Assembly: GCA_020342235.1 (NCBI GenBank)
Contig: CP073212.1
Coordinates: forward strand, 496,001 to 560,000
Reading direction: 5' to 3'
Length of the DNA: 64,000 bases
From: Saccharomycopsis phalli
Taxonomy: Eukaryota > Ascomycota > Saccharomycetes > Ascoideales > Saccharomycopsidaceae
Under the pieces are notes generated by a model. It saw only the letters and a program-made list of their open reading frames with translations. It was not told the origin of the DNA and made no database searches. The translations under genes were made by a program, and so were the position numbers. Each line of letters starts with the position of its first letter. Position 1 is the stretch's first letter. Positions 1 through 64,000 of the stretch are shown piece by piece.

Positions 1-984
1 ACGGTGCGGCCGGTGGGGAAGATGTTCAGCAAACAGGAGCACGAGGGGATCGACAACTTTATTTCCAGCTACTGCCAGATCAACAATCTCAGCCGCGAAG
101 ACATTTGCAAACGAATCTGGCTGAATAATCGCGTCAAGGACAACTTCTGGGAGTCTCTCCAGCAGGTCCTTCCCGACCGCACACGAGCCCTGGTGTATAA
201 GCACGTGCGCCGTGCGTATCACGTGTTTGCGGTCCGGGGTAAGTGGACGCCGGAGGAGGATGCGCAGCTTGGAGAGTTGGCAAAGGATCGGGAAGGCCAA
301 TGGAAGCAGATTGGCGAGATCATGGGCCGGATGCCGGAGGATTGCCGGGATCGGTGGCGAAATTACGTCAAGTGCGGGAACATCAGGGCTCAGAACAAGT
401 GGCTGGTGGCAGAGGAGGATAAATTGAAGCAGATTATCAGTGAGATTTTCCTGGCCAACCCCGAGAATCCCGTGATCAACTGGACCGTGGTGTCGGACAA
501 AATGGGCGGAGTCCGGTCCCGGATCCAGTGCCGATACAAGTGGCACAAACTTCTTAAGCGGCAGGCGAGTCAACGTGCAGCAAATATGGACGACGAGGAC
601 AAGTACTGGTTGCTATCTCGGTTGAAGGAGATGTACTACAATGGGAGATTGGATAGTGAGAGCGAGATCGACTGGGAGTCGTTGGCGTTTATCCATCCTG
701 CAAAGTACTGGACGGGCTCGGATTTCCGCATGTCCTACGAGAAGATGCGGCTGAACATCAAGGACTTTAAGCACAAGAAGTTGGACGAGATCTGCACCAT
801 TTTGATTGAAGAGATTTACGGCGGAGGTGCGCGTTTGGTGGGGGGAAACACAAATGTGTTTGATGTCGGCCAGATTGTGCGAAAGGGCGAGGAGAAGAAG
901 GAGAAGAAGGGCGAGGATGTGGAAATTGCTACTGCAGCAGCAGCAGTGGCCGCTGCTGATTTGTGGAATCCTCGCCAACAGTGA
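1..984 (+). CDS. REB1: REB1 Myb-type DNA-binding factor, 5' end cut by window
   Basis: C-terminal part of a Reb1-type general regulatory factor, which binds TTACCCG sites, opens nucleosome-free promoters and terminates transcription. The frame is open from base 1 and its first ATG is at 22, so the N-terminus lies outside the window. Myb repeats are visible around GKWTPEEDAQL and RMPEDCRDRWRNYVKCGN, followed by a further repeat (NKW-VAEEDK, then RIQCRYKWHKLLKRQ). This order and the RMPEDCRDRWRNYVKC core match yeast Reb1. Three CTG codons (RIW-CTG-NN, RA-CTG-VYKH and KW-CTG-VAEEDK) stand where Reb1 or Myb repeats usually have Ser, which fits CUG decoding as serine. The C-terminal tail is Lys/Glu- and Ala-rich, partly through GCAGCA repeats. 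A TTACCCGG site lies between RPA12 and GPM1 in this window. I am confident of the family and nearly so of orthology. Confidence 0.9.
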   Translation, partial: TVRPVGKMFSKQEHEGIDNFISSYCQINNLSREDICKRIWLNNRVKDNFWESLQQVLPDRTRALVYKHVRRAYHVFAVRGKWTPEEDAQLGELAKDREGQWKQIGEIMGRMPEDCRDRWRNYVKCGNIRAQNKWLVAEEDKLKQIISEIFLANPENPVINWTVVSDKMGGVRSRIQCRYKWHKLLKRQASQRAANMDDEDKYWLLSRLKEMYYNGRLDSESEIDWESLAFIHPAKYWTGSDFRMSYEKMRLNIKDFKHKKLDEICTILIEEIYGGGARLVGGNTNVFDVGQIVRKGEEKKEKKGEDVEIATAAAAVAAADLWNPRQQ

Positions 985-3038
985 GAAATGAAGGAGGGCG
1001 GAGGTATAATGAGCATGAGGAATGTGTTGTATGGTATTTCAATAAGTATTCCAGACAATGTTTAGAGTGTCTGTAAAATAATGGTGATGTTGTTTTGTGT
1101 TCCATTTGTATTGTCTGAATGTAGTGGCCAATATAATGATAAAGATGTACGGAGTATAGTAGCTGTAATATACGTAATGTGAAAATGTGGCAAGCCGAGG
1201 CTATAACAGAAGATGATCTATTGCAAGTTGTCTATATTACAAATTTATTGGTGTTACAAGTTGTCTATACTACAAGTTTCCGACTATTAAATGCCATCAC
1301 CATAACCAAAAGGCATTTTCCAACCCAAACAAACCCGCCGAGTCTTTTCAACATGAAACACAAGCAATCCAGATCAAAGTATGTATCCCATGATACAGTA
1401 CACCACAACCCTGTGATTTCCAATTATACATTTTTCAACAGTGTCATATATCTGAACAAGTACACCATGCCATTGCCATACAACAGACCTTTTAGCGACA
1501 TTGCACCTATTTATAATAAACACACTCAGCTGGTATAACTTGCACTAGTCATATATTAAAGTCACCAGCTTTAGTCTGTAAGATGTATAGGCTCAATGGA
1601 ATGCCCAGTTGTATAGACTGAATCGGTCCATGGTCAGTACCTGATTCTCCAGAGCATTGTATACATTTACCATTTATACACGTAATCGCCATAAACCATT
1701 TCAAGAACCATTTCGCCAGTGGGCACGTTCAAAAATACAATAGCTTGTTGCCCAAATTTCACTGAAAAATATGATACAACTAAATACAATAGCTGGCTCC
1801 ATTCTACCATTGTGAAACGAGTCACGTTAGAATGCATTACATGTGTCGCAATTGTGGGGTATTAGAACACTGCCAAGTCAACCAATGAACTAGCAAATTT
1901 GATTTAGACAGAATTATTGGTAAATTAAAGCCTAGTGTGTCATACTAAGTAGAAATGTTTTCTTTTGGTCTAGCATTGACTTACTGTCGTCTAATGCGAA
2001 TGCTATATTTGGACTGATTTGAGTTGATAGCGATTGAAGCAATGGGAGCAATAAGCAATGTGTGCGAATTATTTCTAGCAATTGTTGTCAAAGACCACGT
2101 ACCCATCTGGAAAATTGTTAAAAATACATTGCAAAGAGCTTAGTATTTTTAGCTTTGGACTGAGTAGCTACAAATCCATAATGGTCTTACCACTCAAGAT
2201 AATCCTAGACATTGCCATGGCAATATATCACGTGACCACTGAGTGACGATGACAGCTTTCAGTGTACAAAATATAGCCAATTGAATGTAATTTTGCCAGT
2301 TGAAATAATCAACCAATGACCAGAATGGGTCGATTCTATTGTTTGCTAAATAAAGTCTCTTTTGATGACCACGGAGCAAGGTTGGAATACATGCAGGTCA
2401 TGGTATTAAAAGCAAACAGGAATAGAGGAATAAAATGAGAGAAAGACGGAATAAGAAAGAATGAGAGAAAGACGGAACGGAATAGAGCAAGTCAGAACAA
2501 TACAAAACGATATCAAAACAGAATGAAAGCAATACAGGCGGTCAGAATAAAATGACAATACAGCATCGGTGGAAAACCCACATGTATCGAATAAAACGTC
2601 AAATACACATTCCATAGTTGTACTCTATATTCGCTGGGTTCTAGATCATCATTTCGTATTGTTCACCGGCTATCTTCTGCACAAAAGCTAAAGCAAAGCG
2701 GAGACGGCCGGCCGGCCCAATTGAGCAGTTGCCGCTGTACTACTGCAGTGCTCGCTAGCAAAAGATGTTAGGGGAAATGGTCAGGGGAACGATACTTCCA
2801 ACGGTGCCAGAAGGCCCGTGTTCAAGGCGATATTTCACGATATAAACATATATTCAAGCATGATAGGCGTGATGGATGCGTTTTCTGTCATTCTGTCATG
2901 CTGGAAGCCCCCGGGGTGCTTATCGTTATCATTTTTTTGACGTCGCTGTGCCTCAACGTTAGGGGACAACCGTGATGGAAGACACAAAAAGAAAATGTAT
3001 AAATAGAGGCGTTGCTCACGATTGTCTCTAGGAAAAAA
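985..3038. other. 2-kb intergenic region between REB1 and the aminotransferase
   Basis: No convincing gene is seen; the few short ORFs here have no recognisable protein character. The region is AT-rich, with a purine-rich imperfect repeat (gagagaaagacggaa) near 2430-2500. A GC-rich cluster with several CGG/CCG triplets at about 2703-2718, plus another CCG near 2743, stands out from the AT-rich background. Zinc-cluster activators bind such triplets (Aro80 acts on ARO genes in S. cerevisiae), but the spacing does not match a textbook site, so this is only suggestive. Confidence 0.5.
2998..3005 (+). promoter_or_regulatory. TATA box of the aromatic aminotransferase gene
   Basis: TATAAATA lies 34 bases upstream of the first in-frame ATG at 3039. 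A consensus TATA box suggests an inducible promoter, as is usual for ARO9-type genes. The short distance leaves only a brief 5' leader. Confidence 0.5.
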
Positions 3039-4463
3039 ATGACAGTCTCCAAATTCAACCACAGCCATTTAATCTCCGAGCGCTTCAAGTACCGCAAGGA
3101 GTTTGATTTTGCCCACGAGGTGGACCGCAGCATCACTCCACACCCACACCCAATATTCCTCCACTATGGAATGCCTCATCTGGGATTCTTCCCCTTTGGA
3201 AAGATCACCGCCGATGCGAAAACCAAGCCGTTTACACAAGACACATGCACAAGTATTGCCATGACAAACGAGCTTGTCACAGCGAACGGCCAGCCAGTTG
3301 AGAACGGTGTGACCCTTGAGGAGGGACTTCAGTACTGCTCAGACTATGGGGTTCCTCAGTTGCAGCAAATGTTCCATGAGATCATCTCAAAGACGCACCC
3401 GCCAGCATACCCTGATTGGGACACTGTGGTATCGTTTGGTACCGGTGACGGCGTGTACAAAGTGTTTGATTTATTCCTTGATCCCGGTGACACTGTATTG
3501 GCAGAGCAGTACACTTTTGTGCCTACGCTCTCGTCGATAACGTGCTTCGGGGCCGAAACCATTCCAGTGGAGATTGACTTTGACACTGGGATCAGCGTGG
3601 AGCTGCTTCGGCACGTGCTTGCAAACTTCCACCAGTTGTACCCTCAGAAGAAATTCCCAAAGTGTCTCTACACCATCCCCACGGGGCACAATCCTACGGG
3701 AATCACCCAGAGCTTGGAGACGCGACGCGCAATCTACAGTCTTTGTGAAGAGTACGACATAATCATCGTGGAAGATGACCCGTACGGTACAATTGGGTTG
3801 TCCAAATTCAACGATGGGAATCCGTTTTCAGAGGCATTGTCCAACGACGAGTTCCTCGGAAAGTACGTACCTAAATCCTACCTCCAGTTGGACACTGGCC
3901 ATCGAGTCATTCGAATGGACTCGTTCAGCAAAGTTTTGGCTCCAGGGCTCCGCATGGGTATGATCACCGGCCACAAGTCGCTTATTGACAGAATAAAGTT
4001 GTTTATCCACGTGTCGTCGAAGCATCCGTCGGGGTTTTCGCAAATCATGCTCGTGAACTTATACCAGAGTCTTGGTGGGTTTGAGGGATACACGAAATGG
4101 CTCATCAAGGTGTCGCTGGAGTATTCGAAGCGGAAACAACTTTTCATGGAAACATTGTACGAGTCGCAGGCGTATTCCCGAGCAATGATCAAGGTCATTG
4201 AGCCAGACCATGGGATGTTTGTCAGTGTGGTGTTCAACTTTCCTTCCGGGACAGATGTCGAGAAGGCATTGCGGAAGTTGGAGAACATAGGGTTGGAAAA
4301 GGGCATTGTGTTTGTGTTGGGAACCCGGCTCACTTTTGACGACGAGAGCAAGAAGAGTGCCCGGTTTGTTCGATTGGCGTTGAGCACCACTGGCGATTTA
4401 CAACAGTTGGTGGAGGGAGCCAAGCGGTTTATCGAGACGGTAGAGACGTATTTTGGTGTATGA
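3039..4463 (+). CDS. Aromatic aminotransferase, ARO8/ARO9 family
   Basis: PLP-dependent aminotransferase of fold type I, 474 residues. It should interconvert aromatic amino acids and their 2-oxo acids, the last step of Phe/Tyr synthesis or the first step of the Ehrlich pathway. Family landmarks are in order: an N-terminal segment with IFLHYGMPHLGFFPF, the cofactor-region GTGDGVYKVFD, the YTIPTGHNPTG asparagine motif, VEDDPYG with the aspartate that contacts the pyridine nitrogen, and RMDSFSKVLAPGLRMG with the Schiff-base lysine in SFSK. The frame stays open upstream to a TTG at 3012, but the first ATG is 3039, just downstream of a TATA box. Length matches the family, about 500 residues. The loosely conserved N-terminus and the AEQYTFVP stretch resemble Aro9 somewhat more than Aro8, but I do not commit to one. 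Confidence 0.88.
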   Translation: MTVSKFNHSHLISERFKYRKEFDFAHEVDRSITPHPHPIFLHYGMPHLGFFPFGKITADAKTKPFTQDTCTSIAMTNELVTANGQPVENGVTLEEGLQYCSDYGVPQLQQMFHEIISKTHPPAYPDWDTVVSFGTGDGVYKVFDLFLDPGDTVLAEQYTFVPTLSSITCFGAETIPVEIDFDTGISVELLRHVLANFHQLYPQKKFPKCLYTIPTGHNPTGITQSLETRRAIYSLCEEYDIIIVEDDPYGTIGLSKFNDGNPFSEALSNDEFLGKYVPKSYLQLDTGHRVIRMDSFSKVLAPGLRMGMITGHKSLIDRIKLFIHVSSKHPSGFSQIMLVNLYQSLGGFEGYTKWLIKVSLEYSKRKQLFMETLYESQAYSRAMIKVIEPDHGMFVSVVFNFPSGTDVEKALRKLENIGLEKGIVFVLGTRLTFDDESKKSARFVRLALSTTGDLQQLVEGAKRFIETVETYFGV

Positions 4464-6477
4464 ATATATGCAATGAGCTGGCTGAGCCAGTGGCAGGGTG
4501 AGCCGCTGTTTCGACCAGTGATTGAAGTTTAGAATTTGTAGAGATTAAATTTAAAGACTTTTAGAAATTGGAATGCCTCGAGAACTATACAAGAATTCCC
4601 AATGGGTAAAGAATGTTTTAATAGATAAACAATGTGTTAATAGGATGTGTGACATTATGGCTGCTCGGGATTCTAGATCAGGATTCTAGAATCATGCATT
4701 TGTGAGTATCGTCATCTGACCACCGCAAGATAATCTTACATGATGCGTTTTTGTGAAACATAGGTACGTGTTAAAAAGTCCCATACGCATTGAAAGATAC
4801 ATTGTCCAAATGGTGATGTAATTGGTTAACAAATTTGGAGTTGGATAAATTTAAAGTTCTTGTTTAAAGTTGGTGTAATTTCAAGCGACTAAAATTAAAG
4901 TCGCCATTTTCCAATCTTTGAAGAAAAGCCACCAGTAAAAAGCCACCAGTAAAAAGCCACCAGTAAAAAGCCACCAGTAAAAAGCCACCAACATAAAACC
5001 ATTTTCCAGTTGAATATCAATAACTCAACCAGTAATTAGTTGTACATGCCAATCGCTGTTTCCAAGCTACCTTCCTTCATCTTCCCGTCTGATTAATCTT
5101 TGATTTAAAGTACCATTATTAAGTACCATCTCATACCAACTGTTGCAAGAAATTCTCAAGTCAAACTACTAGTTACTCCACTATGCTATATCATGTCCCA
5201 AGAATGATTTCATAAAGTCAAAATATAAGAGTCTTGGCAAATCACGACCCAAGAAAAGACACCACCAACCCTAAAAAAATTATTATCCCGATTATACTTG
5301 TGAAACTGCTCTTTTTCAAACAGCACTGATTTCATACAGGTTGTAAAATCAGAAATTCTACTAGGCAATGCATCTTTGAAGGATATTTCCAAAACAAGTA
5401 GGAGCTCTTTTGCAAGTACAATTTTAAATCCGAAAAAGAACAAAAGGGCGACAAGTTACCTTTACAAGTGCGGCTTGTTTGAAGGCATATTTGTCGCACA
5501 ATGGTTTTGACAAGTAATGTCATTGCCGAAAGGAGACGTATAAATATCCCGACAGTTTCATGTTGGCACTAGTGAAATTTAGCAGCAATTTGCCAAACGA
5601 TATGCAATTTGCCAAACGATACGCAATTACCCGATCCACATGATCTCACATTGTAATTGAGTCCGGAAATGGCATTGACTGGACATTGAAGAGATGTTAG
5701 TAGACCTTGAAGAGGTATCACTGGGCATTAAAAGGTTTGAGAAAAAAGGTCGGGAACGAGAGCATGCCAAGGCATTCTAGGCCCAAATTGTAATGGTAGA
5801 AGGATTTGGAACGAGACATTTCCTTATTTAACAGGACTTAGGTTCACATCTGCAAATATGCAAAACTCCGAGGTGGAACCAGGTGCGGGTATGTATAGTG
5901 GACAATAAAATGTAGGTGAGCCAACCAAATAATAAGACGAGAAAGTAAAAAGTAAATAGATAAATAAATAAAGATGGGTAAAAGTAAATATACAAGTAAA
6001 TAAAGATGAATAAATAAAGACGAGAGTAGCAGACAAGTATTGTGTGACATCATGGCACGATGGAAATTGTAGTTTTTGGCTTGAGGCACTATTACATTTC
6101 GTGGTGAATCATTGCAGCAATTTTTTTCTTACTGTCGTCGACCCTCCTTTCATTCCTTATTGGATCTACTTTATCCCGTGCCATTTCATCTCGCTTGCTG
6201 TTATGGATTTAACCTTTTCTCATCACCCTCTAATTCCCTGCTTGATTGAATTAACCCCCATCCCTTTTGACTTTTTTATCTTCACCATACACTTTTGTTT
6301 ACATTTTTCCACCTTCATTTACATTGACTTTGAATCACTCATTAAGCCTCATAGAGCTGTTTTTAAGTCCGTTTAATTTGTCATTTACACTTCTATTTGC
6401 ACCTATTTGCACCTCTCTCCTTACTTTTGCCTTTCTTTGCTTTTCTTTACGTCTCGTTTCCTCTCCCTTCGTCCCTC
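4464..6477. other. 2-kb convergent intergenic region
   Basis: Lies between two convergent genes, so it should hold two terminators. Besides the 14-bp minisatellite annotated separately, there is a short AT-rich (a/t)aaataaa-type stretch at 5945-6020 and a pyrimidine-rich tract at 6120-6480 just beyond the ECM14 stop. A TTACCCG match at 5628-5634 has no obvious promoter context. No gene is supported. Confidence 0.5.
4925..4991. repeat. 14-bp minisatellite (agccaccagtaaaa), about 4.7 copies
   Basis: Nearly perfect head-to-tail copies of agccaccagtaaaa. The unit is not a multiple of three and lies outside any gene. Confidence 0.9.
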
Positions 6478-7785
6478 TCATAAATCAGGATTCAAGATAA
6501 AATCCAAAAAATACTTAATCGCAGCATACACCTCCTCCCCAACTGGCGTAATAAACTTACTAGGCAACAAGAACCCGTGATTACCCGAGTCGCGCAACTT
6601 CACCTGGAACGCCCAGTACGCCCGATTGTGGTAAAAATAATCCAAACTCGACCCAGACCCCATCCCAGGAGTGAGATCGACGTTTTTATCTTCGCAGGCT
6701 GCTGCCACTTGATAATTCCGACCACTATTCAACCGAATCGCCTTGGAAAGCCCATACGCCAACTCCACGAGATTCTCCTTGTCCCGCGGAACCGCATCGC
6801 AGCTGTAAGCATACGGATACAAAATCTCCTGGGCATACGAGTGCAAATCAATGTAGCCGTATATCTTCAAGTTCAGCTTGGTGCCGTTGAAGTACTCGTG
6901 CAAGATCCTTGCCTCCTGGGCTTCAAACGGAGCTTCTCCGCTGTAGTCCTCGTCACAAGGCCAGTCCTCTGAATCTTGCCATTGGTAGTCAAATGAATGG
7001 TCAATGTCGACGCCCAAACACCCGGGAACCGAGGTCTGCTGCCGGTTCTTGCGCCACAACCGGTCGCCGGTCCACGAGTACTCGTATCCGTCGGGATTCA
7101 CCACCGGAATTACCAAGATGTTCACCCGGTCAAGATACCCGGTCTCCAGCTGACTCGTGCCGTACCCGGTGAGCAACTTGTACAAAATGTAGTTTGCCGA
7201 CGACGTTCCAATCCACTCCCGTGCATGGATCCCCGCGGAGATCACAATCGTCTTGTTGTTGGGATTGTCGCGCGACACCTGAATGTACAATGCCTTCACC
7301 GGCCGGCCTTCTGCAGTAAGCCCGATTTCCTCAACACTCACAAGGCCCGGAAACGTCTCCACTAGCAAGTCATACCAGGCGTAGATGGTCTCCAACCTCC
7401 GGTACTCTCTGAAGAAGATCTCGTTGTCGCGGCCAGAGAAATCCGATTCCGGATACGTCTCATAGACGGTCTGGGCCACATCCGGAACAATGACGGAATA
7501 CTCGCTGACATTGGCGCCGCCGAAATACCCAGACAACGCCTCCGACGGCATCCGGATGTCAACAGTCCCTCTTCCGTGCCGCCAGACATCGTGGTGTTGC
7601 TTCTTGGCCCACTGCAAAACCGACTGCCCGGCGTCCATCCGAACGACAATCTGATGCTCGTATTGCCGCAAATCCACCGGCCACTCACTCAGCAGCACTG
7701 CAGAATAGTGGCCGGCACGCCGCAAAACCGTCTGACCAACGCTAAGGGCCCGTACAAATCCAACAAACAAACTGTGAAATATCAT
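6478..7785 (-). CDS. ECM14: ECM14-type M14 metallocarboxypeptidase homologue (pseudoenzyme)
   Basis: Secretory M14-family protein of 435 residues, with a hydrophobic N-terminus (MIFHSLFVGFVRAL), a pro-domain and a carboxypeptidase fold. The zinc ligands are kept: His and Glu in GIHAREW and His in DLHSYAQE. The catalytic glutamate expected in the FELRD position is lysine here (FQVKLRDSGNHGFLLP), and the substrate-binding Asn-Arg pair is replaced (GVDIDHSF). The same replacements occur in S. cerevisiae Ecm14, so they are lineage-old features and not decay. Ecm14 is known for cell-wall phenotypes and probably binds ligands without cleaving peptides. The gene is convergent with the aminotransferase and downstream of a 1.1-kb gap. 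Length matches yeast Ecm14, about 430 residues. Confidence 0.92.
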   Translation of the reverse strand: MIFHSLFVGFVRALSVGQTVLRRAGHYSAVLLSEWPVDLRQYEHQIVVRMDAGQSVLQWAKKQHHDVWRHGRGTVDIRMPSEALSGYFGGANVSEYSVIVPDVAQTVYETYPESDFSGRDNEIFFREYRRLETIYAWYDLLVETFPGLVSVEEIGLTAEGRPVKALYIQVSRDNPNNKTIVISAGIHAREWIGTSSANYILYKLLTGYGTSQLETGYLDRVNILVIPVVNPDGYEYSWTGDRLWRKNRQQTSVPGCLGVDIDHSFDYQWQDSEDWPCDEDYSGEAPFEAQEARILHEYFNGTKLNLKIYGYIDLHSYAQEILYPYAYSCDAVPRDKENLVELAYGLSKAIRLNSGRNYQVAAACEDKNVDLTPGMGSGSSLDYFYHNRAYWAFQVKLRDSGNHGFLLPSKFITPVGEEVYAAIKYFLDFILNPDL

Positions 7786-8868
7786 GCCCGACCCCCCTCG
7801 GAAACCCCCAGCTCAGATGTAGCTGCCTGGTTACGAGCTCTGTTCTACAAGTGGTGAGCAATGTTTATTATTAGTCAAAGGCATATATAGTTTTTGATTT
7901 GCGCAACTGCGATCCGTCCACAAATGGAGGAATTATTGTTTCAATCGACGAGTGTCGTACTGGGAGCAGTTCCATTGACTCCGAGCTGTTTAGCGTGATT
8001 CGCGAGCTAGTCTGTATTATGGTGTTCATATCGAATGAAGAATAAAGCAAATGTGAATATGAAATGCAAAAAAGAAATGAAGAAGTCAAAAGTGATTTGT
8101 GTGCGTTTGTGTCTTGTAGAGGACTCTTGATATATCGCTGGTGCTTTTCTGTATCTTCTAGTACACTCTGGTTTAACTCTGGTACTCTGGTACTCTGATA
8201 GTTTGGTTCAATTCTAGTACACTTTGGTACAACTGTCCAATATAAATGTCAAAGGTCTAAAATAAATTCTGGACAATTTTCCAAACGTATCCCCTTAAAC
8301 AAATTTATGGTATGATCTAAATTTATCCCGTTGATCTAAATTTTCAACTCCTGATCTAGTCCTGTTGGTCAAATTTACAATCTAATTTCTCAGCCTTATT
8401 TCTGAATATATCACAAACCGTGTCCTACCCGACTTGCAATCGTGTCTTGTTTTGAATATATTTTCAATAAGTATTTAGTTTTTTACCGTCAATGACTTTT
8501 GCAAATGGTATGCTTGCATATTTATATATATTTATTTCCTTGGGCGGAAAGTTAATCCTGTCTCAAATATGCAGAAAAACTTTCCACACCGCCAGTCGGT
8601 GTCAAGCTAAAAATACTGCCACATGTATACGGCCCTATACTCTACTCAGCCCCAGATAATATCGATATTCCCACCATTAACAATGATTATTTATTCTCAG
8701 GAACCAACGTTCCCGTATTTATTTATACCTCATCGCCGTAAAGTATTTTTAGCACCGCATGCATCCCTCCAGTAAGCACGCGATGAAACAATAGGTCAAG
8801 TGACACGTTCAATAACAACAGGTGCTCTGCAAGAAAAATCCACACTCTCGATACATGCAGCCACATGC
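7786..8868. other. 1.1-kb intergenic region, ECM14 promoter and SAN1-like terminator
   Basis: Two genes on the minus strand flank this AT-rich stretch. Short ctctggtac-type repeats occur at 8165-8225 and a tatttatatatatttattt run at 8520-8537. No coding potential is recognisable. Confidence 0.5.
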
Positions 8869-10902
8869 CTAGCTACCGGGTTGCGGGCCCTGCTCAGATC
8901 CAGGCGGAGGGCCCCCTTCGCTGGATCCGTTACCCTGGCTCCGGAGCGAACGCACCACTCGGCTGTACGGGTGCGTCCGTTGTACGTCCACATGTCGTCG
9001 TGTCGGCGACCGATATCCGGTACGACGGATAATCACCGGCGCTCCAATATGGGCATGTAGTATCAGTTGATGCACATTTCGCGGACGTCTCGTCTGCTGA
9101 GTTAACTCTGGTCTTGATTGGTCATTGCTTTGAGGTGCATTGGAAGAACCAGGATGGGACAAATTGATGGACCCTGCAGTAGTGCCGTCGCCACGTATAC
9201 CCGGAAATGTAAGTCTCACCATGGTAGGGTTTTCCCTTTGGGTTTCGCCTTGGGTTTCACTCTGATTTCCGGCATTGGTTTGATTTCCGGCATTGGTTTG
9301 ATTTCCGGCATTGGTTTGATTTTCGACATTGGTTTGATTTCCGGCATTGGTTTGATTTCCAGCATTTGTTTGATGTCCGGGGTTTGATTGATTGTCCGTA
9401 CTTGTCTGACTCCCATTTTCGCCCAATCGAGGGCTATTGGCACTAGTTTGAGCCACATTTATTCCAAAGCCACTGGCATTTGCTTCATTCACATTTCCTG
9501 AGCTTACTCCCGTGTAGAATACAGTGTTTGGCAAACTTGTGCCCTGATACACACTGATCCCAGGCCCAATTGTAATGGCCGAGGAATGTATCTGATTAGG
9601 TCCCAGTGTTGCGTGACTACCATCCGCAGGACCCAGAAACACCACATTGCCACCTGAAGACCCACCAAACCGCCAATTGCTTGCTTCATGGTTCTCATTT
9701 CCCAACGACACTCCGTGGTCACGTGACTCCGAGCGGTGTCGAATGTCATGTTGGGTAGCGATAAAAGAAGTTCGAGGCTCGTGGATACGCCAGATGTTTG
9801 CAATTGGATTTTCGGATTGATTTGTGGCATGGCGGAATAGCGAATGTAAAGGCACGCTAGAAGGGCCATTCTGGGTATTTGTGACTTGAGGCCCATTGGT
9901 ATTTGAGCGAGGATTCTGGGAAGCACTAATATTAGGATTAGGGCCATTAGTATTGGAGTCGCTGGTTGAAGCATTTCCAGTCGTGGTAGGGTTGCTGGAC
10001 TGAGTGGAATTGGAGCTAGTATTTGGACTAGTGTTTGAACCAGTTGTACCAGTTGTACCAGTTGTACCAGTTGGAGCATCTGAATTTGCCGTGCCATTTA
10101 GCACATTAAACGTCTCTGAAAGCGCATCTATACCGCCAAACTGCCCCGACACACCATTGCGGAGCCCAAAAATATCAAAATTATTCACCCGTCCAAAAAC
10201 CCCGCGAGAATTTGCCGAATGAAACATTGGCCGCCTAGCAGTCTGTGGCGACACAAACGCCACTTCAGGGTCATTCCATTCATGTGACTCACCGGCCTGC
10301 GACAAGTCAGCCCCAATATGGTACACCGACCCCGGTCTTACCCGGGTATGGCTCTCCTCCTCCACCGGCCCCTCCAACTTCGTGCGGCATAGCGGGCACG
10401 TGACCTCCTTCTTGAGCCATTCCAAGAGACACAGTTCGCCAAACACATGTCCACAGGGCATTCGGATCGCAGCATGCTTGATCTGCTCGTGCCGCTTTTG
10501 GTATTCAGGGTCGTCTCGGATGCTGTATCGTGAAGCTGGTCTTGCGGTCAAGTTCACCGGGAAGAGGATCTCGGGATCGCTGCCATCCATTAATGGCTGT
10601 TCATCTTCTCGTGAGTCGAATTTCTCGTCGAGTTTCTCCAAGCAGATTGCACAGTTCCGGTCTCCTTCCGGTAATTCCCCCAATTCAATCCGCTGGAGCG
10701 ACTCCAATGCCCTTTGACTGGCCCCATGTTTCATTCTTCCGCCACCTCGCGCTAGAACCATAAACAGTGCTAATAATTGCCCGAGATTCGCCTCCCGAAA
10801 TACCCGTGAAGTGAATCCCGGGTCCTCGTCGCCTTGTGCCGGTCCAAAGACAATGGATATCATACCACCAGGCATAACATTTTGTGTATTACGTTCACTC
10901 AT
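8869..10902 (-). CDS. SAN1: SAN1-like RING E3 ubiquitin ligase with disordered C-terminus
   Basis: Protein of 677 residues with one RING domain at about residues 84-173. The first zinc pair is CAIC, followed by an unusually long loop of about 60 residues, then MPCGHVFGELCLLEW and the last pair CPLC. San1, the nuclear quality-control ligase of S. cerevisiae, has the same RING with a long internal insertion and extended low-complexity flanks that bind misfolded substrates directly. The 500 residues after the RING are rich in Asn, Ser, Thr, Gly and Gln and include a run of QTNAGN hexapeptides at about residues 504-550 (DNA 9253-9390). The frame is open upstream to a GTG at 10917, but the first ATG is 10902. 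I am sure of the RING ligase and fairly sure of SAN1 orthology, which rests on architecture more than on sequence. Confidence 0.75.
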   Translation of the reverse strand: MSERNTQNVMPGGMISIVFGPAQGDEDPGFTSRVFREANLGQLLALFMVLARGGGRMKHGASQRALESLQRIELGELPEGDRNCAICLEKLDEKFDSREDEQPLMDGSDPEILFPVNLTARPASRYSIRDDPEYQKRHEQIKHAAIRMPCGHVFGELCLLEWLKKEVTCPLCRTKLEGPVEEESHTRVRPGSVYHIGADLSQAGESHEWNDPEVAFVSPQTARRPMFHSANSRGVFGRVNNFDIFGLRNGVSGQFGGIDALSETFNVLNGTANSDAPTGTTGTTGTTGSNTSPNTSSNSTQSSNPTTTGNASTSDSNTNGPNPNISASQNPRSNTNGPQVTNTQNGPSSVPLHSLFRHATNQSENPIANIWRIHEPRTSFIATQHDIRHRSESRDHGVSLGNENHEASNWRFGGSSGGNVVFLGPADGSHATLGPNQIHSSAITIGPGISVYQGTSLPNTVFYTGVSSGNVNEANASGFGINVAQTSANSPRLGENGSQTSTDNQSNPGHQTNAGNQTNAGNQTNVENQTNAGNQTNAGNQTNAGNQSETQGETQRENPTMVRLTFPGIRGDGTTAGSINLSHPGSSNAPQSNDQSRPELTQQTRRPRNVHQLILHAHIGAPVIIRRTGYRSPTRRHVDVQRTHPYSRVVRSLRSQGNGSSEGGPPPGSEQGPQPGS
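9253..9390 (-). repeat. 18-bp coding tandem repeat in the SAN1-like gene
   Basis: Repeats of atttccggcattggtttg on the plus strand encode NQTNAG hexapeptides on the minus strand. Unlike the intergenic minisatellites, the unit is a multiple of three, so copy-number change keeps the frame. Confidence 0.85.
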
Positions 10903-11432
10903 GGGATGTGTAGTCACAATCGAGATAATTTATACCAGCACGTGATGATAACGTGATGCTTGATCTGGGAGGGCTCATAACACAGACTATGGTGAAAAGT
11001 ATACGACATGAGTTGGAGCTACGTGGGGTAAGTTTGGTCTTTGAGAATGGATTGTAGAAGTATTGGGAACTATTTGGAGTAAAATGTTTGGTACTGGAAC
11101 TATGTGGAGTATATTTGGTCTTTGATAATGGATTGTGGAAGCATTGGGTATGAAATTGCTTGGAAATGTACAAGTACCAATTGACCAGTCATGATTGGTG
11201 ATTTGTTATACTGTGGATTATTCATTTGTTATACCATTGATATTGATTTGATATACCGTGTATTGTTGATTTGTTATACCATTGATATTGATTTGGCTAT
11301 GTCATGGACTATTGATTTGTTATACCATGTATTATTCATTTGTTAGACCATTGACTGTAATTTGTTTTACCATTGATTATTCATTTGCTTTACCACTGAC
11401 TATTCATTTGTCATACCATGGATTATTCATTT

Positions 11433-11640
11433 GTCATACCGACTATCATTTGTCATACCGACTATCATTTGTCATACCGACTATCATTTGTCATACCGAC
11501 TATCATTTGTCATACCGACTATCATTTGTCATACCGACTATCATTTGTCATACCGACTATCATTTCCCATACCAACTATCATTTCCCATACCAACTATCA
11601 TTTCCCATACCAACTATCATTTGTCATACTGACTATCATT
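11433..11640. repeat. 19-bp minisatellite (tcataccgactatcatttg)
   Basis: About ten head-to-tail copies of a 19-bp unit; the last few carry a cccataccaac variant. Since 19 is one more than a multiple of three, all three plus-strand frames read open through it, which produces artefactual overlapping ORFs. A looser related array (attatt-catttgttatacc) precedes it from about 11190. Confidence 0.92.
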
Positions 11641-11826
11641 TGTTATACCATGGATATTGATAATCTTGCAAAGTAAACTGGTTCTTTTTACTATAAATCA
11701 CTTGTATCGTTTAGAGTTGCCTCGGATCGTGTACGACTCGGCCCAATCACAATTTCTCCTTGCCTATAAATGATCCATCTCCTTGTGTGAATGCTCAGCC
11801 TAATACGTTTCAGCTATTGCCATATA

Positions 11827-12129
11827 CTATTGGACGCATCTGTCAAAGTATACTTTGACATTCTTTTGCAAGTCTTGTCCCTTCTTGGTATAGATGGACA
11901 AGTCTAAGATCTTTAGGAGGTCACGAATTTCATTATTGCAATTCATGTCTAGTTGCTGTTTTTGCAGTATGTTCCTATGATCCGTATACAATAAAGTTGC
12001 TCCAGCTGCAAGATACCGAATTAACTTGTATGATTTGCTTAACCTCAGTGTCGTGATCTGAGCTAATTCAGATAATAATCTGTTGACTTCTGATGATAAT
12101 CTAAATTGCTTCAGCATGATAATCTGCAT
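11827..12129 (-). CDS. Short ORF of uncertain origin, possible retroelement relic
   Basis: A 100-codon ORF from an ATG at 12129 (the frame extends five codons further to a TTG). I do not recognise the protein. It contains LLYTDHRNIL, which resembles the YTDH(R/K)NL segment in the RNase H domain of Ty3/gypsy polyproteins, preceded by KLIRYLAAGA, which loosely recalls the (W)R.YL.G motif before it. That is too little to claim a family. It may be an unrelated small gene, a chance ORF in AT-rich DNA or a very old retroelement fragment. Confidence 0.22.
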   Translation of the reverse strand: MQIIMLKQFRLSSEVNRLLSELAQITTLRLSKSYKLIRYLAAGATLLYTDHRNILQKQQLDMNCNNEIRDLLKILDLSIYTKKGQDLQKNVKVYFDRCVQ

Positions 12130-12715
12130 AGCTTCGTACCACAATCTGTACTCTTAGATAATATTCTGTACTCAGATCATAATCTGTATACTCAGACCAT
12201 AATCCGCCTTCAAATCACAACTCACCTATTGCCAACATATACATGACGAGAAAACGCAACTGACCACAATACAATAATAAGCAATAGTTAAACCCCTCCA
12301 TCCACTCCCAAATGTGGGCCGTGCAGATCTTCAAAATGAGTACTTTCAGAATAAAATGTCGTCCGCATAATCAGACATCTCTATATGTAATCCGCACTTT
12401 TAATGACCATCTTGTCCAAAAGACGATCATCGAGACGTAAACTGTAAAAGAATTATACTTCACAAGTCTTTCCAGTTACTTATAACAATATATTATTCTG
12501 GAATGTCTTCTAGTGCCATTCATGTTGAATCACGGATATTCAATGCATCTGCTTATGTATTGGTTGCAATTCAACCTTCTGGGCCGCATTCCGATTCACA
12601 TCCCCTACACATTTCAATGTTTCATCACATGTTCATATTTAATATTTCGGGTGCATTTACCATACTCCCATTGCCCTTGCTTCTTGCCCTGGTTTCTTGC
12701 CTTGTTTTCCCTTGC

Positions 12716-14125
12716 TTATTGCTCTGCAAAAACACTCCCTGCAATCTGCAAAAACACATCGGCCTCCTCCTTCCCAAAGGACAAGGATGGCCGCAAACGA
12801 ACGGCAGCAGTGCCAGAACCACCAATGTTAAGTCCCTTGGCCCTGGCGTTGCTAATGAAAACATCTCTCTGCTCAGCAGTAGGCAAGTCCCACGCGATAA
12901 ACGTGCCTTTGCCTCGGAGATTCTGGATCTTTTCCGGGTACTTCTCCTGCAACTTCTTCAACCCATCAATGATATATTCGCCGGTCTTCGCAGCGTAACT
13001 CGCCAAGTCATGGTCATGGACCTGCTTCAAGATCTCGCCCGTGATCACCATCCGGGCAGAATCGCCGCTCCAGGTGTTAAATTGCCGGTACGGCTTGTTT
13101 GGAACGAACTGGGGGTCGTGGAAGAAGTAACCAGCAGACTGCATTTTCTTGGAGAACGTCACAAGGTCTGGCGCTGGAGATAAGTTGAAGTGCTCGTGGG
13201 CCCACAACTTCCCAGTAGCCGCGACTCCGGTCTGAACTTCGTCAATGATAAACACCACGCCGTGCTTCAAAGTCAAGTCTCGGAGTCCTTGGAAGAACCG
13301 CGCCGATCCGTGGTTATCGCCGCCCTCTGATTGGATAGGCTCGATGATCAAGCCAGCAATCGGGACCTTCCAGGTGGTGAAAAGCTTCTCTACAATTGCC
13401 AAACACCGCTCGTCCTCCTTGTCGTTATACTCCTGGTTACTTTCCAACGGATACTTGTATGCGGGGTACTCGGCCTTTGGCCAGTGGAACGCAGGCATGC
13501 CCAACTTGTGGATTGGCTTTGAAGCAGTGACACTGGCACTGGCAAATAATCGGCCATGGAACGCCTTTTTGAACGAGAGAATGGCCAAATCAGGCGATCC
13601 CGGTGCCTGGTTGTCCATGACAGACTCAAGTTCCGCAGGGGAAAATTCCGAGTCGTAGCCGTTCTTTTTGGCCTGGTGGAACATGAACGCAGCTTTAAAC
13701 GCCAACTCGTTGGCGTCGGCACCAGAAAGCGCAGGCCACAACTTGTCTTGCCCCTTTGGCGCTCCGTACTTGACGATCTTCTCCAAGATCGAGCTCCAGT
13801 CCGACCCGGGGAAGTTCGAGAGTGCCGGGCGGTTCACAAGCGCCCTGATTGCTTCTGGCGACTTTGCCGCCTCAATAAGCGCCGGGTTGTTGTACCCAAG
13901 AGCAATTGACGCAATCTGGGCATAGCAGTCAAGCAAAACGTTTCCATCGACATCCACAATGTAATTGCCAACTGACTTGTCATAGTCGGTGACAAAATGG
14001 GTGTGGCGGTTATCGAATATATTCCCAATCCGCTTGTTCTCCTTGACGGAGACCGGTCCGGGGATTGCGGTCTTGACTTGCGGCTTGTTTGGTTGGTTCG
14101 GATAGTATTTGGCAGAAATTGACAT
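12716..14125 (-). CDS. UGA1: 4-aminobutyrate aminotransferase (UGA1)
   Basis: PLP-dependent class III aminotransferase of 469 residues. It converts GABA and 2-oxoglutarate to succinate semialdehyde and glutamate, the first step of GABA use through the GABA shunt. Visible landmarks are the SGADANELAFKAAF cofactor region, IDEVQTGVAATGKLWAHEHF with the aspartate that contacts PLP, and VTFSKKMQSAGYFF with the Schiff-base lysine. The C-terminus GGSGTAAVRLRPSLSF is typical. Length equals S. cerevisiae Uga1 (471). The ATG at 14125 follows a minus-strand aaattctcc-type AT-rich leader. A palindromic TCACGTGA lies at 14168-14175, 43 bases upstream of the start. Confidence 0.95.
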   Translation of the reverse strand: MSISAKYYPNQPNKPQVKTAIPGPVSVKENKRIGNIFDNRHTHFVTDYDKSVGNYIVDVDGNVLLDCYAQIASIALGYNNPALIEAAKSPEAIRALVNRPALSNFPGSDWSSILEKIVKYGAPKGQDKLWPALSGADANELAFKAAFMFHQAKKNGYDSEFSPAELESVMDNQAPGSPDLAILSFKKAFHGRLFASASVTASKPIHKLGMPAFHWPKAEYPAYKYPLESNQEYNDKEDERCLAIVEKLFTTWKVPIAGLIIEPIQSEGGDNHGSARFFQGLRDLTLKHGVVFIIDEVQTGVAATGKLWAHEHFNLSPAPDLVTFSKKMQSAGYFFHDPQFVPNKPYRQFNTWSGDSARMVITGEILKQVHDHDLASYAAKTGEYIIDGLKKLQEKYPEKIQNLRGKGTFIAWDLPTAEQRDVFISNARAKGLNIGGSGTAAVRLRPSLSFGKEEADVFLQIAGSVFAEQ

Positions 14126-16138
14126 GGACTAAACAGGGAGAATTGTGGGTATTTATAGGTGATGACCTCACGTGATTTGATGCCGGGGGGAGAATCGAGA
14201 ATATTCCATTAGAGATGCGAATATAATATTATCCAAGCCTGCAGTTGACAATGAGCTTTGGGGGTTGAATTTTGTACATGGATATTTTATAAACCTGATT
14301 CCTTGGACGGGATGGGCTTGTGGGAATGCTGGTGCGTGATTTTTGTTCCGAGAAGCGGCACTTTCGGGAAACATGTTACAGGAACGTAAAGATTGGCTAA
14401 GCTGGAATGTCCGGATGTAATATGATGGTATTGGAGATGATAGATGTAATTGGCGGCAGTGAATTGTATTGAATGTGACTGAATTGCATTGGATGTGACT
14501 GAATTGCATTGGATGTAATTGGTGACAGTGAATTGTATTAGCTGTAATTGAGTGGCATTGAATAGGATCGAATTTAATTAGGCCACAACCCAAAGTTTCG
14601 AGTCTTTACCACGGATAAAACTCATCAATGGACTTTCCTTTGCCCAATGTCTTATTTAGCAATTCTCTAGCCCAATCTGGCCAAGGTTATACATTCGCAG
14701 ATCAAAGCTGCATGGAGATAACCCTGAGTCAGAGACGGCAAACAAAACAGAGTCACGTTATGGTTTTGAAACAGTCCACAAACTGCAAATGGATGGGGTT
14801 GATCTGCACTAGTAATGTTGTAAATTGATGGTGGATAGGTTTAAGGCAAGAGACGGTGTTTTGGTAATTGGTGTTGGTTAACATTCATGTATTTTGTTGG
14901 CAAAATGGCAATGGTAATGACAAATGACAAATCGATAAAATGGTAAATCACAAATCAACAAAAATTGCAAATCAATTAACGATTGTTTAATTAAACGGTA
15001 AATTAATAAAAATTCAAAATTCAAAATCAGTAAAATGACAAATTAATGAAAATGGTAAACTGTAAACTAAAGAATTTTCAAGCCAGTCTTCCAAACCAGT
15101 CTTTTCAAATAAGAGCTTCCAAATCAGTCTTAAAAGCCAGTCTTTTCAAATCAGTCTTCCAAATCAGTCTTCCAAATCAGTCTTCTAAATCAGTCTTCCA
15201 AATCAGTTTTTCAAACCAGTCTTCCAAATCAGTCCTAAATCAATTCTAAATCAATTCTAAATCATTTTCAACCAATGAAACTAGTTTTCGCCTTGCATAC
15301 ATTAACCAGTCACCACACTGCTTAACAGCAAAATAGCCACCCCGCAATATACGATGGAATCACCAATTAGCCGTTGGAGGGGAAGGAACAATTAGTCATT
15401 TACCAAGAAAAGAGGCTGGCTAGAATTGGAAATACCCAATGACGATGCAATGTATTAGCGAGTACGCATATCAAGATAATTTTAGAAGCACTCACGGAGC
15501 TGGCGGAGCTTAAACGTCTTAATCATGCAACTAAACTCGCCAGAATTTGAATATTGATGCCATAGACTGTTCCACATGAAGACTAATAGGCTAATTTCGA
15601 TACTCTTTTAGGTTTACTGGCCAGATACACCGGTGCAAAGGCACCAATAAGCTAGCCACTGTGATTTTCCGGCAAGCAGAAATTCACGGGGAAATCGTAG
15701 AGATAGTACTGGAAAATAATGAGTTGGTATAGAGGCAAACTACAACTGGTCATGTCAAACTACTAGACATGTCAAACTTCTAGACATGCCATCGGACTCT
15801 TGTAAACATTGGCAGATCATCTCGATGGTCTCGATGACGTATGGAAATGTACCCAAGTCTCGCTTGCACTACTTTTTATTATCCTGATCCCATCGAGTCC
15901 TGACATCACCTCATCACTTTCCCAATGTCGGCATGTTGGACCCGCCATTTATGCACACTCATGCATGCGTGTTTGACGGCCTTCTCAATATGGACTCACC
16001 AGCACTCTTCTCATCATGATGGATATTTGTTTACTCTATATATAAATCAGGGATGTAGTCGAGAAATATCATCATTCAATCAAGAGATTCAATTCGATAC
16101 CCAAAAGATACCCAAATACCCAGATACCCAAATACCCA
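14126..16138. other. 2-kb intergenic region between UGA1 and the GPI protein gene
   Basis: Divergent promoter region. It contains a TCACGTGA (Cbf1-type E-box) at 14168-14175, a 20-bp imperfect repeat (gtgactgaattgcattggat) at about 14455-14575, a degenerate aaat-rich stretch at 14900-15060 (many copies of acaaatcaa/ggtaaat) and a 13-bp minisatellite at 15080-15245. Close to the GPI protein gene, caagatacccaaatacccagataccc is a short run of 8-bp units. No other gene is recognisable. Confidence 0.5.
15080..15245. repeat. 13-bp minisatellite (aaatcagtcttcc)
   Basis: About twelve imperfect copies of aaatcagtcttcc with small length variants. The 67-codon ORF across it is a product of the repeat and not a gene. 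Confidence 0.85.
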
Positions 16139-16627
16139 ATGAATTTCTTTACTGTTTTCTTCTTCCTTTCCATCACCATGGCAATTAACCCAGAGGACCC
16201 AAACGTCAGTTGTTTCTACACTAGAATCAACGTCGGCGACTCCTCTCTCACTTGTGTCTCTGTTGAACCAACAATTGCCACAACTCAACCGTTCATTCAC
16301 CAAAACGTCACCACAGTCCACAATTCCACCGCTCCGGCACCAACCCCAGAGCCATTCCAAAACTCCACGGTCCCAGCATCAACTCCTCTGTTCACCAACT
16401 CCTCTGCGTTCCCTACATTGACCGTTTCAACTCCATTTGATAACTCCACTGCTGGAAACTGGACTACCGTCACAACTCTCACCCAGATTGCTCATGTGGG
16501 ACACCACATCGAAGGCAACCAGACAATCAACTTCACATCGCCATTCATTATCAACACCGGTGGTGCAAACACCTTGGTTTCAGGTGCTTTTGCTGCAGGT
16601 TTGTTGTCGTTTTTGTTTCTTTTATAA
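16139..16627 (+). CDS. Small GPI-anchored cell-wall mannoprotein
   Basis: Protein of 162 residues with the full layout of a GPI-anchored wall protein. It has a signal peptide (MNFFTVFFFLSITMA), a Thr/Ser/Pro-rich middle with many N-glycosylation sequons (NVT, NST, NSS, NWT, NQT, NFT), and a C-terminal hydrophobic tail (LVSGAFAAGLLSFLFLL) preceded by a small-residue omega-site region (NTGGAN). Two cysteines lie near the N-terminus. Such proteins are covalently linked to beta-1,6-glucan or stay in the plasma membrane. The sequence is too divergent to assign to a named family. The upstream region is long (2 kb), common for regulated wall genes. Confidence 0.75.
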   Translation: MNFFTVFFFLSITMAINPEDPNVSCFYTRINVGDSSLTCVSVEPTIATTQPFIHQNVTTVHNSTAPAPTPEPFQNSTVPASTPLFTNSSAFPTLTVSTPFDNSTAGNWTTVTTLTQIAHVGHHIEGNQTINFTSPFIINTGGANTLVSGAFAAGLLSFLFLL

Positions 16628-19600
16628 GTGCACAGCTGTATAGGCTGGCGTGGCATATTTATTTTCATCATTTGCATTTATATACATTCATTTATACTCA
16701 TTTATTTATATACATTTAATTTATTTTTGTAGCGTTTTTCAATCATTCATGCTCCACATATGCTCCACATGATCGTCTGGAGTTGTGCTTACAGCTTGGT
16801 TTACCAAACTGCTCGATTGTAAAACTAGATACCGGTGTATCAGCGTGATCCAGATGTTTGCTAGTGTGATTTGCCAGAGAATTTGGCTGTAGTGCATACA
16901 CGAATTTATCAGACAAAGTGTGTTTGCATGAGGATCAATGGACAAGAATGTATAGTCATCTGGCTATGTAATAAATAGAAGTGTTTTCACAGGTTAACAC
17001 TTTCACAATGCTAAAAGCATAGCGACATCTTTACCTTTTTTTATTGACTTTGGAAATAACTGGATAATTATCATCCGTCATAGGCTTTATCTTCCATTGC
17101 ATCAAGGAATTACTTCATACGACTCAATATTCTCAACAGCTCAATCGCATAATCAAGACCCTGCCTTTTCACTTCTGTCGTTGATTAAGCAATTTCCAGG
17201 AGACCTGTTCTCAATAGAACTGCAATCTATGAAGTTTAATCACATATCCGTAAAGCCACGCTATGAACATGCTCAGAAATAAAAAATTCATTCACCTCAA
17301 TAAGAATAGCAAATAGACTGCTTCTGGGTTTTCTAAATTTTGGGATTTATAGAGATTTTGATTCATCTTCAGCCTCTCTGCCAATAATAAGTCCGTTTCT
17401 GCGTATGCGAGAATGAACACATTTGGCCTTTGGATTGGCCTGGTTAATTCTCAACCCTAGAATTTTCTTGGGAAAGCCCAATACCTTCAATTCAACCTTC
17501 TGCCTCTCAAAGACAAATCAGGCTTAGATATGGTTTGACTTTCCAAGCTATCTTCTCCCATGATGGTGATGTATGCTTACTCTTAAAGCCACGAGATAAA
17601 CTGTCGGAGCACAGATATTACCCATTTTACACTCATGTTCTATAATATGATCTCCTCAAAAAGCTGACCAATTCTTGTAGGTACTATTATCTATCACAAT
17701 GTCAATCCACCTCATTGACATTAGCTTTGTCGATCCACCAGCCCAAGTATATTGATAAGTACCATATGAGGGCCCGATTCTACATACTGAGTAGCATTTA
17801 AATGGGTTTTCCAAGTCATGCATCGCCATATTCAATTGGCTTAATTTTCAATTGACTTGGAAATATCATGCTTTGGTAGAAATCAATGACTAAGGCAAAT
17901 TTGAATTGTCAAGCACCCTTTCGAGTGTTACTTCTGCTGGTTGAGTCACGGAAACTTGCTGGTCCCATTGAGAAACTGAGAAATTGAGCTGAGGATTGCC
18001 AGTGAATATGAGAGTCTCCGCTAATGGCTTGTTTCGCCCCAATTCAGTTTGAGGACATGTCGTTTAATTTACTCTATTCTTTAACTCTTGAATAAGTTGG
18101 CGTTGTATTCGAAGAGGGTCCTCTTAAAGTTGTTTGTTCCACTGCAAGAACACTGGTTTCTCAAGTTATGACAAAGGTTCCAATAGTTAAAACTATTGGA
18201 CTGTCGCTTTTGGTATCCTGAATGGACTTCTTTGTAATTGTCATGTGTTTCTAATGATTTGTACTACTGGAATAAACTGACCGACTGGTTTTGGCTAATA
18301 ATCGCATGGCCTTTGTTGTACGTATTAACTCAGTATCATCAGACTGAGCACTTAAAATAATATCCTGACAGCGCGGCTCATTGCATCACAGTTTATCAAG
18401 AGAACTCATTTGAGTTAGTTTAGTCAAGACAAATTGGAATTGGACCACGTACAACAAAAACCGTTCCATTCTATATCCAGTGGTATGCCTTTTCAAATAT
18501 GTTAGGCATAGAAATTTCCTTCTTTGGAAACATTCGCGACTCACATAATCCCTGTAATTTTAAGCATAGGTTATGACGACAACTAAATACACGGCTGACG
18601 CATGAAATAGCAGCCTTGAAACTCATTTCATATCTGTTGTGCGGTCTATTCCCACTAATATTTTATGTTATAAGCAAGTAAGTGATTGGGCCTGGCAAAT
18701 TCTAACCACTCGAGTCCAAAGGCATAACACAATACACAGTTCTTGACGGTACCTTATTACCTAACCTTGTCCAAGTACACCTTGACTTCTAATCTCCGTA
18801 ATCAGGACAGTGTAGATGCTGGTGATATGTTATCTCCGCTTCGTGACTGTTTAATTGCATGTATCATGGCACCTACAGACGGGGAATATGTAGTCTGAGA
18901 CTATTTGAGACACTAAGGATTTGTTTCTATTCGCGTAGGTTCTTTTCATATGAGTAGATTTCGTAACGGGGAGCTCGCCTGAATGATTGCTCTAGCATCA
19001 GACTATTGTTTTGCTACTTGTCCAGGTCTTCCACCTGTTTTCCAATTGCCCATTTCTTTGTCTACACTTGCTTATGGCTTGTCTACACTTGCTTGTTGAT
19101 TGTCTGACACTTTGCTTATCTGCCCAATACCAATTATTGTTTGACCAATTCCCTGCTCGTTGAGTATGCATTGCAACGCCGCTTGCCGTCAAAATTAAAG
19201 TTCGTTGGCCGTTCCCCACCCAACTTCAAATCCTTTCCAACATCACGACCTCCGCTAATATCCACAATTAACCAGTGAAAAATGATCCGACAGCAATCAT
19301 TTATTCAACAAACCCATAAGCGACTCTAATTTGTAGTCAGATGTTTTGTTTCAAAGATGAACCCCTGTCAGTGTTTTTTCGTGTGGGGAAGCCTAAATTG
19401 AACAATGCGTGGAAATATTATCATCTCATTCGGAGAAACCCGCGAGGAATATGCCGCAGAGCCACACTATCTATAGAAATTACTCCAATGATAGGACCAA
19501 TTTGGGTTTGGGGAAATAGAGTTTCTACAAGACTCTATTTACACTTTGAATTTAACGTGGGGAACAAGATGGAAGAACGAGAACGAAGAGAACGAAAGAA

Positions 19601-19869
19601 GTATGTAGACAGGAGAGGAAAGAAAGAATAGGAAACACAAGAATGAGACGAAACATGCAAATAATGGAAAGAAAAAATCCAGCTGTACTAATCAATGGTA
19701 AGTTTTTTGACGGCTCGGCGTCTGGGCAGTCCTTCGGAGAAACCTGCAGGCTTGCTGATGCCAATCAGTCGACATTATACATATAGGAACATGTCATTGC
19801 GAACAACTCCCGTAGCATATAAATACCTTCGTTTTATTGTAGTGCTGCCCCTGCTGTTTTCTCCTTAAC
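16628..19869. other. 3.2-kb gene-poor stretch upstream of the transporter
   Basis: The longest gap in the window. ORFs are short and none is convincing. Base composition is mixed, not simple AT-rich spacer, and parts read on the minus strand as scraps loosely like retroelement polymerase (around 17200-17760), too weak to annotate. At 19060-19095 ttgtctacacttgcttaTgg is duplicated. This may be the remains of an old element or an eroded gene; I cannot tell by eye. Confidence 0.4.
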
Positions 19870-21585
19870 ATGACCAAGTTAGAAAATAGTTCATTTTTCC
19901 AAAGAGCCACCAAAAGCTTCCGGCTACCTCCAGACAACTCCCCCAAGGAGATCTACAACTGGACCTTCTACATCTCGGTATTTGTGTTTGGAATCCTTGG
20001 CTGTGCCCGTGGGTATGATGAAGGATGTATTGCTGGAACAGTTGTGCAAGTGCAGTTTGTCAAAGAGTTTGGATTGGCCGACAAAACCAAGTCAGCAAGC
20101 TACTTGGCCAACCTCAAGTCCAACATCACTGGTATGGTCCAAGTGGGATCAATTGGCGGCAGTTTATTTGCACTATTCTTGGTGGACAAGATTGGCCGGA
20201 TTCGAACGCTTCAAATTGGATGCGTTGGTTGGATAGTGGCTGCAATTATTCAAATAACGTCAAGATCGATTGGTCAGTTGTACGCTGGCAGATTGTTGGA
20301 AGGAATATTTGCCATTGGCCCATCAGTGGTCTGTGGCCCGATTTATCTCTCTGAGGTAGCTCCCAAGCGAATCCGAGGTCTATGCACCAATATTTTCGCT
20401 GGTTCTGTTTACATGGGGGTGATGTTGGCGTACTTTGCCAACTATGGAACTGCTCTACATGTTTCCGGTACTTCAAGAGGTCAATGGGTGTACCCTACGC
20501 TGGTGAAGATCATTTTGGCTGGCTTGATCCTTATAATGTCATTTTTATGCTCCGAATCACCACGGTGGTTGATTAAAAAGGGAAAACACGAAGCTGCGCT
20601 TAAATCATTTACAAAGATCCGAAATTTACCAGCAGACCATCCATATATTCTCTCTGAGATCAGTGATATCAACGAGCAGCTCATGTTGGAAGAAGAGTCC
20701 GTCAGAGGAACGTCCTTGTGGAACGCATTGAAGGAAATAGTTCTTGTGGGCTCGATACGCTGGAGAATGTTCATTTCAATCATGATCCAGCTTCTTGGCC
20801 AATGGTCTGGCGCAAACGCAATTACAATATATGCCCCTACGCTTTTTGCCTTGGCAGGTAAACCAAAGCTAACCGACAGTTTGATGATGACTGCTGTTTT
20901 GGGCGTGGTGAAATTCTCTTCGGCGATCTTGACTGCGTTTTTCTTTATTGATATCTTGGGTCGTCGGAGATGCTTGTTTATGGGCATTGGTCTTTAAATC
21001 ATCACCATGCTTTATTTTGCCATTTTCCTTCAGCTTGTGCCTGAGGCTGAGAAAAAAGGAGTGCCATTGACTGGGGCCAAAAACCATGCTTCAAAGGGGG
21101 CATTGGCCTCGATATTTCTCAGTGGTGTTGGCTGGACCATGGGATTCAATGCAATTCAGTACCTCTTCAACTCGGAGGTTTTACCCTTGAAAGTGCGAAA
21201 TGTCGGGACTTCGATAGTGATGGTGATTCATTTTGCCAATCAGTACGGGAACTCCAAAGCCATGACATCACTTTTGCTTGCACTCCACAACTACGGTGCA
21301 TTTTACTTCTTTTTCGGTGTTTCGGTGCTTGGGTTGATGTTTGCGTGGTTCTTTGTTCCTGAGGTGGCAGGAAGATCGTTAGAATCGATGGATGAGATAT
21401 TTGCCTTGCCATGGTACATTATTGGAAGAAAAGGTGCGAAGCTCTGTCCTGACAATTCTGAAGTTGGACGGATTGGCCGGCCTGAATCTGAGCAGGCGTA
21501 TGACAAGAGTAGGGTGGAGAATGTGGAAAAGGCTGAAGTTAAGCGGAGTTCTTCAAATGAGGATTCGAGTGAAGGTGATGTTTGA
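19870..21585 (+). pseudogene. MFS quinate/sugar transporter interrupted by one in-frame stop
   Basis: One frame spanning 571 sense codons of a major-facilitator sugar porter, broken by a single TAA at 20995-20997. The part before it has 375 residues and the part after it continues in the same frame. Family marks are intact on both sides: DKIGRIRTLQIG after helix 2, SESPRWLIKKGK after helix 6, QLLGQWSGANAITIYAP in helix 7, DILGRRRC, HFANQYGNSKAM and VPEVAGRSLESMDEIF after helix 12. The QWSGANAITIYAP and HFANQYGNSKA segments recall fungal quinate-permease-like transporters. The stop falls in the loop and helix after helix 8, so the upstream product alone would lack about four helices. There is no other damage, so the stop is recent, is tolerated by readthrough, or is a sequence error. 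Confidence 0.8.
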
Positions 21586-22413
21586 TATTTAAAATTTTTG
21601 CGGTTTATATTTCTAGTGATGCAAGTGTGTATTACACTGACAATTTTATGAGTGTTGATAGTGTAATCGACGAGTAGATGGATGTAATTTTCACGATCAA
21701 CGACTAGACAGATGGAAATTTCGCGGTATTCAAAGAATGGCTGGTCAGATGGACCATTTTGGTTTACTGTTTAGTTTTATTGGATTTTAATGTAGAGTTA
21801 ATGTGTTGGTTAAAGAATTGGCATGCTGGTTGATTTCTGTTTCTATGCAGACTATTGCCTTTTCCATTGTCTTGACCGTTGACACTTTCGCTTCATTTCG
21901 CTGGTTTATATCGACATTGACCACATTTTCCTTGTGTTCCTGTCATTTCCGAGACTGTAATAAGAAACGATGAAGTTGAGAAGTGAATTTTTGTTTTATG
22001 GTACTTTTGTAGTTTGGAATAATTATCTGCTGAATAATTACCTGAATTGATGTATCATTAATATCTGGTGGTTGTACAAGAAGAGTCATTAAACATGTAT
22101 TGAGTGGAGATGTCATTGGAAGTGATGAACAAAGACAACAAGTGAATAGTGGATAGTGAATAGTGGATAGTGAATAGTGGATAGTGAATAGTGGATAGTG
22201 AATAATGGATAGTGAATAATGGATAGTGAATAATGGGTAGGTGAATTAGAATTGAGAATGACATTGAGTGCAGTATTAAACAGTATAATCATCAGAAGTC
22301 AATTTGGCTCTGAATCATATACCAACACTCCAAAAAAACTGTTGCCAAAGTTTGAGCTTGTGAATCAGTACCTTGCAATTCACTATTCTTTCCCACTTTC
22401 CCACTCTCCCAGT
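21586..22413. other. Convergent intergenic region with minisatellite
   Basis: Lies between the transporter and SMC6 3' ends. It holds a 14-bp minisatellite at 22144-22245 and a short repeat near 21655-21720 (gatcgacgagtagatgga and a near copy). No gene is seen. Confidence 0.5.
22144..22245. repeat. 14-bp minisatellite (agtgaatagtggat)
   Basis: About seven copies, the distal ones carrying a gaataatgg variant, arranged in blocks as expected from unequal crossing-over or slippage. Confidence 0.9.
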
Positions 22414-25400
22414 CTACCCATTGTTTGTAGAATTATTCATCCGTGCCGGATCCTTCAACCGATGGATCATCACATCGTCCCGATCCAACCCCTTGATATT
22501 CCCAATATCCTGCGGCGTAATGAAAATCGTCTGTGACTTTGGTTCGCGGCGCAAACTGTCCAACATCATCCGCATGCTGATCCGCCGGTTGACGGTATCC
22601 ATAAACACGTCAAACTCGTCTAGGCCACGGATCCGCGACCGCATTGGTTTCCAAATCGCCAACAACAATGCAATCTGCGAGAAGGACTTTTCGCCGCCGG
22701 AAAGCGACCCAACGGCACGCGGCGGCTGTCCGTCCTTGCCGACCAACATCAACAACCGTTTCCGCTCAAAGTCAAACTGCAACTTCCCCTCGAAGCCGCG
22801 CTGCGCCAACGACGCGGCAAAGTCGTTGTCTGCCGCCAAACACATCATCTCGCGCTGGATCTTGCCGGCGCGCATGCGGTTCTCCACCAGCCGGCTGAGC
22901 CGGTCCCGGAGCTCACGCGCCTGTACAAGCGCGGCCCGCGCCCGGCGGTACCCGTCCGTAGCCGCGCGGTACGCCGCCAAGATCTCGGCCTCCGACCGGC
23001 CCATGTGCCGCGCGGCCTCCGCCAATTGCCGGTTCACTGTGGCTAACCGCTGCTTGATGTCGTCAGTGGTATCCACTTGCAAATCAACCGCTGCATCGTC
23101 ACGTGAACACCACGCCTCGGCGTTGGGAATCTCCCGCTCAATCTGCTGCTGCATGGTCTCAATCTTGCTGCCCAACGCTTCTAACGCCGCCTCCCGCTTC
23201 CGCCGCCCGGCAGCCTGGTTCACAAGCCGCTCGGTTACCCGCTCGTGGTCCCGCTGCCGGAGCCGCTCAAGTCGTTCCTGCGCGGCTCGGAGATCAGCCT
23301 GTAGGGTAACTGCCTGGCCCGCAGCCTCGTACTCTGCTCGGATCCCCGAGTTGCGGGTCTCCAACTCCTCACACTGCTGCTGAGCATCGGCAATCGCGTG
23401 TTCGTTGATGCCGATTTCCCGCTCCAAGCTATCGCACTCCTCTTTGTACGCTGAAAGCCGCGTACCGTCACCGCCGTCAAGCTGCTGCTCATACCCATCC
23501 GCCTCCCGGTCAAGTGCCCTAATTTGCTCAGTGACAGTTTGTGCCAGTTTCTGTGTCCGGGTAATGTCAGCCAACATGCGTTGTCGCTCGGCGTCGCTGG
23601 TCTGCTCAAACTCTCGGAGCTCCTCCCGCGCCGCTGCTACCCGGAGCTCAAGCCGCCGGAGCTCCTCCTCCGAGCCACCGGGACGGCCTAGCCGCGCCAC
23701 CGTGTTCTCCAAATAGTAAACCGGGTCCGACTGGAAGCCCCGGGTCTTGGGGTTGGTCTGGAACCGCACTCCGGACCGCGCGTCGAAAAACGAGTAGCTG
23801 CACTTTACTCGCCGCGTCCGGGCAACCTCGCGCGCCCGCTCCTGGTCCGGCTCAAGCACCATCTTCTCAATGGCAAGGGTATCAATCAAGGTGTATTTCA
23901 CGTCTTCATGGGCAAAGTCAAGTGCGTCGAGCATGCGGGTCAAGCCGTCGCCGGACTCGTCACCTGACCCGTACTGGAACCGCTCGAACCGCCGCATAAT
24001 CACCTGCGCCGTCACCTTGTGCTTCCGGAGCAACGCAAGCATCCGCCGCCGGTCGTCCGCCGACTCGACCACAAACCCGTCCAAGACTGGCCCCAACACC
24101 TTCTCGAGTAACCCGGCCCACTGCTCGTGGCCCTGCCGCACCGCCACATACATCCCCATCGGACCCACGGGGCACGTGCCAAAACCGCGCGCCATCTCCT
24201 GCACCACCTGCCGCACCCCGCTCGGATACGCAGCGTACTTGTCCTGTCGCGCAAGCCGCTGCTGGAGCGCCACAAGTTCCGCCACCGCCTGCCGCTTCTC
24301 CTCCAACTGCAGACGCTGGCCCGCGCCCCACGCCCGGTACTCCTCCTTGAGCCGCGCAAGCTCCTCCGCGAGCCGCCCGGCCTCGCTGGCACGTGACTCG
24401 CGCTCCGCCCGCACCCGCTCAAGTTCCGCCGACACTGTGCCGCCGCTGCAGGCGTCCTGCCGCCGCTGCTCGGCCGCAATTTTCTTTTTGTACAGCGCAA
24501 GCGCCTGGCGCTTGGCCGCGTTTTCCCGCTCAAGGTCGCCGACCCGCGCCAGCAACTCGCTCATGGAAATTTCGTACTCGGCGACGCGGTTCTGCACCAG
24601 CTGCTTCTGCTGACGGAGCACGGCGGCCTTGTCGTCGATTGCGGCAATTTCCGCGGCGATCGCCTGCTTTTGTGTCTCGAGCACCGCCACTTCGTCCTGG
24701 GCGCTGCGGGACGCCGCCTCGGCGTCTTGCACCTGCTGCTGCATCTGCAGCTGCTTCTCACGGAGCACCGCCACGTCCTGCTCCTGCGCCACAATCTGGA
24801 GCCAGATCAATTTCCCCGAGAGCGCGCGCTTGCTTTCGCGGAGATTGCGCGACTCCTGGAATTCCCGGTACGTCCGGGTCGCGATCTCCGCGTCCTGCCG
24901 GAGCGACACCAACGTCGCGTGGCGCGTCTCAATCTCCTCGTGGATCTTCTTGAGCTGGCTGTTGGAATGCACATACGCGGCAATTGCCTGTTCCATTTGC
25001 ACGCCCTTCATGAAGAAACTGTACTTTTCCTCGTCGCTCAGCGACGCCAAAAACGTCTTGGCGGCGCCCTGCGACAAAAACGCCAACGGGTTGTTGATGG
25101 TGATGCCAAAATGCTCGAGCAACGCGTCAATGTCCGCCTTTTTCGTGCTCACCGTCTTGTGCTGCGCGTCCCGCACAAAGTACCCGGACACCCCATCCAC
25201 GCGAATAACGCGCTCCACCACCACATGGTCGCCATACGTCGCGTGTTCGAACGCGTACTCCCCGCGGTTTGCAAACGTTATGCTGATTTTTGCAGTGTTG
25301 CTGCCGCGCCTCACCAACGTCTTGAGGTTTTTGCCGCGATCCGTCTCGCTGGCTTTGCATCCCAACCCAACACTGAGACTCGTGAGAATCGCACTCTTCC

Positions 25401-25626
25401 CGCTGCCGTTCCGCCCAATGACAAAGTTCAATTGCGGCCCAAACGCGAGTTCAAAGTACTGGTGGCACATGAAGTTCTGGAGCACAAGCTTCTCAATGAC
25501 GCCAGCGGTCGCAGGACCGCCGTCAGGATCACTGGGGATCTCTGCGCGTGCAAAATCACGGCGGCTGAGCAGCGTGTGCTGGGAAAACGCGTTTTCCACG
25601 TCTAGCGCCTGATACGACTCGCTCAT
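22414..25626 (-). CDS. SMC6: SMC6, subunit of the Smc5/6 complex
   Basis: SMC ATPase of 1,070 residues. Smc6 pairs with Smc5 and Nse proteins to resolve recombination intermediates and repair DNA in the nucleus. The N-terminal head has Walker A GRNGSGKSAIL at residues 71-81 and the family-specific LSQGAAKTFLASLSDEEKY segment. Long coiled coils surround a hinge (residues about 480-650), and the C-terminal head carries LSGGEKSFSQIALLLAIW and the Walker B GLDEFDVFMD. The ATG at 25626 is preferred; an upstream GTG at 25680 is not a likely start. An ACGCGT (MCB) lies 39 bases upstream. The gene is strikingly GC-rich (Leu mostly CTC or TTG, Arg mostly CGG/CGC), unlike its neighbours, and this opens several long antisense frames that I regard as shadows. 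Confidence 0.95.
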   Translation of the reverse strand: MSESYQALDVENAFSQHTLLSRRDFARAEIPSDPDGGPATAGVIEKLVLQNFMCHQYFELAFGPQLNFVIGRNGSGKSAILTSLSVGLGCKASETDRGKNLKTLVRRGSNTAKISITFANRGEYAFEHATYGDHVVVERVIRVDGVSGYFVRDAQHKTVSTKKADIDALLEHFGITINNPLAFLSQGAAKTFLASLSDEEKYSFFMKGVQMEQAIAAYVHSNSQLKKIHEEIETRHATLVSLRQDAEIATRTYREFQESRNLRESKRALSGKLIWLQIVAQEQDVAVLREKQLQMQQQVQDAEAASRSAQDEVAVLETQKQAIAAEIAAIDDKAAVLRQQKQLVQNRVAEYEISMSELLARVGDLERENAAKRQALALYKKKIAAEQRRQDACSGGTVSAELERVRAERESRASEAGRLAEELARLKEEYRAWGAGQRLQLEEKRQAVAELVALQQRLARQDKYAAYPSGVRQVVQEMARGFGTCPVGPMGMYVAVRQGHEQWAGLLEKVLGPVLDGFVVESADDRRRMLALLRKHKVTAQVIMRRFERFQYGSGDESGDGLTRMLDALDFAHEDVKYTLIDTLAIEKMVLEPDQERAREVARTRRVKCSYSFFDARSGVRFQTNPKTRGFQSDPVYYLENTVARLGRPGGSEEELRRLELRVAAAREELREFEQTSDAERQRMLADITRTQKLAQTVTEQIRALDREADGYEQQLDGGDGTRLSAYKEECDSLEREIGINEHAIADAQQQCEELETRNSGIRAEYEAAGQAVTLQADLRAAQERLERLRQRDHERVTERLVNQAAGRRKREAALEALGSKIETMQQQIEREIPNAEAWCSRDDAAVDLQVDTTDDIKQRLATVNRQLAEAARHMGRSEAEILAAYRAATDGYRRARAALVQARELRDRLSRLVENRMRAGKIQREMMCLAADNDFAASLAQRGFEGKLQFDFERKRLLMLVGKDGQPPRAVGSLSGGEKSFSQIALLLAIWKPMRSRIRGLDEFDVFMDTVNRRISMRMMLDSLRREPKSQTIFITPQDIGNIKGLDRDDVMIHRLKDPARMNNSTNNG

Positions 25627-25664
25627 GATGCGATGGTTTGGGCCAAGAAATGACGGAGATGAAG

Positions 25665-25702
25665 ACGCGTGAAAAATCACGTGTTGTACATATTGTCACG
25701 TG
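25665..25702. promoter_or_regulatory. SMC6 promoter motifs: MCB and two E-boxes
   Basis: ACGCGT at 25665-25670 matches the MluI cell-cycle box bound by MBF-type factors at G1/S genes. CACGTG occurs at 25678-25683 and again, as the palindrome TCACGTGA, at 25696-25703. Control of a DNA-repair SMC gene by an MCB would fit established yeast biology, but the assignment is by motif only. Confidence 0.5.
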
Positions 25703-26340
25703 ATACTGCAACAGACTCGAGTGATTACAACTAAAACATCTTGCCTTGTCTACAGGGCTCGTGTGCAGATATCGCCTGCATCCTTGGAACTACATACACC
25801 AGTTGCTCATCTAATATCAGCGAGTGTAGCAAATATATTTCTGTAATAAAGCAGAAAATCACCCTGATATTTTTTTCACCGCGGCAACCAACCAGATTCC
25901 GTTTTACCCATGATTTGATTCTCGTCTACTAAACCAATGAATCGTATTCTACTCGTCCCCGTTGGAATAGCAAATATTCTCTTATAGCACTCCTTCAAGA
26001 CTCATATGCCAGTAATCTGAGCATGGAGTGGCTCAAACTAATTGCGTACTAGTTCAACAATCGTTGCCTCTTCCATGAGCCACTGTAACATCACAAACAG
26101 TCAAAAGGTTTTATCCATAGTCCACCGTCCCAAGCAACTTGTTTTGGTCAATCCTTAGCAATTACGCAAATATTTCATCTGCCTGCATATACCATAAGCA
26201 TTGAAGATCAATGACATTTACAATTCGCGGCAATATCCATCACGGCACTATTGTAAAATGGGTAGGGCATGAAAGCATCTGTGAAAATCTTCACAAACCA
26301 AGGTAAATACAATAAATACTAACACGCTTCACTAAAATTC
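25703..26340. other. Intergenic region, promoter of first aspartyl protease gene
   Basis: From about 25900 to 26340 this DNA resembles the region just upstream of the second protease gene (about 28800-29172), with shared words such as actattgtaaaatgggtagggca and ttctcttatagcact. The duplication therefore included the promoter. No additional gene is recognised. Confidence 0.55.
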
Positions 26341-27522
26341 ATGAAGCTCTTATTATACTTCATTACCCTTGGTCATGGCTTCTCGGCATCATTAAGTCTA
26401 TCAAGCAGTTCATTTGCAAAACGAGATCCACAGGACACAAAAAAAGGTTATGTAATTGACTATTTTGACAACAGGTACAGCATTCCCGAAACAACTATTC
26501 ACATTGGTGGCCAAGCCGTGAGTGTTGCGTATGATACTGGATCAAGTTTGATGTGGTTTCCTGATCCAGTGTCCTTGAACAACGTCGATGAAGATGTTAT
26601 TAAAGAAATTTACATTGACAGGAGTCGTCTGAAGGACTATCTTGTCACAAAATTCATGTATGATCTAAGACAGTCCAAGAGTGCAAAAATGATCCCTGAT
26701 GACGACTTTCATCAGGAGTTTTTGGATGGTACCGTCGCAGAAGGACCGTATTTTCATGATGATATAGTTTTAGGATCAGCTGAGTTGCCATCTGCTCCAT
26801 TTGGTGTGGCATACGAGCTCAATGGTATGTATGGTAACATCGGCTTGGGCCCAAGAAAACCTAAAGATACGCAGCCAGGATTAGTGGAGATGCTCAAACA
26901 AGCAAAATACATCAAACGACAATCGTATGGAATCCATATGAACCAGTACCTTAGTGAGAATAGTGGGCAGATTGTGTTTGGAGGTGTAGACACGAACCGA
27001 TTCCAAGGGCCGTTAAAAATGATTCCTGCTAGAAGAAACCCATTGGGTTACTTGGAATCACCAATTAGTTCTATAGGTTTTAGGCAAAGTGGCCAAAAAG
27101 ACAAGCCCTCAGTTAATGCTGTCATTGACATTGGGACCGCCTTAATTATTTTACCCGACGAATACAAAGAACATTTTAAAATGATGATAGACGAGAATGA
27201 TGATGTTTATAGTGCCTGTCACGGGAAGGACATTGGCGATTTGGAGTTTCTCTTTGGTAAATATTCCATCGTTGTTCTGCCTGATCAATTGCGAAGAGAT
27301 AAATATAAGAATCCTCATGATCAATGCCGGTTTGCCCTTGAGTTTGGATCAGATTCAATAATAACTCTAGGTATTCCATTCATGAAGGCCGCATACGTCT
27401 ATTATGATAATGAAACTCCTCAGATTGGGCTAGCACAAGCAGTTAAAATGAGAACCCCTGTGGCACCAAACATTGTCATTCCAGATGGGAAATTGATTGT
27501 TGGTACTGGAAAATCGGGCTGA
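26341..27522 (+). CDS. Secreted aspartyl protease (SAP/yapsin-like), copy 1
   Basis: Pepsin-family (A1) protease of 393 residues with a signal peptide (MKLLLYFITLGHGFSA) and a short propeptide ending in a dibasic Kex2-type site (AKR, residues about 26-28). The first catalytic motif is VAYDTGSSLMWF. The second is IDIGTALIILP, so the catalytic aspartate is present but the usual DTG/DSG is DIG. The flap region and a Cys pair (SACHGK and DQCRF) are visible. No GPI tail is present, so it should be secreted. It is one of a tandem pair with the gene at 29173; the last 383 bases of coding sequence are identical in both. Whether the DIG form is active is not clear from sequence. The family is certain, but the sub-family (SAP or yapsin) is not. 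Confidence 0.85.
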   Translation: MKLLLYFITLGHGFSASLSLSSSSFAKRDPQDTKKGYVIDYFDNRYSIPETTIHIGGQAVSVAYDTGSSLMWFPDPVSLNNVDEDVIKEIYIDRSRLKDYLVTKFMYDLRQSKSAKMIPDDDFHQEFLDGTVAEGPYFHDDIVLGSAELPSAPFGVAYELNGMYGNIGLGPRKPKDTQPGLVEMLKQAKYIKRQSYGIHMNQYLSENSGQIVFGGVDTNRFQGPLKMIPARRNPLGYLESPISSIGFRQSGQKDKPSVNAVIDIGTALIILPDEYKEHFKMMIDENDDVYSACHGKDIGDLEFLFGKYSIVVLPDQLRRDKYKNPHDQCRFALEFGSDSIITLGIPFMKAAYVYYDNETPQIGLAQAVKMRTPVAPNIVIPDGKLIVGTGKSG

Positions 27523-28094
27523 GGCAATAGTGAAAAGCAATCAATGAATTTCCAATCTTTTTCTGGCAAAGAGATTTGGAAACATGAAGTTTAAAATTAT
27601 CAATTTTTAATAATGTAGATGCCGAATTCCTCGTCGATTGAGTGTGACATCGTTACAAACTTATGCTCAGATATTTAGTTAATTATAGATGAGTTTTGTT
27701 CCTTTCATAATTGAATAATCGGAACGGTAGTGATGATTGAATTGATATTCTTCTATATTCTTAATTACAAAAATATCACCCCTTTATAGGATAGATATTC
27801 CCTTATAAGAACCTATCATCATGAGTTTCACACTACGTCACAACTGCACATTGTGCCTATTGTGCCGTCCCATGAGTACATTCCAACGCAGAATAGGTTC
27901 TCCGTTATAGGTTTCTTACTTGTGGTTTTCAACCTCAACAGATAGATATTCCCTTATAAGAACCTATCATCACGAGTTTCACATTACGTCACAACTGCAC
28001 ATTGTGCCTATCGTATCGTCCCGTGAGTACATTCCAATGTAGAATAGCTTCTCCGTTATAGGTTTCTTACTTGTGGTTTTCAACCTCAGCAAGT
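27523..28094. other. Intergenic LINE debris with a 151-bp tandem duplication
   Basis: After the identical 3' flank (to 27582) comes AT-rich spacer, then two tandem copies of a unit of about 151 bases at 27791-27940 and 27942-28092 (each starts gatagatattcccttataag). The end of each unit (tccgttataggtttcttacttgtgg) also occurs near 37541-37580 in the LINE ORF remnant. On the minus strand both encode a sequence like LLRL-TTSK-PITE, so these are LINE ORF fragments. Confidence 0.6.
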
Positions 28095-28650
28095 AATAAT
28101 AGTAATATTTATTTTGGTACTTAGATATATATTGTCTTTGGCATTACAATTATTTGACGATAATATTTTCACTCAGGAACATCCTGAGGCAGCACCAATT
28201 AAGAAAACCCACATCAGATCTCTAATAGCTGTATTTTTGATACATAGTTCTTGTAGTGATTGTGTAAGTCTGGTCGCTCTTGCTACCAAGTTTGACCGTT
28301 GAATCTCGTCAGGTATAATGGGGAATTGGTCTCACATGTCTACATTTCGGGTCTTTATTGCCAAGTAGTTTGAGCAACGAGCTGTTTGTGAGGATTTTTT
28401 CACTGAGTAATTATGATGTTAAACTGAGGAATGCCTTGCAGCCTGCAAGTAATTTCGTAATAAGGAGCTTAATTTTATCTTGGTGCACTTTGAGAGGCAT
28501 GGTGCTGATTTTGCGTACTGGTTATGAAGCAAGTCACTGTTAGAGGTGACCATGTGCTGGGCATGTAAAATCGTGGAACGTGGATTTTGTAGGATATTTG
28601 CATCCATTACATGATGGTCTGGCTTCAGTATTGAATTAAGTCTTAGTTTC
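28095..28650 (-). mobile_element. Truncated LINE copy, C-terminal ORF and 3' UTR
   Basis: Minus-strand fragment of the same LINE seen at 36.8-38.4 kb. Reading on the minus strand from about 28650, the first part corresponds to the C-terminal ORF (AGCKAFLSL, then LLKLLGNKDPKC, equivalent to AGPKAILSL and LLKLFGNDDPKC in the 37-kb copy). An internal deletion has removed the zinc-finger region. The 3' UTR follows, with its hallmark gctgcctcaggatgttcctgag (plus-strand complement at 28175-28196), and a short AT-rich tail at 28094-28115. Frames are disturbed, so it is inactive. No clear target-site duplication was found. Confidence 0.65.
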
Positions 28651-29172
28651 ATGTGAAACTAGGCTTTGACCGCAAAGGAGTTGGCTGATTTTGTAGAGTG
28701 CTTGTTTGGGTCCAACAAGAGTCTAGGTAAATATCTCATAGTAATCGTACGGGTTCGAATCTTGAATTAAAAATAATTAAGGTAGGTACGGAATTTATTA
28801 CACGAGTTTTGATTTTTGTCTATTAAACCGTTTCAATGTGTCTTCTTCTACTCATCATTTCTAGAATAGTAAAATTCTCTTCTATATAGCACTCCAGCAA
28901 GGCTACAATGCTAGCAATCAGTGCCGTATTTTGTCATAGACGGCATACAATAAATGTCACTTATATGTCTAGTATAGATTTACCATGAAGTAAACAATTA
29001 ATTTAGTGAGCCGTATTTAGAATAGCACTAATCATCAATGTCATTTGCAATTCGCGCTAGTATCCACGTCACGGAACTATTGTACAATGGGTAGGGCACA
29101 GAAGTATACGTGAAACTTCTCACAAACCAAGATAAATAGCATCAATGCTGCTGTATTTCGCTAAAAAAAACC
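28651..29172. other. Promoter of second aspartyl protease gene
   Basis: From about 28800 the sequence is a diverged copy of the region upstream of the first protease gene. At 28660-28755 a B-box-like gggttcgaatc (28743-28753) follows a possible A-box (ttggctgattttgtag), which may be a decayed tRNA-derived sequence. No complete cloverleaf can be drawn. Confidence 0.45.
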
Positions 29173-30378
29173 ATGAAGTTTTTATTATATTTCATTACCC
29201 TTGGTCATGTCTTCTCGGCGTCATTGAGTCTGTCAGATAGTTTATTTGCAAAACGAGCTCCAGAAGGCAGAAGTGCAGCAGGGCAAGTAATTGGTAAAAA
29301 AGAAGGTTTTATAATTGACTATTTTGACAACAGGCGAAGCTTTCCCGAAACAACTATTGAGATTGGTGGCCAAGTCGTAAGTGTTGCTTATGATACTGGA
29401 TCAAGTTTGATGTGGTTCCCCGATCCACTGACCTTTAAAAAAGTCGATTCAAATTCCGCTAAAAAATATATTGACAATAGTCGTCTGAAGAGCTATCCAG
29501 TCACAAAATTCATGTATGATCCAAGACAGTCTAAGAGTGCAAAAAAGATCCCTGATGACGACTTTCATCAAGGTTTTTTAGACGATACCGTCGCAGAAGG
29601 ACCGTATTTTCGTGATGATATAGTTTTCGGATCAGCTGAGTTGCCATCTGCTCCATTTGGTGTGGCATATGAGCTCAATGATATATATGGTAACATCGGC
29701 TTGGGCTCACCTAGTACTGAAGATACGCAGCCAGGATTAGTGGAGATGCTCAAACAAGCAAATTATATCAATCAACAATCGTATGGAATCCATATGAACC
29801 AGCACATTGGCGAGAATAGTGGGCAGATTGTGTTTGGAGGTGTAGACACGAACCGATTCCAAGGGCCGTTAAAAATGATTCCTGCTAGAAGGAACCCGTT
29901 GGGTTACTTGGAATCACCAATTAGTTCTATAGTTTTTAGTCAAAGTGGCAAAACAGAGAAGCCCTCAGCCAATGTCGTCTTTGACATTGGGACCACCTTA
30001 ATTATTTTACCCGACGAATACAAAGAACATTTTAAAATGATGATAGACGAGAATGATGATGTTTATAGTGCCTGTCACGGGAAGGACATTGGCGATTTGG
30101 AGTTTCTCTTTGGTAAATATTCCATCGTTGTTCTGCCTGATCAATTGCGAAGAGATAAATATAAGAATCCTCATGATCAATGCCGGTTTGCCCTTGAGTT
30201 TGGATCAGATTCAATAATAACTCTAGGTATTCCATTCATGAAGGCCGCATACGTCTATTATGATAATGAAACTCCTCAGATTGGGCTAGCACAAGCAGTT
30301 AAAATGAGAACCCCTGTGGCACCAAACATTGTCATTCCAGATGGGAAATTGATTGTTGGTACTGGAAAATCGGGCTGA
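29173..30378 (+). CDS. Secreted aspartyl protease (SAP/yapsin-like), copy 2
   Basis: Tandem paralogue of the protease gene at 26341, 401 residues. It has the same signal peptide (MKFLLYFITLGHVFSA), a dibasic site (AKR) followed by a slightly longer pro-segment (SAAGQVIGKKEG), a first catalytic motif VAYDTGSSLMWFPDP and a second motif FDIGTTLIILP (again DIG instead of DTG/DSG). The 5' two-thirds differ from copy 1 at many positions, including charge changes in the loops around the active-site cleft. From base 29996 to 30438 the two genes are identical, through the stop and into the 3' flank. This points to recent gene conversion over an older duplication, with different selection on the N-terminal lobe. 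Confidence 0.85.
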   Translation: MKFLLYFITLGHVFSASLSLSDSLFAKRAPEGRSAAGQVIGKKEGFIIDYFDNRRSFPETTIEIGGQVVSVAYDTGSSLMWFPDPLTFKKVDSNSAKKYIDNSRLKSYPVTKFMYDPRQSKSAKKIPDDDFHQGFLDDTVAEGPYFRDDIVFGSAELPSAPFGVAYELNDIYGNIGLGSPSTEDTQPGLVEMLKQANYINQQSYGIHMNQHIGENSGQIVFGGVDTNRFQGPLKMIPARRNPLGYLESPISSIVFSQSGKTEKPSANVVFDIGTTLIILPDEYKEHFKMMIDENDDVYSACHGKDIGDLEFLFGKYSIVVLPDQLRRDKYKNPHDQCRFALEFGSDSIITLGIPFMKAAYVYYDNETPQIGLAQAVKMRTPVAPNIVIPDGKLIVGTGKSG

Positions 30379-31539
30379 GGCAATAGTGAAAAGCAATCAA
30401 TGAATTTCCAATCTTTTTCTGGCAAAGAGATTTGGAAAAATGAAGTTTAAAATTATCAATTTTTGCTTTCAATCAGTCAAGTATATAGCAATAATGTACC
30501 GATAAAAAGCATACCATGTAGTATAAGAACTGGAATATACAACTATGTATTATATTGTTCCGTTGAATTTGGATCCCCAAGGGCCTTTTAACAAGCCTGG
30601 TTAAACGGTTCTATGGTTAATGTGAGCCGTAGTGATGGTTTCCTATCACTCTTTGCCTTGGGTCATTTCCTTGGCATGTGGGACATGTGGAATTGAATAT
30701 TATACTGACCCACTGTATTTGCCATGTTATACCTCAATTCGGTATGATATATTGGAATCACTCACGTCCCGTGGTTCCTCTGGACATTTTGCCGTAGTGC
30801 CTTATTTGTTTATCAGTGCGGTACATCTTAGACAATGTTAGTTTGAGATGGTTCCTGAAGTTTGCTTTGAATCATGGGTGATTGCCAAATACCCATTGTA
30901 ATTCGACCACGGATGAGTCTCCATTTGCGGGGTGACTTTTGAAGGTGGTGGTTGTGGACAAGGATTAGTAAGGCAGCATTGAATTGAATATAGTTTTCTA
31001 ATTACAGTAGTAAAACATGTAATTATCTAAGTCAATTTCCTCGTAATTTACTAGACCATTGCGCTTGAATAATAGCCATGTCTTGACGTTTCAAATCTGG
31101 AGGTATGTGCTTTGTCAAGAGTATAGAGTATAACAAATGCACAAGAGTAGTATAAACATGTGCTCATCAACAGTATAAATATATGCCCCCCAAAAGTATA
31201 AACAAATGCCCACCAACAGTATAAACATATGCTATCAATAGTATAAACATGTTCACCAACCATCTTTTTAGGTTAAACGGATGAAATGGATAACCTATAC
31301 AACATCTACATTGAATAAATACTCTGTTCAAGTACCAATTGCCAATTTTGCATCTCCAAATATTCAATTAGTTGTACATTGTTGTACATTGTGTATATGA
31401 AGCCAATTGTAATTTGTCTAGTTAAACACGACCCACCCGTATTATGAGCCCGTGGACCACCAGTCGCGGCGCACATGGCTACCCGCCATTGCTACTCGCA
31501 CTCATTATCATTGCCTCTCGCATCACAAAAAATCTTGCC
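30379..31539. other. Intergenic region between protease copy 2 and PBA2
   Basis: Holds the protease terminator and, at 31145-31255, an imperfect repeat of about 20 bases (caacagtataaacatatgcc). The frame of the following gene is open from an upstream ATG at 31444, so the last hundred bases could be coding if that start were used. Otherwise nothing is recognised. Confidence 0.45.
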
Positions 31540-32310
31540 ATGGCATTTTACATTCTACCCAACCTCAAGTGGACAAAAGACCAGCTCTTGGGCAAATTCA
31601 AGGCGTCGAGACTTGTTCTCCCCACCGTGTCACTTGCCAACGTGCCTCAGCTTGCCATTGACTTGCTCATTGTGAATTTGCACTGCGTGAAAGTTGGGCG
31701 CTTGGACTCGAGCTACTTGTATCCGTTTGTGTCGCCACCGGACCCAGCGCTTCGTGGCGACATGAGCCGGGCAATTATTCCTACGCTGGAGTTCCACGGA
31801 GTGTCTACGAGCTTGGAGGTGTACTACAGCGAGAAATACAATGTGACGGTGGTGCAGCAACGGTCGCCGATCTTACCAAACTACAAGACGCTTTTCGTGA
31901 GCAAAGTGCTTCTGCCGTTTATTAGCGGGTTCCCCGAGGTTCTTATCTTGTACTCGGCGAGTGTCAATGGCGCGATTCCCGAGGACGGCATCTCATACTA
32001 TTACTCTGTGGGGTACTTGGAGCGGCTCCAGAACTTGGATTTGCACGACACGCCAAAGAAACCGGTGTCCGAGTTCAAGGACAAGTTTTTCGCCACATTG
32101 GCCCGGTCGCTGGATATCGACCGACTCTCAGCAATGGTGGTGCATGTGTTTGAGGGTGACAACTTCCAGGACGCGGTGTACTTTTATGGCAAGACACTCG
32201 AGTTTTTGGCAGTTCCAGTGCCACCGACCGTGGCAAAGCCATACTCCTGGCTCGGATTCTATGGCGACAAGCCGCTCCCAGTGACGATCCAAGAGGGCCT
32301 CTATGGGTAA
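31540..32310 (+). CDS. ADD66: Proteasome assembly chaperone 2 (PBA2/ADD66)
   Basis: PAC2-family protein of 256 residues. With Pba1 it forms a heterodimer that guides assembly of the 20S proteasome alpha ring and docks by its C-terminal tail. The diagnostic N-terminal segment is RLVLPTVSLANVPQLAIDLLI, followed by the family's alpha/beta domain (PTLEFHGVSTSLEVYYS, QQRSPILPNYKTLF, LILYSASVNGAIPEDG). I prefer the ATG at 31540 because family members begin 15-25 residues before the LPTVS motif. An in-frame ATG at 31444 would add 32 residues with no family counterpart. The gene is the left member of a compact conserved trio and converges with RPA12, whose stop lies only about 70 bases away. Confidence 0.88.
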   Translation: MAFYILPNLKWTKDQLLGKFKASRLVLPTVSLANVPQLAIDLLIVNLHCVKVGRLDSSYLYPFVSPPDPALRGDMSRAIIPTLEFHGVSTSLEVYYSEKYNVTVVQQRSPILPNYKTLFVSKVLLPFISGFPEVLILYSASVNGAIPEDGISYYYSVGYLERLQNLDLHDTPKKPVSEFKDKFFATLARSLDIDRLSAMVVHVFEGDNFQDAVYFYGKTLEFLAVPVPPTVAKPYSWLGFYGDKPLPVTIQEGLYG

Positions 32311-32378
32311 CCACGTGACCGCCTATTGGGGCCGGCGCCCGGTCTATGACACTGATCACTAGTTCTTGGTCTATGACG

Positions 32379-32756
32379 CTAATTATTAGTTCTATATCTA
32401 TAACCACAGCTGGTGCACGTATAAAACACCGTAGCTCCTTCATCCGCCGACCGCAATTGCAAAGTATGGTACGTCATCTCCTCGTTGCCGCATTTCGGGC
32501 ACGTCTCCTGGATCGTGGCTCCTTTTTCGTTCAGCGAATCGTCCTTGGAAAGCAACGTCTTGACGGCAGACTTTTTCAACCGCAAACTCGACGGAAACGC
32601 GTCGTCATGACTCTTGGTCAACACTTTTAGCCCCTGGTACTTCAGCGATTCGTACTGACGCAGACACACGTCACATGTGATATGGCTGCTGGTGCTCTTT
32701 GAATCAAGCAAATTGCCACAATCCACACAAAAGATTAACGATCCCACCACGGACAT
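32379..32756 (-). CDS. RPA12: RNA polymerase I subunit A12.2 (RPA12)
   Basis: Small zinc-ribbon subunit of RNA polymerase I, 125 residues, the same length as S. cerevisiae Rpa12. It supports transcript cleavage and elongation on rDNA. The N-terminal ribbon has CVDCG and CDVC. The C-terminal TFIIS-like ribbon has CPKCG, the RSADEGATVFYTC acidic hairpin and CTSCGYRYRTNN at the very end. The start is the ATG at 32756; the longer frame upstream would run through an A-rich promoter tract. It is divergent from GPM1, with 146 bases between the start codons. Confidence 0.97.
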   Translation of the reverse strand: MSVVGSLIFCVDCGNLLDSKSTSSHITCDVCLRQYESLKYQGLKVLTKSHDDAFPSSLRLKKSAVKTLLSKDDSLNEKGATIQETCPKCGNEEMTYHTLQLRSADEGATVFYTCTSCGYRYRTNN

Positions 32757-32902
32757 TATGGTGTTTATAAAAATAAAAAAAAAATTTATGTGAGAGCGTG
32801 AAAAATCGGGCAGCGCGTTACCCGGCCTGTGCACCCGGAGATGTCATCAGGCAACTACTATATAAGCAGGGGGATCCGCTCGATTTTTTGTGCGCATACA
32901 TC
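32757..32902. promoter_or_regulatory. Short bidirectional RPA12-GPM1 promoter with Reb1 site
   Basis: Only 146 bases separate the divergent start codons. The stretch has a poly(dA)-rich tract at 32768-32784, a perfect Reb1 consensus TTACCCGG at 32818-32825 and a TATATAA at 32859-32865, 38 bases before the GPM1 ATG. Poly(dA) plus a Reb1 site is the classic layout of a yeast nucleosome-depleted promoter, and the TATA box is placed to drive strong GPM1 expression. Confidence 0.65.
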
Positions 32903-33652
32903 ATGACAAAGACATTGGTATTAATCAGACACGGCTCTTCGGAGTGGAACGAAAAGAACTTGTTTACCGGCTGGGTCGACGTCAAATTGAGTGAAACCGG
33001 GAAAAAGGAAGCCGCCAAGGCTGGCACGTTGTTGAAGGAGTCGGGCATCAAGCCAGATGTCTTGTACACTTCGCGATTGTCCCGGGCGATCCAAACCGCC
33101 AACATTGCGTTGGAGGGCGCCGACCGGTTGTACATTGATGTTGAGCGGTCCTGGAGATTGAACGAGCGCCATTACGGTGACTTGCAAGGCAAGGACAAGG
33201 CAGTTGCTCTTGAGAAGTTTGGCCCGGAGTTGTTCAAGACCTACCGCCGGTCGTACGACATCCCACCACCAGTCATCAGCGACAGCTCTGAGTTCTCGCA
33301 GACCCACGACCCAAGATACAAGGACCTCGACCCAAGTGCGTTGCCAAAGACCGAGTCCTTGAAGTTGGTCATTGACCGGTTGTTGCCTTTCTGGCAAGAC
33401 AAGATCGCCAAGAGCTTGCTCGAGGACAAGACCGTCTTGGTGGTGGCCCACGGCAATTCTTTGAGAGGATTGTACAAGCATCTTACCGGCATGTCGGACG
33501 CCGCCATCACTGACTTTAACATCCCAACTGGTATCCCATTGGTGTTTGAGTTGGATGACGCCTTGAAACCAACCAAGGAACCTTACTACTTGGACCCAGA
33601 AGCTGCTGCTGCCGGTGCTGCTGCCGTCGCCGCTCAAGGACAAAAGAAGTAA
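32903..33652 (+). CDS. GPM1: Phosphoglycerate mutase (GPM1)
   Basis: Cofactor-dependent (2,3-BPG) phosphoglycerate mutase, 249 residues, interconverting 3- and 2-phosphoglycerate in cytosolic glycolysis and gluconeogenesis. Catalytic marks are [10 protein letters not shown] with the phosphorylated histidine, [12 protein letters not shown] with the acid/base glutamate, and [11 protein letters not shown] with the second histidine. The C-terminal tail is Ala-rich ([17 protein letters not shown]). Codon use is strongly biased: leucine is almost all TTG, with a few CTT/CTC and no CTG, as expected for a highly expressed gene in a CUG-Ser yeast. The start is the ATG at 32903, after the TATA box. Confidence 0.98.
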
Positions 33653-34414
33653 TATACACTACACCCTGTACCCATTGTACTTGCTCAAATTATCAATTTC
33701 CCGCTATTTCGTGTTTCATTGGTCTCAGCTGATGCACAATGTAGTTGCCTGACACCATGTCTACGAATTGGCTTAATTACGTCATATGATGTGATTCGCC
33801 ATGTCTAGTTGTCTTTTGTATTGAACGGTGTTTGAATATGATTATGGAATGTGTGAGTATCGTGTTTAGGTTATAGTTTGCTGAGTTTCGTAGTGAAAAG
33901 TAGGTTATAATGCTCTATGACCATTTCATTATTCAATTTGACATGACCATTTACCAATTCCGACATTTTATCAATTCCGTCTTTCCATCCTTCTACCTTA
34001 ATCAGTTCTCATTTCTGCATCTAGAAATTCCAAACATAATAACAACGTCTATTTACTTCTATAGCTATAATAGACTCTATAATTAATTAACTACCCTAAG
34101 AAGCGTCTCCCAGGACAACCTGCCAGGTTGCTCTTTTGGTCAGTGCCATACAGCCGCAACCACACAACACTCGGTATAGTTTATGCAATTTACACCTGTT
34201 AGAATATACAAATCTACTGGCCACATTATATTTCATCGACTTCTTTGAGATTGGGTAACCAGATGAGGCGATTGTGCACCTATTCGACATTTCATTAATT
34301 CAGATTGAAGCCTGGTCCCCTTTCTATATAGTTATAAAGGCACAGTCTTTTCTTTTGTAAAACTATACCGCGTATTAAATAATACTACCAAAAATAAAAT
34401 CTTTAATCAAGCCA
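33653..34414. other. Intergenic region at the edge of the duplicated island
   Basis: GPM1 terminator, then AT-rich spacer. At 34035-34080 the words aataacaacgtctatttacttctatag resemble the flank upstream of both secreted-protein copies (36703 and 39957), so a further decayed unit of the duplicated segment may end here. No gene is recognised. Confidence 0.4.
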
Positions 34415-34924
34415 TTAAATACATTGGCCGTTTCGATTAGGGAAACAAATATCCATCGTAGCGTGTTGTTTAGTACTCTGCCTACATTTAATTCCATCAA
34501 AATCTACACGGTCAAATGGAACCGAATTGTGAGCAACTAGTAAACTCGAAATAATTCCCGATTTTTTTAAAGTGTGCATGGTTACAACCTGATTAATCAA
34601 GCAGAGTTGTCTACCATTTTTTTGCTCACTATAGGTACCCTTGAGAACTGCGTTTGGAAACTGCTTCAATAAATCAGCGGTTTCAGTGTAGCTATACAAT
34701 TTTCCAATTTTAAAGACTTGGTGGAACTGTCTACGGTCACGAAGAGTATCTGATTGCACAAAGAAGTTGTAAACTGCCTGCACATAATCCGTCACAATGC
34801 TCCGCCGAATCGAATTTCTAGTTCCTAGCTTAACCAAATGGTCGAATTGACTTATCAAATGTTGAGAGATTCCGTTTGTGCCACTTTTATTTATGAGAGA
34901 TTTCAATTTTTCATAGACCTCATT

Positions 34925-34937
34925 TTTGTCCCAAGTA
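34925..34937. repeat. Target-site duplication of the SINE-like element, left copy
   Basis: tttgtcccaagta, identical to 35410-35422. The intact paralogue has a single copy of this sequence at the matching place (about 39043-39057). Confidence 0.9.
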
Positions 34938-35409
34938 AGTAAGTAAGTAAGTATATTTAGTTCTGTATTTAGCTATATATTGTCTCCGGAAACACGGTGA
35001 TTCGACAGATATATTTTCACTCAGGAACATCCTGAGGCAGCATTCTATTGAAGAAAACCCTTTATAACCCTAAACGGTTATATGGGCTGAAAAACTTCAA
35101 TGGGAGCAGTGTTGTTAGTGGTTTAACGTGACTGGCTATTGGTTATGCGAGAAGCCTGGCCATCCTTCGGCTAAATGCCGGCGCTATCCGGCCGCTGAAT
35201 CTCGTGACGATGGGCGCACGACTCGTCGGGGTCGTTCATTGCTCGTTTGCGAGACTTCCTTGTATTGCCCTTCTGAGGCGTAGTGTGCTCTTTCTGGAGA
35301 CTTTCTTGAGTATTGGGGCGGTTTGGTGGGGCTCGAACCCGGTAACTACCTCATGATGCGCCCTCCATAAGGCATGAGGTGTTTTCCATTCGGCCAAACC
35401 TCCTGCCCC
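34938..35409 (-). mobile_element. tRNA-derived SINE-like retroposon with a LINE-type 3' end
   Basis: Read on the minus strand from 35409. It starts GGGGCAGGAGG and has an A-box-like TGGCCGAATGG and a perfect B-box GGGTTCGAGCC about 50 bases later. The arms GGTTTGG and CCAAACC pair, and GGGGC pairs with GCCCC outside them, so the head is tRNA-like though not a regular cloverleaf. A body of about 130 bases without known relatives follows. The last 230 bases or so match the LINE 3' end at 38135-38370 (gattcagcgg, ctcccaattgaag-like, gggttttcttcaa, atgctgcctcaggatgttcc, tgaaaatatatctgtcgaat). The element ends in a (ctta)n tail and is bounded by a perfect 13-bp direct repeat of host DNA. It has no coding capacity of its own. 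Internal pol III boxes, a LINE-like tail, a simple-repeat end and the duplication together define a SINE. Confidence 0.85.
35315..35400 (-). other. tRNA-like head with A-box and B-box (pol III promoter)
   Basis: A-box-like TGGCCGAATGG at 35387-35397 (plus strand ccattcggcca) and B-box GGTTCGAGCC at 35329-35338 (plus strand ggctcgaacc). Spacing is that of a tRNA with an intron or long variable arm. CCTCATG and CATGAGG form an extra hairpin between them. The parent tRNA cannot be named by eye. Confidence 0.65.
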
Positions 35410-35422
35410 TTTGTCCCAAGTA
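35410..35422. repeat. Target-site duplication of the SINE-like element, right copy
   Basis: tttgtcccaagta, identical to 34925-34937. Host coding sequence continues directly after it. Confidence 0.9.
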
Positions 35423-35925
35423 TAATCCGGGACTTCGTAGCACTCAGGACTTAGGGATGAAAACTCTTTGATGTAATTTCTAGTTGAATCTTCTGCCATT
35501 TTGAGGTCATTATTACCCCAATACTCTGAGATCCAGGTATTGCTTGTGAAGTAGTTTGTTGGGAGCAATGAATGGATTTCCTCGTTTGATTTAAAACCCT
35601 CATTAGTCAATGGTGAAAGTCGATTATTTTTCTTGTACAGGTTTCTTCTCAAGGAATCAATATAAATTTCTTCATATTTATGAGTATAATTGTATACAAG
35701 CATCACGTTCCGAACTGCTTCCTTCGTACATTCTGGGGGACTGTACAATCCATCTCTGTTTGCAAGCGGAGTATTCGGACCTGTGACGCTCAATTCTTTG
35801 AGTGTAGACTCGAATATTTTATCGGTATCTGATTGTACTCCATTATAAGAACCAACCGAGGCCGCTAGGCTAATCTTCAAAAGAAGTAGAGCTAAAAGGG
35901 CATCAAAGATTACAAACATGTTCAT

Positions 35926-36808
35926 GAATGAATTGTTGAAATTGTGTGTTTATATAAGGATAGCCATGGTCAATAGAGTTAATTATATAGTCTTACAAAT
36001 AAGTATAATTCTGTATGATTAGTTCACTAAGAGTTTTTTCAAAAGGCATTTCTACATGCTAATTTTATCAGCTGTCAAACGGATATTTCGTGTGGCTATT
36101 ATGCATGGCTATTCTGTATGGCCATGTCAAATTGGTTATATCCTGTCGTGGTTAAAAACCACTGCCAAACAGTTTGCTCAAGCAATGTCAACCTCAGTTA
36201 AATATCATGAACCTACGGCATTGATTAGACTGAGGTGTTTCTCCAATGTTGTTGGAGAATGTCATGATGTCTGAGGCCGTGGGATATGACACAAATGGCA
36301 GCTCGCCGTAAAGCATCCCCAGTGGATTATGGCAAAACCACTTTGGTCTTGTGAATGTGATAACTATAAATAGGGATTATTTTACCATATAGAAAGAACA
36401 ACTTAACTGAACAATCTAGCTAGACGTTGTATCTAGCAGAGCCCAGTCCGGTTATCCAGCTTCTAAAGGAACAAAACAAATAATTAAAGTAGTTTATAGT
36501 TCATTATAATACTATATATAATCAAGACCGAAATATAAACTATGATACGCATTTTATACTAATGGTAAATAATTTGCTTGTCAAACATACCTGATTCATT
36601 ATTGACTTTCTCAAGGTGAATACCCGACCTAAAACATGCACACATGTTCATAAGCCCTAACAGTGCCGCAAGACTTGCATTTTCGTGAAAGTTAATTATA
36701 GCCATAATAATAATGTCTATTCGCCTCTATAGTAATTCTAGACTCTCCTAATATTTCATCACAAAAACCAAGGTCAATGTCGCTAAATGGGAGTCGATAG
36801 AAATCCTG
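35926..36808. other. Promoter of copy 1, carrying an LTR-like or other insertion
   Basis: Bases 35926-36138 and 36547-36808 are near copies of the region upstream of copy 2 (39559-39777 and about 39800-40052). Between them copy 1 has about 400 extra bases (36139-36546) absent from copy 2, whose distal half recurs inverted at 37773-37980. The extra segment contains a TATA-like aactataaatagggat. It looks like an inserted mobile element; a solo LTR is one reading, but I could not fix its ends. Confidence 0.55.
36338..36546 (+). repeat. Dispersed repeat A, inverted relative to 37773-37980
   Basis: About 208 bases, clearly homologous to the reverse complement of 37773-37980. Shared blocks include gataactataaataggga, tatctagcagagcc, ccggttatcca and aacaaataattaa. 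Divergence is moderate with small indels. The pair brackets the LINE remnants, so the region could fold or recombine as an inverted repeat. Confidence 0.8.
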
Positions 36809-37577
36809 AGGCAGCATTGCTGTTGAAGAAAACCCTTTGTCAACCCTCATTTGGCTGCTTGGGATTAAAAACTTCCATGGGGGCAGTCATATTGTTGGTG
36901 CTTAGTGCTTGTATTGATTTTGTAAGAAGCCTGGTCACTCTTGTTGTCGAATGTGACCGCTGAATCTCATCATGTGTTGGAGGAGTTATGTTCCACACGT
37001 TCCGGTAAAACTATAAAGGATGATGTGGTGGCTCGATGGTAGAGCTTTCGACTCCAGTAACCCAGTGGTAAAACTATACGGGTTTATGAACTGATTGGCA
37101 AACACTTTCTGCGTGTTGCGTATTCCATGAGTGAAATCTAGTATGTCATCAATGCGCGATAGAATTCGAGCTTCTAAGAGCTCTGGACATTGGAGGTCAT
37201 GTATGATGGAGGGGGAGTGAATCCCGCATCTTTTGCACTTTGGGTCATCATTGCCAAATAGTTTGAGCAACGAGACATCTGTGAAACTCTTTCCACTGAA
37301 TAGTTGTGATTTCAAACTAAGGATTGCCTTAGGGCCTGCAAGCACCTGGATGCGGGATTGTTGTAAATCCTGTATCGGTGGTGGGTCGTCTTCGAGTCGC
37401 TGTTCCTCTAGTGCATAATCCGCTCGTTGTTCAAGTAAATGGGTGACTGCATCAAACGTTCTGATATCTGGGTTGTGGAGGGCTGTTTCCTGTAACATAT
37501 CATGGATAAGAGGACGCTTGGGAATTGTGACTCCTAACGTAGAGTAGCTCTCCGTTATCGGTGACTTACTTGTGGTG
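36809..37577 (-). mobile_element. LINE fragment: C-terminal ORF2 and 3' UTR
   Basis: Minus-strand fragment of a non-LTR retrotransposon. The ORF (about 37577 down to 36986) carries LLRLNTTSKSPITESYSTLG, the kind of segment that follows the reverse transcriptase in LINEs, and a C-terminal zinc motif C-x2-C-x8-H-x3-C in CKRCGIHSPSIIHDLQC, followed by PELLEARILSRIDDILDF. The homologous copy at 37981-38395 supplies the natural end of the ORF and the 3' UTR. Here the reading frame is altered near its end by the small insertion at 37004-37066, and the 3' UTR stops at about 36809 in cctgaggcagc, short of the tail. The 5' part with the reverse transcriptase is absent. Confidence 0.75.
37004..37078 (+). 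mobile_element. tRNA-Trp 5'-half-like insertion flanked by 12-bp direct repeats
   Basis: A 51-bp segment (37016-37066) lies between two perfect copies of ggtaaaactata (37004-37015 and 37067-37078). It resembles the 5' half of yeast tRNA-Trp: a gatgtgg acceptor strand, the D-arm gctcgatggtagagc with paired gctc/gagc, the anticodon stem ttcga, and ctcca containing anticodon CCA at 37054-37056, followed by what may be intron sequence. There is no 3' half or T-arm. The related LINE copy at 38080-38110 has the site once, without the insert. This supports a true insertion with target-site duplication. Confidence 0.75.
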
Positions 37578-37676
37578 TTCAACCTCAGCAAAATATATTT
37601 GTCAAATAACCGTAATGCCGAAGGTAGCATATAGCTAAGTACAAAAATAAATAAATAAATAATAATAATAATAATA

Positions 37677-37770
<94 letters not shown>
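37578..37770 (+). mobile_element. LINE 3' terminus with (AAT)n tail
   Basis: Plus-strand copy of only the last 70 or so bases of the LINE 3' UTR (tatttgtcaaataaccgtaatgccg, then atagctaagtacaaaaata), running into a long (aataat)n tail at 37640-37770 that turns into (att)n at its far end. The abutting minus-strand ORF fragment at 37577 shows that two LINE pieces are fused head to tail here. Confidence 0.7.
37640..37770. repeat. (AAT)n microsatellite forming a LINE tail
   Basis: More than 30 copies of aat on the plus strand, then seven of att. The palindromic turn at about 37749 could form a hairpin. Confidence 0.9.
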
Positions 37771-37772
37771 TG

Positions 37773-37980
37773 TATAGTGGTTAATGGTTTCGTCTGGATT
37801 AGACATAGTATTATGATGAACTATAAACTACTTAATTATTTGTTTTGCTCCTTTAAGATTTGGATAACCGGATTAGGCTCTGCTAGATATAGTGTCTAGC
37901 TGAAGTATTCAATTGAATTGTTCCTCTATACTGTAATCTGATCCCTATTTATAGTTATCAGATTCACCATCTAGAGTGGC
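37773..37980 (-). repeat. Dispersed repeat B, inverted copy of 36338-36546
   Basis: Reverse-complement partner of repeat A. It is cut exactly where the next LINE copy begins, at about 37981, suggesting the LINE copy was inserted into or recombined with it. Confidence 0.75.
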
Positions 37981-38395
37981 GCTCAAATTCTATCGCGCAT
38001 TGATGAAATACTAAATTCCACTCATGGCATACGCAATACGCTTGGAAAAGTGTTTGCCGACCAAAAATCAGTCCACAAACTCCTTGAGTTCTACCAGAAC
38101 GTGTTGGAATATGATTCCTCCAACACATTATGTGATTCAGCGGTCACATTCGACAACAAGAGTGACTAGGCTTCTTACACAATCAATACAAGCACTAAGC
38201 ACCAACAATATGACTGCTCCCAATTGAAGTTATTAATCCCAAGCAGCCAAATGAGGGTTGACAGGGTTTTCTTCAACAGCAATGCTGCCTCAGGATGTTC
38301 CTCAGTGAAAATATATCTGTCGAATAACCGTATTGCCGGAGAAAAGATATAGATAAATACAAAAATTATTATTATTATTATTATTATTATAAAAC
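37981..38395 (+). mobile_element. 5'-truncated LINE copy with 3' UTR and (ATT)n tail
   Basis: The clearest LINE 3' end in the window. The frame from about 37986 reads FKFYRALMKY or, shifted, ILSRIDEILNSTHGIRNT, matching the 37-kb copy, and continues through KVFADQKSVHKLLEF to CDSAVTFDNKSD and a TAG at 38167-38169. A 3' UTR of about 200 bases follows (gctgctcccaattgaag-like, gggttttcttcaacagcaatgctgcc, atatctgtcgaataaccg), ending in aaaaattattattatt. It is 5'-truncated, as usual for LINE insertions. This copy also shows the uninserted state of the tRNA-Trp-half site. Confidence 0.78.
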
Positions 38396-38532
38396 ATGTA
38401 TTTCTTTGCAACATTGACGAGAGTTGCATAATTCTCAAAGGGCGGCTTCATCTATAAGCACGATCTTTTCCTTTATAAAATTATACCACGTATTAAATAA
38501 TAGTACCAAAAATAAAGTCTCTAATCAAGCCA
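38396..38532. other. 3' flank of secreted-protein copy 2
   Basis: Short terminator region. From about 38460 it matches the flank beyond copy 1 (34340 onwards: aaaattataccacgtattaaataatagtaccaaaaataaa). No other feature. Confidence 0.5.
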
Positions 38533-39558
38533 TTAAATACATTGGCCGTTTCGATCAGGGAAACAAATATCCATCGTAGCTTGTTGTTTAGTACTCTGCG
38601 CACAGTCAATTCCATCGAAATCCACACGGTCAAATGAAAACGAATTGCGAGCAACATTTGGGTCCATAATAGTTCCAGGACGACGCAGCGCGCGCATGGT
38701 TATAACCTTATTAATCGAACAGAGTTTTCTACCATTTTCTTGCTTACTATAGGTGCCCTTGAGAACTGCATTTGGCAACTGCTTCAATAATTCAGCGGCT
38801 TCAGCATAGCTATACAATCTTCCAGATTTAAAGACTTCGTGCAACCGTTTACGGTCACGAAGCGTATCTGATTGCACAAAGAAGTTGTAAACTGCCTGAA
38901 CATAATCCATCACAATACTCTGCTGAATCGAATTTTGAGTTCCTAGACTAACCAAATGGTCGAATTGACTTATCAAATGTGGAGAGATTCCGTTTGTGCC
39001 ACTTTTATTTATGAGAGATTTCAATTTTTTATAGACCTTATTTTTGTCCCAAGTATAATTTGGGACTTCGTAGCACTCAGAACTTAGGGATGAAAAATCT
39101 CTGCTGCATTTCCTAGTTATATCTTCTACCATTGTGGGCCCGTTCTTCGTCCAATACTTTGAGATCCAGGCATTGCTCGAGAAATAGCTTGTCGGAAGCA
39201 ATGATTGGGTTTGCTCGTTTGATTCAAAAGTCTCAGAAGCCAATGTTGAACGCGTGTATGGTTCCTTGTACGTGTTTGCTCTCAAGGAATTAATATAAAA
39301 TTTCTCATTTTTATGATTATAATTGTATACAAGCATCACGTTCCAAGCCTCCTCATTTTTACATTTTGATGGACCATACAAGACATCTCTGTTTGCAGGC
39401 GGAGTATTTGGACCTGTGACGCTCAATTCTTTGAGAGTAGACTCGAATATTTTATCGGTATCTGATTGTGCTGCATTGGAAGAACGAAGGGAGGCCGCTA
39501 GACTAATCTTCAAAAGAAGTAGAGCTAAAAGGGCGTCAAAGATCACTGTCATGTTCAT
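38533..39558 (-). CDS. Secreted protein of unknown family, copy 2 (intact)
   Basis: Intact 341-residue protein with a clear signal peptide (MNMTVIFDALLALLLLKISLAAS). The mature part is mixed alpha/beta in character, with Cys at KCKNEE, KCSRD, ECYEV, KLCSINK, DCAQ, DICF and QCI, consistent with disulphides, and NYTWDK as a potential N-glycosylation site. There is no GPI tail or transmembrane helix beyond the signal, so secretion is likely. I do not recognise the family or see catalytic motifs. Its paralogue at 34415-35925 is interrupted by a SINE-like insertion; here the matching site, at gtcccaagtataat near 39046-39059, is uninterrupted. Both genes carry the same type of upstream sequence, so they arose by segmental duplication. 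Confidence 0.8.
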   Translation of the reverse strand: MNMTVIFDALLALLLLKISLAASLRSSNAAQSDTDKIFESTLKELSVTGPNTPPANRDVLYGPSKCKNEEAWNVMLVYNYNHKNEKFYINSLRANTYKEPYTRSTLASETFESNEQTQSLLPTSYFSSNAWISKYWTKNGPTMVEDITRKCSRDFSSLSSECYEVPNYTWDKNKVYKKLKSLINKSGTNGISPHLISQFDHLVSLGTQNSIQQSIVMDYVQAVYNFFVQSDTLRDRKRLHEVFKSGRLYSYAEAAELLKQLPNAVLKGTYSKQENGRKLCSINKVITMRALRRPGTIMDPNVARNSFSFDRVDFDGIDCAQSTKQQATMDICFPDRNGQCI

Positions 39559-40090
39559 GAATGAATTGTTGAAATTGAGTGTTTATATAAGGATAGCCAT
39601 GGTCAATAGAGTTGATTATATAGTCTCACGAATAAGCATGATTCTATATGATAGTTCACTGAGAATTTTTTTTCAAAAGGCATTTCTACATGCTAATTTT
39701 TTTAGTTATCAAATGGATATTTCGTGTGGCTATTATGTATAGCTTTTCTGCATGGCCATGTCAGATTGGTTATATCCAGATGTTTCATATATTTAGTATT
39801 TTATACTAATGGTAAATAATTTGTTTATAAAACATACCTGATTCATGATTGACTTTCTCAAGGTGAATACCCGACCTAAAATATGCACATGTCCATAATT
39901 CTCAACGGTGCCGCAGGATTTGCGTTTTCATTAAAGCTAATTATAGCCATAATAATAATGTCTATTCGCCTCTATAGTGATTCTAGGCTCTCATAATATT
40001 TCATCGCAAAAACAAAGGTCAATGTCGCTAAATGGGAGTCGGTAGAAATCCTAGAGATAGAAACTTTCTCTTTGATTTTAACGTTGTATG
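39559..40090. other. Promoter of copy 2, duplicated flank
   Basis: Near copy of the sequence upstream of copy 1 (35926-36138 and 36547-36808), without the 400-bp insertion. Ends at about 40052, where the two loci diverge at gtagaaatcct. Confidence 0.6.
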
Positions 40091-40099
40091 ATTAGACCC

Positions 40100-40560
40100 A
40101 TGATCCTGGGTACCGGCAGTCCTTGCTTTGCGGCAAAAAAAGGATATTCTCATACAGCACTAACGTGTAGAATCCAGCAAGGTCATGTACTGCTTCATAT
40201 GTAAAGAGGCAAACTTGGGCTCGTCTGTGATGCATTTGCCTATTGCATCCTGATGGAAATACCTTTAAACGTGAGAATGATAGATCATGAATAACTGCTG
40301 ACGGAGAATCGCAAGTTGGAATTGTGTCCCGAGGGTATTTGACAACAAGGGCGATCAGGTTTACACAACCACTACAAGAACTATGTACCAATAATGAAAC
40401 TTTTTAAATTGAAGTTTAATCCTGGACGGCTATTAAAGAGCCGATGCGGGTTTTCTTCGGCAGTGCTGCCTCAGGATGTTTCTGAGCGAAGGTACATTGG
40501 TTGAGTCACAGTGTTTCGGAGACAGAATAAGGCTAAATAGCGAGATTCAATTATTAGCCA
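40100..40560 (+). mobile_element. Diverged LINE copy, C-terminal end and 3' UTR
   Basis: Plus-strand fragment ending in the family 3' UTR. VFDNKGD near 40343-40363 corresponds to FDNKSD at the ORF end of the 38-kb copy, followed by caaccactacaag, attgaag, gggttttcttcggcagtgctgcc, ctcaggatgtttctgag and tgtttcggagacagaataaggctaaatag. This end resembles the SINE-like element's tail (gtttccggagacaatatatagctaaatac). It is more decayed than the other copies, and the 5' border is uncertain. A 99-codon ORF on the minus strand is antisense to it. Confidence 0.55.
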
Positions 40561-41651
40561 GTTGAAATGAGGAGAATTTTAACTTTCCACTCTAGTTTGT
40601 ATCTCTGTTATGACTTTGTTATACTCTAAGTTATGACTTTTTGACTCCACTTCTCTTCTCAAGGGGTCTAGTCGGGTGAATCTTCTTTACAGAGAACAAG
40701 TTTCCATGTATAGCCGGACTGGATATTCAAGCAGGTTATTTCGCCATTTTTCCAACTTGTGTCTTGGATAGTATGTTCCTCGGGTGTGCTGGTATATTAG
40801 GGTGGATTACTGAATTAAGATTTATACTAGCAAGGGACTTTTTCTCTCTATAGAAGGAAATAGACAGGCGAGGCATTTCCGTTGGCATGTTGGGCCAGGA
40901 AGAAGTTAGAAAGGCAAGAATAAGGAAGTTTTAAAAGATGCAGGAGAAGTAGAAAAGACACGAATGTTGAAAGGATGCAGAAGAAGAAGAAGAAGAAGAA
41001 GAAGAAGAAGAAGGAAACGGCATGGCTAGACCATTGCCTTTGGTACAAGATTGGATCATAGAGTCGAAAAGTAATTCTGAGATTATTGCGTCGACAAATG
41101 TCAATATATGCCTTGTGTTATCTCCGTTTGATAATATCCACGACTAATACCTGTATATTTGAAAACCACGGCTGCAATTGACTTGGCCATTTCGTCAGCA
41201 AAGCCGCTGGTTAGTTTGCATATACCTTGAATGGGGTAGAAGGGTTCACGAGCCAAACACCAAGGGCCTTGAGCCGCATTCAAAGGTTATCCAGGCCAAT
41301 TGCGCGGTTTTACACGATAATATATTAATCTCCTTTGAAGCCTGGTGCATAAACATTTATTCCAGTGTGTGCATTACATGTGAGCTGTAGTAACTAGGGT
41401 ACGAGTTGGTAGGCTAAAATATATTTGCCAGACTATTCAAAGAAAGCAAAATCCAGTCCAAAATCCAGTCCAAAGACCAATCCAAAGACCAATCCAAAGA
41501 CCAATCCAAAGACCAATCCAAAGACCAATCCAAAGAAATTGAAGGAGAACCGGGTGAAAAATGGGCAAATCATTACATGGGCCAATGGTCCACGCGATAA
41601 CCATGCATGCACGTCGTAGCGGTTTTTTTCGTATCGCAAAATTTATCTCAC
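40561..41651. other. Intergenic region and IDI1 promoter
   Basis: AT-rich spacer with a (gaa)n run at 40981-41013 and a 12-bp minisatellite at 41449-41540. A 64-codon ORF across the latter (KTNPKTNPKTNP) is a repeat product. No gene is recognised. Confidence 0.5.
41449..41540. repeat. 12-bp minisatellite (ccaatccaaaga) in the IDI1 promoter
   Basis: About seven copies, the first two with a gt variant, ending about 110 bases before the IDI1 start codon. Copy-number change here would alter promoter spacing. Confidence 0.85.
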
Positions 41652-42497
41652 ATGTCCTCCTCCAGTTACGACCAGCTTGTGAAGTCGCTTACCCCGCAAG
41701 ACATTTTGCAACAGTTTCCAGAGGTGATTCCTCTTGACCGAGTCACTGGCTCGGCGTCGAGCGACGACTTGTCGCTCCAACAGAGCGTGGAGCTCCAGGG
41801 CCATGACCTGGAGCAGATTCGGCTCATGGCGGAAAACTGTCTTGTGCTTGACTACAATGACCGGGTTGTCGGTGCGGGCACCAAGAAATTGTGCCACTTG
41901 CTGGAGAACATCGACCGCGGGTTACTCCACCGGGCGTTCTCGTTGTTTTTGTTCAATCTGGAGAACGAGTTGTTGCTCCAGCAACGGGCGTCGGAGAAAA
42001 TCACCTTTCCCGACATGTGGACAAACACCTGCTGCTCGCACCCGCTCAGCACCCCTGACGAGATGGGCGACATCCACACGTTGGATCCGGCTCGGTACTT
42101 GAGTGCTGCTGCCGACAGTGTGAAAACCGCAGCGGTACGAAAGGTGGAGCACGAGCTTGGGATCCAGGGGCTCGATGCGGGGAAGATAGACTTTCTCACA
42201 CGGATCCACTACAAGTCTGCAAACCCCGTTGACGAGAAATGGGGCGAGCACGAGATTGATTACATTTTGATTTCGAAACAGCCAGTGACCATCGCCGCGA
42301 ACCCAAACGAGGTGCGCGATCACGTGTTCGTATCTGAGGCACGGCTCCGGGCGATGCTTGCGGACGAGCTGCTTGTGTTCACGCCATGGTTCAAGTTGAT
42401 TTGCGACAATTATTTATTTGACTGGTGGGCGCGGCTCCGCGAAGGTAAGCCGCTCCCTCTGAATGCACAGCTCCACCACTTGGTCTATATACAGTAG
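41652..42497 (+). CDS. IDI1: Isopentenyl-diphosphate isomerase (IDI1)
   Basis: Type I isomerase of 281 residues that interconverts isopentenyl and dimethylallyl diphosphate, essential for sterol and isoprenoid synthesis. Landmarks are LVLDYNDRVVGAGTKKLCH, the nudix-fold segment HRAFSLFLFNLENELLLQQR, the active-site cysteine in TNTCCSHPL, the HELGI helix and the catalytic glutamates in WGEHEIDYIL, then FTPWFKLICDNYLFDWW. Length is close to yeast Idi1 (288). The ATG at 41652 starts MSSSSYDQLVKSLTPQDIL, matching the family; the frame upstream of it has no counterpart. CTG occurs in HD-CTG-EQ, FN-CTG-EN and DE-CTG-LVF, where S. cerevisiae has E, E and S, again favouring Ser decoding. Confidence 0.97.
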   Translation: MSSSSYDQLVKSLTPQDILQQFPEVIPLDRVTGSASSDDLSLQQSVELQGHDLEQIRLMAENCLVLDYNDRVVGAGTKKLCHLLENIDRGLLHRAFSLFLFNLENELLLQQRASEKITFPDMWTNTCCSHPLSTPDEMGDIHTLDPARYLSAAADSVKTAAVRKVEHELGIQGLDAGKIDFLTRIHYKSANPVDEKWGEHEIDYILISKQPVTIAANPNEVRDHVFVSEARLRAMLADELLVFTPWFKLICDNYLFDWWARLREGKPLPLNAQLHHLVYIQ

Positions 42498-42549
42498 GGT
42501 AACACCAGCCAGTAAATTTTCGTAGCGCGGACGCCGGACGCAGTTTCAC

Positions 42550-43626
42550 ATGAGCAACCCCGCTGGAATCCCGCCAATGACGCCGCTGCTTCCGGCGACG
42601 GCGACGACCCAGGAGAACGCGGTTGTACGCCCTGGCGACGTCTCCAAGCAGGATACCAAGATGACGAGCATCAACCAGTCGTTGCTGAACTTGGACGTCA
42701 ACAAGAGCGCCTCGATGATGAGTCTCGACGAGTCCGCCTTGCCGCCGCGCCGCAAATCCACACTCATTTTGACCGAGGAGGCGGAAAACGCGCTCAGCGA
42801 GGCCCGCAAGTTGCACAAGGAGAAGTCCGAGGCCGCCGACAGCGTGAAAAAACCCGCAGTATTCCCGGTGGACATCGCCTGGATCCAGGGCGGCAAGAAG
42901 GTGTATGTCACGGGCTCCTTCACCGGCTGGACCAAGATGATCAAGCTCAAGCCGCTGGAAAAAGACCTGGAGTTTGCCATCAAGTTGAACTTGCCAGTCG
43001 GCACCCACCGCTTTCGCTTCGTGGTCGACAACGAGTTGCGCTTCAGCGACTATCTTCCCACGGCCACAGACTCGCGTGGGAACTTTGTCAACTACATCGA
43101 GGTATCTGACACCCCAGAACCGCCAATCGAGAAGAAAAAGAGCTTCAACAAGTTGCGCTCGCAAAAGGACTCCAAGCTCGGCCTCACCCAGGACGACGAC
43201 GACATGGGGAATGGATACTCCCGCTTCCACGACAAGTCAATGATTGCAAACTCCACCGCCCAGCGTCGCGACCTAACCTACGGCCTGACCATCCCCGCAA
43301 TATTCACCGACCCACAGGCAATGGAACGTTACTACTTGACGTTGGACCAGCAAAGCCGATCCAGTGGCTCAGGAAGCCAGTGGCTCATTCCGCCCCAGCT
43401 CCCGCCCCACTTGGAAAACGTGCTTCTCAACAACCAGCAGCAGCCTTCGGGCGAAAGCGGCTTCAACAAGGAAATCAACGCCGGCGGATCGTTGCCCATC
43501 CCAAACCATGCCATATTGAACCATTTGGCCACCACAAGCATCAAGCACAACACCTTGGCCGTCGCAACTACCGTGCGGTACAAGAAGAAGTACTTGACCC
43601 AGATCTTGTATGCTCCTTTGCAGTAG
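42550..43626 (+). CDS. GAL83: SNF1 kinase beta subunit (GAL83/SIP2 type)
   Basis: AMPK/SNF1 beta subunit of 358 residues that bridges the kinase and the gamma subunit and directs localisation. After a disordered N-terminus come the CBM48 glycogen-binding-like domain (VYVTGSFTGWTKMI, GTHRFRFVVDNELRFSDYLP, NFVNYIEV) and the C-terminal ASC domain (LTYGLTIPAIFTDPQAMERYY, IPNHAILNHLATTSIKHNTL, VATTVRYKKKYLTQILYAP). Gal83 and Sip2 share the FT.W.KMI and GTHRFRFVVDNELR.SD.LPTATD stretches. It begins 52 bases after the IDI1 stop, so IDI1's terminator and this promoter are squeezed into one short gap. The N-terminus lacks an obvious myristoylated MG start, unlike Sip2 and Gal83, where G2 is modified. 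Confidence 0.92.
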   Translation: MSNPAGIPPMTPLLPATATTQENAVVRPGDVSKQDTKMTSINQSLLNLDVNKSASMMSLDESALPPRRKSTLILTEEAENALSEARKLHKEKSEAADSVKKPAVFPVDIAWIQGGKKVYVTGSFTGWTKMIKLKPLEKDLEFAIKLNLPVGTHRFRFVVDNELRFSDYLPTATDSRGNFVNYIEVSDTPEPPIEKKKSFNKLRSQKDSKLGLTQDDDDMGNGYSRFHDKSMIANSTAQRRDLTYGLTIPAIFTDPQAMERYYLTLDQQSRSSGSGSQWLIPPQLPPHLENVLLNNQQQPSGESGFNKEINAGGSLPIPNHAILNHLATTSIKHNTLAVATTVRYKKKYLTQILYAPLQ

Positions 43627-43677
43627 TCTGACGTATATCATATTATATGAATTATGATGGTTGTAGGATTGCCATGT

Positions 43678-43800
43678 GTGGTGAGATGTAGAAAGGTGGT
43701 TGGTGAGATGTAGAAAGGTGATTGGTAGTATTGTGATGTAGAAAGGTGATTGGTGAGATGTAGAAAGGTGATTGGTAATATTGTGATGTAGAAAGGGTGA
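43678..43800. repeat. Minisatellite of about 22 bp (gatgtagaaaggtgattggtga)
   Basis: Five imperfect copies; two longer units contain an extra tattgt. Lies directly 3' of the SNF1 beta-subunit gene. Confidence 0.85.
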
Positions 43801-44829
43801 TTTGACACTATTAAGATGTAGTATAAAGATTAGTAAAACGGATAATTCAATAATACTACAATACATAATTCATGATACTGGCCTTTCAAGCCCAAAAACA
43901 GACACCAAAACAATTACCAATGCCAATCAAGCCCACATCTATTTTTCAGACAAGGCAAAGCTGAAAAATCTTATAGGATTCTACTCATTTGTGCGGACTG
44001 ATAGTCTTCCTTTTTGCTACAGCACATTAGGAGAGCTGTCGTGCTACCCTGGGAAGTGGCTAAATCACCTACGACCTAGATGAAAGCACATTGTCCCTCC
44101 AATGCCCATTTCCTTACTTATTTACAAGCTCTAGTCAAAAGTTTACATCTCTGTCGCAGAGTTTTCAACGACTACATAGCAGCACCGTTCTTAGTCGTAA
44201 ATGGCCAAGTATAAATCTCCTCTGGGAGCCTAATATAGCTATAGCCTTGAATAATAATTATTATTCATGATACTCTTGGTCTCCAATTCCATCAGCCTGC
44301 CGCCTATACGAGTCATGTGACTGAATAATTCGCAATCTGTCATGTCATGCGACTGAAAAATTCCGCAATTGACATGTCACGCGATACAATAATGTACCAG
44401 CTCATGCAGGCAAAGAAAAAGGTAAACAATATTACATCAAACATCAACTCATATCAACTTCACCATTGGCCTTCATTTGGTACCGTCATCACATCCATTC
44501 CACAGTCAATATCAATCCCACTCTATTACAATACCATCCGTTTTGACCTTTTCAATTCCAGCTTACACTTCAACATCTCGCAATCACCTGTTCTAGCTCA
44601 TGAATCTGAAATTATACACTTGCTTAGTAGATGAACACATCATGCCAATCAGGACTATAACCCATGCATTTTATTGTTCCGTTGGTAGAATGATTAATAT
44701 CAAATCTCAGACTCCGTAATCAATGTCTTGACGATAAATGTTCAACATAGTTTGCACAGTCGTTCATATTCTTTACATAGTTCAACAGTACTTGGTATTA
44801 TATCCCAAGAGAAAAGCGTGCACAGGATA

Positions 44830-45143
44830 TTACTATTATTGCTACGGAAGATCTTCTTAGAAAAGGAGAAACATGTGTGTTTATCGACCTACAAGAATTA
44901 CCACTATCTGGCTATCAAACGAGATATTTTTATGCTAATAACCCTAAATTCTACTTTCCAATTTTGTTTACAGAAGTTACGGACCATGCACTAATTATAC
45001 ATCAAATATTTGGACATGTGAATCTAGAATATTTGCAACGCTATCGCCGCAAGCGTAGATTCACTCAGGAAGAAATGAGCTTGATTAATGGTTTAGTAAA
45101 AGGATTTAATGGGACTATTAAACTCGCTTACATAAACATATAA
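44830..45143 (+). mobile_element. Possible Ty1/copia-type pol relic
   Basis: The stretch reads partly like the pre-integrase region of copia polyproteins (HQIFGHVNLEYLQR resembles the H..(L/F)GH.N..YL. pattern). Only a few hundred bases remain, with no LTRs seen and frames not continuous, so it is a broken, old fossil if the match is real. Family level only. Confidence 0.3.
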
Positions 45144-45419
45144 TTTTTAAACTAGAATGATTGAATGTAGTGCGTTATTATATTCTAGTTAGTATATTAT
45201 TATTTTCCTTTAATACTAAATATCTACAAGGCCTCGTCAGAAAACTGCGTCAGCCTTGTGGTACTCAGTATATGTACTTGTATAAGACACTAGCCACGGC
45301 TACAAACTCCTTTTGCGTCGTTCATATACTATTTAGGAAAAATTAAATCCTCAAATAATCTTAGAATTCCCAGACAGAGCTCTCCTATACCTTTTCCCAA
45401 AATCAATACAAAAATTGCC

Positions 45420-46478
45420 ATGCCAATTCTTGCCAAAACTGCTTCCTTCGTGGAATCAATTTACAGAATCCCCCAACACATCAATCGGATAATTTGCATC
45501 ATCTGGAATAAATCGCTGCATTTTATTGGCAAGATCAACGGCTCCCTAAAAAAAATAAATATGTCGCAGATGCTTGTGCTCCATCAGACGAATATTTCCT
45601 GGAATGAAGCAGATTTATCGACAAGGGTTTCAGAGTTCAAAGAAAAAATTCATATACACCATGAAAATTTCAAAATCATGATTTTAATCTTTGGATTGAC
45701 CACTGGGCTAATGCTGTTGATTTCTGTCAAGCCTCTTTTCCCATTTTATTTCTCAAGCAAGCCGACTAGCCTTAGATCGGACAGCATTGATTCACAGGAC
45801 ACAGAAAAGGTATGGGAATGTACTAATATATTGAATGCCATTAATATCGGCAAGGACACTAGTAAAGCTTTCACCAAAACAGCTGATGTTCCAAAAGAGT
45901 TTGACAAAAAAAAGACATTAAAAAAGAACCACAAAAGAAACAAAAGAAGAAAAAGATACATGGAAATGGCAAAGTCAAATACGCCCAGTGTTCCAATGGA
46001 AAAATATTCCAACACAAAATCAAGTATCAATGACGTTCTTGTCAGGACAAATCACACAGCAAATCTTGATGGCACAAATGTCCAAACGAAACAAAATACC
46101 AAAACGGTTAGCACTGAGAATTCAATTTCTAGGGTGTTTGCTAACGATGCGGTAATTTTGCACTTCTCAGACAAGTCTTGCCAAAGTTTCAACATTACTT
46201 CTGCAATTCCCCAATCAAATGCATATGCCAAGAGTGATTCTCCAATTAATATAGCAAAGCAAAGAGTACCTTCTGGCTTGAAATCATGCAAAAGTTATCC
46301 AATCCAACTGACTCAATCACCAGTCAAATCTCCACGGAATTCAGTGAGAGACAGAGTCCCTAGTGCAACTATATTGCCAGTATATGGTGATGTTGAATCA
46401 TTTATACGTGAGCAAGTCTCCCACAACAATGATTATTATTGGTACAAGGCCGCTCTAAGGAACGATGTCACTTTTTAA
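45420..46478 (+). CDS. Orphan single-pass membrane protein
   Basis: Protein of 352 residues that I do not recognise. One strongly hydrophobic segment at about residues 86-104 (FKIMILIFGLTTGLMLLISV) is a likely transmembrane helix. The N-terminal part includes an amphipathic IYRIPQHINRIICIIW stretch. After the helix the protein is hydrophilic and probably disordered, with a very basic cluster at about 164-180 (KKKTLKKNHKRNKRRKR) that could be a nuclear-localisation or membrane-apposed anionic-lipid-binding patch, and a Ser/Thr/Asn-rich remainder with SP and TP sites. AT-rich codon use fits a lineage-specific gene. It stands alone between a long gap and a convergent zinc-cluster gene. The long open frame makes a gene likely, but the function is unknown. 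Confidence 0.6.
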   Translation: MPILAKTASFVESIYRIPQHINRIICIIWNKSLHFIGKINGSLKKINMSQMLVLHQTNISWNEADLSTRVSEFKEKIHIHHENFKIMILIFGLTTGLMLLISVKPLFPFYFSSKPTSLRSDSIDSQDTEKVWECTNILNAINIGKDTSKAFTKTADVPKEFDKKKTLKKNHKRNKRRKRYMEMAKSNTPSVPMEKYSNTKSSINDVLVRTNHTANLDGTNVQTKQNTKTVSTENSISRVFANDAVILHFSDKSCQSFNITSAIPQSNAYAKSDSPINIAKQRVPSGLKSCKSYPIQLTQSPVKSPRNSVRDRVPSATILPVYGDVESFIREQVSHNNDYYWYKAALRNDVTF

Positions 46479-46988
46479 GATATTTCTGTCTGGGTAAACA
46501 GGTGAATATAACTTATTCCAAGTAATTTGTATCAATGCTAGACGATACTCTTGAAATGATCTCAAGATACAGATAATTTTAAAGATAATAACGTCATTCA
46601 AAGCCGACTATTATTACATGCTGGCCAGTAGCGTATCCAAGGATGCTGTTTTACAGCTCTCATTCAATCAACCATGGTCACTTGAACATAAATTCTGAAT
46701 CTCGCACTGTCACTATATCTTCATTTTAATTAATAGATTCGCATTTCTACCACTCCACCTAAGCATAAATATCAAGCTACCCAAAAATAGTTGCTGTATG
46801 TATTGATTATTCCATCCGACTGTTATTTCCCAACTTCACACGGCTATTTGATAGTATATCCTTCATTAATATTCTATATTGTATCAATAATGCACCCGTA
46901 TTACTCAAAGTATACAACAGCACGAAAGTGGAGTGTACAATTTCTTTAGTAAATAATTACACCAGATTGCCTTGTAAAGTGCATATAA
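46479..46988. other. Convergent intergenic region
   Basis: AT-rich, 510 bases, between the orphan membrane protein and the zinc-cluster factor. I see nothing in it beyond expected terminators. Confidence 0.5.
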
Positions 46989-49229
46989 TCAACCCCACTG
47001 ATCAAACCACTGGAGGTTTCCCAACAACTCTAGCTGCTCACCATTGTCATCTTCTGACCCTCGTGTCGCATACAATCTATTGTCCGGAGAAATGATTGGT
47101 TGATCAATTGGCTGTGAAGTAGTACTCTGGTTTTGGATAAACTCATGGAGAATATCAGTAAATGGCATGTCCTTATCAATGTACTCTGGTTCATAGTACG
47201 ACGCGGTGAATGATTGAAACAGCTCAGGGTCTTCCTCTGGCTTCTCCAACTTATCTGACTTTGACTTTGGATTGACACCCATTTGTGTAAAATGTTCAAT
47301 GTTCTCTTCGCCTTTTCCATGGTCAATGTACTCACCAAGAGCAACTGCCAACTGTGAGTTTCGAAGCATAATCATATGGTTCAACAGCTTGAGCACCCAT
47401 ATGATTTCCTTGCACATTTTAATCTTATCCTGGTACGATACCTCGTATGGTTCATTGTTTACAAGTACGTGCTTCTCACTTGCGGCTGTGCCCTGGTGCT
47501 TTTTATAAATTGGAGACCGAAGAATCGTCAAGAAGTTGAGTACCTCGATGAAGTTCTTCTGACAGCTCGCCAAATGAAAACCACAGTTGATTAAAGTGAG
47601 GCACGAGATCCCTACAATGAGAAGAACACTGAGTGACAAATACCACGGCGTGAGAAGAAGGTTGCGCTGGTGGATTTCGCGGAACACCAACAACGTCAGC
47701 TGGAAATTTTCCACGAGCTTTGTGTAGTCATGAAAGTTAACATCCCTGTTGCTGCCACTGTTGGCGTATATATTGACCTTATTGACTAGTGGATAAAGCG
47801 ATTTCATTTGGAGGGTCATGTAGATGTAGTAGTAGTGTAACTTCAAGTGGGAGAGCATGAGCGAGCTTGTCGGGCTGTCTTTAAGAGTGTGGTAGTGATC
47901 ATTTTTGAAGTAGTTTTCACTGGAGTCCCATAGACCGTTGTCTTTGCACCAGTCCTGCCAGTGGAGTAGCTCGTTTTCAATCATGCGATAGTCGAAATTA
48001 ACGAGATCTTGGTTGTCATGGACCTTGAAGAACTGGTTCTGGCGAGATATCTCGGCCAATTTAATCATGGCCAAGGCTGGAACAGTTAGCCAGCCGTCCT
48101 TTTCATCCTCAAACTTCCACGAAGGGTACTTGAGTCCAAGAAGTTTGTCATCTATAAGACTGTTGTTACCACTGTGGATGCCAAACAATTTATCCATAGT
48201 GTAGACGCACCAGAAAATCCGCTTTGCCTTTACAGCTTCATAGTTTGACACGAGCTTCTTTGTCGGCGTGGTTATATAGTAGTCAATGGCCATGCCCCGA
48301 AGCATTTTCACGGCATTATTAAGCGCAAAGCTGGTGGACAGACGCTTGTAAGTGACGCGTAGGTAGAAGAAAATGAGGATCCAGCCCTGAATAAGCTCAA
48401 AGGACTCCCAGTGGAAGGAAAGCTTCGATACAATTTCAAAGGACGTCTCAAAGAGCTGCTCTTCAAGGCCGAACTTGTACTGCTGAGAATGTGCCATTTC
48501 AGTAAACCTGAGTGAAATCGCATAGATCAAGTACAAGATGGCAATAAAGAGGTTGTTGTGGTTATGGGCAGTGTCCTCTGTTGGTGGGTCTGCTGCTTGA
48601 TTGATGTGCCTGTCGTACTGCTGGAGGAATATTTGCCGATCTAGAATGACAAAGAGCGGGTTGATTTCCACAAGAAAATAGTTTACCAAGTAATGCGAGA
48701 GAACAGGGTCGTTTCCAAGTACGGTTTTCCATGACTTGTCTTTGAAATGGCTGGTGTCATTGTTAAAGAAGTTGCTTGACTTGATGTAGTGTGACCCCAG
48801 GAGATTCCATCCGTAAAACTGGATACGCGGTTTCACAATTAGTAGTCTGTTCTGGGCAGTCAATGATTCATAAAGAAGACTGGACAAGCCCTCGACAAGA
48901 ATGTTTTGGTCCGACCGAATCACTCTCCACTTGAGCTTGGAGAAGAGGTAGATTTCCTCGTTGTTGGACGACATTCCCCCGTTCAGACTCTGTGAGAGCA
49001 ACGCCTCCAAACTGCGCACCTTGTTCTCCAAGTAATACAAGTAGTTGGACTCCTCCTGGGTCTCCTTTTTCGGCTCGACCCCACCATACTCACACTGATG
49101 GTCGTGCTTCATACACAGGGCACAGGGACTCAATCCGTCGCATTTAATCTTCTGCCGCTTGCACCGATCACATGCCCGGCTCACTCTTAGCCGGTTCTTT
49201 GGGTCTACTAGCACTCTCTTTCTTGCCAT
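46989..49229 (-). CDS. Zn2Cys6 (zinc-cluster) transcription factor
   Basis: Fungal zinc-cluster regulator of 746 residues from the ATG at 49229. The binuclear cluster, C-x2-C-x6-C-x5-C-x2-C-x6-C, is near the N-terminus (CDRCKRQKIKCDGLSPCALC). A short linker leads to a coiled-coil dimerisation segment (YLYYLENKVRSLEALLSQ). The middle is a fungal-specific transcription-factor domain of helical character (LSHYLVNYFLVEINPLFVILD, GWILIFFYLRVTYKRLS, KRIFWCVYTMDKLFG). The C-terminus is acidic (EKPEEDPELFQSF), a possible activation region. An ATG at 49301 would add 24 residues but has a poorer start context. Expected to bind CGG-containing sites as a dimer. The sequence does not tell me the pathway. 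Confidence 0.88.
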   Translation of the reverse strand: MARKRVLVDPKNRLRVSRACDRCKRQKIKCDGLSPCALCMKHDHQCEYGGVEPKKETQEESNYLYYLENKVRSLEALLSQSLNGGMSSNNEEIYLFSKLKWRVIRSDQNILVEGLSSLLYESLTAQNRLLIVKPRIQFYGWNLLGSHYIKSSNFFNNDTSHFKDKSWKTVLGNDPVLSHYLVNYFLVEINPLFVILDRQIFLQQYDRHINQAADPPTEDTAHNHNNLFIAILYLIYAISLRFTEMAHSQQYKFGLEEQLFETSFEIVSKLSFHWESFELIQGWILIFFYLRVTYKRLSTSFALNNAVKMLRGMAIDYYITTPTKKLVSNYEAVKAKRIFWCVYTMDKLFGIHSGNNSLIDDKLLGLKYPSWKFEDEKDGWLTVPALAMIKLAEISRQNQFFKVHDNQDLVNFDYRMIENELLHWQDWCKDNGLWDSSENYFKNDHYHTLKDSPTSSLMLSHLKLHYYYIYMTLQMKSLYPLVNKVNIYANSGSNRDVNFHDYTKLVENFQLTLLVFREIHQRNLLLTPWYLSLSVLLIVGISCLTLINCGFHLASCQKNFIEVLNFLTILRSPIYKKHQGTAASEKHVLVNNEPYEVSYQDKIKMCKEIIWVLKLLNHMIMLRNSQLAVALGEYIDHGKGEENIEHFTQMGVNPKSKSDKLEKPEEDPELFQSFTASYYEPEYIDKDMPFTDILHEFIQNQSTTSQPIDQPIISPDNRLYATRGSEDDNGEQLELLGNLQWFDQWG

Positions 49230-49847
49230 TGTGTGTGGGGTTCCATCCAACTGACGCAAATTATCAATGAAAAACTGTAATGCATGGTCTCCAAATTCCA
49301 TGCAATACCCATGTCATTGTAAAATGACACGGTAATTTGTCTGTGGTAGTGTGGGCTTTGGAGGGTTGAGGTTGACTGTGGGTTAGTTGAGGAGTATTTG
49401 CTAGAATTAGTTTGTTGATGTTTACCAATACATGGTCCAACGATATTCAGCAATTGCATTGCAATAGATAATATAGATTAGATAGACCAGATAGATCAGA
49501 TAGACCAGATAAAACAGATAAACTAGATAGACCAGATGAACCAGATGAACCAGTTATATCATATATACACCATAAATACCTAGAGTCAACAGCACAACTC
49601 CATATTAGTTCATGCCATGAACTGACCAGAGCTCCACAACATCCGTCTGAGGATTCCCAGAAAATCTAACCCAATCACCATACTCTCAAAGATTCACCAC
49701 AATCCATCCAAATTCGTCGCAATTCAGTCCAACGTCGTCCTTTGGCTGTACAATTTCGCCGTCTTTCCTCCTGCAATCCGATTATGTATGATGATGTATG
49801 TCGCCTTATCATTTATACCAACCGAAATCCAGTGGAAAACCATCACA
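49230..49847. other. Divergent promoter region with minisatellite
   Basis: Separates the zinc-cluster factor from the racemase gene. It holds an 11-12-bp imperfect repeat at 49467-49556 (agatagaccag / agatgaaccag). CTG-clade zinc-cluster genes are often near their targets, but no CGG-N-CCG site stands out here. Confidence 0.5.
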
Positions 49848-50516
49848 ATGCCTTCTACCATTCTTGTTGTGAACCCAAACCGGTCAGCTTCCGTGACCGA
49901 CAGTATCAAACTCTTGCTCAAACCACTAGATCCGGAAAATACAATCACCTACTTTACCGGGCCTCCGTCTGCGCCGGCGGAAATCTCAGACACCACTACA
50001 TCGAACCAATCTTTTGAGGCCTGTATCACTGAAATTGAGCCGATTATCAAAAAGTTTCTGGCAGTATTAATCTGCTGCTACTCACAGCATCCTCTTGTCG
50101 AGGATTTAGCCAAGAAGTATCCACAAAAGTACATTTCGGGCATCTTTGAGTCTTCGTTGGTATATGCCACCAGCAAGTTCCCACAGCCATTTGCCATCCT
50201 CACTTCCAGTGACTCGTGGGTCAAGAAGTTGGACGAGTCTGTTTATAGATTTTTTGGCAACAGCATTCCACACTTTAAAGGTACATATGCCAGCAACATC
50301 AATGTCTTGGGGCTTCAAGACCCGGTGAATTTTGCAAAGATTTTGGATCGTATTGCCGACATTTTACGTGGAAACCCCGAGGTAAGGGTGATTTTACTTG
50401 GCTGTGCGGGGTTTAGTGGGTTGGAGGAGAGGTTTATGGAACATTTTCCAGAGGTTGATTTTGTGGATACTGTCAAGACGGGGTTTAAACTTGGCAAGGC
50501 ATTGTGTGAGAAATGA
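49848..50516 (+). CDS. DCG1: Asp/Glu/hydantoin racemase family protein (DCG1-like)
   Basis: Protein of 222 residues with the start ILVVNPNRSASVTDSI, typical of the hydantoin racemase group and S. cerevisiae Dcg1. The two active-site thiol positions of the superfamily appear in LAVLICCYSQHPLVEDL and VILLGCAGFSGLEE. DCG1 in S. cerevisiae is nitrogen-regulated and linked to allantoin genes, but its reaction is not established. The ATG at 49848 follows cacaATGCC and gives the family N-terminus; 20 more codons are open upstream but have no counterpart. It is divergent from the zinc-cluster regulator, which could regulate it, though this is only inference. It converges with the GH16-like gene. Confidence 0.82.
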   Translation: MPSTILVVNPNRSASVTDSIKLLLKPLDPENTITYFTGPPSAPAEISDTTTSNQSFEACITEIEPIIKKFLAVLICCYSQHPLVEDLAKKYPQKYISGIFESSLVYATSKFPQPFAILTSSDSWVKKLDESVYRFFGNSIPHFKGTYASNINVLGLQDPVNFAKILDRIADILRGNPEVRVILLGCAGFSGLEERFMEHFPEVDFVDTVKTGFKLGKALCEK

Positions 50517-50612
50517 ATTTGATGATGAAATCTAGAGGGCCAATAACTTAGAGTAGAGAACCAAAGAGATTTGGGTTGAGAATCAGAGAGCTTATGTAAT
50601 TGAATAGTAATG

Positions 50613-50728
50613 CACATGATTTATACTATGTATAATTTGATAGTCTTCATAGATCATTAAAGAAGACCGTCACATGATTTATACTATATATAATTTAATA
50701 GTCTTCATAGATCATTAAGGAAGATCGT
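50613..50728. repeat. 58-bp direct duplication
   Basis: Two tandem copies (50613-50670 and 50671-50728) starting cacatgatttatactat, with about five differences. They lie between the convergent stops of the racemase and GH16-like genes, in a 298-base gap otherwise empty. Confidence 0.9.
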
Positions 50729-50814
50729 CTCATTGCTGACGATAATATTCCAATCCCATCTGCCAGCACACGTCTCAGAAAATATCATTTGCCGTTTGAA
50801 CCACTAGAACATGA

Positions 50815-51651
50815 TCATGTTGAAATTGCCTCGAATGTCAGATGAATTGGTACTAACGTTGTCGTCACTTGGCTCTTTGATACTTCAAAAGCTGTCAAGT
50901 CAATTGGATTCGTAGATATAGGCACAGAGGTCCCATAGGTCAATACCTTGTTGAAATACCCATCTGGATATCGCTCAGTGTAGAAAAACGCACCAGTGGA
51001 ATCGTGCAAATCCACCAAACTCAACCTAGCAGACAGATTGCCCATGCCATGTACCGCAAAGTTCAAAGTCGCGGGGTCAGAATAGTAGTTGTTGACATTT
51101 TTACTGAGAAGCACTTTAACAACAATGTCATCAACTTTGTACACCACTTTACCACTATCCCAGTCAAAAGAAGAATACTTGTGGAATCCCTCAGTCAAAT
51201 CGGCTGCCACTGACACTTTTTCGGACACAAGAGCAGTGCCGTTCAAGTATGGAACCACCTCATGGGGATGTAGAGCATCAACACCAAGTCCAAACCCACA
51301 GTAAACTGAAGATGATGAAAATACCGTAGAGGCATTGCCACTTGCGACTTGTCCTTGAAAACTAGCACTGCCATATTTGAAGTAAAATTGAGATGCAATG
51401 TAGTGAGAGTCAGCGTCATTGGCGTTTAGTTGCAATCCCAAAGGAGTGATTATTGGCTGTTGTCCATAATGATTAAAATACTGACCAGCAGAGGTGGTAT
51501 TTAAACCATGATGAGGACGATTGAAGTCGGAAGATTGATTATCAAGAGGAGAGGTAAAGGGTAATTTTAGCTGGTTCTTTGTGCCCGTGCCAAAGAGTAT
51601 ACCAATGACGTTGCAATGGATCAGGGAAATGAGTAAGAAGATTAGAAGCAT
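50815..51651 (-). CDS. Secreted GH16-like (concanavalin-fold) protein, divergent
   Basis: Secreted protein of 278 residues with signal peptide MLLIFLLISLIHCNVIG and several sequons (NTT, NAS, NGT, NLS). The middle resembles GH16 cell-wall transglycosylases (Crh type) in pattern: YFKYGSASFQGQVASGNAST, then KYSSFDWDSGKVVYKVDDIVV, corresponding to the family's F-H-Y-IDW--D-I-W-IDG strand, and the tail YPDG. The catalytic ExDxE segment is not seen; the equivalent place reads FGLGVDALHPHEV. It may therefore be a non-catalytic relative that binds glycans, or the resemblance may be only structural. No GPI tail follows. The family is proposed with caution. Confidence 0.5.
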   Translation of the reverse strand: MLLIFLLISLIHCNVIGILFGTGTKNQLKLPFTSPLDNQSSDFNRPHHGLNTTSAGQYFNHYGQQPIITPLGLQLNANDADSHYIASQFYFKYGSASFQGQVASGNASTVFSSSSVYCGFGLGVDALHPHEVVPYLNGTALVSEKVSVAADLTEGFHKYSSFDWDSGKVVYKVDDIVVKVLLSKNVNNYYSDPATLNFAVHGMGNLSARLSLVDLHDSTGAFFYTERYPDGYFNKVLTYGTSVPISTNPIDLTAFEVSKSQVTTTLVPIHLTFEAIST

Positions 51652-52011
51652 GGTAAGAATCTAGTAATCTAATAATCTAATAATCCAATCCAATAATCCA
51701 AGAATCTAAAAATCCAAATATCGATATCAAATATCAAATATCAATATCAATATCAATATCAATATCAATATCAATATCAATATCAATATCAATATCAATA
51801 TCAATATCAATATCAATATCAATATCAATATCAATATCAATATCAATATCAATATCAATATCAATATCAATATCAATATCAATATCAATATCAATATCAA
51901 TATCAATATCAATATCAATATCAAATATCAAATATCCAAATAAAAACCATCACATTCCCTAGACCCGTGCCATTTGCCCTGGATGCCACACACCTTGCCA
52001 GGGCACGCAAC
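51652..52011. other. Intergenic region dominated by a hexanucleotide array
   Basis: Between the GH16-like gene's start and the SGS1 stop. It starts with short aataatc-type repeats, followed by the (atatca)n array annotated separately, leaving little unique sequence. Confidence 0.6.
51736..51930. repeat. (ATATCA)n hexanucleotide array, about 31 copies
   Basis: Almost perfect 6-bp repeat. On the minus strand two frames stay open through it (alternating Ile-Leu or Ile-Asp), but these are artefacts. Its regularity implies recent expansion. Confidence 0.95.
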
Positions 52012-55000
52012 CTATTTAAAGTATGGCAGGGCCCTGGACAGAGTATTCTTTTCCTTCCTCAATGAGGCAATAAGAAACCTAAATTTGGGAAAATAGTTCT
52101 TGTAGTCCAGTGGGGAGGTGCCGTTGATCAGGTTAAACTCAGTCTTTGTCAATGGCAATTTCAGGGCGATTTCACGGAGCACTTGGTCGGAGAAGATCGA
52201 CGACGAGTTGCGTAGTTTGAGTTCGTTCATGAGCTTCAAACGCTGGTTTTTGAGCCGCTCGAAGCACGTCACTGCGAATCCACCGGGGTCGTTGTATATG
52301 TTCTCTAGACGAATTGGGCTGGAGGAAATGACCTTTTTTGGGGCCATGGACATTGCTCGAATGGGTTTTGCCCTTGACTTTTTAGCCGGTGCTTCTGTGA
52401 GCGACTCCTTCAAGTAAGCTCTTGCGGTAGTGATCTTTGGAGCTGGGCGCGGGTCCTTTTTCGATGACTTTGGAGCGGAATCTTCTTCAGTGACGGAGAT
52501 GGTGACTTTCTGGTTATTATTGAGTAACTGCCTGCAGTTTGCCGCGTCGATCCGCACGTAGTTGTTGGCGAACCCCGACTTGTTCATCACTGGGTACTCG
52601 ACAATGTACTGGAGGGTGATCAAGTGGAAGAAGATCCGCTGGAGGCGATTTCTGTCGATCGACTTGCCCATTCCGTGATATGGGCTCTTGTCGTGACCTG
52701 CCTGGATGATTTTCGTGCTTCTGGAGCCGCGGAAAATGTCCTGGCAGTGGAGTAACGTGACGGTATCTGACTGGACGCTGCGCACCAACTCGACGATTTT
52801 GCGAGCATGTTCGGTGACATCAACGACAACAGAGTTGCTCTTGTTGTTTGCGAGGCAGTTGTCGCACTTTTTGTGGCAGTCTCGCTTGTCAAAGGACTCG
52901 TTAAAGTACTGGAGCACCTGCTGCCGTCTGCAGTCGGTGGAGTTCTCACAGTACTGGATCACCTGCTTCAATTTGTTCAAGTGCTTTTCCTTGGCGGCGC
53001 TGTCGAGTTCCGAGTCCTTGTTGATCAAATTGATCATCATCCGTGCGTCCAGATACCAGTAGTACAAGATGCAGTCTGATGGGTTCCCATCACGCCCTGC
53101 ACGGCCAGTCTCTTGATAATAGCCTTCAAGGGTCCGTGGGAGCGTGGCATGGATGACAAACCGCACGTCGGGCTTGTCTATGCCCATGCCAAAGGCAATT
53201 GTTGCGCAAATAACGCTCACTTTGCCCAGCTGCCACAGGGTCTGGACCGCTAGTCTTTGCTCTGGTTTCAAGCCTGCGTGATAGTAATCTGCGCGGACAC
53301 CTCTGTCAATGAGCTGGGCTGCAATCTGCTCACAGGAGTTCTTTGAATGGCAGTATATGATGCCGGTTTGGTGCCTGTACTGGCCACATAGCAACTCGGC
53401 GATATCCTCGACAAACAACCGGGTCTTTCTCACAAGCCGATAGAACAAGTTGGTCCGGTTGAAGCTCTGCTTGAAGAACCGCGGCGCCTTCATGCCTAGA
53501 TTGTGGATAATGTCCATTTGCACATGCTCGTTGGCAGTGGCTGTAAGTGCCATGATTGGAATGTTGGGGTACGTCTGCTTGAAAAAACGCAAGCTCTGGT
53601 AGTCAGGCCGGAAATCGTGGCCCCAGGAGCTTACACAGTGAGCCTCGTCAACCACAATTCGCGCAAGAAGCTGGTTGTCAAAGAGCCGCTTGATTGCGTT
53701 CTTGGCCTGGCTGCTGGCACTGATCATCTCGGGCGACAAGTACACCAAATCAAACAGCCCGTTGGCAAACTGGCTGAGGGTCTGTCGGCGCTCCTCGGCA
53801 GTGCCTTTGGAGTTTATATAGGTGGCTGCCACCTGGCGTTGCTGAAGATGGGCCACTTGGTCCTGCATGAGCGAGATCAACGGCGAAATCACAATCGTGG
53901 TTCCTCGAGTGCGTCCCGACTTGATCACCGCAGGAAGCTGGTAGCACAACGACTTTCCCCCACCTGTGGGCATGAGCACAAACACGTCGTCGCCCAGCAA
54001 GGTCGTATCAATGGCCTCGAGTTGGTTTTCCCGGAAGCTCGTGAGCTGGAACACCAGACGAAGCTTCTGGGTCACTTCCAGCGACCAAGGAAAAGCCTGT
54101 CCGGTGGACTGAGGCGCAGTGACTATCTCGGGCGGATCGACAATGTCCAAGTCGGAAAAGTCTTCATCTTCAGAGAGCACGTTGATGATCTCGCGCTCGT
54201 CATTGAAGTTGATTTCGGGCACCAAGCTATCTTCGAATTCGTCCAAGTCGATGCTCTCGACGGTTCCCCGGGTTTCTTGTGCGGGAAATAGTTCTTCGGA
54301 CTCGGTTTCGCTGAGATCCTGTCTGGTGAAGTTGCCGTCGCTCAACAATTCCTGGTCATTGTCGTCCAAAAACTCTCTGTCCTGGGTATTGGCTTGGTCT
54401 CTTTGTTCCTCGGGTGTCAGCAAGAGTCCCAGATCGTTGGTGTTGTCAAAGTCGTCGGAATGGTTTGCTGGGTTTTGAAAGTTGGCTGGATCTTCAAAGT
54501 TGGCTGGATCTTCAAAGTTGGCTGGATCTTCAAAGTTGGCTGGATCTTCAAAGTTGGCTGGGTCTTCAAAGTTGGCTAGGTCGTTTTCAAAGTCGGTAAC
54601 GAGGTCATTTGGGGGGTTTGAGTCGGGATTGGAGTTGCCATTGGAAAAGTGGTTATTATCAAAGTTACCATTACCCAAGTGACCACGCACTTCATTCACT
54701 TCATTAGTCATTTCATGTTTCTTGTAATTTGGCATATAATTCTCCTTGTCCAGAAGAATCTCGTCATGTAAGCTGCTGGCAATCTCCAACACAGGATCAT
54801 CCTCAATCTCCTCGCTGATTTCCTGCACCAACGACTCGTGCGACTCCTCAATGGCATCAAAACTTTCCACCACCTGGGTCCTCAGAAACTTGGCGGCCTT
54901 CACCCGGTCTTTTAGTCGTGTCAAATCCCGGTCGATGCCCGCGAGTTCCTGGTCCAACTGCTTGTTGCGGCGGATTTTGTCGTTTTCGCTGAGGTTGCGC

Positions 55001-55869
55001 GACATGAGGTTTGCGGTTTTCATGTTGGACTTGGCGACTTTGGTTTCGAGGAGCAGGATGATTTGGTCCTGGATATTTATGGTGTCGAGTAGTTCTGCTG
55101 GGCTGGATGTGGTGGGTATTGGGTTTTTTTTATCGAGGTTTTTTCTTGGTCTTGGGGATCTGGTATTTGTATTGGATGTTTCGCGAGGTTTGGCCGGGTT
55201 TTCTTTTTTGACAATCTTTTCATTACTAGTGAACTTTTCATTACTAGTGAACTTTTCACTCCTAACAATCTTTTCACTCCTCTGGCTCTGTATATTTGGT
55301 CTAAGGATGTTTGTAGGGCCACTTGAATTTTCCAAGACTGTTGTATTTCCCGATCCATTTCCCGATCCATTTCCCGATTTACCTTCAGAACCTACAATTC
55401 CTCCACTCTTGAAACCTTCCCCCCTGGAACTTTCTCCCTTGGAACTTTTCTCAACTTCCACCAACTCACTGTCATCGTTGGTCACCACTTGACTCACATA
55501 TCCCCTCTTTTCGCGCTTCGTCCTGCTCTCTGGCTGAATCATCCGTCTCTTTATACCTCTCCGCTCCACTCCCCTATCCAGTCCTCTCTCCAGTCCTCTC
55601 TCCACCCCTCTCTCCACCCCTCTCTCCACCCCCCTCTCCACCCCTCTCTCCACCACATGCACCAGCAGCACCAACAAATCGTCCAACTGCGCATCCATAC
55701 TGTCGTTAAACACATCCTCCTCATCAGGCGCGTTCCCATGGGTCAAATCAATAATCTCCTCTAGCACAGGCACACGCCCAATGAACCTGCTCAACACGCT
55801 CTCGCGGCTCGGCAAATTGGCGCGTTTTTCCTCCATCCATTGCACTTGCTCGGTCAAGTTGTCAATCAT
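52012..55869 (-). CDS. SGS1: RecQ-family DNA helicase SGS1
   Basis: 3'-5' RecQ helicase of 1,285 residues (from the ATG at 55869) that works with Top3-Rmi1 to dissolve double Holliday junctions, help end resection and protect forks. Helicase motifs are all present: MPTGGGKSLCYQLPA (I), VVDEAHCVSSWGHDFRPDY (II and aromatic loop), MALTATA (III), GIIYCHSKNSCE (IV), ATIAFGMGIDKPDVRFVIH (V) and YYQETGRAGRDG (VI). The RQC zinc site (CRRQQVLQYF and CHKKCDNC) and a C-terminal HRDC domain follow. The N-terminal half is acidic and disordered with two in-frame repeats. The 55869 start gives MIDNLTEQVQW, like the Top3-binding N-terminus. An ATG at 55974 is in frame but would overlap the TAF6 start codon. 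Confidence 0.93.
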   Translation of the reverse strand: MIDNLTEQVQWMEEKRANLPSRESVLSRFIGRVPVLEEIIDLTHGNAPDEEDVFNDSMDAQLDDLLVLLVHVVERGVERGVERGVERGVERGLERGLDRGVERRGIKRRMIQPESRTKREKRGYVSQVVTNDDSELVEVEKSSKGESSRGEGFKSGGIVGSEGKSGNGSGNGSGNTTVLENSSGPTNILRPNIQSQRSEKIVRSEKFTSNEKFTSNEKIVKKENPAKPRETSNTNTRSPRPRKNLDKKNPIPTTSSPAELLDTINIQDQIILLLETKVAKSNMKTANLMSRNLSENDKIRRNKQLDQELAGIDRDLTRLKDRVKAAKFLRTQVVESFDAIEESHESLVQEISEEIEDDPVLEIASSLHDEILLDKENYMPNYKKHEMTNEVNEVRGHLGNGNFDNNHFSNGNSNPDSNPPNDLVTDFENDLANFEDPANFEDPANFEDPANFEDPANFEDPANFQNPANHSDDFDNTNDLGLLLTPEEQRDQANTQDREFLDDNDQELLSDGNFTRQDLSETESEELFPAQETRGTVESIDLDEFEDSLVPEINFNDEREIINVLSEDEDFSDLDIVDPPEIVTAPQSTGQAFPWSLEVTQKLRLVFQLTSFRENQLEAIDTTLLGDDVFVLMPTGGGKSLCYQLPAVIKSGRTRGTTIVISPLISLMQDQVAHLQQRQVAATYINSKGTAEERRQTLSQFANGLFDLVYLSPEMISASSQAKNAIKRLFDNQLLARIVVDEAHCVSSWGHDFRPDYQSLRFFKQTYPNIPIMALTATANEHVQMDIIHNLGMKAPRFFKQSFNRTNLFYRLVRKTRLFVEDIAELLCGQYRHQTGIIYCHSKNSCEQIAAQLIDRGVRADYYHAGLKPEQRLAVQTLWQLGKVSVICATIAFGMGIDKPDVRFVIHATLPRTLEGYYQETGRAGRDGNPSDCILYYWYLDARMMINLINKDSELDSAAKEKHLNKLKQVIQYCENSTDCRRQQVLQYFNESFDKRDCHKKCDNCLANNKSNSVVVDVTEHARKIVELVRSVQSDTVTLLHCQDIFRGSRSTKIIQAGHDKSPYHGMGKSIDRNRLQRIFFHLITLQYIVEYPVMNKSGFANNYVRIDAANCRQLLNNNQKVTISVTEEDSAPKSSKKDPRPAPKITTARAYLKESLTEAPAKKSRAKPIRAMSMAPKKVISSSPIRLENIYNDPGGFAVTCFERLKNQRLKLMNELKLRNSSSIFSDQVLREIALKLPLTKTEFNLINGTSPLDYKNYFPKFRFLIASLRKEKNTLSRALPYFK
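54479..54585 (-). repeat. 18-bp coding repeat in SGS1 (ANFEDP)
   Basis: Six copies of a hexapeptide ANFEDP, the last with N replacing D. The DNA units are nearly identical, so expansion is recent. It falls in the acidic disordered region. Confidence 0.9.
55553..55660 (-). repeat. 12-bp coding repeat in SGS1 (ERGV)
   Basis: About eight copies of a tetrapeptide ERGV/ERGL near the N-terminus; plus strand ctctccacccct-type units. Confidence 0.88.
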
Positions 55870-55961
55870 ACCGCGTTCCCAATGAGCGCAGTCCTGTACT
55901 TCCTGCACACGAGCCCCGGCGCGCAGGTATTTTTTGTCGCGAAATTTGAGTCCTTGGGACC

Positions 55962-57530
55962 ATGACCCCGGCATCTATTCCTCCCTCGAACTCGCTCTGG
56001 TCGCCTCTTGACACGGTGAAGGACGCGGCAGAGTCCGTGGGCATCCTGAACTTGCCCAACGAGGTGGCCAATGTGTTAGCCATGGACGTTGAGTACCGAG
56101 TATACCAGATAATCGAGCAGGCGCTCAAGTTTATGCGGCACTCGAAGCGCAAGACATTGAGCTCAAGAGACATCAACAAGGCCCTCAGGGTGTTGAACGT
56201 CGAGCCGTTGTATGGGTACGACGTTTCGAGGCCATTGAACTTCAAACAGGCATTGGTCGGACAGGCGTTGTACTACGTGGACGAGAACCAAGTAGACTTT
56301 GAGAAGTTGATCAGCAGCCCCTTGCCAAAGATCCCGCGCTTGGTGACGTTCACGGCGCACTGGCTCGCGATCGAGGGCGTACAGCCGAACATTCCACAAA
56401 ACCCGTCGTTGGCGGACATCAAGGCGGTGCCGGTGTCGGAGCGCGGGTCGTTGCAGAACATGATCTTGGATAGCAATTCGGCATTTGAAGAGGCTGGCAA
56501 GGACGAGGACGAAGCGTTGGGCGGAAACGACAAGTCGTTTGAAAACAACCTTGTCATCAAACCGTTGATCAAGCACGTGCTCTCGAAGGAGTTGCAGCTC
56601 TACTTCAACAAGATCATCCAGGTGTTGGCAGCGGCGCCCGACGGGAATCCGGAGTACGAGAACTTGAAGAACAGCGCATTGGTGTCGCTTCGCTCCGACC
56701 CCGGGTTGCACCAATTGGTGCCATACTTCATCCAGTTCATCTCCGAGACAATCACCAACAACTTGAGTAACGTGCCCTTGCTCTTCATCATGCTCGAGTC
56801 CATCTACTCGCTCCTCTCCAACGAAAACATCTTCCTCGACCCGTACATCCACTCGTTGTTGCCCTGCATCTTGACCTTGTTGCTTGCAAAACGCATCGGA
56901 AAACTCCCAGACGACTCCCATCAGGACCTCGATCTGTACCTCTCCCGCAACATGGACATCCGCGGCTACTCAGTCAACCTCTTGGGCCACATCTTGTCCA
57001 AGTACGGATCAAACTACAACACCCTCCGGTCACGTGTCGCCCGCACCTTGCTCAAGGCGTTCTTACAGTCTAGTATCACCGAACCAACTGCCAATAAAGA
57101 GTCCCTGGAGGCCACACAGGAATCCGATGACTCAGAGCGCGGCCTGAAGAACTTGGTCAAGAACTTTGGGTCCTACTATGGTGCAATCATCGGCATCAAG
57201 TATTTGGGGCATGAGGTGATCCGCTTGATCTTGGTTGGCAACTTGAAGGTCTGGTCCGAGTTGGTTCTCTCAGAGAGCGACGGCGACGACAGGGACATTG
57301 TCGTCCGCGAACGGGAAATCCTCATCAGTTCCATTCTCACCACGCTTCGTGAACTAAAGGGCCAGGCTGCCGACGAGTCACAGGCGCAGGTTGAGGAGCG
57401 GCTTGCCGAAAAAATCGGGGCGAGAATGGCTCTGGAGGTGTTGAAGCAGGACGACGGGCAGGCGATTGCCAATGGGATTTTCTTTGGGCTGCTTGACCAG
57501 GACGAGATGCAGGTTGACGGTGGAAAGTGA
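55962..57530 (+). CDS. TAF6: TAF6, TFIID and SAGA histone-fold subunit
   Basis: Protein of 522 residues (yeast Taf6 has 516). It is a core subunit shared by TFIID and SAGA. The N-terminal histone fold pairs with Taf9: LWSPLDTVKDAAESVGI, LAMDVEYRVYQIIEQALKFM, RHSKRKTLSSRDINKALRVLNVEPLYGYD. The conserved linker PRLVTFTAHWLAIEGVQPNIPQNP follows, then a HEAT-repeat domain with LSKELQLYFNKIIQVL, LHQLVPYFIQFISETI and NLVKNFGSYYGAIIGIKYLGHEVIR. It is head to head with SGS1; from the preferred SGS1 start the gap is 92 bases. A CTG codon in VGI-CTG-NLPNEV occupies a polar position in other Taf6 proteins, compatible with Ser. Confidence 0.97.
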   Translation: MTPASIPPSNSLWSPLDTVKDAAESVGILNLPNEVANVLAMDVEYRVYQIIEQALKFMRHSKRKTLSSRDINKALRVLNVEPLYGYDVSRPLNFKQALVGQALYYVDENQVDFEKLISSPLPKIPRLVTFTAHWLAIEGVQPNIPQNPSLADIKAVPVSERGSLQNMILDSNSAFEEAGKDEDEALGGNDKSFENNLVIKPLIKHVLSKELQLYFNKIIQVLAAAPDGNPEYENLKNSALVSLRSDPGLHQLVPYFIQFISETITNNLSNVPLLFIMLESIYSLLSNENIFLDPYIHSLLPCILTLLLAKRIGKLPDDSHQDLDLYLSRNMDIRGYSVNLLGHILSKYGSNYNTLRSRVARTLLKAFLQSSITEPTANKESLEATQESDDSERGLKNLVKNFGSYYGAIIGIKYLGHEVIRLILVGNLKVWSELVLSESDGDDRDIVVREREILISSILTTLRELKGQAADESQAQVEERLAEKIGARMALEVLKQDDGQAIANGIFFGLLDQDEMQVDGGK

Positions 57531-57587
57531 GTAGGTAATGAATAAATGGCGGTGCAATGACTAGGGATGTAGACTGGCTGAGGCGGA

Positions 57588-57690
57588 CAATGTAAGTGAT
57601 CAATGGACAATTTAAGTGATCAATGGACAATTTAAGTGATCAATGGACAATGGAAGTGATCAATGGACAATTTAAGTGATCAATGGACAA
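57588..57690. repeat. 20-bp minisatellite (gtgatcaatggacaatttaa)
   Basis: Five near-identical copies, then a zone of diverged relatives down to about 57900, which suggests an older and longer array. Confidence 0.9.
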
Positions 57691-58165
57691 TTACCAATAT
57701 TACGTGAATCCATTACCAATGTTAAGTAATCCAATCACCAATGTAAGTGATCAATGGCCAATGCTACCTAATTCAATAACCAATGTTATGTGATTCAAGT
57801 CAATAATCAATATACGTGATTTAATTACCAATGTTTGTGATCCATGGTCAATACTATGTAATTCAATGGCCAATGCTACGTAATTCAATTGCCAAGTGGT
57901 TGACAGTCTTGATGGAAAGTTTGAGACAGGCAAACATGCTCATGGCTGGTGGACGTATTGGAAGATAGCACCATGTCCAAGGCACGAGTAGAAACAAAAA
58001 TAGAAAAAGTGGATACATAATGTATAAAGGTAAATGATTTGGCTGACGTATTACAATGTGATATATGAACATGTCAAGCCAATTGCATGATATACTAGTC
58101 TAATCTACTGGCCATGAATAATGAGTTGTATTGGATAAGATTAACCACTACAAAAATTATGCCAA

Positions 58166-58275
58166 TATCCTCCAATTCATCTCCAATATCCAATACACCT
58201 CCAATATCCAATACACCTCCAATATCCAATACACCTCCAATATCCAATACATCTCCTATATCCAATACACCTCCA
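58166..58275. repeat. 18-bp minisatellite (atccaatacacctccaat) in the LYS9 promoter
   Basis: About six copies, one with acatctcctat, close to the LYS9 start. Confidence 0.9.
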
Positions 58276-58342
58276 CCAGGCTGGTGCTCATAATGCAGGC
58301 ATGAAAATGAGTCAAAGTTTTTCGCAACTTTTTCATCACAAA

Positions 58343-59677
58343 ATGACCCAAAAAGTTTTATTGTTAGGATCCGGGTTCGTGGCTAAGCCAACCGTTGACA
58401 TTTTATCGCACACCAAAGGTATTGACGTCACCGTTGCCTGCCGTACCCTTGCCAATGCCCAGAAATTGGCCGGAGATTCGGCTAGTGCCATCTCATTGGA
58501 CGTCACCAACGAGGAGCAATTGGCCGCCGAGGTCGCAAAAAACGATGTCGTCATTTCTTTGATCCCATACACTTTCCACGCTGCCGTTGTCAAGGCTGCC
58601 ATCAAGGGCAAAACCAACGTCGTGACCACGTCGTACATTTCACCGGCGCTCAAGGAGCTCGAGCCAGAAATCAAAAAGGCCGGCATCACCGTCATGAACG
58701 AGATCGGATTGGACCCTGGTATCGACCACTTGTACGCCGTCAAGACCATCGACGAGGTCCATCAAGTTGGAGGCAAGATCAAGTCGTTTGTGTCGTACTG
58801 TGGCGGTCTCCCAGCCCCAGAGGACTCGGACAACCCATTGGGATACAAGTTCTCGTGGTCATCGCGTGGGGTCTTGCTTGCGCTCAGAAACAGTGCTCAG
58901 TACTACAAGGACGGAAAGATCGAGAAGGTCACCTCCGAGGGGTTGATGAGCTCGGCCAAGCCATACTTTATCTACCCAGGGTTCTCGTTTGTGTGCTACC
59001 CAAACCGGGACTCCACGATTTTCCGCGAGTTGTACAACATCCCAGAAGCCGAGACCGTTATTAGAGGAACGTTGCGTTATCAGGGTTTCCCAGAGTTTGT
59101 CAAGGCGTTGGTCGATGTTGGATTCTTGAAGGACGAGCCAGTCAAGGAGTTTAGCGAGTCCATTCCTTGGAACCAAGCGTTGGCCACTCTTTTGGGAATC
59201 AAGTCCACCAAGAAGGCCGACTTGATTGCTGCCATTGAGTCCAAGACCAAGTTCCCATCCGAGTCCGAGAAGGAGCGGATCTTGAACGGATTCTCGTGGT
59301 TGGGCTTGTTCTCCGACAAGCACATCACTCCAAAGGGTAACCCATTGGACACCTTGTGCGCCACGTTGGAGGAGTTGATGCAGTTTGGTCCAAAAGAACG
59401 CGACTTGGTGGTCTTGCAGCACAAATTCGGCATCGAGTGGGCTGACGGTACCACGGAAACCAGAACCTCGACTTTGGTCGACTTTGGTGTTGTTGGCGGC
59501 TACAGCTCGATGGCAAAGACCGTCGGTGTTCCTTGTGCCGTGGCTACTCTCCAGGTTCTTGACGGGACTATCAGTGACGTTGGTTTGGTTGCTCCACACA
59601 GTCCTAAGATTGTCTATCCTTTGATCAAGACGTTGAAGGAGAAGTACGACATTTACCTTACTGAGAAGACTCTCTAA
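58343..59677 (+). CDS. LYS9: Saccharopine dehydrogenase, glutamate-forming (LYS9)
   Basis: Saccharopine reductase of 444 residues (yeast Lys9 has 446), the penultimate step of the fungal alpha-aminoadipate lysine pathway; it condenses aminoadipate semialdehyde with glutamate using NADPH. The Rossmann nucleotide-binding start is VLLLGSGFVAKPTVDIL. Later landmarks are SLIPYTFHAAVVKAAI, VVTTSYISPALKELEPE, GLDPGIDHLYAVKTIDEV and SYCGGLPAPEDSDNPLGYKFSWS. The ATG at 58343 begins MTQKVLLLGSG as in the family; an upstream ATG at 58301 is less likely. I saw no CTG among the leucine codons, consistent with strong expression in a CUG-Ser yeast. Confidence 0.98.
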   Translation: MTQKVLLLGSGFVAKPTVDILSHTKGIDVTVACRTLANAQKLAGDSASAISLDVTNEEQLAAEVAKNDVVISLIPYTFHAAVVKAAIKGKTNVVTTSYISPALKELEPEIKKAGITVMNEIGLDPGIDHLYAVKTIDEVHQVGGKIKSFVSYCGGLPAPEDSDNPLGYKFSWSSRGVLLALRNSAQYYKDGKIEKVTSEGLMSSAKPYFIYPGFSFVCYPNRDSTIFRELYNIPEAETVIRGTLRYQGFPEFVKALVDVGFLKDEPVKEFSESIPWNQALATLLGIKSTKKADLIAAIESKTKFPSESEKERILNGFSWLGLFSDKHITPKGNPLDTLCATLEELMQFGPKERDLVVLQHKFGIEWADGTTETRTSTLVDFGVVGGYSSMAKTVGVPCAVATLQVLDGTISDVGLVAPHSPKIVYPLIKTLKEKYDIYLTEKTL

Positions 59678-60813
59678 GAGGTGGACTGTTGCGCGAGATG
59701 TTGGGTATTTTGTGGATGTAGCTGTGCTTGATGGGTTTATACAAGGCGGACAAAGCATGTTTCAATATATTTCAATATCCGATTGTAGTGAGTCAAATTG
59801 AGTGGAGATTTCTGGAGTGTCAGAACTCCAGTGCAGCTCAAGGTGAATGATAATGTTAATTCAACAAACGAGCAGAAACAAACAATACATTGAACTACGC
59901 TATTTAATCTGCCAATTTTATATTAAAGCCCAGAAATCCAACCTGATTGCAGTCAGTAATTTGCCAAGTCATGTAGCTATCCAAATTTTGACCCTTGGAA
60001 TTCCTACAATTTGCGAATATTACTTGCGTCTATTTGCAAATATTACTTGCGTCTATTTGCAAATATTACTTTCATCTACAATTTTCCGTAATTATAATTC
60101 ATTTCTATTGCCCTGCATTGTATACCTGGACTAGAAACCTGTCACCACAAGTTAAAGCAGTGCAAGTCGCATTGCACACTAGACATTAATCCGGCTAAAA
60201 TCCTCAGTGAAGCAGAATGTATTCAATCCAACTTGAGCAAAGTTCCATGGAAGTAAGTCCAATGTTGATTTCCAGCGAAAACCTGCCTACAAGACCAGAT
60301 GAAAGACCAATTGGTAGTGGCAGACTAGAATACAAGAGAGCACAGTTTGGCCAATGACAATGATATGTGCTTGTTGATTGGCAAATTACTCATTTTGAGA
60401 TTAACTGTAAAGTGAGCAATTTAATTATCCATGATTGAGATTAACCGTAAAATGAGCAATCATCCACGTTGAGATTGACTGTAAAATGAGCAATCACCCA
60501 TCTAGAGATTAACTGTAAAATGAGCAATTTAATCACGCCTACAAGCCGTCTTGCACCAGAGACTATAAATCTATTCTTTTCTCGCTACACGACCCAAATT
60601 TTACAACGAGCCTTGATTTTTCAGTCCACCTTGATTTGTCCATGTCAATCCATCAGCCTGGAGGTAAATATCAATTTCCCAGAGGCCATATCCATGAGCA
60701 TACTATATTCTTGACCCGTGACAGTACCGTAGAATTCCCTATTGACCCGCGTCGGATGCCCCACTGGGCTGCAGGAGGATTTAAGGAGCCTGTACTCTTG
60801 AATACATTTACAC
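59678..60813. other. 1.1-kb intergenic region with two short repeat arrays
   Basis: Three copies of a 23-bp unit (tttgcaaatattacttgcgtcta) at 60010-60078, and four copies of a unit of about 36 bases (gagattaactgtaaaatgagcaat) at 60397-60530. No gene is recognised. Confidence 0.55.
60397..60530. repeat. Interspersed 24-bp repeat (gagattaactgtaaaatgagcaat), four copies
   Basis: Copies are separated by 8-14 variable bases (ttaattatccatgatt, catccacgtt, cacccatcta), an unusual spaced layout for a slippage array. Confidence 0.8.
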
Positions 60814-61146
60814 ATGGGCAACTGTTTCAGCGACCCGTCGGAAAAGCCGGTAAGGAGAAAAGAAGAGGGCCGGTATTCAGAGAAGCTGGGTGCTGGGAAC
60901 AAGGCAAAGGCCCGAGGGGATCACAAAGGGCGATCCTTATCGACCAGCAACAACCATGAGGACCCTAAGCGAGCAGCAGCAGAGGCAGCACAGAAACGGC
61001 TTGATGAGCAGCAGAGCAAGGAGCTGGGAGTTCTTTCGCAGAGGTTGCGAAAAGAGCGGGTGAAGTCGATGGGGCAGCAGCGAAAGGATGCTGCCAGTGA
61101 GAATTTACAAGGGAGGGGGAATACGGGGACGTTGGTGTATGATTAG
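60814..61146 (+). CDS. Small SVIP-like protein, N-myristoylated
   Basis: Protein of 110 residues starting MGNCFS, a strong N-myristoylation (G2) plus palmitoylation (C4) signal, so it should sit on membranes. The middle DPKRAAAEAAQKRLDEQ followed by a basic helical segment (LSQRLRKERVKSMGQQRK) resembles the VCP/p97-interacting motif helix of the SVIP family, small acylated ERAD regulators. If so, it would bind Cdc48 and tune ER-associated degradation. The C-terminus is hydrophilic. There is little room for other evidence in so short a protein, and no symbol is safe. It is preceded by a 1.1-kb gap and followed by repeats. Confidence 0.6.
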   Translation: MGNCFSDPSEKPVRRKEEGRYSEKLGAGNKAKARGDHKGRSLSTSNNHEDPKRAAAEAAQKRLDEQQSKELGVLSQRLRKERVKSMGQQRKDAASENLQGRGNTGTLVYD

Positions 61147-61880
61147 GGAATATGGGATGTTGGTGTATGATTGGGAGTGTTAAAGTGTTGGAGTGTTGGA
61201 GTTTTGGAGTGTTAAAGTGTTGTGAGGTATTGGGATGTATTGGGAGGTACTATTAGTGGGTGAGTGGTGAGTGAGTGGCTGAATATAATAACTGGCTGAA
61301 TATAATAACTGGCTGAATATAACAACTGGCTGAATATAACAACTGGCCATTTGTCACCGTTGGTATTTACTGATTATTAGCAACTGGCTATTACTGGCTG
61401 AGTGATTGAATATATATTAGTTCTACGCGTATTTGAGCATTTGAGGTATTGCAGCATGAATCCGTCCAGGCTCCAACTAACATCCATAAACAACAACTAA
61501 ACAACAACTAAACAACAACTAAACAACAACTAAACAACAACTAAACAACAACCAAACAACAACCAAACAACAACCAAACAACAACCAAACAACAACTAAT
61601 ATCATCAACCTCCCAACTCATCCACACATTTTCACCACCCGATACATGGTACGGATATTATGGTACACCTATACCACACATGTACGTCAAATATACACTA
61701 CACACAATATAATATACAATATATTACACCCAATATCACAACGTCACCACACCCACACCCCTACCCACACCCTCACAACATACCAACCAATTCCATCATC
61801 CCATTGTAAATCGCCAGCATGGACGAGGCTGGGTCATCTGACTTATGCCCAATTCTGTTTCATCTTTCCTCCAGCACACC
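61147..61880. other. Intergenic region with several microarrays
   Basis: Short arrays in sequence: gtgttggagt units (61160-61215), a 17-bp ataactggctgaatata array at 61270-61345, an 11-bp aacaacaacta array at 61487-61600, and atatacaatata runs. The frame of the next gene is open about 20 codons upstream, to an ATG at 61819, but a start at 61881 is preferred. Confidence 0.55.
61487..61600. repeat. 11-bp minisatellite (aacaactaaac / aacaaccaaac)
   Basis: About ten copies, split into two blocks that differ at one base (t, then c), a pattern expected from expansion of a mutated unit. Confidence 0.9.
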
Positions 61881-64000
61881 ATGAAGATATACGCCAAAAC
61901 CAACAAGCGCACGGTGGTATTGGTGTCGAAAACCCACCTGTTGCTCTTCAGGCACGCCAACTCGTCCACTGGCCCGCGGGTCTTGGTCGAAATGACGTCG
62001 TCCGACAACATCAACCCGTCGTCGTTGAAAAGCTTGTCACAGTTGGACATCCACGGGTTCATGGGCTTGATCGAGGTCCAGGACTTGATATTTCTCGTCA
62101 CCATCACCTCAAAGTACCAGGTTGCCGCACCATTGGACAAGCAGTCTGTCGATAAGATCTTGAACGTCGAGTTCTTCTGCCTCAATTCCAGCAAGTACGA
62201 CGACTGGACGTTGAGCAACAATGCGGAATCGGTGTCGAGCGACGAGTATGCTGCCGACCCACAGCTCGTGTACCACCCATGTAACGATCTCAAGAAGCTC
62301 TTGAGCGACGGCTCGTTCTACTACAGCACCAACTCCGACCTCACCAACAACCTCCAGACCCGGGGTATCCACTCCAACTCGCTCAGCCTCGACACATACC
62401 AGGAGGACTACATGTGGAACTTCTTTATGATGCGCGAGATGATCCAGTTCCGCAACAAGGCGTCGGAATCGGCAAAACAGGTCCTCGACGATAACGGGTT
62501 CTTGACCACCGTCATCCGCGGGTTTGCCAAGACCATGAGGGCGTCCGTCGGGAGCCACGACGCGTCGTTGTCGCTCATTTCGCGTCAGTCCTGCAAACGG
62601 GCCGGCACCAGGTACAATGCCCGAGGAATCGACGACGAGGGCAATGTTGCCAACTTTGTCGAGACCGAAATCATCCTCCACATCTTCGGTAAGATCGTGT
62701 GCTCGTTTGTCGAGATCCGAGGCTCCATCCCCGTATTCTGGGAGCAGGACTCGCAGCTCTCACTCTCTACGCCCAAGGTGCAAATCACCCGCTCCAGGGA
62801 CGCGACTCAGCCGGTGTTTCTCAAACATTTTCTGGCATTGTTGGACAAGTACCATGTTGTGCACGTGGTGAACCTCTTGTCGCGCAAACCCAACGAAATC
62901 GAGCTCTCGCAGCGGTTCAAAGACCACATTGTCGCGTCGCAAAACGACGGCGCAGTGTGCACCCCGGAAAACACGCTCTTGACCGAGTTCGACTTCCACC
63001 AGCACACAAAGGGCGCAAACTACTCCCTGGCAAACCGCATCTTGAACTACATCCACGACTCGGTCGAAAAGTTTGACTACTTCTCCTACAGTTTCGACGA
63101 AAACAAGGTCTTGACCACCCAAGAGGGCGTCTTCCGCACAAACTGCCTCGACTGCCTCGACAGAACTAACTTGACCCAGCAGGTCATTGCCTCCGACATC
63201 TTGAAGCTCATGCTCGTTGACTACAACCTCCATGGCGATCCGCAGCAGACAAACGACCTTCTTCAGACCCACAACACCCTCTGGGCCGATAACGGCGACC
63301 AGATCTCGCAAATGTACACCGGCACAAACGCCTTGAAGTCCTCGTTCCTGCGCTCGGGAAAAATGACCCTCGGCCTTCTTCTCTCCGACGCAACAAAGTC
63401 CGTCACCAGAATGTACCAAAACAACTTTGTCGACAAAAACAAGCAGGTCACCATCGACATGTTGCTCGGACGCACTCCTGGCCAGCAGCCAGTCATCTTG
63501 TACGACCCAGTCAACGAAAACGTCGAGTCCCAGCTCAAGGGCCTCGAATCAAAGTACACCAGCGAGTCAGTAAAGTCCATCTTCTGCGGCACATTCAACC
63601 TAAACGGCAAGACCTTGAACGACTCGCCCAGCTCGAGAATCGACCACGAGTCCTTGCTCCAGTGGCTCATGCCTGATACCAGTAGCTTCTATGGCGATAC
63701 CCCTGACGTGTACATCCTTGGCTTCCAGGAAGTCGTCGAATTGAACGCCTCCAGCATCTTGAACGTCGACTACTCCAAAAGCGCATTTTGGCAAAAGGCC
63801 GTGGGCAGCTTGTTGGACACAATCTCTCCAGACAGCCAGTACACCTTGATTAGAGCAGAGCAAATGGCCTCGTTGCTTCTCCTCTTCTTTGCCAAGTCCT
63901 CCATTAGCGATAAAATCACCCAGGTCGAGGGCTTCACCAAGAAAACCGGTCTTGGTGGCATAACCGGTAACAAGGGAGCAATTGCCATCCGGTTCAATAT
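61881..64000 (+). CDS. Synaptojanin-like polyphosphoinositide phosphatase (INP51/52/53 family), 3' end cut
   Basis: Open frame of 706 codons from MKIYAKTNKRTVVLVSKTH to the window end. Synaptojanins dephosphorylate phosphoinositides at the plasma membrane and endocytic sites through two domains. The N-terminal Sac1 domain has the catalytic RTNCLDCLDRTN (Cx5R) intact, with ISRQSCKRAGTRYNARGID and SIPVFWEQDSQLSL around it. The inositol 5-phosphatase domain begins at IFCGTFNLNGKTL and reaches ILGFQEVVELN and GLGGITGNKGAIAIRF before the cut. The intact Cx5R argues against Inp51, whose Sac1 domain is inactive in S. cerevisiae, and for an Inp52/Inp53 type. The ATG at 61881 gives the family's short N-terminus; an in-frame ATG at 61819 would add 21 residues. 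Confidence 0.92.
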   Translation, partial: MKIYAKTNKRTVVLVSKTHLLLFRHANSSTGPRVLVEMTSSDNINPSSLKSLSQLDIHGFMGLIEVQDLIFLVTITSKYQVAAPLDKQSVDKILNVEFFCLNSSKYDDWTLSNNAESVSSDEYAADPQLVYHPCNDLKKLLSDGSFYYSTNSDLTNNLQTRGIHSNSLSLDTYQEDYMWNFFMMREMIQFRNKASESAKQVLDDNGFLTTVIRGFAKTMRASVGSHDASLSLISRQSCKRAGTRYNARGIDDEGNVANFVETEIILHIFGKIVCSFVEIRGSIPVFWEQDSQLSLSTPKVQITRSRDATQPVFLKHFLALLDKYHVVHVVNLLSRKPNEIELSQRFKDHIVASQNDGAVCTPENTLLTEFDFHQHTKGANYSLANRILNYIHDSVEKFDYFSYSFDENKVLTTQEGVFRTNCLDCLDRTNLTQQVIASDILKLMLVDYNLHGDPQQTNDLLQTHNTLWADNGDQISQMYTGTNALKSSFLRSGKMTLGLLLSDATKSVTRMYQNNFVDKNKQVTIDMLLGRTPGQQPVILYDPVNENVESQLKGLESKYTSESVKSIFCGTFNLNGKTLNDSPSSRIDHESLLQWLMPDTSSFYGDTPDVYILGFQEVVELNASSILNVDYSKSAFWQKAVGSLLDTISPDSQYTLIRAEQMASLLLLFFAKSSISDKITQVEGFTKKTGLGGITGNKGAIAIRFN

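Follow-up and report, generated by a model that had tools for sequence, protein, structure and literature searches.

A probable, recently mobile SINE family with a LINE-related 3' end in the budding yeast Saccharomycopsis phalli

SINEs are known mostly from animals, plants and filamentous fungi, and have hardly been described in CUG-Ser budding yeasts such as Metschnikowia bicuspidata. A short insertion in the 64,000-nucleotide stretch of S. phalli DNA analysed here (the window) raises the question of whether the genome of such a yeast harbours a SINE and, if so, what moves it. The answer favoured here, with a probability of about 0.92, is that it does: the insertion is a SINE for which transcription by Pol III is probable, as is mobilization by a resident LINE up to the very recent past. 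The features on which the argument draws are as follows (element positions count from the head).

34925–34937, no strand: target-site duplication (TSD) on the 3' (tail) side of the SINE, TTTGTCCCAAGTA, the same as 35410–35422.
34938–34953, minus strand: (CTTA)n simple-repeat tail; the units differ among copies (CTTA, ACTTA, TCTTA).
34953–35203, minus strand: part derived from a LINE 3' UTR (element 207–457), by global alignment to the intact LINE L109 from the ORF2 stop codon to the 3' end; 190 of 234 BLAST columns agree.
34961–35103, minus strand: putative three-helix 3' recognition module (element 307–449); separate folding predicts a similar layout in the young SINE and in each of the LINE families A, B and C.
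35020–35036, minus strand: hairpin CTCAGGA-TGT-TCCTGAG inside the module; the surrounding 28-nt pattern was counted in the genome.
35204–35314, minus strand: body (element 96–206), outside the LINE homology; matches to element 90–250 all fall on SINE copies.
35315–35409, minus strand: head with putative internal Pol III promoter boxes (element 1–95), comprising A box, B box and the 24-nt head pattern.
35410–35422, no strand: TSD on the 5' (head) side of the SINE, the same 13 bp as 34925–34937.
38158–38383, plus strand: LINE 3'-end relic of partner type with a TTA-type tail, 77.8% identical to SINE 243–470.
39043–39055, no strand: empty target site in paralogous sequence, single there; 163 of 178 bases agree with the joined flanks.

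The insertion is sharply delimited. A complete SINE copy occupies window positions 34938–35409, with its sense on the minus strand, between two identical copies of TTTGTCCCAAGTA. The length of 472 bp, the (CTTA)n end and the perfect 13-bp TSD had all been proposed from the letters of the window and hold exactly. The uninterrupted target is also present. In a paralogous stretch of the window the 13-bp site occurs once, and the flanks of the insertion, once joined, match this stretch at 163 of 178 bases. The original prediction was right that such an empty site exists; its position is 39043–39055, not 39046–39059. The joined site falls within a frame of 328 codons that is open to both ends of the roughly 1 kb of flank examined. 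The SINE interrupts a duplicated gene-like pair (34333–36143 and 38453–39777, 85–89% identity). A second duplicated gene-like pair of the window, with the same range of identity, lies at 26207–27608 and 29034–30464.

This copy belongs to a dispersed family. The genome searched was the window's own (14,148,124 bases, or 14.15 Mb, in 8 contigs), and the whole element gives at least 42 matches there, a lower bound because 40 of 319 candidates were scored. Loci with flanks were fetched for 40 of these first 42 matches, including the copy in the window; the remaining two matches are short fragments inside the flanks of L020 and L033. The 5' end is intact in 34 of the 40 loci, on all 8 contigs and in unlike flanks, and in these 34 the sequence extends from the head almost as far as the tail. 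A genome scan for a 24-nt head pattern, allowed up to three mismatches, finds it 36 times (reversed control, 0). L034 and L040 each contribute one extra partial head to this count, which leaves 34 heads. The family is thus made of short (472 bp), non-coding, dispersed copies with one common 5' end. As had been predicted, these carry variable CTTA-type tails and distinct TSDs.

Divergence within the family is near zero for most copies. A 456-bp core is identical in 30 of the 34 full-length copies; it differs by one or two bases in L038, L039 and L040, and by indels in L042. Among the six remaining loci, L041 has lost its head, and L043–L047 are diverged, with 72–95% identity. Identical cores beside diverged copies indicate an old background on which a very recent burst has been superimposed. 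The central part of the element (90–250), used alone as query, gives at least 40 matches (40 of 42 candidates scored), and every one of these 40 falls on a SINE copy, older copies being among those hit. One of them, at C1:1011134 (L132, a diverged copy), was absent from the first match list. The identical cores stand in unlike flanks, and an assembly artefact is rejected on this ground. Segmental duplication was considered and rejected. With at least 30 copies identical over the core, a budding yeast genome can evidently host a SINE, and the family has probably been active recently or is active today.

The copies bear the marks of their insertion. TSDs of 10–17 bp, most often 12 bp, flank 31 of the 34 full-length copies. 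When the upstream flank of each copy is set against the downstream flanks of the others, 6 of the 1122 mismatched pairs share a word of 10 bp or longer. The 17-bp TSD of L039 is inflated, because this copy sits in a repeat. Three copies have no good TSD: that of L013 is imperfect by eye, that of L016 is 7 bp long and L019 has none. Deletion, recombination or unusual insertion could explain these three. The tail opens with ACTTA in 33 of 34 copies, the exception being L040, which has no CTTA tail. It continues in CTTA, ACTTA or TCTTA units, at times mixed within one copy and varying in repeat number, a pattern expected from a slipping reverse transcriptase. Inside the TSD of three of the 34 copies lies a second partial head (16 nt in L030, 25 nt in L034 and 21 nt in L040), taken here to reflect template jumping as the first strand was being completed. 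All three jumps lie within 25 nt of the 5' end. Target-site preference is weak: among 31 sites, T stands at −2 in 19 and C at −1 in 14, and the first TSD base is A or T in 30. No target motif is drawn, because the tail blurs the boundary. Stop-free frames of at least 150 codons span 8 of 33 joined empty sites (a raw count, L013 excluded).

How the element would be transcribed is suggested by its head. An A box, TGGCCGAATGG, lies at 35386–35396 on the minus strand (element 14–24), and a B box, GTTCGAGCC, at 35330–35338 on the same strand (element 72–80). Each is the sole consensus match on either strand of the element. The predicted boxes are present as exact consensus matches at tRNA-like spacing. 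Among 20,000 dinucleotide shuffles of the element, 2 combine an A box within the first 30 nt and a B box as far from it as in a tRNA, and 24 have an A/B pair anywhere. Pol III would probably transcribe the element from this internal promoter, with a start most likely at or near the GGGG that opens the copies. TTTTT at element 316 and TTTT at 353, inside the LINE-derived part, could stop Pol III early, so that read-through would be needed.

The claim that the head is tRNA-derived is the weak point of the original prediction. Compared with 50 tRNA loci, a partial genome set, with 100 mononucleotide shuffles each, the head scores best against tRNA-Leu(UAA), with a z of 4.2. From element position 7, 16 of 18 bases match the 5' end of this tRNA, in register with the A box. 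Programs that detect tRNAs do not recognize the head as one. ARAGORN reports no tRNA at the head in the window, nor in the six of seven older copies included in the run (all but L046). Rfam gives no hit for the young head at E up to 1. Across seven sources that include older heads it finds no tRNA, and one sub-threshold snoRNA hit (L044, E 1.3). The strongest competing account concerns the head alone: it may descend from some other kind of Pol III gene and not from a tRNA gene, or its A and B boxes may have been gained secondarily. This is unlikely. It would agree with the silence of both programs on tRNAs, with the predicted folding of the head as a long closed stem, GGGGC...GCCCC, and with a Leu(UAA) score barely above that of the next isotype in the same partial set, Ala(UGC), at z 3.8. 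Against it stand the 16 matched bases in A-box register and a B box in its place.

The 3' half leads to the LINEs of the same genome. The best reference is an intact LINE, L109. Its ORF1 frame of 494 aa has no match in Pfam; in its ORF2 frame, which is 1124 aa long, Pfam identifies endonuclease (Exo_endo_phos_2) and reverse transcriptase (RT; RVT_1) domains. A search of the genome for the RT gives 91 matches, and loci were obtained for 30 of these. Among the 30, seven are 99.8–100% identical to L109 over about 3.65 kb, L067 is 96.6% identical over a similar length, and L069 is L109 itself. LINEs of the L109 type, named family A, thus have young copies. One search for a TSD around L109 found none. 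In ORF2, L076, L077 and L078 are 48–49% identical to L109, and a C-terminal stretch of L110 is 37.8% identical over 291 columns; L076 and L078 share 62% identity. Family B is represented by L078 and L110, and family C by L076 and L077. Besides A, two further LINE families with a similar predicted 3' layout are seen among L076, L077, L078, L110 and L111.

In a global alignment, the homology of the SINE to the L109 3' UTR starts one base after the ORF2 stop codon. Identity rises towards the 3' end: it is 11–21 of 25 bases per window over element 200–349, and 23–25 of 25 over element 350–449, or 96 of 100 bases. The source of element 207–457 is the 3' UTR of a LINE resident in this genome. Homology to the 3' UTR of a neighbouring LINE had been proposed, and it is real: the relic at 38158–38383 is 77.8% identical to the SINE over 234 columns. 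The intact LINE elsewhere in the genome is closer still, at 190 of 234 columns. A self-complementary repeat array at window 37643–37771 adjoins LINE relics.

The conserved end may fold into a module shared by SINE and LINEs. The 28-nt pattern around the hairpin, with up to three mismatches, occurs at 182 genome places, SINE and LINE copies included (reversed control, 0). Nine 3' ends were folded separately: those of the young SINE, L109, L078, L110, L076, L077 and the older SINE copies L044–L046. Their z-scores against mononucleotide shuffles are modest, from −2.26 to −0.05. The predicted order is the same in the young SINE and in the three LINE families: first a 5' helix that contains an inner stem, next the hairpin, and last an AT-rich helix, again containing an inner stem. 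The stem letters are not the same; an example is CTCAGGA/TCCTGAG in A as against CCGTC/GACGG in B and C. Folding predicts that an outer closing helix forms in the young SINE and in families B and C; for A it predicts a small extra hairpin and no such helix. In the older copies L044–L046 the hairpin persists, whereas the complete predicted layout does not. MAFFT misplaced the 5' helix in the alignment of LINE and SINE modules, so the separate folds are the basis of the structural agreement. Two of the older copies, at 80–84% identity, end differently, L045 passing into TTA-like sequence and L046 into AT-rich sequence; the SINE lineage may thus have acquired its CTTA tail later.

These observations are consistent with the following model. 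(i) The A and B boxes would drive Pol III transcription of the SINE. (ii) The folded end of the captured LINE 3' UTR, which makes up the last 250 or so bases, would let the RT of a resident LINE bind the SINE RNA. (iii) The LINE protein would nick the target and copy the RNA in trans by target-primed reverse transcription. (iv) The expected outcome is a TSD of 10–17 bp, a CTTA-type tail made by slippage, and copies that are mostly full length.

Which LINE provides the protein is a separate matter. The SINE may be moved by another LINE family, or by a LINE that is lost or outside the fetched set, instead of by the A-type copies found. This is improbable, slightly more so than a head of other than tRNA origin. 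The tails give it substance: young SINE copies end in CTTA-type repeats, whereas ATT repeats end L109, L078 and L111 and AAT repeats end L076. On account of this difference, the LINE copies found may not be the exact partner. Families B and C also share the predicted layout, so that the SINE might be moved by any of the three, and the loci at hand represent 30 of the 91 RT matches. The near-identity of the SINE to LINE A over element 350–449 and the existence of young A copies argue the other way, and family A remains the likelier partner. Roughly even odds are given to a wider reading, in which no natural SINE/LINE pair that is mobile at present was known in budding yeasts before this one, and in which the SINE carries a three-helix module common to LINE A and families B and C.

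A much weaker proposal is that the copies are internally deleted LINEs, in which a 5' and a 3' end have been joined. It would explain why the 3' half is LINE 3' UTR. It fails on the remainder of the element and is rejected as very improbable: the BLAST match to L109, taken with ORF1, ORF2 and about 0.4 kb upstream, is limited to the 3' part of the SINE, the head contains Pol III boxes, and the same body recurs in older, diverged copies. A family of short DNA transposons (MITEs) would also be short, non-coding, numerous and flanked by TSDs, but it is dismissed as having a negligible chance, since the TSDs range between 10 and 17 bp in length, the tails differ in their repeat unit and in the number of repeats, no inverted repeat is apparent when the two ends (GGGGCAGG and a CTTA repeat) are read, and the 3' end is a LINE 3' UTR.

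Known systems offer close parallels. In the text available, MgSINE of Magnaporthe grisea is described as tRNA-derived, 472 bp long and present in about 100 copies (PMC5063351), and is paired with the LINE MgL/MGR583 (PMC3747384). Compared by these partial descriptions, it resembles the present SINE in being fungal, in its length and, probably, in having a partner LINE; its host is a filamentous fungus, whereas that of the present SINE is a budding yeast. The equal length is taken as coincidence. SINE2-1_BG of Blumeria graminis, also tRNA-derived, goes with a LINE as the present SINE probably does, its named partner being Tad1-24_BG, a Tad1 element, according to the accessible part of the same source (PMC3747384). 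There, too, UnaL2 of eel and other stringent-type LINEs are described as requiring their own 3' end, which the SINE carries, and the short 3' repeats of such LINEs and SINEs are ascribed to template slippage (PMC3747384). For the present pair, 3' recognition of the UnaL2 type is suggested by sequence and predicted folds alone.

Among Saccharomycotina, LINEs are represented by Zorro in Candida albicans and Ylli in Yarrowia lipolytica, as far as the available texts go (PMC7175516, PMC5014426). Zorro3 belongs to the L1 superfamily and is described in the available text as having poly(A) on both flanks (PMC7175516), whereas the present LINE ends in ATT repeats. For Yarrowia, the accessible text reports LINEs and, on SINE-like mobilization of Pol III transcripts, mere speculation (PMC5014426). 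The original prediction that the family may be new to Saccharomycotina is in keeping with the full-text literature consulted in part (including PMC6416283), in which no characterized SINE from this group appears; most subscription papers and Repbase fall outside this scope, so that priority is not proven. In the portions available, no word beginning with SINE occurs for four yeast models (PMC7175516), SINE as a whole word is absent from a budding yeast genome paper (PMC5499181), and the same holds for a report that names LINEs in Metschnikowia bicuspidata (PMC9234493). An automated table, seen in the available part of its source, lists 6 'SINE' in this species (PMC10148492). In a yeast genome of 14 Mb, a young SINE and the LINE that probably moves it would offer a small system for testing SINE transcription, LINE dependence and host control.

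The host had been taken for a CUG-Ser yeast. That it reads CUG as serine is supported, not proven, by comparison with solved relatives. The alignments cover 18 CTG codons from three genes of the window. Of these codons, 5 face serine, all in SMC6; the others face leucine (1), isoleucine (1), phenylalanine (1), other polar or charged residues (9) and a gap (1). The three genes have additional CTG codons beyond the aligned parts. A tRNA at G000:C7:1518930-1519060 (L128) has CACAGAG in the region of its anticodon loop and a serine-like body. It is read here as having a probable CAG anticodon and an intron of 10 nt; ARAGORN calls it Thr(UGU) instead. Elsewhere in the window, a tandem array at 51717–51936 shows self-matches at a spacing of 12 bp that are 94–97% alike.
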